Of a DNA stretch of 33,384 bases, positions 1-33,384 are shown in pieces. The DNA is from a virus: IMG/VR virus record IMGVR_UViG_3300005581_000070, positions 1-33,384 of that record; one strand, written 5' to 3'. The position numbers were made by a program, and so were the translations under genes. The notes beneath the pieces are model-generated. The model did not search any database. It saw only the letters and a program-made list of their open reading frames with translations, and was not told the DNA's origin. The first letter of the stretch is position 1; every line of letters starts with the position of its first letter.

Positions 1-950
<950 letters not shown>

Positions 951-991
951 GATTTATCTAGCTGTTTACAATTTAAAAAAGTTCGTTTTTT

Positions 992-1024
992 TCAAACCAT
1001 AAAAACTTGAGATTGATGGTTTGA
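992..1024. repeat. Inverted repeat, possible operator or hairpin
   Basis: TCAAACCAT at 992-1000 and its exact complement ATGGTTTGA at 1016-1024, separated by 15 bases. No T-run follows the second arm on either strand, so it is not a standard intrinsic terminator. Its place between divergent genes would suit a regulatory site, which is inference. Confidence 0.4.
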
Positions 1025-1054
1025 TGTTGGCAGCCTTGACATTGACAAAATGCC

Positions 1055-1153
1055 ATGCTTCAGATGCTTGTTTGCTGCGATGATGGAATTGTGTCCACTG
1101 CAGAAAAAATTGAGATCATGAAATACCTCTATGCAATTAATGAATCTCTCTGA
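1055..1153 (+). CDS. Possible 32-residue peptide
   Basis: An ATG-to-TGA frame encoding a peptide that starts MLQMLVCCDDGIVST and continues with an amphipathic, charged segment (AEKIEIMKYLYAI). It ends 18 bases before the next gene. Amino-acid composition looks protein-like, but there is no convincing ribosome site and no family match, so it may be chance. Confidence 0.22.
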   Translation: MLQMLVCCDDGIVSTAEKIEIMKYLYAINESL

Positions 1154-1171
1154 TCACTCATATATACTTGT

Positions 1172-1447
1172 ATGAGAACTTTTGGACAATATATAGAAAC
1201 CATGTTCAACGAAGCAGACGAGCCGCCAGGCGGCGCAATGCCTCCAGGTGGCCCGCCTCCAGGCGGAGGAGCGCCTCCTATGGGCGGTGGTGGAGCTCCC
1301 CCTATGGGTGGCGGAATGCCTCCTATGGGTGGCGGGGCACCTCCTATGGGTGGCGGTGGGGCACCTCCTACGGAAACAAAACCTGCTCAAAAAGTTAAAA
1401 CACACAATGTTTGGACAGAGCTTGAGAAGTTGTTCCACAACAAATAA
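1172..1447 (+). CDS. Pro/Gly-rich protein with capsid-targeting-like N-terminus
   Basis: 91 residues. It starts MRTFGQYIETMFNEADE, which resembles the targeting peptide of T4 internal head proteins (IPIII begins MKTYQEFIAEA). Residues about 18-66 are low-complexity Pro/Gly/Met repeats (PPMGGG units), followed by a charged C-terminus (HNVWTELEKLFHNK). The same frame was chosen over two overlapping frames because it gives this recognisable N-terminus and a PPMGGG repeat rather than random Arg/Ser or Leu/Trp runs. The N-terminal motif recurs in four other proteins here (10094, 12385, 27685, 28722). A role as a minor internal capsid protein is inferred. Confidence 0.65.
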   Translation: MRTFGQYIETMFNEADEPPGGAMPPGGPPPGGGAPPMGGGGAPPMGGGMPPMGGGAPPMGGGGAPPTETKPAQKVKTHNVWTELEKLFHNK

Positions 1448-1502
1448 AATGGGATTGCTACACATCAAGTAATGCTGTAATCTCTTTCTGGAGGTTACTA
1501 GC

Positions 1503-2561
1503 ATGAATAAGGTTCTCATATTCAGTGACATACACATACATCCTCACAAAAGGCGAAACGAGAGGCTTGAAGATTGCCTTTCCGTTTTACAGTGGGTTTT
1601 TGACCAAGCAAAATCAAATGGTGTCAAATCCATATTGTTTGGTGGCGATCTTTTCCATGACAGGCAAAAAATTGATGTTTACACATACCAGAGGACATTT
1701 GAGGTTCTTAAGAAAAATCTTAGCACAAATGATTTTGAATTATATGTTCTGCTCGGAAATCACGATATGTGGTTCAATGAAGATACTAGCATAAGTAGCG
1801 TGACCCCATTGGGTAGTCTCCCAAATATGTACATCATAGATAAGCCAACTAGGATGACCATTGCTGGGGCTTCATGGGATTTCATACCATTCACCCATGA
1901 TCCAATACTGGCAATGGACAATCTTTCAAAGCAAGCTGGAAATATGGAATATTGTCTTGGTCATTTGGCCATAGATGGCGCCGTTCTTCATGGAAGCTCT
2001 ATTTCGGATGTAGCAATAGAACATGACGGCGAAATGGTCAAGGTTAGCACTAATTTATTCAAGGATTACAAAAAAGTTTTTCTTGGTCACTATCATTCTG
2101 AGCAAATACTCAAACCAAATGTTGAATATGTTGGATCGCCACTTCAGCTATCTTTTGGTGAGGCGTTTCAAGAAAAACACATTGTGCTACTTGATTGTGT
2201 TAGTGGGGATCAGTCTTATATCAAGAATGATTTTAGTCCAATTCATCTTGTTTTGAGACCGGATGAGGTTAGTAGCCATGACCTTGATAAGAATTTCGTG
2301 AGAGTGGTTGTTGATGATATATCAGCAACAGACTTGTTGGACATGAGAAAAGACATAGCCAAAGACAAAACGCTTGGTAGCCTTGAAATAAGGCAGCAAA
2401 AGAGAAAAGTCGACGACAAGGTCATTGAGGAAGCAAAAAACATAATTTTGCGAGAAGATGATATGATTCAGCAGTATGTCGATGCTGTTGGATATGATGG
2501 CCTTGATAGGGAAAAGCTTATAAAAGTTGGCAAGATGATTTGCGAAGGGGGTATTGATTGA
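1503..2561 (+). CDS. 47: SbcD/Mre11-like recombination nuclease subunit, T4 gp47 homologue
   Basis: 352 residues, close to the T4 gp47 length (about 340). The calcineurin-type metallophosphoesterase motifs appear in order: D9-x-H11 (FSDIHIHP), GGD49, GNHD at 85-88, a histidine in the VLHG segment near 163, and GHYH at 195-198. These bind two metal ions (usually Mn) in the Mre11/SbcD family. With gp46 it would form the exonuclease that resects DNA ends for recombination-dependent replication, a T4-family role. A GGAGG ribosome site lies 7 bases before the ATG. Its stop overlaps the TTG start of the next gene. The partner gp46 gene follows after two glycosyltransferase genes, unlike T4 where 47 and 46 are nearly adjacent. 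Confidence 0.93.
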   Translation: MNKVLIFSDIHIHPHKRRNERLEDCLSVLQWVFDQAKSNGVKSILFGGDLFHDRQKIDVYTYQRTFEVLKKNLSTNDFELYVLLGNHDMWFNEDTSISSVTPLGSLPNMYIIDKPTRMTIAGASWDFIPFTHDPILAMDNLSKQAGNMEYCLGHLAIDGAVLHGSSISDVAIEHDGEMVKVSTNLFKDYKKVFLGHYHSEQILKPNVEYVGSPLQLSFGEAFQEKHIVLLDCVSGDQSYIKNDFSPIHLVLRPDEVSSHDLDKNFVRVVVDDISATDLLDMRKDIAKDKTLGSLEIRQQKRKVDDKVIEEAKNIILREDDMIQQYVDAVGYDGLDREKLIKVGKMICEGGID

Positions 2562-3262
2562 ACAAGTTCATTTTTTCAAGCTTCACAGAGGAATATTTTG
2601 ATAGGTTTGGCGCTGGATGGGTTGGTTCCTTGCGTGAAGTTTCTAAATTCGATGGTATGGTTGTTCTTATTTCGCTTGGATACAAGCGACAAAGGGTGTT
2701 GGATATACTTAAGTCCAATGAAATAGCGGTGTTACATGAGGACGATGACAACAACAGGCGGCAGATAGTTTTTGGCAAGATTGCTGAGCTTCAAAAGCAT
2801 AGCCCAGGGGTTTTTGCCTACATTGATTTTGATGGTTATTTCAATGGTGACATAAACCCTATGTTTGATGAGTCGAATGATGGGAATCTGCACATTTGTG
2901 AAAATTTTAGCATGGGTTTAGTTTGTGGAAACAATGAAGCTTGGAATTCTTATGGTGATTATAGAAAATTTGAAAATGTTTGCGGCTTGATGCCATCCAT
3001 GGTTGATTTTCTTTCAAATAACAGAAAAATGTCTAAGCTTGATTCATCTTGGAACTGTTTGGATTTAGACACAGAACATATTGAAAGCGCAAAATTTATT
3101 CATTACAGTACTGGACTTAAGCAGCTTCCAGATGGAATTGAAAGATCAGATCTTTCTTTTGAAAAAAGACAACCAGAGCATCATGCGAAATGGAATGGTT
3201 TATTTTTTGAAAATCAGCGTCAACACATTAAGCTAAAAATGCTTGGGAAAAGAGAAATTTGA
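2558..3262 (+). CDS. Putative GT-A fold glycosyltransferase
   Basis: 234 residues starting at a TTG whose last two bases overlap the TGA of gp47 (TTGA). An AAGGGGG ribosome site inside the end of gp47 supports this start. The likely metal/nucleotide-sugar site is D-F-D at 90-92 (AYIDFDGYF), after a hydrophobic beta strand, as in GT-A enzymes. The region near 103-135 (FDESNDGNLHICENFSMG) fits an acceptor-side loop. There is no signal peptide or membrane segment, so it should be cytoplasmic. The sugar donor and acceptor cannot be deduced. The overlap with gp47 and with the next gene shows a translationally coupled run. Family assignment rests on fold-level pattern only. Confidence 0.6.
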   Translation: MNKFIFSSFTEEYFDRFGAGWVGSLREVSKFDGMVVLISLGYKRQRVLDILKSNEIAVLHEDDDNNRRQIVFGKIAELQKHSPGVFAYIDFDGYFNGDINPMFDESNDGNLHICENFSMGLVCGNNEAWNSYGDYRKFENVCGLMPSMVDFLSNNRKMSKLDSSWNCLDLDTEHIESAKFIHYSTGLKQLPDGIERSDLSFEKRQPEHHAKWNGLFFENQRQHIKLKMLGKREI

Positions 3263-4035
3263 ATCTTTTTTTGACATATGCCAGCAACATTTCTGATGAA
3301 AACTGGCCATTGTATCAAGTTTATTTTTTATCCGCATCAAGTCTTGCCGGAAATTCTAGCCTTATTTGTCTAACTGATGGTATGGATTTTAATCACCGTT
3401 CCCAGATAGAGTCTTGTGGGTTTAAAGTTGTAGATGTCAAAAGAAAAAACAAAGCATTTTTTACGCAACGATGGCGTTCTTATTGGGAATTCATGGAGGA
3501 TTTCGACTTTGATATGGTTCTTGTTACAGATTCGAGAGATGTTTTAATTCAAAGATACCCATTTGAGTTTTGCCAGGATGACAAGGTACACCTCTCTTGT
3601 GAAGGCTTTGAACATTTCAAATCAGAATTCAATATGCGAGACCAAATGGCCTTACAAATTGCTTCACAAGAAGATCTTTGTAATTTCTCTGGTTGGCCGG
3701 TTGTCAATGGTGGCGTCATGATGGCACAAAAGAAATCAGCTTGTGATTTTGCTTTTTTAATGTGGACAAATTGTTCTGCAAGACCATCATGCACAGACCA
3801 AGCGACAATGAATTTTGTAGTGCAACACATGCCATCAAGGTCTGTTTTTGTACACTATCCAAATTCTGACTCTTTTTGCCTTACTGGCGAAGGTGTCAAA
3901 CAATCATTTCTTTTAGAAAAACCTAAATTTCATTCAAATAAGGCATTTAGGCCATGCGGTGAAGAGTATGTAATCTTTCATCAGTGGGATCGAACCGAAT
4001 TTGCAGACATGATCTTGAAATTTTTTATAAAATAA
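3259..4035 (+). CDS. GT-A fold glycosyltransferase with DSRD (DxD) motif
   Basis: 258 residues. The best evidence is MVLVTDSRDVLIQ with D91-S-R-D94, the form of the DxD motif in many nucleotide-diphospho-sugar transferases, followed by VVNGGVMMAQ and CTDQATMNF (acceptor-side and second conserved block) and a late HQWDR near the C-terminus that could complete the metal site. The start is TTG, overlapping the TGA of the previous gene as TTGA, the same arrangement as one gene upstream. No transmembrane segment is visible. Substrate unknown: possible targets are phage DNA bases, virion proteins or host surface glycans. Confidence 0.7.
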   Translation: MNLFLTYASNISDENWPLYQVYFLSASSLAGNSSLICLTDGMDFNHRSQIESCGFKVVDVKRKNKAFFTQRWRSYWEFMEDFDFDMVLVTDSRDVLIQRYPFEFCQDDKVHLSCEGFEHFKSEFNMRDQMALQIASQEDLCNFSGWPVVNGGVMMAQKKSACDFAFLMWTNCSARPSCTDQATMNFVVQHMPSRSVFVHYPNSDSFCLTGEGVKQSFLLEKPKFHSNKAFRPCGEEYVIFHQWDRTEFADMILKFFIK

Positions 4036-4049
4036 ATTATCTTCTCTGA

Positions 4050-6074
4050 ATGAGAAATCTTAACATCAAATATGCGTTTGCCAAGAACTTCCTCTGCTTT
4101 GGCCCAAGTGGCGTGGAGGTGAAATTTGCCGATTATGGCAATTTAGTTTTCCTCCGTGGCGAGAACAGGGATGTCAAAAGTGTCGATAGCCCTCTGCAAT
4201 CCGACGAAGTAAAGATAAGCTCCAATGGTTCTGGCAAAAGCAGCATCCAAGAAATAATTTGCTATGGTCTATTTGGCAAAACCATAAAAAAGCCATCGGC
4301 AATCACAAAGGATGGCGTAATAAACAACCTTGTTGGAAAAGATTGTCTTGTTGAAATTATATGGGATAAGTACAGAGTTGTACGAACAAGAAAAAAGAAT
4401 TCTTTAAAGCTTTGGGAGAGTGAGAGTAACGAATGGAATGAGAGTTCGGAATTGACCACTGGGAGTATGGATGAAACCCAAGCCATCTTAGAGGGAATCA
4501 TTGGTTTGACCTATGAGTCATTTGTAAGTATATGTGTTTTCACAGATGATCAATCCGCAAGCTTTTTAGAAGCTGGTGCTCCGTTGAAGCGTGAAATAGT
4601 CGAGAATCTATTATCGCTTTCTTCTTTTCGTGATAGACACGACAAGGCAAAAAAGCTTGTTTCTGAAACAACCGCAGGGATAAAGGTTCTAAGTCGTGAA
4701 TATGAAATCCTCAAGTCTAATGAGGATCAAGGCGAAAGGCGCCTCAAGCAAACTGAAATCAAACAGTCTGAATGGGTAAAAACAAAAGCTAAGGAACTTG
4801 AAAATTCAAAAACAATTTTAGATGCAAAAAAAGCAAAGCTTGGAAAATCATCTCATGGAACAGATATCCTTGCATATCAAGAAGCTCAGAAGGTAATACA
4901 AGATGGAACTACAAATATTGATGATTTGGACAAAGTTGTTGCCGATGAAAAATCTAAGCTTGATCTCGCTCAAGATAAAAATGAGAAACTAAAAGATGTC
5001 GCCCAATCCCTACGATCCAAAGCGGATCAAATTAAGTCTGATGTTTCTACCGAACAGCGCAATATTGATTTAAAAAATCAGCATATAAAGAAACTAGAGA
5101 ATCATGAACATGGATCTCTTTGTGACACATGCTTTGGTGTTATCGACGAATCAAACATTCAGAGGGTAATTGATGAGGACAAGCGTATAATCGCCACACA
5201 TCAAGACAAATTAAATGTACTGATGCAAGATGCAACAAAATTGTCTGATGAAATGAAGGATCTTTCTGAAAAACAAAAAAAAGTTAAAGATTTTATATCC
5301 ATCAAAGAACTGGCGATATCAAAAGCCAATGCCGAAATAAGGGAATGGCGAATCAAAATATCTGAGGCAATCAAGGTCAAGGAGCCAAAAGTTGATAGCA
5401 CAGAACTTTTGCTTCAACAAGAGATAGAGATGTTAGAAGAGCAAATACGCACAAAGCATTCGGAGCTTGCTGGCAAGACTCCATTTGATGACATCATCGA
5501 ATCAGAGCGTGAAGAACTGGATCTCAGCAAAGACATCTGCATAAAAAAGTCTGATTCCATTAAGGAACACGAAGATAATCTTAAGCATTATCAATTTTGG
5601 CAAGCTGGCTTTGGTGATAAGGGTATAAGGAAAATTGTTGTCGATGGAATAATACCACAGCTGAACAATCGTATAGCTTATTGGCTGCAATTTCTCATCG
5701 ACAATAAGATCGCACTCCGGTTTGATAGCGAATTTAACGAAACTATAGAGAGAAATCCAGCTGATGGCGATCCGTATATTTACCATGCTATGTCGGCAGG
5801 CCAAAGACGAAGGCTAAATCTTGCCGTTTCACAAGCTTTTGCTGACATAATGATGTTGAGTTGCGGTACGGCTCCATCCCTTGTCTTTCTTGATGAGGTC
5901 ACCACAAACATAGATCCGATTGGTGTTCAAGGAATTTACAACATGATACAAGAACTGATGGAAGATAAACAAGTTTTCGTTACAACACACGATAAAGACT
6001 TGATAAAGATGCTTGAAACCGCAACCACCATGAACCTTGTGCATGAGGGTGGATTTACGATTCTTAAAAAATAG
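4050..6074 (+). CDS. 46: SbcC/Rad50-like ATPase, T4 gp46 homologue
   Basis: 674 residues, longer than T4 gp46 (560). The SMC-like order is clear: Walker A at 58-65 (SNGSGKSS, Lys63), long coiled coils from about 185 to 345 and 365 to 500, a zinc-hook CxxC (C358-D-T-C361) at the coiled-coil apex, the ABC signature SAGQRRR near 582, and Walker B VFLDE with D615/E616 followed by a D-loop-like TTNIDP. In the T4 family it pairs with gp47 to form the ATP-driven end-processing nuclease that loads recombination proteins. The ATG lies 14 bases after the preceding stop with only a weak ribosome site. The extra length is in the coiled coil. Confidence 0.94.
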   Translation: MRNLNIKYAFAKNFLCFGPSGVEVKFADYGNLVFLRGENRDVKSVDSPLQSDEVKISSNGSGKSSIQEIICYGLFGKTIKKPSAITKDGVINNLVGKDCLVEIIWDKYRVVRTRKKNSLKLWESESNEWNESSELTTGSMDETQAILEGIIGLTYESFVSICVFTDDQSASFLEAGAPLKREIVENLLSLSSFRDRHDKAKKLVSETTAGIKVLSREYEILKSNEDQGERRLKQTEIKQSEWVKTKAKELENSKTILDAKKAKLGKSSHGTDILAYQEAQKVIQDGTTNIDDLDKVVADEKSKLDLAQDKNEKLKDVAQSLRSKADQIKSDVSTEQRNIDLKNQHIKKLENHEHGSLCDTCFGVIDESNIQRVIDEDKRIIATHQDKLNVLMQDATKLSDEMKDLSEKQKKVKDFISIKELAISKANAEIREWRIKISEAIKVKEPKVDSTELLLQQEIEMLEEQIRTKHSELAGKTPFDDIIESEREELDLSKDICIKKSDSIKEHEDNLKHYQFWQAGFGDKGIRKIVVDGIIPQLNNRIAYWLQFLIDNKIALRFDSEFNETIERNPADGDPYIYHAMSAGQRRRLNLAVSQAFADIMMLSCGTAPSLVFLDEVTTNIDPIGVQGIYNMIQELMEDKQVFVTTHDKDLIKMLETATTMNLVHEGGFTILKK

Positions 6075-6145
6075 AAAATTTTTTTGTTTAAATTTTTTGT
6101 TTAATCTCTTAGATACATTCCCAAATTAAATTAAAGAGGCACAAA

Positions 6146-8398
6146 ATGTCAACTAAAGCATTGTCGGATTATACATTCGTTTCTCGTTATGCTCGTTATA
6201 ACAAAGAATTAAAACGAAGAGAAACTTGGCATGAAGCTATTGAGCGTGTCAAAAACATGCATTTGACAAAATTCCCCATGGTGGCAGATGAGATAAATTT
6301 CGCATTTGAGCATGTTCACAACAAAGTTGCTTTGGGAAGTCAAAGAGCTTTGCAATTTGGTGGAACTCCAATTTTGAAAAAAGAAGCTAGGATTTATAAT
6401 TGTTCTGCTGGTTATTGTGATCGACCTAGTTTTTTCCAAGAAGCAATATGGCTTCTGCTTTGTGGTTGCGGCGTTGGTGTTAGCGTGACTAAAAACCATG
6501 TTGATAAAATGCCTAATTTTCACAATGGTTTAAAAAGTACTTCAGATTTTTCCGAAGAAAAGATTTACGAAATAGAAGATTCTATAGAAGGATGGGCGGA
6601 TGCATTTGGAGTTTTACTTGCATCTTATTTGCCACATTTGCAATTTCATGAATATTATGGCAAAAGAGTATCTTTCAATTATTCCAAAATAAGACCTCAA
6701 GGTTCACCTTTGTCTTATGGAATCGGAAAGGCTCCAGGTCACAAGCCCTTGGAGAACAGTTTGGAAAAATGTCGTTCATTAATGAATAATTGTTTGGAAT
6801 TGAATCTTAGAAAAATCAGACCAATAGATTGCATGGATTATCTTTTGCATGCAAGCGATTGCGTTCTTAGCGGTGGAATCAGAAGATCTGCTGTTATTGT
6901 TTTGTTTTCCAAAGAAGACAATGAAATGATGACTGCAAAAACTGGGTCTTGGTACTATGAAAACCCACAAAGAGCCAGAAGCAACAATTCGGTTTTGCTA
7001 GACAAAGCGACAACTACATTTGAAGAATATCACAAATTGTTTGAATCAACCAAACAATTTGGAGAGCCTGGAATTGTTTGGACTGATTGTGTTAACGAAC
7101 AATTGTTTAACCCTTGCAACGAAATATCGCTCAGAGGATATGACGAATTTGGAAACTCTGGATTTCAATTTTGTAATTTGACTGAAATAAATGGAAGCAA
7201 ATTAACATCAAAAGAAAATTTTGCTTTGGCTGTTAGAGTTGCTTCTATAATTGGAACTTTGCAATCTGGATATACAAAGTTTGATTACTTGGGTTCTATA
7301 AGCGAAAGCATAACGAAAAGAGAATCCTTACTCGGCGTTTCGATCACAGGCATGATGGATAATCCTAATATTTGCTTTGATCCTTCCATTCAGAGAGAAA
7401 TGGCTGGATTGGTATTGGAAGTAAATGCTGATATTGCAAATAAAATTGGAATTAATTTGTCAGCAAGAAGCACAACAGTAAAACCTGCTGGAACTACTTC
7501 TTGCATTTTGCAAACATCGAGTGGTATTCATCCACATCATGCCGAAAGATACATTCGTAGAGTTCAAAGTAACGCTATGGAAAATCCAATTCAACATTTC
7601 TCAACGATAAATCCAAGCGCAATAGATACATCGGTATGGAGTGCAAATGGAACAGACAAAGTTATAAGTTTTCTCATAGAGACTCATAAAGATGCTCTGA
7701 CCAAAGCTAACATTGATGCGATTCAATTGCTTGAATATGTAAAACTCACACAAGAAAATTGGATTGAGAGTGGAAAAAGAAAAGAGATATGTGCTGCTCC
7801 TTGGTTGTCTCACAATGTCAGCAACACGATCAATGTTTATGATCACGAATGGTCGGCGGTCGAAAGTTTTATTTACGATAACAGAAAAAGTTTTGCTGGC
7901 ATATCTTTGCTTGGTTCTACTGGAGATTTGGATTATCCACAAGCTCCATTCACCAGAGTTCTTACAGTTGACGAAATAGTAGGCAAATATGGGAAAGGTT
8001 GCATCTTTGCTTCTGGATTAATTGTTGATGCACTTCATGCGTTTTACAACAATTTGTGGAGAGCCTGTGATGCTGCCTTAGGTGTTTTCGAAGTTCAAGA
8101 GCCGAAAGTTCCAGAAAAATTAAATGATGAAATAATGCAAAAATTACAATCAGAATGGGTTCATTACAACTTGCAAAAAGATTGGGTTCGAAGATCCAAA
8201 CAATTTGCCGAAAGACACTTGCAGAATAATGTCAAAGAACTCACTTACCTTTTGAAAGACATAAACAACAATAAATTATGGGAAGATTTGAGTAGAGTTT
8301 ACAAGGATGTAGATTATACTGCCATGTATGAAGAAGAAGACAACACTAAGCTTATGGAAAATGTTGCTTGTGCTGGAGGAGCGTGTCAATTATTTTAA
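6146..8398 (+). CDS. nrdJ: Class II (adenosylcobalamin-dependent) ribonucleoside-triphosphate reductase, monomeric NrdJ/RTPR type
   Basis: 750 residues, close to the 739 of Lactobacillus leichmannii RTPR. It reduces ribonucleotides to deoxyribonucleotides for DNA synthesis using B12 to make the thiyl radical. Visible active-site parts are the redox Cys86 in IYNCS, the thiyl Cys324 in FNPCNEISL (with Asn and Glu of the catalytic set), its second redox Cys343 (QFCNLTEIN), and the C-terminal shuttle pair C742-C747 in CAGGACQLF. ALQFGG (residues 69-74) and CGCGVGVSV are further conserved blocks. No small subunit (NrdB) gene is nearby, as expected for class II. An AGAGG ribosome site precedes the ATG. 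Leucine codons here are mostly TTG and arginine mostly AGA, unlike the CTT-rich genes on either side, which hints at separate acquisition. Confidence 0.93.
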   Translation: MSTKALSDYTFVSRYARYNKELKRRETWHEAIERVKNMHLTKFPMVADEINFAFEHVHNKVALGSQRALQFGGTPILKKEARIYNCSAGYCDRPSFFQEAIWLLLCGCGVGVSVTKNHVDKMPNFHNGLKSTSDFSEEKIYEIEDSIEGWADAFGVLLASYLPHLQFHEYYGKRVSFNYSKIRPQGSPLSYGIGKAPGHKPLENSLEKCRSLMNNCLELNLRKIRPIDCMDYLLHASDCVLSGGIRRSAVIVLFSKEDNEMMTAKTGSWYYENPQRARSNNSVLLDKATTTFEEYHKLFESTKQFGEPGIVWTDCVNEQLFNPCNEISLRGYDEFGNSGFQFCNLTEINGSKLTSKENFALAVRVASIIGTLQSGYTKFDYLGSISESITKRESLLGVSITGMMDNPNICFDPSIQREMAGLVLEVNADIANKIGINLSARSTTVKPAGTTSCILQTSSGIHPHHAERYIRRVQSNAMENPIQHFSTINPSAIDTSVWSANGTDKVISFLIETHKDALTKANIDAIQLLEYVKLTQENWIESGKRKEICAAPWLSHNVSNTINVYDHEWSAVESFIYDNRKSFAGISLLGSTGDLDYPQAPFTRVLTVDEIVGKYGKGCIFASGLIVDALHAFYNNLWRACDAALGVFEVQEPKVPEKLNDEIMQKLQSEWVHYNLQKDWVRRSKQFAERHLQNNVKELTYLLKDINNNKLWEDLSRVYKDVDYTAMYEEEDNTKLMENVACAGGACQLF

Positions 8399-8456
8399 TT
8401 TGGCATTTTTTAAAGCTTACTCTAATAGAAAATAATAGAATTAATGAGGCTTTAGA

Positions 8457-10097
8457 ATGGCTAAATACATTTTTGTTGTTGGTGGTGTTATTTCTGGTAC
8501 TGGCAAAGGTGTCTCTGCTGCAAGCATAGGCCTCTTACTTAAGCTTAGGGGTCACAATGTTACGCTTGTTAAGTTTGACCCATACTACAATGTCAATGCT
8601 GGTATTCTTGGGCCTGGAGAGCATGGCGAGTGCTTTCTTTGTGATGATGGCACTGAGACCGATCTCGATTTGGGACACTATGAAAGAATAGCTGGCATAA
8701 CTGTAAGCAAGTCCAACATATGCACTCATGGTATCTTGCAGAAAGAACTCATTGAGGAGCAAGAGCAAGGCAAATATCTTGGCGAGACAATACAAGTCAA
8801 TCCACACTTGACAGACAAGATTGAAAAACGATTGGTTGATCTTGGAAAAACACATGACATTGTGATAGCCGAAGTCGGTGGCACAGTTGGGGACTCGGAA
8901 AGCTTTGCATTTTTTGAATCAATCAGGCTTTTCAAGCAAAAACAACGATCAAATGTGGTTATGGTTTTAGTTGCTCCTATCCTTTGGGTCAAAACCATCA
9001 AGGAATTTAAAACAAAACCATTGCAAAATGCTGTCAAAGAACTTCAGAGACATGGTTTGCAACCTGATGTTATTTTGTGCAGAACCGAAAACCCAATACC
9101 TGACAAGATACTTCAAAAAGTCTCACAACTTTCCAATGTTGATCGTGAGGCTGTTTTTGACGCACCCGATCTTGATTCCATTTATCAAGTTCCATTGGCG
9201 TTTTATGATCGGCACATAGACGATCTTTTTGTCGATCTTTTACATCTCAACAGAAGTGCTTGCAGAATACACAAGTACCGTGAAGTTGTGGACAAATATA
9301 CCAACAACCAATTTCAACCTATTACAATTGGAATTTTTGGAAAATACGACAATTGCGATGAAGCATACATTTCTTTAAAAGAAGCATTGTTGCACGCCGG
9401 AATAGCAAACGATGCCAAGGTTATTGTTAAGTGGCATAAGTCAGAAGAATTGGAAAAATACAAGGATGCTAGAGGTTATCATAAATTTTTTGATGATCTT
9501 GATGGTATTGTCATACCTGGCGGTTTTGACAATCGTGGCATTGAAGGTAAAATTAAAGCAATTCAGTATGTCCGTGAGAAGAAAATACCATTTCTTGGCA
9601 TATGCCTCGGGTTGCAGTGTGCAGTTATTGAATTTGCTAGAAATGTTTGTGGTCATGAAGATGCCAATAGTATGGAGTTTCAGAAAGATTGTGCGCATGC
9701 TGTTGTGAAATATGTTCAAGGGCAAGATAATATTGCTAAAAAATCAGGAAGTATGCGTTTGGGAACATATGACTGCGACCTCAAGAAAGACTCTTTGGCG
9801 TACCAGTTCTATGGACAGAAATTGATCAAAGAGAGGCATAGGCACAGACTTGAAGTCAACGATGTGTATGTTCAAGAGTTTGAGTCTAATGGATTCATTG
9901 TGAGTGGCAGAAACCCACAGACAAATCTTGTTGAAATCATGGAGTTAGGTAGCGATATACACCCATACTTTGTTGGCACACAAGCACACCCAGAGTTTAA
10001 GAGTAGGCTCACTATGGCATCGCCGTTGTTTGTAGGGCTAATTTCGGCTGCACTTAAAAATAAAAAACCTAGCCTTGAAACCATAAATAAATCATGA
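8457..10097 (+). CDS. pyrG: CTP synthase (glutamine-hydrolysing)
   Basis: 546 residues, full length for PyrG (about 545). It makes CTP from UTP, ATP and glutamine. The N-terminal synthase domain has the P-loop-like SGTGKG (Lys17), FDPYYNVNAG, HGE and TDLDLGHYER. The C-terminal class I amidotransferase domain has the nucleophile Cys383 in GICLGLQ and the His511/Glu513 pair in AHPEF, plus GSMRLG. Some usually invariant stretches differ: SSLGKG is SGTGKG, the MSPYQHGEVF block is LGPGEHGECF, and the segment after GHYER is changed (ICTHGILQ), so the enzyme is divergent but all catalytic residues remain. A GAGG ribosome site precedes the ATG. The TGA overlaps the ATG of the next gene (ATGA), so the two are coupled. 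Confidence 0.95.
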   Translation: MAKYIFVVGGVISGTGKGVSAASIGLLLKLRGHNVTLVKFDPYYNVNAGILGPGEHGECFLCDDGTETDLDLGHYERIAGITVSKSNICTHGILQKELIEEQEQGKYLGETIQVNPHLTDKIEKRLVDLGKTHDIVIAEVGGTVGDSESFAFFESIRLFKQKQRSNVVMVLVAPILWVKTIKEFKTKPLQNAVKELQRHGLQPDVILCRTENPIPDKILQKVSQLSNVDREAVFDAPDLDSIYQVPLAFYDRHIDDLFVDLLHLNRSACRIHKYREVVDKYTNNQFQPITIGIFGKYDNCDEAYISLKEALLHAGIANDAKVIVKWHKSEELEKYKDARGYHKFFDDLDGIVIPGGFDNRGIEGKIKAIQYVREKKIPFLGICLGLQCAVIEFARNVCGHEDANSMEFQKDCAHAVVKYVQGQDNIAKKSGSMRLGTYDCDLKKDSLAYQFYGQKLIKERHRHRLEVNDVYVQEFESNGFIVSGRNPQTNLVEIMELGSDIHPYFVGTQAHPEFKSRLTMASPLFVGLISAALKNKKPSLETINKS

Positions 10098-10642
10098 ATT
10101 TTAGGCAATTTATGTTATTAGAGGATACTGCTGGCCTTGCAAGGCAATTGGGTGACATATACTCAATGCTGCAAGATCTTGATAGTATTGCAGATAAGAA
10201 AAACCAAGCGACAATTGTTGCAACCAACAATATCATTGAAAAAATCAGAACGCCAATCAAAGGTCTGGATTCTAGGGATCACAGATCATACCTTGAGAAG
10301 CTTGCCGACATTGCCGTAATGCTTTCAAAGTCTGTTTCTGGCGAATATGCAGATAATGAAAAGGCCATACCACTACCAGATGCCGTAAAGATGTCATCCA
10401 AGGCCATGCTTCGCCTTGTTCAGAAGATTGGAAGTCCAATAAACAATCTTGCGGCAGATGATCCAACAAAGCTAAAAGACATCAAACAAGTTAACAAACC
10501 GGAGTCTGGAAAACCAGGAGCGGGCAAGGCGACTGTGCCTCCTAGTGACGCAATGTCTGTTGAGCCTACAAGTCCAGGTGATCTACCACCAGACACAGCC
10601 AAGCCACTTGGCGGCAGCACCGGAGACCTCAAGAATCTCTAG
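10094..10642 (+). CDS. Hypothetical protein with capsid-targeting-like N-terminus
   Basis: 182 residues. It begins MNFRQFMLLEDTAG, matching the M-x-x-F-x-x-F-pattern seen at the start of four other proteins in the window and in T4 internal proteins. Residues 15-120 look alpha-helical (a conserved-looking block GDIYSMLQDLDSIADKK and a second helix-rich block ending VQKIGSPI). The last 45 residues are Pro/Gly/Ser-rich and probably disordered. It starts inside the stop of pyrG (ATGA), without its own strong ribosome site. Role as an internal head or scaffold-associated protein is inferred from the N-terminus only. Confidence 0.75.
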   Translation: MNFRQFMLLEDTAGLARQLGDIYSMLQDLDSIADKKNQATIVATNNIIEKIRTPIKGLDSRDHRSYLEKLADIAVMLSKSVSGEYADNEKAIPLPDAVKMSSKAMLRLVQKIGSPINNLAADDPTKLKDIKQVNKPESGKPGAGKATVPPSDAMSVEPTSPGDLPPDTAKPLGGSTGDLKNL

Positions 10643-10651
10643 GAGATCAAA

Positions 10652-11785
10652 GTGTGCGGCATAGCTGGATACATAGGTAAATCCAAAAACAAGAGCATGT
10701 CATTCTCTATTCTATCGTGTTTATTCAACCGAGTTGAATCACGGGGCATAGATGCTGCTGGATATTGGATGTCTGAGTTTGGCGAAAATGGTAAGGTTCA
10801 TTATCATAAGCAGCCAGGCAAATCTAGTAGCCTTGTGGCTTCAGATAAATGGCTCGGAAATTCAAATATAGATGCCAATATTGCACTTGTGCATGCAAGG
10901 GGCGCCAGCAAGGGAAGTGGAAGCCCTCTAAAAAATAAGAACAATCATCCATTTGTAAGTAAAAAAAGAAATTTAGCTGTAATCCACAATGGCAAGGTTG
11001 ATGACCACGAATACCATGAAATAGTTCAAAGATATAGGGTTGGGTCTGAGTGTGACAGTGAGGTTTTTCTTAGGATATTCGAGCAAGCGGCACACATATA
11101 TGGCGATGCTGATCTTGATGCTTATGTTGGTGATATTCCCGAACGACATAGGATGGCTGGTATTAAAGACATTTTTTCCTTGATAAACGAGAGTCATATG
11201 GCGGTTGGCATAGGCGAGTGGAAGCCGAACAACTCTAGGAATCTATGGCTTTTTAGAAATAGATATAGACCGCTGTGGGTTTCCGATCTAAGGTCTGAAC
11301 TAGGTCAAGTTTTTTTCTTCTCTGAGCCAAGCATATGGAGGGAATCGGCTCTTGAACTTGGACATCTTTCACTTATAAATGCCAAGATTTCTGAGGTTCC
11401 TGAAGATGAGGTGTGGCATTTCCAAATAGATAATCAGATGATCTATGCTGGCAAGCCAACAAGACATATGGTTGTTCGTACCGATCCTAAGCCATTACAA
11501 GAAGCAATCACAAAGTTTGATTTTGCAGTTGATGATGTTACCTTGGATGTAGTTACTACTTTAAATGAAGAGGTTCAGGACGAATCACTCGATGAGGATG
11601 ACAAGCTTCTTAATATGGTTGACAGCCAAATAAAGAGAATGACAGCCACATGCCAGAACATCTATGCAACATCTCAAGTGTTGTTAAGGTGCAAATCAAT
11701 GGGATCCTCAGACATAAAGCAGCTTGTGCAGATGCTTGAGGAGCAGATCAGCAGTCTTTCGGAAATCGAAAGGCTATTTGGGTAG
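10652..11785 (+). CDS. Stand-alone class II (Ntn-type) glutamine amidotransferase domain protein
   Basis: 377 residues. GTG start with AGGAG 5 bases upstream; this start is fixed by biochemistry because Cys2 must become N-terminal after Met removal to act as nucleophile. The glutaminase motifs match GlmS/PurF: CGIAGYIG, RGIDAAGY (31-38), HARGASKG at 81-88 (GlmS HTRWATHG), HNG 112-114, and SECDSE (132-137) for substrate glutamine binding. The domain ends near 265; no SIS, PRTase or synthetase domain follows, only an acidic, helical tail to 377. It would release ammonia for a partner enzyme, which is not obvious nearby. Uses could include base or sugar modification; this is inference. Confidence 0.85.
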   Translation: MCGIAGYIGKSKNKSMSFSILSCLFNRVESRGIDAAGYWMSEFGENGKVHYHKQPGKSSSLVASDKWLGNSNIDANIALVHARGASKGSGSPLKNKNNHPFVSKKRNLAVIHNGKVDDHEYHEIVQRYRVGSECDSEVFLRIFEQAAHIYGDADLDAYVGDIPERHRMAGIKDIFSLINESHMAVGIGEWKPNNSRNLWLFRNRYRPLWVSDLRSELGQVFFFSEPSIWRESALELGHLSLINAKISEVPEDEVWHFQIDNQMIYAGKPTRHMVVRTDPKPLQEAITKFDFAVDDVTLDVVTTLNEEVQDESLDEDDKLLNMVDSQIKRMTATCQNIYATSQVLLRCKSMGSSDIKQLVQMLEEQISSLSEIERLFG

Positions 11786-11793
11786 GGAGAAAG

Positions 11794-12357
11794 ATGAAAG
11801 ATGGTTTTGATGATGAAGACTTTGTTGTTGATGACATAATCAGCAATCGTGACAAGAGTAAAAAGGCAAAGAAAAAGGTCAATGGTAAGCAAAAGGGCAG
11901 CCGTGTTGAGCGAGAGCTCACCAAGATGTTGAATGGACGCTTTAATTGTGCGGATTTTTCAAGATCTGTTGGAAGTGGAAACAGGTGGAGTCAAGTCAAC
12001 CATTTGCCAAAACACGCCAGGGATGTCTTTAGTGGCGATTTAATTGTCCCAGGAAATTTCAAGTTTTGTCTTGAGTCCAAAGGCGGGTATGACAACATTG
12101 ATTTGAATTCCATCTTTCATCATGGAAGCAACGAATTAGACAGCTTCCTTGAGCAATCACAGAATGACGCAACAAGATGCGACAGAAAGCCTATGCTTTG
12201 CTGGAAAAGAACCAGAAGACCTTGGCTTGTTTTTTTGAAGACCGATGATTTAGAGGGAAGATTGTTTAAGCACTCTATCAAGTATGGTGATTGGACTGGA
12301 GTTTCACTTGAGACTCTTTTACAGATTGAAGATGGTTTCTTTTTGAAGCTTGATTAA
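11794..12357 (+). CDS. PD-(D/E)XK nuclease resembling Holliday-junction resolvase (Hjc-like)
   Basis: 187 residues. After an acidic/Lys-rich N-terminal 33 residues, KGSRVERELTKML (34-46) matches the first helix of archaeal Hjc and related phage nucleases with its conserved Glu. FSRSVGSGNRW follows, then GD82 (SGDLIVP), and E94-S-K96 (CLESKGG), which together form the D...ExK metal site. Such enzymes cut branched or modified DNA; in this phage it could resolve recombination intermediates made by gp46/47. A GGGAGAAAG ribosome site precedes the ATG, 8 bases after the previous stop. A restriction-like or VRR-type nuclease of the same fold cannot be excluded. Confidence 0.7.
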   Translation: MKDGFDDEDFVVDDIISNRDKSKKAKKKVNGKQKGSRVERELTKMLNGRFNCADFSRSVGSGNRWSQVNHLPKHARDVFSGDLIVPGNFKFCLESKGGYDNIDLNSIFHHGSNELDSFLEQSQNDATRCDRKPMLCWKRTRRPWLVFLKTDDLEGRLFKHSIKYGDWTGVSLETLLQIEDGFFLKLD

Positions 12358-12384
12358 TATTGTTTGTTTTACAATAGTTTTGAT

Positions 12385-12852
12385 TTATTTTTTAGGTAAG
12401 TAATCTCCGATATTTGATGGCATAGGATTAGATTTCATAGGAGATGATGGAATTATTTTTTCTAACAATTCTATAAATTCTTTTAATTCAGACTTGGCAA
12501 AAGAGGTTACAAATTTTTCTTTTTCTTTATCAAACCATTTAATTGCTACGCCAATATCAAGAGTTAAAAATTTACATTTATTATTACGAGTTAAATCTTC
12601 AATGCGATTAGCTATTGATTTAAAATTTTCCATGCTAACATCTCTATCAAATACCCAGTATTGTATAGCTTCTTTACCATCAGGTCTAAGATCTTGAAAT
12701 TTTTCATTAAAATATTTTAGCTTTTTTTGTTTTAAAATTTCGTCTTTTTCGTTTCTATTGTCCGCTTGTCTAACCATAGCTGGTGGTTGTGTTGGTGGCA
12801 TATCCATTTGTTCGTTAATTTTTTGTTCTAAAAATTGTGTAAATGTTTTCAT
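12385..12852 (-). CDS. Hypothetical protein with capsid-targeting-like N-terminus and I-N-E site
   Basis: 155 residues. It begins MKTFTQFLEQKINEQMD: MKTF-x-x-F matches the T4 IPIII signal (MKTYQEFIAEA), and I-N-E followed by Q matches the T4 prohead protease (gp21) consensus of a hydrophobic residue, any residue, then Glu. A Pro/Gln-rich linker follows (about 19-27), then a folded part with a WVFDRD and LDIGVAIKWFD segment. An AAAGGA ribosome site precedes the ATG. It is convergent with the nuclease gene 27 bases away. Codons are notably AT-rich. Processed internal head protein is the favoured, unproven role. Confidence 0.7.
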   Translation of the reverse strand: MKTFTQFLEQKINEQMDMPPTQPPAMVRQADNRNEKDEILKQKKLKYFNEKFQDLRPDGKEAIQYWVFDRDVSMENFKSIANRIEDLTRNNKCKFLTLDIGVAIKWFDKEKEKFVTSFAKSELKEFIELLEKIIPSSPMKSNPMPSNIGDYLPKK

Positions 12853-12916
12853 GATGTCCTTTGTAAGATTAAATTTCTTCTTTTTTTTGAAATTTCATTG
12901 TTGTAAGTTTGTTCTT

Positions 12917-12924
12917 TATTTATT
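12917..12924 (-). promoter_or_regulatory. Possible T4-type late promoter (AATAAATA)
   Basis: AATAAATA on the minus strand, 7 of 8 to the T4 late consensus TATAAATA, in the divergent gap 12853-12994 about 65 bases before the minus-strand ATG. The same octamer occurs at 30512-30519 before another minus-strand gene. The region is AT-rich, so chance occurrence is possible. Confidence 0.3.
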
Positions 12925-12994
12925 CACAAAAAAAACATTCTCTATTTGTTTTTCTTAAAAAAGTAAATATCTATATCAAGAAAGGCGGTGATTC

Positions 12995-13318
12995 ATGAAT
13001 CTTATAAACATTTCATTTGCTGAAAATGTGACTACCGTTTCATTCAAAGAAGCAAAAATATTTGATGAGAAATTTATAGTGGATCTTGGTACTGAGCTTT
13101 TCGATTTAGCCTCAAAGGTGGAGGCTGGCCAGTCTGTTTTGCTTGACTTTGCCACAATAAGCTATATTTCAAGCTCTGCTCTTGGAAAGCTTATTACTAT
13201 GAATAAGAAGCTCAAAGAAAGAAGCTGTAGTCTTAAGCTCATAAATTTGAATGATGATATTATGGAAGTATTCGAAATAACACGACTAAACAAGTTTTTT
13301 GTGATTGAAAAATCTTAG
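12995..13318 (+). CDS. STAS-domain protein, anti-sigma factor antagonist (SpoIIAA/RsbV-like)
   Basis: 107 residues, the usual length for a single STAS domain. The core is LLDFATISYISSSALGKLI (49-67), aligning with the SpoIIAA block around its phosphorylated serine (DLSxLTFMDSSGLG); Ser60 falls on the phosphorylation site and Asp57 of SpoIIAA is Ser59 here. KLINLNDDIMEVFEITRL is the typical second half. These proteins bind anti-sigma kinases and free sigma factors; no anti-sigma kinase is in the window, so the partner would be host-encoded or outside. An AAAGGCGG ribosome site lies upstream. It is the only rightward gene between two leftward genes, and its stop overlaps by 4 bases that of the convergent VWA gene. 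Confidence 0.82.
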   Translation: MNLINISFAENVTTVSFKEAKIFDEKFIVDLGTELFDLASKVEAGQSVLLDFATISYISSSALGKLITMNKKLKERSCSLKLINLNDDIMEVFEITRLNKFFVIEKS

Positions 13319-14601
13319 ATGAAATCTTCAAGCATAAAGATGTTACAGATTTTGTCAATTTGTGAGTTTGTACCATTCCTTGTTATAAACCAGTTCCACT
13401 TTTTTGGCTGTAATGGCCTTATGGTATCACCATAGCCATACCCATCTGTCAGAACGAATATGCTTGGATGATTGCCATGATCTTTTGTGTGTTGTCTCAC
13501 AAATGTGTCTATAGGAAAAAAGTTTGTTCCGCCGCCACCATATATTTTTCTTGAACTTACTGATGTCTCTTTTATTTCCGTGTCAAAACAGAAAATCCTA
13601 GTGTTAAATTTTGACTTGCTTAAGCTTCCAGCCGCAGAAAAGAATCTGTCCTTATTGCTTATGCAGCTTCCAGATGTATCCATGAAGAAGAAAACATCAA
13701 TTTTACATTCGGATTTTATCGTTTGATATGTTTCAACCTCACTGGGCATGAACAAGCATCTTTCAAGCAAGGTGTGGCTTCTAGAAACCCTTAACCATTG
13801 TTCTGCTATGCCATAGCTGTCTTGTGTGTGTTGTCTTTCCCACGATTTTATGACTGTTTCCCATCGTCGCTTCTGTTTTATCTTGGTTGGGTCTGCATGA
13901 ATCCACATGCCGTTCCCAATACCCGCAAATGAAGCGTCTCCATGTTTTTTTAGAAGATTTTTTATGGCCGACATGTCGTCGTTGGAAAAATCCTTTGCCA
14001 TCCCAGATAGAAATTCGTCCCAATCCTTGCTGAAAAACCCATGGTCATCAAGACAACCGCCATTGACCCCAGCTGCAATCATTGGGCTTCCGTCGCCAAA
14101 TTTTTCCTTGTATAGATTGTAGTAATACTCAAAATGCATGGTGTCGCTTATTTTGTCGCTTTTAAATATCGTATCTACCCAGCAAAGGCATTGTTCGCCA
14201 ATCTTGGTTTCCAATGCCGAAGATATGTCGCTTTCTATAATATCTCTTGAGAATCCAAAGCCATTGATGAGGGTGTGGTTAACGACTAGGTCAAGACATA
14301 TATTGGCAGCAACTTTTTCCCCAGCAACCATATTGTTGGTTCTTTTTCCATGACTCAGAATTATGTGAAGCATTTCATGGCAAATGCAAAAGAGCTTTCC
14401 TTGCACTCCAAGTGAATTCCAAAATTTTGGGTTGAATATGAAATTTATGTAGTTGCCAGTTTTATCGAACTCAACGGCGGCCGTTGGTATTGCATCAGAT
14501 AGGGTTGGCTGTCCAACAAACCAAAGCTTGTAGAAAATGGCATGGTGATTTTCAAGCTGCATCGCAAGCTCAGACCATTCTCTTGAGCTGATAAATTTCA
14601 T
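13315..14601 (-). CDS. HExxH metallopeptidase-like plus VWA domain protein (COG3864-type)
   Basis: 428 residues. N-terminal half: H75-E76-M-L-H79 with a further His84 (HExxH-x4-H) and a following NICLDLVVNHTL block, as in the predicted metal-dependent peptidase half of this family. C-terminal half: a von Willebrand A fold with a complete MIDAS, D308-x-S310-x-S312 (MDTSGS), Thr359 (GGGGTNF) and Asp386 (LTDGYG). These proteins typically sit beside MoxR-like AAA ATPases, as here: its ATG overlaps the stop of the ATPase gene (4 bases). The pair probably acts as a chaperone or remodelling machine with VWA as substrate adaptor. Whether the HExxH half is catalytically active is unknown. Confidence 0.85.
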   Translation of the reverse strand: MKFISSREWSELAMQLENHHAIFYKLWFVGQPTLSDAIPTAAVEFDKTGNYINFIFNPKFWNSLGVQGKLFCICHEMLHIILSHGKRTNNMVAGEKVAANICLDLVVNHTLINGFGFSRDIIESDISSALETKIGEQCLCWVDTIFKSDKISDTMHFEYYYNLYKEKFGDGSPMIAAGVNGGCLDDHGFFSKDWDEFLSGMAKDFSNDDMSAIKNLLKKHGDASFAGIGNGMWIHADPTKIKQKRRWETVIKSWERQHTQDSYGIAEQWLRVSRSHTLLERCLFMPSEVETYQTIKSECKIDVFFFMDTSGSCISNKDRFFSAAGSLSKSKFNTRIFCFDTEIKETSVSSRKIYGGGGTNFFPIDTFVRQHTKDHGNHPSIFVLTDGYGYGDTIRPLQPKKWNWFITRNGTNSQIDKICNIFMLEDFI

Positions 14602-15674
14602 TTTGACTTGCTTCTTTCTAAGGCTTGCATTGTCTCACTGAATTTTTTTGCAACATCTGGATTTACTGTAAAGTAACGCTTTATTTTTGCAACTAGCTTA
14701 ATATCACTGTTGGCTTTTATTATGTCATTAAGAACTAAGCCATATTTTTCAACATCTGAACACAAGGCAAGAGTGTGTTTTAGAGCCTTATCGCTTATCG
14801 ACATAAAGGAAACTAGCTTTTCGTTTCCGACCAATGGCAAAAACCATTCCATCAGCGTTTTGCTTTCTTGTATGTACTTCATAGCTGATGAGAAGTTGTT
14901 TTCATTGCGTAGCCATAATTCGGCAGAGTTTTTGTCGTCTTCATTCATGAACTTAGATAGCTTATCTCCGGTTGGCCCCTCACGCAGCGTTTGTATCAAC
15001 TTGGATATACCACTTTCTTGCGGAAGGTAATCACGGAGATCGCCGCCTCTAGCATGTGCAATCATGGCATAATCTAGACGCCTTGGTGAGACGATGTTTT
15101 TTGTTTCATCATCAAGTTCGGCCCACCATGATATAGCCCCATCGGCTGCTGCTCTTCCAAATTTGCTTCTGAAATATTGAACATCAGGCTTGTAATCAAT
15201 GCGTTTGTGAACTTCAAATCGATCAAGCTGCGCTTGATCAAGCTTTTCAACATCGTATGCTTCGATGTCATCGTCTGGATTAATGGCAGCCCAAACCATT
15301 CTTAGATTCGGGAATTTTTCACCATTGATACTTTTGAATTGTATTAGCTCCATGACGGCATTTCTGATCTTCTTTGGCGACCTGTTGAACTCATCCAAGA
15401 ATATCGCCTCGACTTCACCCAAGGCAAAGTCAAGTGGCCTGATCATTTTTATAAAGCTTACATTTTCTCCAGCAACAACTTTGGTGGCTTCTTTTGGTAT
15501 GCCGACAAAGTCTGTCCATGGATCCATGGTTGAGGCGCTGAAGTACTTCCATTTTATCTTATTGCGTTCAAACGCAGCTTTGATAATGGCAGTCTTTCCA
15601 ACTCCATGCTTTCCAATTAGTAGAACATTTTCGTTGTGAGTTATCCACTCGTCAAGCTTGTAATCAATATTCAT
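14598..15674 (-). CDS. MoxR-like AAA+ ATPase
   Basis: 358 residues. Walker A GKHGVGKT at 21-28 (Lys27), Walker B IFLDEFNR with D94/E95, a sensor-1-like MVWAAINPD region, and an arginine-containing LDRFEVHKRI segment typical of MoxR sensors and lid. The rest is helical. Partner of the downstream VWA gene by overlap and by family precedent. The GGAGG ribosome site (CTGGAGGTCGAG) is strong. In bacteria MoxR/VWA pairs mature or activate target complexes; in a phage the target is unknown. Confidence 0.88.
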   Translation of the reverse strand: MNIDYKLDEWITHNENVLLIGKHGVGKTAIIKAAFERNKIKWKYFSASTMDPWTDFVGIPKEATKVVAGENVSFIKMIRPLDFALGEVEAIFLDEFNRSPKKIRNAVMELIQFKSINGEKFPNLRMVWAAINPDDDIEAYDVEKLDQAQLDRFEVHKRIDYKPDVQYFRSKFGRAAADGAISWWAELDDETKNIVSPRRLDYAMIAHARGGDLRDYLPQESGISKLIQTLREGPTGDKLSKFMNEDDKNSAELWLRNENNFSSAMKYIQESKTLMEWFLPLVGNEKLVSFMSISDKALKHTLALCSDVEKYGLVLNDIIKANSDIKLVAKIKRYFTVNPDVAKKFSETMQALERSKSK

Positions 15675-15725
15675 CTCGACCTCCAGGCCAAGATAATATC
15701 ATAAATGCTTATTATTTAAAAGAAA

Positions 15726-16469
15726 TCATTCGAAAATTTGAATTTGGTTTTTTTCACTGACAAAAGTGTTTTCTGCATAATCTAATTCAAACCAAACATT
15801 GTAAATTCCCGCATCATAATCATTGGTATCAATGAAGTAATACGCATACATCTTTTCTCTATAATCCACGAGCTGCCGATCAACAACCAATCGTAAATCT
15901 TTTTCCTGAGGGACACAATCCCCGCAGGCCTTTTCGATCGATATACGCAAATCTGAGACTATGGCGAGATTTTCGTAGTACGGCTGAAGATCGGCACCTC
16001 GAGGCACATTAGGCGTTATCTGTACGATAAGATAACGCTTTGTTCCCTTTACGATGCGATTTGGTCTGAAGCCAAATGAGAAGTCGTAAACTGGTGGTAT
16101 TGGAGAAGTGAACCATAATTCTGGATAGAGTCTGAAAGTATTACTGATATCTGCTTGTTCGCATCCGGTGCTTTTAAAGGTTACCTTCCAGACATCAAGA
16201 TAATCTCCGATAGTGTAGAGTGGGCTCGATGCACTAACATCAAGATAGTAGGCTCCTGTACCTTCGGATACAATACTGGGGCTTTCAAATGTCTCTACAA
16301 GACGGCGACCATCGGGGTTGATCGAAGTTACTTCGTTTGGATCGAGCGTATAGATATCTACTCGATCAACCGACTGAAGGTCTGCTCTATTGTTGCTATT
16401 ATAAGAGAAAAGTCTCAACCTAATGGTGTCATTGCAGGTTGGATTCTGCATTCTTTCTTTGGTTGGCAT
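15726..16469 (-). CDS. Beta-rich hypothetical structural protein, tail/baseplate region
   Basis: 247 residues with no certain family. The sequence is beta-rich with many Tyr, Asp and Pro and contains two clusters with paired cysteines (N-PTC and CGDC). Segments such as DVWKVTFKSTG and AGIYNVWFELDY look like Ig- or jelly-roll-type strands, as in adaptor or sleeve proteins of virions. It begins 3 bases after the stop of the frameshift extension of the gp26-like gene, so it lies in the same operon. Virion location is inferred from neighbours. Confidence 0.7.
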   Translation of the reverse strand: MPTKERMQNPTCNDTIRLRLFSYNSNNRADLQSVDRVDIYTLDPNEVTSINPDGRRLVETFESPSIVSEGTGAYYLDVSASSPLYTIGDYLDVWKVTFKSTGCEQADISNTFRLYPELWFTSPIPPVYDFSFGFRPNRIVKGTKRYLIVQITPNVPRGADLQPYYENLAIVSDLRISIEKACGDCVPQEKDLRLVVDRQLVDYREKMYAYYFIDTNDYDAGIYNVWFELDYAENTFVSEKNQIQIFE

Positions 16470-16472
16470 TTT

Positions 16473-16709
16473 TTATCTTCTCTTGTTGCCTGATTTGCGT
16501 CGCTCGGCCTCGATGGCCTCATTTTCTTTTTCTTTTTGCTCAATGAACCTTTGTATCATCCACTGTCTGATGTTTACGGGCATGATTAGTGTTTTACCCA
16601 TATCTTGTTGCAGATGATACATGAAGAAAAATATTTCTTCGAGGAGGTTTTTTCCTAGGGCTAAGCTTGGGTGTTCTTTTCCCTCCTCCGACGGGGGAAG
16701 AAAAAATTT
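16473..16709 (-). CDS. -1 frame extension of the gp26-like gene (frameshift product; gp51-position reading frame)
   Basis: This frame begins after a stop at the slippery run and stays open to a TAA at 16473. Its translation (FLPPSEEGKEHPSLALGKN, then a helical LLEEIFFFMYHLQ, then MPVNIRQWMIQRFIEQ and a charged tail) is protein-like for its whole length, including the part overlapping the upstream gene. There is an internal ATG at 16622 (49 codons), without a Shine-Dalgarno motif, so separate initiation is also possible. In T4, gene 51 lies directly after gene 26. I interpret it as the C-terminal extension made by -1 frameshifting, as in tail-assembly chaperones of other tailed phages. Confidence 0.6.
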   Translation of the reverse strand, partial: KFFLPPSEEGKEHPSLALGKNLLEEIFFFMYHLQQDMGKTLIMPVNIRQWMIQRFIEQKEKENEAIEAERRKSGNKRR

Positions 16710-17701
16710 GCTTCAAGCGGCAGTTCGATTGAAAATTCAGCTTGGCAGCTTGGGCAATTTATTTCAACATTTGTATCAACGCCAAATGGAGGATCGTTGA
16801 TGATACTTCGTATATATGACACATCATTGATAGGCAGACTCTTGAGAAGAATCTGCAGTTCCATCTTATCTGTGATTCCATCAATATTTTCAATTAACTG
16901 TGCCGTTCTGTAGGTCAATGTGTCATCGGTTGCTGTGTCGCCAAACATTTTGAGTCGTCTTTCACGGTACTCATTGATTTCTTGCTCATCTCTACCTGTG
17001 GACAATTTATACCCGAACTTCAATTTGGAGTTTGGAAGCGTGTCTTCAAGGACTGGGCCATAATCAACTGGACACTGGTTGACATAGAGGCTGCTGAGGT
17101 CAACATTAGTACTGAACTTTGTGGAGCATTCAGTACATTTAACTTCAACATCATAACTGTGAGAATAAGATATGGTTCTCAAGTACAGCAAGAGATAAGT
17201 TCGATCAGTAGTCAGCATGTTTTCAACTTTGAAATTTTCCTTAATGCACTTTTGGAAAATCATGTTGATTGCTTGACCTTTACGAACGAATCTTGGAGTT
17301 GCCAAGATTTGCTCTTCTTCACCGGTCATTGGGCGGATGTGGACAATTCCATCAGATGGACCATTTGTCCCATCGTAAAATCTTCCTTTAGATGGCAATT
17401 GAACTTCTTCATATTGAGAAAGGTTGCCTCTAAGGGATTCAAGCAGTTCCTTTAACCTACCACTTTGATTACTTTGTGGGAAGCTAGATGTAGCCGGAGC
17501 TTTGGAAATGCTTGGGGTATTGTTTTGGTTCTTGTCACGCAAAGAACCAAAGGCTTGGTTTGGCTTTTGTAACTGTGACGAAGGAACTTCATCTTGTTGA
17601 TTGTTATTTTTCTGTTGAAGGACATCGAGAAATTCTTGCGGCACATTGCCCTTGATGTTCATGCCGGCTTCATTCTTATTGAGGTTCAAATCATCTGTCA
17701 T
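16661..17701 (-). CDS. 26: Baseplate hub/tail assembly protein, T4 gp26 family
   Basis: 346 residues, longer than T4 gp26 (208). The first 90 are Gln/Asn/Pro/Ser-rich and probably disordered. From about 95 the family signature is visible: VQLPSKGRFYDG, IHIRPMTGEEEQILATPRF, a hydrophobic LLLYLRTISYSHSY block, then a zinc ribbon from two CxxC pairs (CTEC and CPSC). GGAG ribosome site before the ATG. The protein ends FFFPRRRREKNTQA; at its 3' end there is a slippery site leading to a -1 extension. It acts in the cytoplasm during assembly of the baseplate hub and tail in T4; here this is inferred from homology and neighbourhood. Confidence 0.8.
   Translation of the reverse strand: MTDDLNLNKNEAGMNIKGNVPQEFLDVLQQKNNNQQDEVPSSQLQKPNQAFGSLRDKNQNNTPSISKAPATSSFPQSNQSGRLKELLESLRGNLSQYEEVQLPSKGRFYDGTNGPSDGIVHIRPMTGEEEQILATPRFVRKGQAINMIFQKCIKENFKVENMLTTDRTYLLLYLRTISYSHSYDVEVKCTECSTKFSTNVDLSSLYVNQCPVDYGPVLEDTLPNSKLKFGYKLSTGRDEQEINEYRERRLKMFGDTATDDTLTYRTAQLIENIDGITDKMELQILLKSLPINDVSYIRSIINDPPFGVDTNVEINCPSCQAEFSIELPLEANFFFPRRRREKNTQA
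16700..16709 (-). promoter_or_regulatory. Slippery sequence for -1 ribosomal frameshift
   Basis: Read on the minus strand in the zero frame the run is A AAT TTT TTC, which contains two overlapping X-XXY-YYZ heptamers (A-AAT-TTT and T-TTT-TTC). The zero-frame stop lies about 37 bases downstream, and the -1 frame is open and protein-like beyond it. No strong downstream stem is claimed. Confidence 0.5.
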
Positions 17702-17752
17702 AGTATTACTCCTGATATTGCATTAATGTGCCTTTGGCTTTAAAATAGTGAC

Positions 17753-18115
17753 ATGCAAATAAATCTTGGAAATATTGAGCAAATAATTTTTCAGAACTCG
17801 GCAATATTTTCTTGCTTGCCAGAATTGAAGCCGTTTCTTGGGCAATGGAAGATATCTCAAAGTATACCAGGAATGAAAGATTTGGGTAAAAGGGCAATAT
17901 TAAACCTTATGAATGCACTTGATGATGGTATGCTTACCAAAATCAGCAATTGTATTGGTGAGGATATGTCGATTTTGCGCACAAGTGACAAGTTGGTTGA
18001 GAATATATCGTGTGATATTGACCAATTGGGGGAATCTATCTGTAATTATGATGGATTCACTGATTTATCTGTGTATCGTGAAGGTGAAAAGATTGAAATA
18101 ACTTTATGGAGGTAG
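17753..18115 (+). CDS. Hypothetical protein
   Basis: 120 residues, mixed alpha/beta, no family recognised. A hydrophobic N-terminal half (IEQIIFQNSAIFSCLPELKPFL) is followed by a helix-rich region and a C-terminal strand (KIEITLWR). The ATG is preceded by an in-frame stop four codons upstream and by no clear ribosome site. The 3' end contains the GGAGG used by the next gene, so the two are coupled. It starts a run of four overlapping plus-strand genes. Confidence 0.65.
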   Translation: MQINLGNIEQIIFQNSAIFSCLPELKPFLGQWKISQSIPGMKDLGKRAILNLMNALDDGMLTKISNCIGEDMSILRTSDKLVENISCDIDQLGESICNYDGFTDLSVYREGEKIEITLWR

Positions 18116-18117
18116 AG

Positions 18118-18471
18118 ATGCAAGATTTTATTTTGTTTACATTCGCAACTATTGGCATGGCACACATCATTGTTGATGGTTCAATAATGGAGCCATTTAG
18201 AAGGATTTTCAAGAATATAACGCAAAAGATTGGTATGCCAAAAATTGGCGATGTGGTTGAATGTTATATGTGTTGTGGTACCTGGTGTGGCTTTTTTATG
18301 GGATACATTCTTTTTGCAACGGGCGATAATTTAGCTGCAATCGCTTCCGTTGTTTTTGCTTGTGGTTGTGCTGGTGGCTTCCTTTCTAACTTTGCTGCTA
18401 TGATACTTAATTGGATTGAATCAGCCACCATAATCAACATGCCACAAGAAAAGCCAGATAACAATGAGTAG
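18118..18471 (+). CDS. Small membrane protein with CxxC motif
   Basis: 117 residues from the ATG at 18118, preferred over an ATG at 18106 because the GGAGG lies at the right distance only for the former. Hydrophobic segments near 1-20 (FILFTFATIGMAHIIV) and 55-100 (two, including GFFMGYILFATGDNLAAI) indicate about three membrane spans. VECYMCCGTWCGFFMG carries a CxxC...W-C-G arrangement seen in small phage membrane proteins of the DUF1360 type. Likely in the host inner membrane. Function unknown. Confidence 0.72.
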   Translation: MQDFILFTFATIGMAHIIVDGSIMEPFRRIFKNITQKIGMPKIGDVVECYMCCGTWCGFFMGYILFATGDNLAAIASVVFACGCAGGFLSNFAAMILNWIESATIINMPQEKPDNNE

Positions 18472-18718
18472 CCAAACTTATCAACTGTATTGTCAATTTT
18501 GCCACTACAAGAAGATATTTGATGGCAATGAATCAAATTCATTGTCACTCAGCAAATCCTCGGATATACAGATTGGCATACCAAAATATGATTTTGAAAA
18601 AAAATCTATAGAACCACCGCCAATGAGGCGTGGTAAACCTAAGTCGAAGTGTCCAAATTGTGGAAGAATGATTTTTGTAACGAGGTATAATGAGCCAAAG
18701 CAAGATAACCCTTCTTGA
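18464..18718 (+). CDS. Small zinc-ribbon protein
   Basis: 84 residues. Two CxxC pairs, C10-QFC (LYCQFCHYKK) and C-PNC (KSKCPNCGRMIFV), about 50 residues apart should bind one zinc. The intervening part is Ser-rich. It begins within the last codons of the membrane-protein gene (ATGAGTAG). Zinc ribbons of this kind often bind nucleic acid or protein, but no more can be said. Confidence 0.75.
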   Translation: MSSQTYQLYCQFCHYKKIFDGNESNSLSLSKSSDIQIGIPKYDFEKKSIEPPPMRRGKPKSKCPNCGRMIFVTRYNEPKQDNPS

Positions 18719-19073
18719 AATCAAGCAGGCATTAAAGGATTCAAGGTTCAGAGAAACGCTTCCTCCAGATTTGACTGAGGAAGTTCATAAGTTTCTTAAG
18801 AACCCAGCATGCGCTTGCAATCTTCCTTTGTATCGCAAGATAATGAGAGATTGCGGCGAACAGCTTAGATCCTACTTTCCAAGTCGTGAGCTTGGAAATA
18901 TAGAGGAGGAAGCCAAAAACATGGCTGAAAACAAGTTTTCGGTCATCAATTGCTCAGTACATGAGCTTGAAGAAAAACTTAGAAAACTTGGCGTTGGTAG
19001 GAAACAAATTGCTATTTCTCGTTATGGCGATCAAGTCACAGTTGTTGTCAATGAGCTTGATATCATTTACTAG
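18690..19073 (+). CDS. Hypothetical protein
   Basis: 127 residues, overlapping the previous gene by 29 bases in another frame. Helical N-terminal part (LLEIKQALKDSRFRETL), a Cys-containing middle (KNPACACNLPLYRKIM) and a C-terminal block ending VTVVVNELDIIY. No family recognised. The overlap with a real gene and continued good amino-acid composition support it. It converges on the glycosyltransferase gene at 19063 with an 11-base overlap. Confidence 0.75.
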   Translation: MSQSKITLLEIKQALKDSRFRETLPPDLTEEVHKFLKNPACACNLPLYRKIMRDCGEQLRSYFPSRELGNIEEEAKNMAENKFSVINCSVHELEEKLRKLGVGRKQIAISRYGDQVTVVVNELDIIY

Positions 19074-20013
19074 GCATATAGTTCTTAGTAGTTGAAATCA
19101 TCTTTCTGCAACTTTCTATCATCTGTACTGGGTGTTTTTTGTATTTTTCTACATGAAATGGGTATTCGTCACTTTTGAGCCTTCTTGATCCAAGTATCAT
19201 GGCATTATCATAAAAGTGCATAGATTTTTCAAACTTGTCTAATGAGTAATATATGTCTCCAAGAAGGCACCAGTATTCAGCCATAAGAGGGTTGGCCATG
19301 AGGCACTCTATAATTAATTTTGACGCACGATCATATGTTTTCTTTTCATACGCAAACACGGTGGCCATGTAATATTTGGTCATGTAATAGGACATTTGTG
19401 GTGATTTTTCAAGGAAAAGATACCTTTCAGACTTGTTGAGGAAATCATCAATTTTGTTATTTGCCAAGTTTATACAAGCAAGGTAGTAATGTGGCTGTGG
19501 CGACAATGGCTTGTCGGTAATCCACTTGGAAACAATTTCTGATTTTTCTTCTTGACGAATGCGTTCAATTTGAGAAATGTATATGTCGCTGTGTGTTGGG
19601 TTTGATTTTATAGATTCAAATGCTGGGTTTGAGAATCTTGCTGTTGATGCCTTTCGAATTATGCGAGTTTGCTTTGTAATCACTCTTTCTTGTATTATGT
19701 TGACTCTAATTGCATCGTGCTCTCCGAGATTGAGAGTATCCATTCCTCTGACAATTCTTTCATTTGGTTCAAGGAAAAATAGCCACTCATAATCAATTGC
19801 GTTTATGGCTAAGTTTTTTGAAATTGCATAATCGTTATTGAAAGGAACGGTAACAACCTTGCAACCATAATCATGGGCAATTGCGTCAGAACCATCACTG
19901 CTGTTCATGTTGACAGCAATGATTTCATAGTCAAAGGCTTGGCATGACTTTATGCAGTCTTCCAAGAATTTCGACTCATTTCTCATTGTTATGACTATCG
20001 CCATTTTTTTCAT
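19063..20013 (-). CDS. Family 2 glycosyltransferase with TPR-like C-terminus
   Basis: 316 residues from ATG 20013 (a TTG in frame just before, and a further ATG at 20001, are alternatives). N-terminal GT2 pattern: MAIVITMRNES, a DYEIIAVNMNSSDGS acceptor of the nucleotide, and EPNERI in place of the usual DxD, which may weaken metal binding. Residues about 170-300 are helical repeats with a TPR look (AEYWCLLGDIYYSLDKFE). Cytoplasmic; substrate unknown. The start overlaps the 3' end of the 59-codon gene upstream, suggesting coupling. Confidence 0.75.
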   Translation of the reverse strand: MKKMAIVITMRNESKFLEDCIKSCQAFDYEIIAVNMNSSDGSDAIAHDYGCKVVTVPFNNDYAISKNLAINAIDYEWLFFLEPNERIVRGMDTLNLGEHDAIRVNIIQERVITKQTRIIRKASTARFSNPAFESIKSNPTHSDIYISQIERIRQEEKSEIVSKWITDKPLSPQPHYYLACINLANNKIDDFLNKSERYLFLEKSPQMSYYMTKYYMATVFAYEKKTYDRASKLIIECLMANPLMAEYWCLLGDIYYSLDKFEKSMHFYDNAMILGSRRLKSDEYPFHVEKYKKHPVQMIESCRKMISTTKNYMPSK

Positions 20014-20155
20014 CAAATTTCTTTCGGATTAGCATTTTGAAAGCTTCGGCTTCATTGTTCATACCTTTTTCGGTATAATAGGCAATTAGCTCCCTGTAGT
20101 ATCGTGGGGAGTAGGGATTGTCCAATACACCAACAAACATATCGGGAAGATTCAT
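19976..20155 (-). CDS. Small 59-residue TPR-like protein
   Basis: A frame too short for common cutoffs but clearly protein-like: it contains SPRYYRELIAYYTEKG and NNEAEAFKMLIRKKFDE, a helix-turn-helix pair resembling a tetratricopeptide repeat, the same kind of repeat as the C-terminus of the glycosyltransferase that follows. It overlaps that gene by 38 bases in another frame. The ATG (20155-20153) shares its bases with the divergent ATG at 20154-20156. No ribosome site is visible; an internal ATG at 20140 is an alternative. It could be a detached piece of the neighbouring enzyme. Confidence 0.6.
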   Translation of the reverse strand: MNLPDMFVGVLDNPYSPRYYRELIAYYTEKGMNNEAEAFKMLIRKKFDEKNGDSHNNEK

Positions 20156-21002
20156 GTTTATAAATCATGCTCCAACAAGAGACAAAATGGCCATATTTAA
20201 GCCATGGGAGGGTTCGGTTGTCCGCAAGCCATGGGAGTACACAATTACTGCCGCAATCCCTGTTCTCGACACATTTGATCAAGTAGAGATATGCGTGGAA
20301 CTCTTAAGGCTACAAACTGTCAGACCATTCATTGTAATCATAGACACAGGCAGTACTCAAGATGAGCTTGATAAGATTGTCTCATTGCGGGCAGATGATG
20401 TCGAGGTTCACAGCCTTCGTTTAAATGGCGCTATGCATCCAAGTGATTTTCCAGCTATTGCAATGGATCTTGCATTTTCCTTGTGTAGGACAAAAAATTT
20501 ATACGCAACTCATGCCGATGTATTTGTGAGAAGAAGAGATTTTCTTGAGCATCTGATTAGTTTGTGCGATCAATCATCACCAGTTGTTGGATACGAAATA
20601 TCACCAAGGTCACACGAAGATTGGAAGGGCATGGTTTCACATACAGCTACCATGTATCACATGGAAACAATGGACAAAATAGGCTTTGGCTGGAGCTTAC
20701 GCAGACTTTGTAATCAGTTTGGCATCAGTAACTACAAGCCAGATCCAAGGCGTCCAGGTTGGCCAGATACAGAATTGTTAGGCAATTATATTATGAGGCA
20801 GAATGAAATTACAGCTCGTCTTATAGGATCTGAACAGAACTTTGAAAGGACTCTAGATTTAAATATTGATCATTTTCGCAGTTTTACTTCAGGAAAATTA
20901 TACAGTCATTCTTATTATAGAGTAGTCAGCGAATGGTATTTAGATGCCAAGAAAGCTGCCCTTGAAAGAATTGGCGAATGGAAGGGTGAGCTGAGACCAT
21001 GA
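20154..21002 (+). CDS. Glycosyltransferase-like protein (GT2/GT-A)
   Basis: 282 residues using ATG 20154, chosen over a TTG at 20118 because a GGGAAG site lies just upstream. The fold pattern is TAAIPVLDTFDQ near 32, IDTGST (63-68), and H-A-D at 120-122 in YATHADVFVRR, the DxD-equivalent position. A later HTATMYHMETMDKIGFG and WPDTELLGNYI resemble acceptor-binding regions. It diverges from the small gene at 19976-20155 with overlapping start codons. It is the fourth glycosyltransferase in the window; acceptor unknown. Confidence 0.68.
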   Translation: MFINHAPTRDKMAIFKPWEGSVVRKPWEYTITAAIPVLDTFDQVEICVELLRLQTVRPFIVIIDTGSTQDELDKIVSLRADDVEVHSLRLNGAMHPSDFPAIAMDLAFSLCRTKNLYATHADVFVRRRDFLEHLISLCDQSSPVVGYEISPRSHEDWKGMVSHTATMYHMETMDKIGFGWSLRRLCNQFGISNYKPDPRRPGWPDTELLGNYIMRQNEITARLIGSEQNFERTLDLNIDHFRSFTSGKLYSHSYYRVVSEWYLDAKKAALERIGEWKGELRP

Positions 21003-21030
21003 TAATTTTGTTCGAAAATCAAGGAGCTAA

Positions 21031-21573
21031 ATGGCTAATGAATACCTCAATAACAAAAACTTTGAATCACTTATATCTAAATTCATAACAGTAAAGAAAA
21101 ACAAAGTAAAGTTTGAGACCCTCCTTGAGGAAATCAAGGATACAGAGAAGAGAACATCTGGCAGAAAAGGTTTCAAGAAACCAGAATCTTGGAATGAAAT
21201 CGAAAAAGAATTTGAGATTCATTTCAAGGAATACAACCATCTCAAGAATGAACTAACGATCGCCTTTTATCTTCTCTCTGAGAACATAACTAGATATCGC
21301 AAATTTAACCTCATTGATGCAGATGATGCCATACAAGAAGGCGTCATGATTTGCTTTGAAAAAGTTGACAGGTTTGACCCAAACAAGGGAAAAGCCTTCA
21401 ACTATATGACCACTTGCATTATAAATCACTTCCGCCAGCTCTACAGAACCGCCAGGAACTATAATGAGCTTAAAAAAAAATATCAAGAGCATTTGAGCTT
21501 GAGCATGGAGCAGAGACCGATGACTAATCGTGGAAAGGGTATATATAAAAACAACCACCCTAATGACAGATGA
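21031..21573 (+). CDS. 55: Late-transcription sigma factor, T4 gp55-like
   Basis: 180 residues (T4 gp55 is 185). Residues 97-140 carry the sigma-70 region 2 look: DADDAIQEGVMICFEKVDRFDP followed by KGKAFNYMTTCIINHFRQLYR, which in T4 recognises the late promoter TATAAATA and binds host core RNA polymerase. AAGGAG ribosome site before the ATG. Unlike T4 gp55, whose C-terminus carries a hydrophobic sliding-clamp-binding tail (LDFLYE), this protein ends KNNHPNDR. The next gene may supply that contact. Confidence 0.82.
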   Translation: MANEYLNNKNFESLISKFITVKKNKVKFETLLEEIKDTEKRTSGRKGFKKPESWNEIEKEFEIHFKEYNHLKNELTIAFYLLSENITRYRKFNLIDADDAIQEGVMICFEKVDRFDPNKGKAFNYMTTCIINHFRQLYRTARNYNELKKKYQEHLSLSMEQRPMTNRGKGIYKNNHPNDR

Positions 21574-21656
21574 TCTTGTATAAAAACTTGAAAAATTCTA
21601 TTTGAAATTTTATACTTAACTAGTGGATGTTGTATGCCACTGACATCAAGGAAATC

Positions 21657-21914
21657 ATGAGCAACCTTATAGAACAACTAGAAAAACAAGAACTAATTCA
21701 AAAACTTATAGATAAAGGCTATGCACCTCTTATAGATGCACTCCTTGACAATGAGAGGGATGTATACACAAAGAAGGGCAGACTCAATAAAAGCGGAGCT
21801 TGCCGTGTTCTTGGTTGGAAGCCAAAAGAATTAGAGCAAGCCTTAGAGGAATGTCGTGATATTTTGAAAAACGATTTGTTCTTCAATGATAAAGAAGAAG
21901 AAGAAGATATCTAA
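21657..21914 (+). CDS. Small helical protein, candidate gp33-like late co-activator
   Basis: 85 residues from ATG 21657, preferred over ATG 21627 because AAGGAA lies 4 bases upstream. It has an N-terminal helix (IEQLEKQELIQKLIDKGY), a KKGRLNKSGACRVLGWKP segment resembling a helix-turn-helix, and a C-terminus ILKNDLFFND followed by an acidic tail. NDLFF resembles sliding-clamp-binding tails. In T4, gp33 and gp55 act together and both bind the clamp. The placement directly after gp55 favours a gp33 role, but sequence similarity to gp33 is not established. It converges with the tail-tube-like gene, 4-base overlap. Confidence 0.6.
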   Translation: MSNLIEQLEKQELIQKLIDKGYAPLIDALLDNERDVYTKKGRLNKSGACRVLGWKPKELEQALEECRDILKNDLFFNDKEEEEDI

Positions 21915-22423
21915 ATCTGCTCCCAATATGCCCTATCGTACCTAATAGTTAGATCAACATAAACAACGCTTGAATCGCTGTGGTCGAGCTCGCCAAAATC
22001 AGCATTCTCTATATACATGTTCTCAAATATCCAGCGTTCAATAATTTCTCCACAACCATCGTATAGTTCAAGTTTGCCTTCTTTTTTAAAGCCATCAGTA
22101 GCATACTTGAACTTTACAGAACTTTGGTCAACTTCGTACATCAACTTAATCCACTCCATGACCGGATGCTTGTTTTTCTTGATATCGAATAGCGTCAAGG
22201 TAACAGGCTTCCAGTCCGGCTTTCCGGGGAAAAAGATAGTCTCATGAAGGTGCTGAGCTTCCATGCTTTTAAAAGCTAAGCTTGGTCTCGCTGATTTGTT
22301 TGGTGGTAGAGCTCCGATAGGCTCATCTGAAACACCTGGAATTTTCATGAGCCATCTATACTTGCGTTTAAAGCAAGCAGTTGTTTTTTCCAATCCATAA
22401 TCAAAACTCATTCTTTGTGCCAT
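21911..22423 (-). CDS. Tail-tube-family protein (gp19 fold), second paralogue
   Basis: 170 residues. Shares with the 22512 gene the blocks FKRKYRW, PGKPDWKPVTLT, YDGCGE and ADFGELDHSDS, the gp19-type tail-tube pattern. It is shorter and separated from the other by a terminator. In T4, gp48 and gp54 are tube-like initiators that cap the baseplate, so this may be such an initiator or a second tube protein. Good ribosome site AAGAGG before the ATG. Confidence 0.78.
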   Translation of the reverse strand: MAQRMSFDYGLEKTTACFKRKYRWLMKIPGVSDEPIGALPPNKSARPSLAFKSMEAQHLHETIFFPGKPDWKPVTLTLFDIKKNKHPVMEWIKLMYEVDQSSVKFKYATDGFKKEGKLELYDGCGEIIERWIFENMYIENADFGELDHSDSSVVYVDLTIRYDRAYWEQI

Positions 22424-22442
22424 TGTAGCCTCTTATAAAAAT

Positions 22443-22475
22443 AAAGCTCCGTATCTTTATAAGATTCGGAGCTTT
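22443..22475 (-). terminator. Intrinsic terminator between the two tail-tube genes
   Basis: AAAGCTCCGTATCTT (22443-22457) and AAGATTCGGAGCTTT (22461-22475) form a 15-base stem with one mismatch and a short loop. On the minus strand it is followed by ATTTTTATAAG, so it would end transcription of the tail-tube gene at 22512. The stem is symmetric enough to work in both directions. Confidence 0.75.
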
Positions 22476-22511
22476 ACAATTTTTGAAAGGATTATTACAG
22501 TTAACAGACTT

Positions 22512-23090
22512 TTAGCAACCAATACACTGTGGCGCAGGTCTATTACCGCACTTGTTTTCGTATATTGCTTGGTAATATCTAAGGGTCAATTCGACTGTTA
22601 CTTCTTCGGATGAACTATAGTCAAGGTCGCCGAAGTTTACAGCCGATGGCCATACACCTCTAAGTTGCCATTGTTCAAGTTCTATTCCGCAACCATCGTA
22701 CATTTGCAAAAGACCTTGACCAGCCCAACCACCATTGTTTCCATCCCCTTGGATGGTGGTCTGTTGCATCATCTTTGAGCCTGTATCTTGGAAGTTATAG
22801 ATCGAAGCCAACCAGCTGTAAAGCCCAGTGATACCATTGTTTTGTGCTCTGGAAACATCATAGTAGGTCACGGTGATGGTTTCCCAGCTTGCTTTTCCTG
22901 GAATCCACATCTTTCCATGAAGGTAGTTGATTTCAGTTTCTTCAATAGTCAAATTTGGTCGACTTGCCAACTTTACGAAATTTTTGCCGATCTTTTGACC
23001 ATTCCATGTAACTTCGAATGTCCATCTGTATTTTCTTTTGAATATCAAGTTGGTGTTTGTAGCCAACTCATTTAAGTGCATTAATGCCAT
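22512..23090 (-). CDS. 19: Tail-tube protein, T4 gp19-like
   Basis: 192 residues (T4 gp19 is 163). Conserved blocks: FKRKYRWTFEV, KLASRPNLTIEETEINYLHGK, PGKASWETITVTYYD, a Gly/Asn-rich loop, MYDGCGIELEQWQLRG and VNFGDLDYSSSEEV. These are the strands of the tube-forming beta-barrel that stacks into the inner tail tube. It lies 22 bases after the sheath gene, the T4 order 18-19. AAAGGGG ribosome site. Ends with a Cys-rich tail (CGNRPAPQCIGC) not typical of gp19. Confidence 0.86.
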   Translation of the reverse strand: MALMHLNELATNTNLIFKRKYRWTFEVTWNGQKIGKNFVKLASRPNLTIEETEINYLHGKMWIPGKASWETITVTYYDVSRAQNNGITGLYSWLASIYNFQDTGSKMMQQTTIQGDGNNGGWAGQGLLQMYDGCGIELEQWQLRGVWPSAVNFGDLDYSSSEEVTVELTLRYYQAIYENKCGNRPAPQCIGC

Positions 23091-23112
23091 TTTTTAATTC
23101 CCCTTTCAAAAT

Positions 23113-25473
23113 TTAGAATGCATCTGTGCTTTCGGTAAAGTCACTTCCGGTTCGATGAATACTGAATTCAAGGAACATAAATTCAACTGCTCTAGTTGGT
23201 TGTACACCAATTCTTGCTCTAAACTCATTCCTATCGATCACATCGGAAGTGTTGAGTTCGGCATCGGCCTTAATTTTAAAATCTGTAATACCTCGGTCAG
23301 TCTGAACTTCTTGAAGAATTACAGTTGCAAGTCTTACGAATTCTGCTCTAAATTCTTCATCATGAGGTTCAAATAGTAAGGATCGGGACTTTACCTTGAT
23401 CTGCTTTTCAATGTAAAACATTAAGCGTCTTACATTTACACGATCCAAGGCTGTAGGCCTTCTCTGCAAGGTTTTTTGGCCCCATACACAGAAACCTTCG
23501 GCATCTGCGAATTGAATGATCGGATTGATGCAGTTTCGGTAACCATACATCAAGTCTCTTTCTTCTTGGGTTGGTCTTGCATAAACATCGTTGATTCCAG
23601 GAACAAGACCACGGGTTAAGCCAGCTGGCGCAAACCATGGACGAGCAAGGCGGTCGCTTTGTGCATACACAGCCATTACAGATCCACTTGGTGGTGCCCA
23701 GATATCAACTCTGTTATAATTGTCACGGATGCGAACCCAAGGCCAGTAAAGCGCACCAAAGTCACTATCGAATCGAGTGGAGTTCAACGGATGAGTTCCA
23801 TTTTGCCATGCAATGATTTCATTTACAGTCAAGCCGAATGGAGCATCGATGATTGCCATGCAATCCATACGGAAATTTTGACACATGTAAAGCAACTCGG
23901 TTACAACAGTTGTGCTGCTATGGCCAGGAACTGCAACAAGGTCAATGTCAAACGATTCAGATTCGCTGACTGCATACAAGCCGCTATAGGCAACAGAGTT
24001 ACCAATCAACAGTGCGTCTTGCTTGTCTGGATCGGATGGTATACCATCGGAGCCACCAGAAAGATTGTAAGTTCCATCAGCTGGGCCTGCAAGGATGTCA
24101 GTATTGTCAATCACACGGATGTAGTCAGAAACTAGTGATAGATAGCTGCCAACATAGAATGTGCTAACGGGATCCTTGGTAAGCTGTCCCCAAGATTCAA
24201 CTTGACTACCATTGTTGTAAATTTCAAATACCCAGTTTCTGTCACGGGTATTGTTCTTTACTACAACTTGCGTGAAGTTACCTTCGATACCATTGGTGTC
24301 AGCGGTAACCATAAAAGCGATATCATTGTTGTTATTTGAGTCGCCATTGATTCTTCCATAGGTTTCATCCGCAGCATCACCAGTTACGCCCGTTGGGCTT
24401 ACGCCAATCTTAGTTGTGGTTGAAAGACCAAAGATTTGTTCTGCGGTGCTAGTTGGTTTGATACGCAGGCGTGCGTCACGACCATGATGCAGTGTATAGA
24501 AGGATAGTGATGTGCCACCCTCAACAGCTGCAATCCAACCGCCAGGAAGGGCTCCGCCATTGGATACTTTCTGGTTGTTGAACTCTTCAGCGACTTCATT
24601 TGCAGTCCAGCTGCTTCCTTCAAGATCGGCAAGGCTAATGGTTTGAACAATGTTGTCAATCAACACATTGTCAGTTCCATCAACAACGATTTCAAGTGTA
24701 AGGCCGGTGTAGCCATTGAGATCGTATACGCCTGGGGTTTGGTAGCCAACATTAGGAAACATTGACATGGATCCAATAACTGATGCGGTTAACATCCCAG
24801 TTCCAAGACCAGTAGGATTTCCTTCGGATACGAGTCCACCATAAATGGCATTCTGCACGGATACAAATTCAAGTTCTGCACTTGGTCCATATGCCCATTT
24901 GCTGCGTACACTAATAGTTGCACTATCGCTTTCGTAAAACTCAATTCCATCATTCTGAATGTCAATTTGGTCATTTAAGGTATTGACGAGTTCAGTAACG
25001 GTATAAGTATCCTCAAGAACAACAAGTGTTCTCTCGCTGAGAGTTCCATTAAGTCTCCATCTAAAGAAGGAGTCTTGGTCAAATGTGTATGGTCCAGCGG
25101 TCGCAGATTCAACTTCAATGATTGTTCCAGCTGCTGGAACATTAATTTCTGCAACCGTTGCAGATTCGTCGCTTACTGGATCGGTATCAGCCACACGAAC
25201 CACATAAAGTTCGTTAGCAACCAAGAGGTATGCTTCCGCTGCGTAGATCAAGTATGGATCGCCAGTTTCTGGATGGGGATTTCCAAAAGTCCTTCTCAGC
25301 TGTCTCTGAGAAGCAATTACAGTAGGAAGATTAATTGGGCCTTTGCTGGCAAATCCAATTAAAGCAGCCCTGTGTAGTGTCTGTTCTGGCAGAACAAAGC
25401 TAAGGTCTTTTTCTGCAATTCTAACACTAGGACTAATTGTGTTCGATGGTGGAAACCCTTTTAAAATCGCCAT
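23113..25473 (-). CDS. 18: Tail sheath protein, T4 gp18-like
   Basis: 786 residues (T4 gp18 is 659). It starts MAILKGFPPSNTISPSVRIAE, a typical sheath N-terminus, then has LIGFASKGP and TVIASQRQLRRTFGNP (early conserved domain). A central Gly/Thr/Asn-rich insert follows, and the conserved C-terminal sheath domain lies in about the last 270 residues: DCMAIIDAPFG, YWPWVRIRD, a PWFAPAGLTRG block, NPIIQF, VRRLMFYIEKQIK and the C-terminal EFMFLEFSIHRTGSDF arm. The protein polymerises around the tube and contracts on infection. GGGAGAA ribosome site. Followed at once by the tail-tube gene. Confidence 0.95.
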   Translation of the reverse strand: MAILKGFPPSNTISPSVRIAEKDLSFVLPEQTLHRAALIGFASKGPINLPTVIASQRQLRRTFGNPHPETGDPYLIYAAEAYLLVANELYVVRVADTDPVSDESATVAEINVPAAGTIIEVESATAGPYTFDQDSFFRWRLNGTLSERTLVVLEDTYTVTELVNTLNDQIDIQNDGIEFYESDSATISVRSKWAYGPSAELEFVSVQNAIYGGLVSEGNPTGLGTGMLTASVIGSMSMFPNVGYQTPGVYDLNGYTGLTLEIVVDGTDNVLIDNIVQTISLADLEGSSWTANEVAEEFNNQKVSNGGALPGGWIAAVEGGTSLSFYTLHHGRDARLRIKPTSTAEQIFGLSTTTKIGVSPTGVTGDAADETYGRINGDSNNNNDIAFMVTADTNGIEGNFTQVVVKNNTRDRNWVFEIYNNGSQVESWGQLTKDPVSTFYVGSYLSLVSDYIRVIDNTDILAGPADGTYNLSGGSDGIPSDPDKQDALLIGNSVAYSGLYAVSESESFDIDLVAVPGHSSTTVVTELLYMCQNFRMDCMAIIDAPFGLTVNEIIAWQNGTHPLNSTRFDSDFGALYWPWVRIRDNYNRVDIWAPPSGSVMAVYAQSDRLARPWFAPAGLTRGLVPGINDVYARPTQEERDLMYGYRNCINPIIQFADAEGFCVWGQKTLQRRPTALDRVNVRRLMFYIEKQIKVKSRSLLFEPHDEEFRAEFVRLATVILQEVQTDRGITDFKIKADAELNTSDVIDRNEFRARIGVQPTRAVEFMFLEFSIHRTGSDFTESTDAF

Positions 25474-25476
25474 AGT

Positions 25477-25704
25477 CTATTCTCCCTTTTTTGACAAATA
25501 ATTATTCGGTACCTGTTTGACAGAGATTAATCCATCATTGACTGCTCTGTCTATGTATTCAGTTGCTCTTTCATCTTCTAAATAAAAAATATTTTTTCCA
25601 CATCCGGTGCCTGGGATGTTTAAGCAAGTGAATGAGCGAGGGGACTTCCTTGACCTTATAATCAACTGGACTGGAGATCGATGCTTGTTTTTAATTTCTA
25701 ACAT
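25477..25704 (-). CDS. Small hypothetical protein between sheath and sheath-terminator genes
   Basis: 75 residues: basic N-terminus (MLEIKNKHRSPVQLIIRSR), central NIPGTGCGKNIFYLEDE and an acidic C-terminus. No family recognised. It has a good ribosome site (AAAGGAACTT) and lies between gp15-like and gp18-like genes with gaps of a few bases, so it is expressed with the tail operon. A tail structural or assembly role is inferred from position. Confidence 0.78.
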   Translation of the reverse strand: MLEIKNKHRSPVQLIIRSRKSPRSFTCLNIPGTGCGKNIFYLEDERATEYIDRAVNDGLISVKQVPNNYLSKKGE

Positions 25705-26687
25705 TTAAGTTCCTTTGCACTTTCTTCCAATCTCGCCATAACCTCATGTATCTGATCTTCGGTTAACCCATCAACCAAGTCTATCTTGGTTTTGAGCACC
25801 GCTTTTTGTCTGGTGATCGGTTGAGGTATATAGGTCTCAGTAGTCATTTGAAACTGATATTTTATAATTCTAATTGCTTGATCACCTGGTTCGTATTCCA
25901 GATTGTTGGCAATAGAGTCAAGTTTTACTATAATCTCATACGGAACGCCAGTCACCGTTATATATGCCGTTTGGCTAAATTTTAACAAAATTTGCTCTAG
26001 AATTTGATTCATGTCTTCCATGTACATAGTCCATGCGTACAATGTGTATGATATATCGACTGGTATACCTCTTGCAAAACCGAATACTGTATCACGATTA
26101 TATTTTTCACTCGTGGTAAAGCCTGGCTTGTTGTCTTCACGCAAATATCTTCTGTAATCCAGAGCTTTATGGTAAACATATCTATTGGTGTTAAACTGTA
26201 TATCGCTATCATGTATGGCGAGCATTGGCAACTTGATCCTATCTACGACTAGTGTTTCGTCCTTGCGTACATTGTCAAGAAGTATTGCTGCAACAGCTTT
26301 TTCTTGTGTTCCCCAAATTATTGGTATTGGGTGCGCCTTGCCATTCTCATCAATCACAACGATATTTGTAAAAAGGTCACGCATTGCGTCATCGCAACCC
26401 CTCTTTGCCTTCGAGTACCTGTAAATGGTATTTCTGTTTGGCTCTGCCGTGTCATTCAATATCTGACCGGTCTGCATAGGGTCGCAGTTTGCGGCGCTAC
26501 CAAGACCAACTTTTTTATTGGTTGTGTCTTTGAGCCAGTTCAATGACTCATCATTTACCGCACGGCTATTTGTTGCGTTTCCTGGGTCACAATTCTCTGG
26601 AACTGGATCGTTGTTGGGGTTATAATGCAGCGGACTCTTCGAGTTACACTCATTGAGTCCTTTGGATGGATGGTTGATGTCGTTCAT
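25698..26687 (-). CDS. 15: Tail sheath terminator/completion protein, T4 gp15-like
   Basis: 329 residues from ATG 26687, chosen over a GTG at 26693 because AAGG is spaced correctly only for the ATG. The first 80 residues are Asn/Pro/Asp-rich. The conserved part resembles T4 gp15: RDLFTNIVV, PIPIIWGTQEKAVA, a DRIKLPMLAI block, YTLYAWTMYMEDMNQILEQIL (compare the gp15 FTRYEDDMFQIVEQIL), and RIIKYQFQMTTETYIPQP. gp15 caps the top of the tail and joins it to the neck. The neighbour sheath gene supports this. Confidence 0.78.
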   Translation of the reverse strand: MNDINHPSKGLNECNSKSPLHYNPNNDPVPENCDPGNATNSRAVNDESLNWLKDTTNKKVGLGSAANCDPMQTGQILNDTAEPNRNTIYRYSKAKRGCDDAMRDLFTNIVVIDENGKAHPIPIIWGTQEKAVAAILLDNVRKDETLVVDRIKLPMLAIHDSDIQFNTNRYVYHKALDYRRYLREDNKPGFTTSEKYNRDTVFGFARGIPVDISYTLYAWTMYMEDMNQILEQILLKFSQTAYITVTGVPYEIIVKLDSIANNLEYEPGDQAIRIIKYQFQMTTETYIPQPITRQKAVLKTKIDLVDGLTEDQIHEVMARLEESAKELKC

Positions 26688-26704
26688 GTTCACCTTACTT
26701 AGTT

Positions 26705-27607
26705 ATGAGGCACACTACCAAAATGTCTGAAAGTATTAGAGTAAAGTATCGCTCATGGCATAATGCAAGTCCGCCAAAACCGATAAAATTAAGTATTCCA
26801 GGTTGGAGTGGCTGTGATCACACGCACAAAACTGGCAGTAAGGCTCAACCATGGCATTGCCAACCATTTGTGGATGGTTCAATATATGGCTTGGAGCTTA
26901 CTTACCCATTTTCTACCGAATGTCATGCGGTGATGCGTGATGGTAAAATGTGCTTTGAAGGCGACTTCACAATTGAAAATGAGATCACAAAGCCACAAGG
27001 AGTGACACTTCCTCCATTTGCATGTTTTGCTGATGGTCACTTTGGCATGACATCGTGCCTTGATATCGAAGTTCCAGATGCGCAAGTGCTTAGGCTAGAG
27101 TCACACCCAAGATTCTACACCGACACTACCGGAACGGTTCCATGTGTCGTTCCAGGTCACTTACAGACAAGCTGGTGGCCAAAAATATTTTTTGTTGTGT
27201 TTAAAAACCCAGCAGAGGGACAGCGTTACATATTTCGTAGCAATGAGCCATATGCCCAAGTTCTTATAATTCCAAAGAAGGTGTCCTATGATATAGAAAA
27301 GATGACCGACAAGGAAGTATATCATCGTGGATACCTTGATGGCGCCATTGCAGACAACGCAAGAAGTATCGCTGGTCAAACATGGCACTCTGAAGGTGGA
27401 CATCAATTCGATGATAAGTATAAGAAGCTATCCACTGTTGCAGCGAAGAATGGATGTCCCTATGTTGGAAAGCACATTGAAATAGTTAAGTCCAAACCAA
27501 GAGGAAACATCAGGAGAAAACTCCTCAAAGGAAAAAATGAAGATCCCGGCGTACAAGCTCACGAAAAAGAGCGGGGGCATAAGCCCCCTGATATTCATGG
27601 AAAATAA
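26705..27607 (+). CDS. Hypothetical protein rich in His, Trp and Pro
   Basis: 300 residues, inserted on the plus strand between tail genes. Strong, conserved-looking blocks: SIPGWSGCDHTH, QPWHCQPFVDGSIYGLELTYPF, LESHPRFYTDTTGTVPCVVPGH, and TSWWPKIFFVVF with EPYAQVLIIPKK. The pattern resembles proteins of the DUF6065 kind; I am not sure of membership. Start could be ATG 26705 or ATG 26723; neither has an ideal ribosome site. The C-terminal 70 bases overlap another frame (27537). No enzymatic motif I can name. Not a virion protein by any visible sign. Confidence 0.7.
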   Translation: MRHTTKMSESIRVKYRSWHNASPPKPIKLSIPGWSGCDHTHKTGSKAQPWHCQPFVDGSIYGLELTYPFSTECHAVMRDGKMCFEGDFTIENEITKPQGVTLPPFACFADGHFGMTSCLDIEVPDAQVLRLESHPRFYTDTTGTVPCVVPGHLQTSWWPKIFFVVFKNPAEGQRYIFRSNEPYAQVLIIPKKVSYDIEKMTDKEVYHRGYLDGAIADNARSIAGQTWHSEGGHQFDDKYKKLSTVAAKNGCPYVGKHIEIVKSKPRGNIRRKLLKGKNEDPGVQAHEKERGHKPPDIHGK

Positions 27608-27701
27608 TCTGCCAAGGCCGATTATGCCAAGACTCTTAATTGTAAAGATTAATCCGCCCAACATTGTAGCTCAGCAGAACTTCACTATTGTTGTGGAGTA
27701 G
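27537..27701 (+). CDS. Small 54-residue protein overlapping the previous gene
   Basis: ATG 27537 with AAAGGA 5 bases upstream, reading to TAG 27701. The peptide begins MKIPAYKLTKKSGGISPLIF and continues with a Pro/Arg/Ile-rich strand-like segment ending NFTIVVE. It overlaps the previous gene by 71 bases in a different frame and the convergent gene 27685 by 17 bases. Amino-acid composition and ribosome site favour translation; below usual length cutoffs. Confidence 0.5.
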   Translation: MKIPAYKLTKKSGGISPLIFMENNLPRPIMPRLLIVKINPPNIVAQQNFTIVVE

Positions 27702-28128
27702 CCCCAGCTCCAGGTGCTAATGGTGGTGTCGCAGCAGCCATTTGTCCCGCTTGCGCTTGTGCCATTGCTGGATCTGGTTGTTGCGGTGCTGCATCTGCTG
27801 GTTTATCACCTTTATCTGCACTCGCATCAGCATCCATCGATCCATTGTCCTTTAAAAATTCTTCTATTTTTGCACGATTGTCATCGTCAAGGCTATCCAT
27901 TGCCGACTTCATGATCTGCAAAAGCTTCTCAAATTCGGCATCATGGGCTGGATTTGATGTCTGTTTTTCAGCTTGTTGCTCAGGAGTTGCGTCGGGTGCT
28001 ACGGGATTGGCTGGTGGCTGGACTGGTTGTGGTTGACCAGGTTGGCCAGAAGCTTGCATTGGTCCGTCTTGCTCGTTGATTGATTTTTCCCGTCTTATCT
28101 TTTCCATAAATTCAAAGAATGATTTCAT
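27685..28128 (-). CDS. Pro/Gln/Ala-rich protein with capsid-targeting-like N-terminus and I-N-E site
   Basis: 147 residues. Starts MKSFFEFMEKIRREKSINEQ: the MK-x-F-x-x-F pattern of T4 internal proteins, with I-N-E followed by Q as in the 12385 gene and matching the gp21 cleavage consensus. Residues 23-57 are Pro/Gln-rich linker, then a helical acidic block (EKLLQIMKSAMDSLDDD) and an Ala/Pro/Gln-rich C-terminus. Strong ribosome site (AGGAGAAATA). Lies in the head/neck region, consistent with an internal protein packaged in the head. Confidence 0.75.
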   Translation of the reverse strand: MKSFFEFMEKIRREKSINEQDGPMQASGQPGQPQPVQPPANPVAPDATPEQQAEKQTSNPAHDAEFEKLLQIMKSAMDSLDDDNRAKIEEFLKDNGSMDADASADKGDKPADAAPQQPDPAMAQAQAGQMAAATPPLAPGAGATPQQ

Positions 28129-28136
28129 TATTTCTC

Positions 28137-28679
28137 CTATACAATTTTTATTTTAAGGTCTGGTTGTTTTTGAGTTACATCACCCTCACCTGTGGTGACT
28201 GACTCTTGGAATCTTTGACATACAAGTTCAAGTCTGAGTGCGCCCCAAAGTTTAAATTCTCCGAGGTTTCTCTGTACTATCATCCAGTTCTCTCTCAAGT
28301 GTGGGCTGAACATTCTTGAGCCAATCTTTGGAGGATGACCTATTGTCTTTAAGGTAGTTCTGTAATTTACCTCAAAAACCATCTCGTCTGGGCTGTCTAT
28401 GCCAAATGGAGACAACTCATTCTGTGATGGTATTGGCTCATATGCACACCATAGTTGAATTGGGTTATTGCTGAATATCTTGCCTCTATCTTCAAGGTAT
28501 AGTGGATCAACGGTCTGCTGCTGGATGAAAACTTCATAGTAGTACAGTGGCGAACCACCCCGCATCAAAGACTCTTGATCCCATTGATTGAACAGATCAT
28601 GCTCTGGTGCAAGTGGGTTGAATTGTTGCACACTCCCTAGCGTCTGATAACATGTTCCATCAAGATTTCTAAGAGCCAA
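28137..28679 (-). CDS. Probable neck protein (T4 gp14-like)
   Basis: 180 residues from TTG 28679, chosen over GTG 28691 because GGGAGGAAAG is at the proper distance only for the TTG. Conserved-looking blocks: HDLFNQWDQESLMRGGSPLYYYE, KIFSNNPIQLWCAYEP, DEMVFEVNYRTTLK, GSRMFSPHLRENWMI and KLWGALRLELVCQR. The MRG...YY...E...F pattern and overall order resemble the N-terminal part of T4 gp14, which joins head and tail. Lies beside the tail genes. Confidence 0.6.
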   Translation of the reverse strand: MALRNLDGTCYQTLGSVQQFNPLAPEHDLFNQWDQESLMRGGSPLYYYEVFIQQQTVDPLYLEDRGKIFSNNPIQLWCAYEPIPSQNELSPFGIDSPDEMVFEVNYRTTLKTIGHPPKIGSRMFSPHLRENWMIVQRNLGEFKLWGALRLELVCQRFQESVTTGEGDVTQKQPDLKIKIV

Positions 28680-28721
28680 CTTTCCTCCCACTCAATTGAT
28701 TCAATAACTTTTATTGTTTTT

Positions 28722-29993
28722 TTATTTGCCTATTTCGTCTGGAGTCTCTGGTAATTTAAGGCCTTTATCTTGCAAACTTGAATCAGTAATTTTTTTCAAA
28801 CCTTCCCATATTTTACTGTAGATGTCTTTAATTTCGCTTTTTGGAACATCTTCTTCATCATCAATTTTTTCATTGCGATCATAATCCATACCCATAACTA
28901 TTCTACCAATAAAAGGAAATACTACATTATTTCTCAAATCATTTATTACAGGATCTTTTAATATTATACTTCCTTTTTCATCTGTAATACCTCCAAACTT
29001 TTTCTCTAGAATATCCCTAAAAAACTTTGAAGCTGAGTTGTTTGCTTGTGGTAAATATTTCACAAATGATATAATAGTTTTTACTACAACATCGATACCA
29101 ACAAAATTTGAAAATTTTGGTTTAGAATCTAAAATTGAATTTTTAAATGATTCTGAATTTTCCATTGCTGCAATTACTTTATTTGAAATTTCTTTTATAA
29201 AATTATCAGGTGAATCACTTGATGGTTCTAGAATTTGCCATGGTTCTAGTTCTGACTTTTGCCCAATTTTTTTACCACGATCAAGTGAATAGGAATCATC
29301 ACTAACACCCATTGCTTTGTCTTGTCCTTTCTTTTTGATATTTTTTAAAGTAGATATTCTAATGTCACTTTCGAAAGAAGCTTTTGTTTCTCTTTGCAAC
29401 AATGTGTCAGTTGGATTGTTGCTTGCCATGATTGCCAGAAACATACACCTATTTAAGTCACCCTTCCCAAAAGCGTTGTATATATAAGAATTCGGTAATA
29501 TTGCCTTTAAATTTCTTGGCACAGCAAAAACATGTTCTTTTCTTGCTTCTACTGGCAACAAAGTTCCATCACTTAAATTACTTGATTTTTTGTCCATGGC
29601 GGCCCATAAAAAATTAGAAAAATCAAGCAATCCCAAGTGTTCTCCTGTAAATTTCACAAACTCATCTTTGGCTTTTTCGGCAAACAATTCATTCATAGAT
29701 TTTCCTGTTGCTTTTTCTTCAGGAGTGATTTTTCTTTTTAAAGCTGGAATGCTTTCAATGGAACTTCCATGCCGGCTCAGTTCTAAGGCAATTTGCATGG
29801 GCGAACTATTTTTCATTTGATTAGCAAAAGATTTAATGATTTCTTCGAAATCTAAATCGATCAGTTTTGCATGGTCGATGTGTAAAGCATCATAATTTTC
29901 AAGAAAAAATCTTTTTAAGCTCAAACTACTGAGGAGTATGTCAAGTTGTGTTTGAGCGTTTTCATTGAACCATTTTGAGAATTGCAATAACAT
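28722..29993 (-). CDS. Hypothetical protein with capsid-targeting-like N-terminus
   Basis: 423 residues from ATG 29993 (AAAGG ribosome site 7 bases upstream; a TTG just before is unlikely). Starts MLLQFSKWFNENAQ, a variant of the F-x-x-(F/W)-x-E pattern with an F-N-E that could be cleaved. The rest is mostly helical, with an acidic EF-hand-like DYDRNEKIDDEED segment near the end that may bind metal. Codons are AT-rich. No family recognised; internal head protein is possible. Confidence 0.72.
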   Translation of the reverse strand: MLLQFSKWFNENAQTQLDILLSSLSLKRFFLENYDALHIDHAKLIDLDFEEIIKSFANQMKNSSPMQIALELSRHGSSIESIPALKRKITPEEKATGKSMNELFAEKAKDEFVKFTGEHLGLLDFSNFLWAAMDKKSSNLSDGTLLPVEARKEHVFAVPRNLKAILPNSYIYNAFGKGDLNRCMFLAIMASNNPTDTLLQRETKASFESDIRISTLKNIKKKGQDKAMGVSDDSYSLDRGKKIGQKSELEPWQILEPSSDSPDNFIKEISNKVIAAMENSESFKNSILDSKPKFSNFVGIDVVVKTIISFVKYLPQANNSASKFFRDILEKKFGGITDEKGSIILKDPVINDLRNNVVFPFIGRIVMGMDYDRNEKIDDEEDVPKSEIKDIYSKIWEGLKKITDSSLQDKGLKLPETPDEIGK

Positions 29994-30013
29994 CAAACAC
30001 CTTTATGTTTTCT

Positions 30014-30042
30014 ATAAAAAAAAATGGGAGACGATGTCTCCC
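30014..30042 (-). terminator. Intrinsic terminator after the 30060 gene
   Basis: GGGAGAC (30026-30032) and GTCTCCC (30036-30042) form a perfect 7-base stem with a 3-base loop; on the minus strand it is followed by nine T residues (30016-30024). A textbook rho-independent terminator, ending the transcript of the gene at 30060-30488. Confidence 0.88.
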
Positions 30043-30059
30043 TGGAGTATCAATATTGT

Positions 30060-30488
30060 TTAATCAAGGCTGATCCTTGGGCTGATAGCGATTTGACCAC
30101 CACCAGATGGTAGAATAAATGGTGCACCGCTGAATCTTTCGAGCCACAGAAGTTCTGGCGAACCACCTATGGTAGTTACATAGTAACCATAGACAGTCAC
30201 AGCAGTGGTGAATGTAAATGTCTGTTCGCTATACACAGCTGTTGTTGTTCCGGCAACTTGTGTAGTCGTCCAACTTGATCCCACCAAAGTTACTGGGGTG
30301 TACCCAGTTGCTCCAACAGCTTCCGTGATGGTCGACTGTGTTGTGCCCTCGGCTGGTGTCAAGTTGTTTGTGAACAGCCTAAGAAGTCTTCCGCCTCCAG
30401 CTGGTCCAGCAGAGCCATCTGTCGATAGCATATTGGTAAGATATTGTAGCATTAAGATTTCGCCAATGTCCGGTACAAGTAAACTCAT
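30060..30488 (-). CDS. Probable virion structural protein
   Basis: 142 residues. Starts MSLLVPDIGEILMLQYLTNM, then LLRLFTNNLTPAEG and a Thr/Val/Gly-rich beta domain (TLVGSSWTTTQ, FTFTTAVTVYGYYV) ending GGGQIAISPRISLD. This layout is common to small tail or head decoration-type phage proteins (inference from pattern, no exact family). AAGGAG ribosome site. Flanked by a promoter-like octamer upstream and a terminator downstream, so it is probably a single-gene transcript. Confidence 0.72.
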   Translation of the reverse strand: MSLLVPDIGEILMLQYLTNMLSTDGSAGPAGGGRLLRLFTNNLTPAEGTTQSTITEAVGATGYTPVTLVGSSWTTTQVAGTTTAVYSEQTFTFTTAVTVYGYYVTTIGGSPELLWLERFSGAPFILPSGGGQIAISPRISLD

Positions 30489-30511
30489 ATATTTTCTCCT
30501 TGTGACTTATG

Positions 30512-30519
30512 TATTTATT
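30512..30519 (-). promoter_or_regulatory. Possible T4-type late promoter (AATAAATA)
   Basis: AATAAATA, one base from the T4 late consensus, lies 24 bases before the minus-strand ATG at 30488, a normal spacing. A gp55-like sigma factor is encoded in the window. The second copy of the octamer is at 12917-12924. Confidence 0.42.
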
Positions 30520-30564
30520 TAGAACGACTTTGGTGTTTTTTTCCAACTTTTCATTAAATAGGGT

Positions 30565-31155
30565 ATGGTTATCAAAAACAGAGATGGATCTGTCTACAAG
30601 CTCAATAGTCCAAACACATTGATGAAAGACCAGAGATTCTGGACTGATTACAAGTTTCATAACATGAAATGGAAGCAAACTATTACTGAGGGTGAAGCCG
30701 AAGTCGATAGGTTACAGACTGATTTTGTTGTTAAAGATTCATTTTTGGAAGAACTTGCATCTACTGCACCACTTCGTGAAGAGCAACCAATCGATCCAGA
30801 ACCAAAAGCTCCACAAATTAAGACAAAAAAAGAAAAAGTTGGAGATCCTCTTGCTGGCATACCACGGTGTTTCATTTATTGCCTACCAGCATCTGTACAA
30901 CAAAAAAGAGACAGTCTTTATGATGATAGTTATGTGTCTATAAGCTATGGCGATCCATTTTCTCTTGAAGGTGTAATCACAGAAGAAGATGATCTTTTTG
31001 TAAAATTTTGGACAACCGCAGACATATCAAGGGAGAGCGTTGTTTTTCCAAAAAATAATTATAAAAGATGGTGGAAAATTGTTAGTTCAGAGCCAATCCA
31101 TGGTGGCAAATTGTATGTCTGCGCACCTTCAAGCTACCAGCCACACTTTGAGTGA
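30565..31155 (+). CDS. Hypothetical protein
   Basis: 196 residues. Starts MVIKNRDGSVYKLNSPNTLMKDQ. A Lys/Glu/Pro-rich linker (about 70-95) separates two parts; the C-terminal part (DPLAGIPRCFIYCLPAS, GDPFSLEGVITEEDDLFVKFW, RWWKIVSSEPIHGGKLYVCAPS) is beta-rich and looks like a folded domain. No family recognised. Inserted on plus in the head/neck module. The start has only a short AGGG motif. Confidence 0.7.
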   Translation: MVIKNRDGSVYKLNSPNTLMKDQRFWTDYKFHNMKWKQTITEGEAEVDRLQTDFVVKDSFLEELASTAPLREEQPIDPEPKAPQIKTKKEKVGDPLAGIPRCFIYCLPASVQQKRDSLYDDSYVSISYGDPFSLEGVITEEDDLFVKFWTTADISRESVVFPKNNYKRWWKIVSSEPIHGGKLYVCAPSSYQPHFE

Positions 31156-31157
31156 TT

Positions 31158-31427
31158 CTAGTTTGTTCTTCCAGTTATCTTGACATCATAACCAAGTTGG
31201 GCAAGCTTTTCACGCTGTTCTTCAACTGCCTTCATGAAGCCTATCTCATAGATGTCTACCATCATTTGTAGAAAGTCCTTGGTGTCTTTTTCTGTTACCA
31301 TGGAGTGACTAATTCGCTCGACAATCTGTTCATGCTTGGCATACCTGTCACGCAGCAACTCAAACATCGTCTTCTTGATGAAGTGTGTTTGTGGGTTTGA
31401 AAATAAGCTCATTAATCCGTTTGACAT
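31158..31427 (-). CDS. Small helical hypothetical protein
   Basis: 89 residues, largely alpha-helical (HFIKKTMFELLRDRYAK, FLQMMVDIYEIGFMK) with charged faces and a short C-terminal strand. AAGGT ribosome site. Follows the large 31447 gene and lies 2 bases from the convergent plus-strand gene at 30565. Function unknown; role in head or neck by neighbourhood only. Confidence 0.68.
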   Translation of the reverse strand: MSNGLMSLFSNPQTHFIKKTMFELLRDRYAKHEQIVERISHSMVTEKDTKDFLQMMVDIYEIGFMKAVEEQREKLAQLGYDVKITGRTN

Positions 31428-31446
31428 TTTTAGTACCTTATATTTT

Positions 31447-33384
31447 TTAAGTCTTGTTTTTCAAGGCTCGTTCAGCAATCTTTTTGGCAATTGCATAGTC
31501 AAGGTTATCCATAGCTTCTTCGTACTCATCTGGATTAATCCCCATTCCCACCCTATTTTTATCAATCCAAACCTTAAGTCCTTGAAGTGTTTCCATCTCT
31601 GCCTTGTTCCTGAATGTCGAATTAAATGCCAATGCAAGATATTCGCCTCTAGCACTCAAACTTTTCCAGTCTTTTTGTGCTGCTAATCCTTTATCTTCTG
31701 CTGATTGGCCTAATGGCATGTTTGACTGTGTTTTTCGTTGCAAAGGATCACCGCTTGGTCTGATTGGTTGCCTTGAATGTCCATCAGCTCTCAGATAGTA
31801 TTGAACCACTGTGAACTTTTGAAGTTCAGCCCACATCGCCCCAATCGTTTTTTTTGTTTTGATTCTGTCTATGATCTCTTCGACTTCTGTCTCTCTCTTT
31901 GCTGGATCATATATTTGTTCTTTATCTCCCACTATCAAATGCAATAACTCTCGAATTCTTTCAAAAAATTCATCCTTTCTTTTTGATTGGTTACGATATA
32001 AATCGTCAATTTTTTTATAGATTGTCCCATGTTCTGCACTTTTAACTGGGTCTAATTTTTCCATCTCATCTATTTCTTTTCTGATATCTGCAACCAGACT
32101 TTTTATAGATTTTCTACCATATATCTGGGCGTGCTGCCCAGATGCGAACCTTCTGCCTCTTTCTCCTAATTGACGATTAAGTTCTCCAGCGGCCAATCGT
32201 CTCAGAAGTTCTTTTTGATCTTGTGTGAGCAATGTTTTTGGTAGTTCTGAAAAACTATCCATACCTTTGCCAGTTGGTAGTCTTCTAGTTCCTAGTCCAT
32301 GAATGTCTTGTTGTAATATTACCATTGTATTATTTTTGGCAAAATTAACTCTACCGGCAAAAGTCTGCAATTTTTTATTACGGAGATCTCCTGTCATTCT
32401 TTCAACAATTACATCGTGTAATTCATTTTTTATATTTTTGAGTATTGTTATTTTTTCTTGTGTTATTCTACGACTCTCATTTGGCTTAAGCAGTGCACTA
32501 TCTATGCCTTTGATTATATCAATATAATTTCCTTGATCATCTTTGCGCATACTTCCAAAAATTGAATCCAAAGCATCCGAATGGCCTTTGACCCCATACA
32601 GCAATGGTTCCTCGGATCGACGATTTTGTCCTGGATGGAAGGAGGCTCCAGAAAAGTGTCCAACTTTGCCTTTTACATATTCATCATGGCTAAGATGAAC
32701 AATATCTTTATTGTAACCATTTTTTTTGTCTTCGGGATCATCTTGTCTGGCTTTTCTGTAATATTTTGCAGGAAGAACATGGGGCATGTCAACATCTACA
32801 GGTTTGCCATTCTCGATAATTTGTGTTTTAAAATGTGGAAGATGAACAATTTGTTTTTCGCTTCTTGGTATTCCTTCTGGATATTTTCCAGGTATCGGTG
32901 GGCCTTTTTCATCAGCATGAATTTTTGTTATCAAAGCTTGAATAAGTTTTTTGGTAAATCCAGCGTACTCTTTTTTTGTAGATATGTTATTTTCAAAAAC
33001 TTTACCATCTGTTCCTTGGTATTTAATTTTTCTTTCATCTTTATTTTTAAAAATGCGAATACCTTCGATAGTTTTTTCATATTCCATTTCAATCATATCT
33101 TTATGGCTTGCTGGTAATCCTAAAAGTTTAACAATGGATTCTTTTTTTTCATCGTAAAATGTATTATCGGCTAAATCGTGATCTCCAAGCTTAATTGGCT
33201 TCCATCCTTCAATTTTTTTACCTTCAACTTCTTCGCCAACATTTGGCATGTCGCCATAATATCGGTGATAGTTATGACCCAACAATGTCTTTATTGCTTT
33301 TACTGCCATGTCATGTGTAATAAGCTGCATGCCATCCGTACTATGGGGAATCTTTTTATTTTTTGGTTGTGGGTTGGCTAGATC
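31447..33384 (-). CDS. Large hypothetical protein (N-terminus beyond window)
   Basis: At least 645 residues. An ATG at 33330 is usable, but the frame stays open with good composition to the window edge (NPQPKNKKIPHSTDG precedes it), so the true start is probably outside. Regions: IEGWKPIKLGDHDLADNTFYDE, a PGKYPEGIPRSEKQIVHLPHFK block, AKYYRKARQDDPEDK, LLTQDQKELLRRLAAGELN, and long charged helices (KIDDLYRNQSKRKDEFFERI) to the C-terminus. No catalytic motif is recognised. Likely a virion or head-associated protein given neighbours; the name is left open. Confidence 0.72.
   Translation of the reverse strand, partial: DLANPQPKNKKIPHSTDGMQLITHDMAVKAIKTLLGHNYHRYYGDMPNVGEEVEGKKIEGWKPIKLGDHDLADNTFYDEKKESIVKLLGLPASHKDMIEMEYEKTIEGIRIFKNKDERKIKYQGTDGKVFENNISTKKEYAGFTKKLIQALITKIHADEKGPPIPGKYPEGIPRSEKQIVHLPHFKTQIIENGKPVDVDMPHVLPAKYYRKARQDDPEDKKNGYNKDIVHLSHDEYVKGKVGHFSGASFHPGQNRRSEEPLLYGVKGHSDALDSIFGSMRKDDQGNYIDIIKGIDSALLKPNESRRITQEKITILKNIKNELHDVIVERMTGDLRNKKLQTFAGRVNFAKNNTMVILQQDIHGLGTRRLPTGKGMDSFSELPKTLLTQDQKELLRRLAAGELNRQLGERGRRFASGQHAQIYGRKSIKSLVADIRKEIDEMEKLDPVKSAEHGTIYKKIDDLYRNQSKRKDEFFERIRELLHLIVGDKEQIYDPAKRETEVEEIIDRIKTKKTIGAMWAELQKFTVVQYYLRADGHSRQPIRPSGDPLQRKTQSNMPLGQSAEDKGLAAQKDWKSLSARGEYLALAFNSTFRNKAEMETLQGLKVWIDKNRVGMGINPDEYEEAMDNLDYAIAKKIAERALKNKT

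Follow-up and report, generated by a model that had tools for sequence, protein, structure and literature searches.

The gp26-like gene analysed here lies near the middle of a virus record of 33,384 bases (the window, that is, the whole stretch of DNA that was analysed) on the minus strand, and beyond its slippery T run an open reading frame continues in the -1 frame. The question is whether this gene makes one protein only or, as the original prediction had proposed, also a longer one by programmed -1 frameshifting. As described below, comparative evidence supported the frameshift. The features of the locus and of the tail genes around it are collected in Table 1.

Table 1. Positions of the gp26-like gene, its slip site, the -1 frame extension and neighbouring tail genes in the window
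Feature	Positions	Strand	Remarks
Tail sheath protein	23113-25473	minus	
Tail tube protein	22512-23090	minus	phrog_4542
Second tail-tube paralogue	21911-22423	minus	phrog_4542
Zero-frame gene, gp26-like short tail-assembly chaperone (TAC-N), 346 aa	17701-16661	minus	PF12322 / phrog_150
Conserved slippery heptamer T TTT TTC (mRNA U UUU UUC)	16706-16700	minus	identical in 28/28 distinct clade sequences
Zero-frame slip codons	TTT 16705-16703, TTC 16702-16700	minus	
Predicted hairpin starting inside the slippery run	16666-16706	minus	from RNA folding
-1 frame extension (TAC-C), 75 codons LPPSEEGK...NKRR and TAA stop	16700-16473	minus	predicted fusion product 409 aa
Zero-frame TAG stop	16661-16663	minus	42 nt past the first base of slip codon TTT
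In-frame ATG within core motif FFFMYH	16620-16622	minus	Ser, Gln or Leu in many relatives; no obvious ribosome site

The identity of the zero-frame protein was examined by profile and structure comparisons. The protein matched PF12322 'T4_baseplate' (E 2.1e-20, 73.8 bits against a curated cutoff of 24.5) and phrog_150 'baseplate hub' (E 3e-25), and it contains two CxxC zinc-ribbon-like motifs. HHalign scored the window gene at 100% against marine gp26-like genes and at 95% against the T4 gp26 set. The structural model of the zero-frame protein resembled other baseplate hub or hub assembly chaperone proteins, the best match being that of SP-15 (E 1e-19). Sequence searches for relatives of solved structure gave nothing credible for the gene or for its extension, the matches being marginal or low-complexity helical repeats, and fold comparison against the PDB likewise returned no credible match.

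The 3' end of the zero frame reads GAA GCA AAT TTT TTC TTC CCC CGT CGG AGG AGG GAA AAG AAC ACC CAA GCT TAG, and the protein accordingly closes with ...LPLEANFFFPRRRREKNTQA. The -1 frame reads FFLPPSEEGKEHPSLALGKNLLEEIFFFMYHLQQDMGKTLIMPVNIRQWMIQRFIEQKEKENEAIEAERRKSGNKRR down to position 16473, which makes 77 codons if the two re-read Phe codons are counted, and it opens 7 nt 5' of the TTT TTC pair, as it does, likewise just 7 nt ahead, in most of the clade sequences. The original prediction had placed a coherent -1 frame of about 77 codons at 16473-16709, and it was right about both the positions and the length. The predicted junction peptide across the slip site is ...EANFFLPPSEEGK....

Relatives were collected from IMG/VR, where both the gene and the -1 ORF served as queries and a profile search followed, and duplicates were removed; 28 distinct clade sequences were counted, with the window and the 595-kb phage LR756511 included. 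The relatives are about 41-89% identical to the window, and all 28 sequences carry TTTTTTC followed by a -1 ORF in one common register. In each of them an X XXY YYZ heptamer thus stands in the zero frame, 5' of the zero-frame stop, as in -1 frameshifts of the G/GT type. Asn, Gly or Ser is encoded just ahead of TTT, yet the third base of that codon is T in all clade sequences. Since TTT makes up only 54% of Phe codons and AAT only 61% of Asn codons in the clade genes, codon usage alone is insufficient to account for the constant T. The slippery run had been given as A AAT TTT TTC, of which the T TTT TTC part proved invariant. A AAT TTT was also considered as the slip heptamer and was rejected, for its first A varies (C AAT, A GGT and A AGT are found in relatives); with the base ahead of the AAT-position codon variable, it is T TTT TTC that the clade conserves, a site lying one codon further on than A AAT TTT would imply.

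The strength of purifying selection in the -1 frame was estimated from ten sequences sharing identical geometry. From the zero-frame stop up to the core motif, pN/pS was 0.22 in the -1 frame, close to the 0.18 of the upstream gene, and 1.70 in the zero frame and 3.75 in the +1 frame of the same stretch. In the overlap, the synonymous difference fell to 0.21 for the -1 frame and 0.30 for the zero frame, compared with 0.77 upstream, as expected of dual coding, in which both frames are constrained. The window and at least ten relatives have no ATG, GTG or TTG in the -1 frame between its opening and the core, and the selection (pN/pS 0.22) acts 5' of every possible start, as in genes of the G/GT type. 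The original prediction had named two observations that would speak against it, a slippery run missing from homologues and a -1 ORF always beginning at its ATG with no conservation upstream; what was found instead is a run in every clade relative, an ATG that varies and a conserved stretch ahead of it.

The extension itself was modelled by AlphaFold2 as three helices with a mean pLDDT of 88.7. Compared with viral structures, this model gave weak matches, among them gp51 of Prochlorococcus phage P-HM1 and proteins annotated as tail assembly chaperones. A PHROG search with the extension alone gave no match at E 0.001, and a Pfam match of the -1 ORF to Tma16 (E 2e-4, below cutoff) was taken as a charged-helix artefact. 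In one relative (L044), a second, stand-alone extension domain with its own ATG (MPITIEEIFFFLYHMELEPEKVYKLPINLRKYLIEKFIEQKENKIN, positions 4251-4391) directly follows the -1 ORF, an arrangement that looks like a duplication of the C-terminal domain.

These results argue for a programmed -1 frameshift that would yield a short (346 aa) and a long (409 aa) tail-assembly chaperone, a reading to which we assign a probability of roughly 0.9. We infer slippage, its efficiency and the roles of the chaperones as follows. One start would give two proteins, with most ribosomes ending at the TAG at 16663-16661 and releasing the 346-aa TAC-N. A smaller share of ribosomes, holding Phe-tRNAs on UUU and UUC, would slip one base back at U UUU UUC, the two tRNAs re-pairing from UUU UUC to UUU UUU, and reading would go on in the -1 frame. 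The slipped product would be a 409-aa TAC-NC carrying a helical C-terminal domain (TAC-C). On the model of lambda gpG/gpGT, the short form may serve to coat the tape-measure protein, with few copies of the long form to recruit tail-tube subunits.

Three other explanations were weighed against this one. Translation might begin internally, at a ribosome site belonging to the extension or by re-initiation coupled to termination, and so make the extension a separate protein; the in-frame ATG at 16622 of the window, the ATGs near the zero-frame stop in several relatives (overlapping it in L001, L045 and L047) and the annotation of cyanophage gp51 as an ORF of its own are all consistent with that. 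However, the ATG at 16622, tried as an internal start, was rejected because its position is not conserved among relatives, and it sits inside the core motif; the -1 frame 5' of it is under the purifying selection described above, and many relatives have no start codon of any kind from the -1 opening to the core. With no start before the core and a conserved part upstream of it, a separate gene cannot explain that conserved part, and it also leaves the invariant T TTT TTC unexplained. We therefore regard a separate protein as very improbable, while coupled re-initiation might take place in addition to slippage in L001, L045 and L047.

The same fusion could also arise by transcriptional slippage, if RNA polymerase added one U on the six-U run in some of the mRNAs. 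The conserved element is indeed a homopolymer run, and slippage of this sort would encode an identical junction peptide. But U UUU UUC fits the X XXY YYZ pattern of ribosomal slip sites, with a codon register fixed in all relatives, and efficient polymerase slippage usually needs longer runs, of about 8-10, so that this route appears slightly less probable still than an internal start. As for an error of sequencing or assembly, or one gene recently split by a frameshift mutation, homopolymer runs are error-prone; yet one register is kept across dozens of independently assembled contigs and LR756511, and divergent relatives agree with it, isolates like RaK2, 121Q and Rhizobium phage IC12 among them, which makes the chance of either negligible.

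RNA structure around the slip site was examined as well. The hairpin predicted to start inside the slippery run showed zero covarying pairs and ordinary folding z-scores (0.1 to -1.8), and its role as a stimulator of frameshifting is not supported. No Rfam family was matched in 15700-17750. A stimulatory RNA structure is a feature of many, but not all, -1 frameshifts of the G/GT type.

The relationship between the extension and gp51 was determined with HHalign. When the window-clade extension was aligned directly with cyanophage gp51 or with the C-terminus of T4 gp51, neither comparison was significant. The results showed stepwise links through the marine clade, from the window extension to the marine one (99%), from the marine one to cyanophage gp51 (93%), and from cyanophage gp51 to the T4 gp51 C-terminus (94%), so that the window extension would, by transitive argument, be the gp51 C-terminal domain. 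In T4 itself, gp26 and gp51 are homologous (HHalign 96%). Residues 1-201 of T4 gp51 fall in PF12322 (E 3.9e-52) and about 48 C-terminal residues are left over, and T4 gp51 (L055:8480-9229) is thus a gp26 paralogue with the extension fused in frame. The 3' end of T4 gp26 has no T run. T4 genes 26 and 51 had been described as adjacent; they are indeed neighbours, with gene 25 following 26, but they lie on opposite strands and are divergently transcribed, and T4 itself does not have the arrangement of the window. From their sequences, T4 26 and 51 look like a duplicated short and long pair standing in for the frameshift.

A wider survey of the gp26 family was carried out. Among cyanophage-type loci, 79/80 have T TTT TTC just 5' of the gp26 stop and then a -1 ORF, which in Synechococcus phage Sf-FS3 is annotated as gp51, 'baseplate hub assembly catalyst'. 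T TTT TTC followed by a -1 ORF was likewise found in RaK2, 121Q, Atu_ph07 and Rhizobium phage IC12, and T TTT TTT followed by a -1 ORF in XacN1 and RAS14. Another 80 loci, mostly marine (L065-L135 and L137-L145, e.g. L111 near 2290-2320), were examined, and in 73 of them the extension lies in the +1 frame. The sites there are TTT TTT TGG (CCT) at 69/80 loci and TTT CTT TGG at 4/80. The +1 site of RF2 is CUU UGA C, and the likeness of marine CTT TGG C to it favours, by analogy, a +1 rather than a -2 shift. SP-15, LIS04 and GXN1 have the extension in the +1 frame without either of these motifs. One marine relative (L076, around 3485) has a -1 frame extension at TTC TTC TGG with no T run and fits neither slip motif.

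The frame label requires two changes when traced over a tree of 101 sequences, a count that is approximate because the bootstrap is unsettled and some rows are long. One of the changes is forced by well-supported branches, and the shift direction has therefore switched at least once. We lean towards a single gp26-type family that shifts by -1 at U UUU UUC in the window clade, the cyanophages and the RaK2-type phages and by +1 at [UUU/CUU] UGG C in the large marine clade, the direction having switched with the fused product kept; in T4, gene duplication would then have taken the place of the shift. The survey suggests that frameshifting is the usual state of the gp26 family and that the separate genes 26 and 51 of T4 are the derived exception.

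According to a 2016 review, conservation of G-T frameshifting is wide among long-tailed phages 'except T4'; in lambda, a single gene gives gpG and gpGT as short and long chaperones, through -1 frameshifting at a low level close to its 3' end (PMC5009743). The original prediction had held that frameshifting is, to its knowledge, not standardly described for T4-type gp26. This did not stand, as it is already reported for gp26-type genes of some T4-like phages (Vladimirov et al. 2022). Of two papers that cite this work, the PRFect paper refers to it for T4-like phages with a short gene and a long fusion gene instead of frameshifting (PMC10885494), and the phage Adele paper for poly-T -1 signals in T4-like TAC-N genes (PMC12846349). 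The frameshifted gp26-type chaperone is an already described kind, and the window gene is a further example of it. Vladimirov, Gautam and Davidson (Virology 2022, 566:9-15, 10.1016/j.virol.2021.11.003) are said to have recognised the T4-like chaperone genes 26 and 51 as the short and long forms, and reportedly found frameshifting conserved in several T4-like groups.

Compared with these systems, T4 gp26 (TAC-N) and gp51 (TAC-NC) share with the window the PF12322 N-terminal domain and two forms that differ by the C-terminal domain, whereas T4 makes its forms from two divergently transcribed genes and the window has one gene with a -1 slip site. Cyanophage gp26-gp51, as in Sf-FS3, has the same T TTT TTC just 5' of the gp26 stop and the same -1 ORF; it differs in an overlap of about 3 codons, in an ATG soon after the stop and in the annotation of the ORF as a separate gp51, and the cyanophage gp26 sequences are about 21% identical to the window protein. 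Lambda gpG/gpGT are likewise two chaperone forms from one gene by -1 frameshift, but the window phage is contractile-tailed and the lambda slip site is a heptamer different from T TTT TTC. P2 gpE and gpE+E' come from a contractile-tail phage with a T-run -1 slip site, as in the window, yet by the searches made they are unrelated to the window proteins. The present case thus extends the T4-type frameshifted chaperone to a divergent huge-phage lineage, with a strong comparative case for its slip site. Annotations miss the -1 ORF or call it a hypothetical gene or gp51, and many such genes could be re-annotated as joined features.

The genomic neighbourhood was examined in the window and in other phages. 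The tube and sheath genes lie upstream of the gp26-like gene on the same strand, and a sheath stabiliser gene is on that strand as well. The two tail-tube paralogues stand side by side. The sheath protein is unusually long (786 aa), with the conserved sheath domains confined to its C-terminal part. No tape-measure gene was recognised within the window. LIS04 and Flavobacterium immuto have the order tube, gp26-like gene, tape measure, and SP-15 has a putative tail protein in the place of the last. Elsewhere in the window, at 8457-10097, the phage encodes a CTP synthase that combines the synthase and the glutamine amidotransferase domains.
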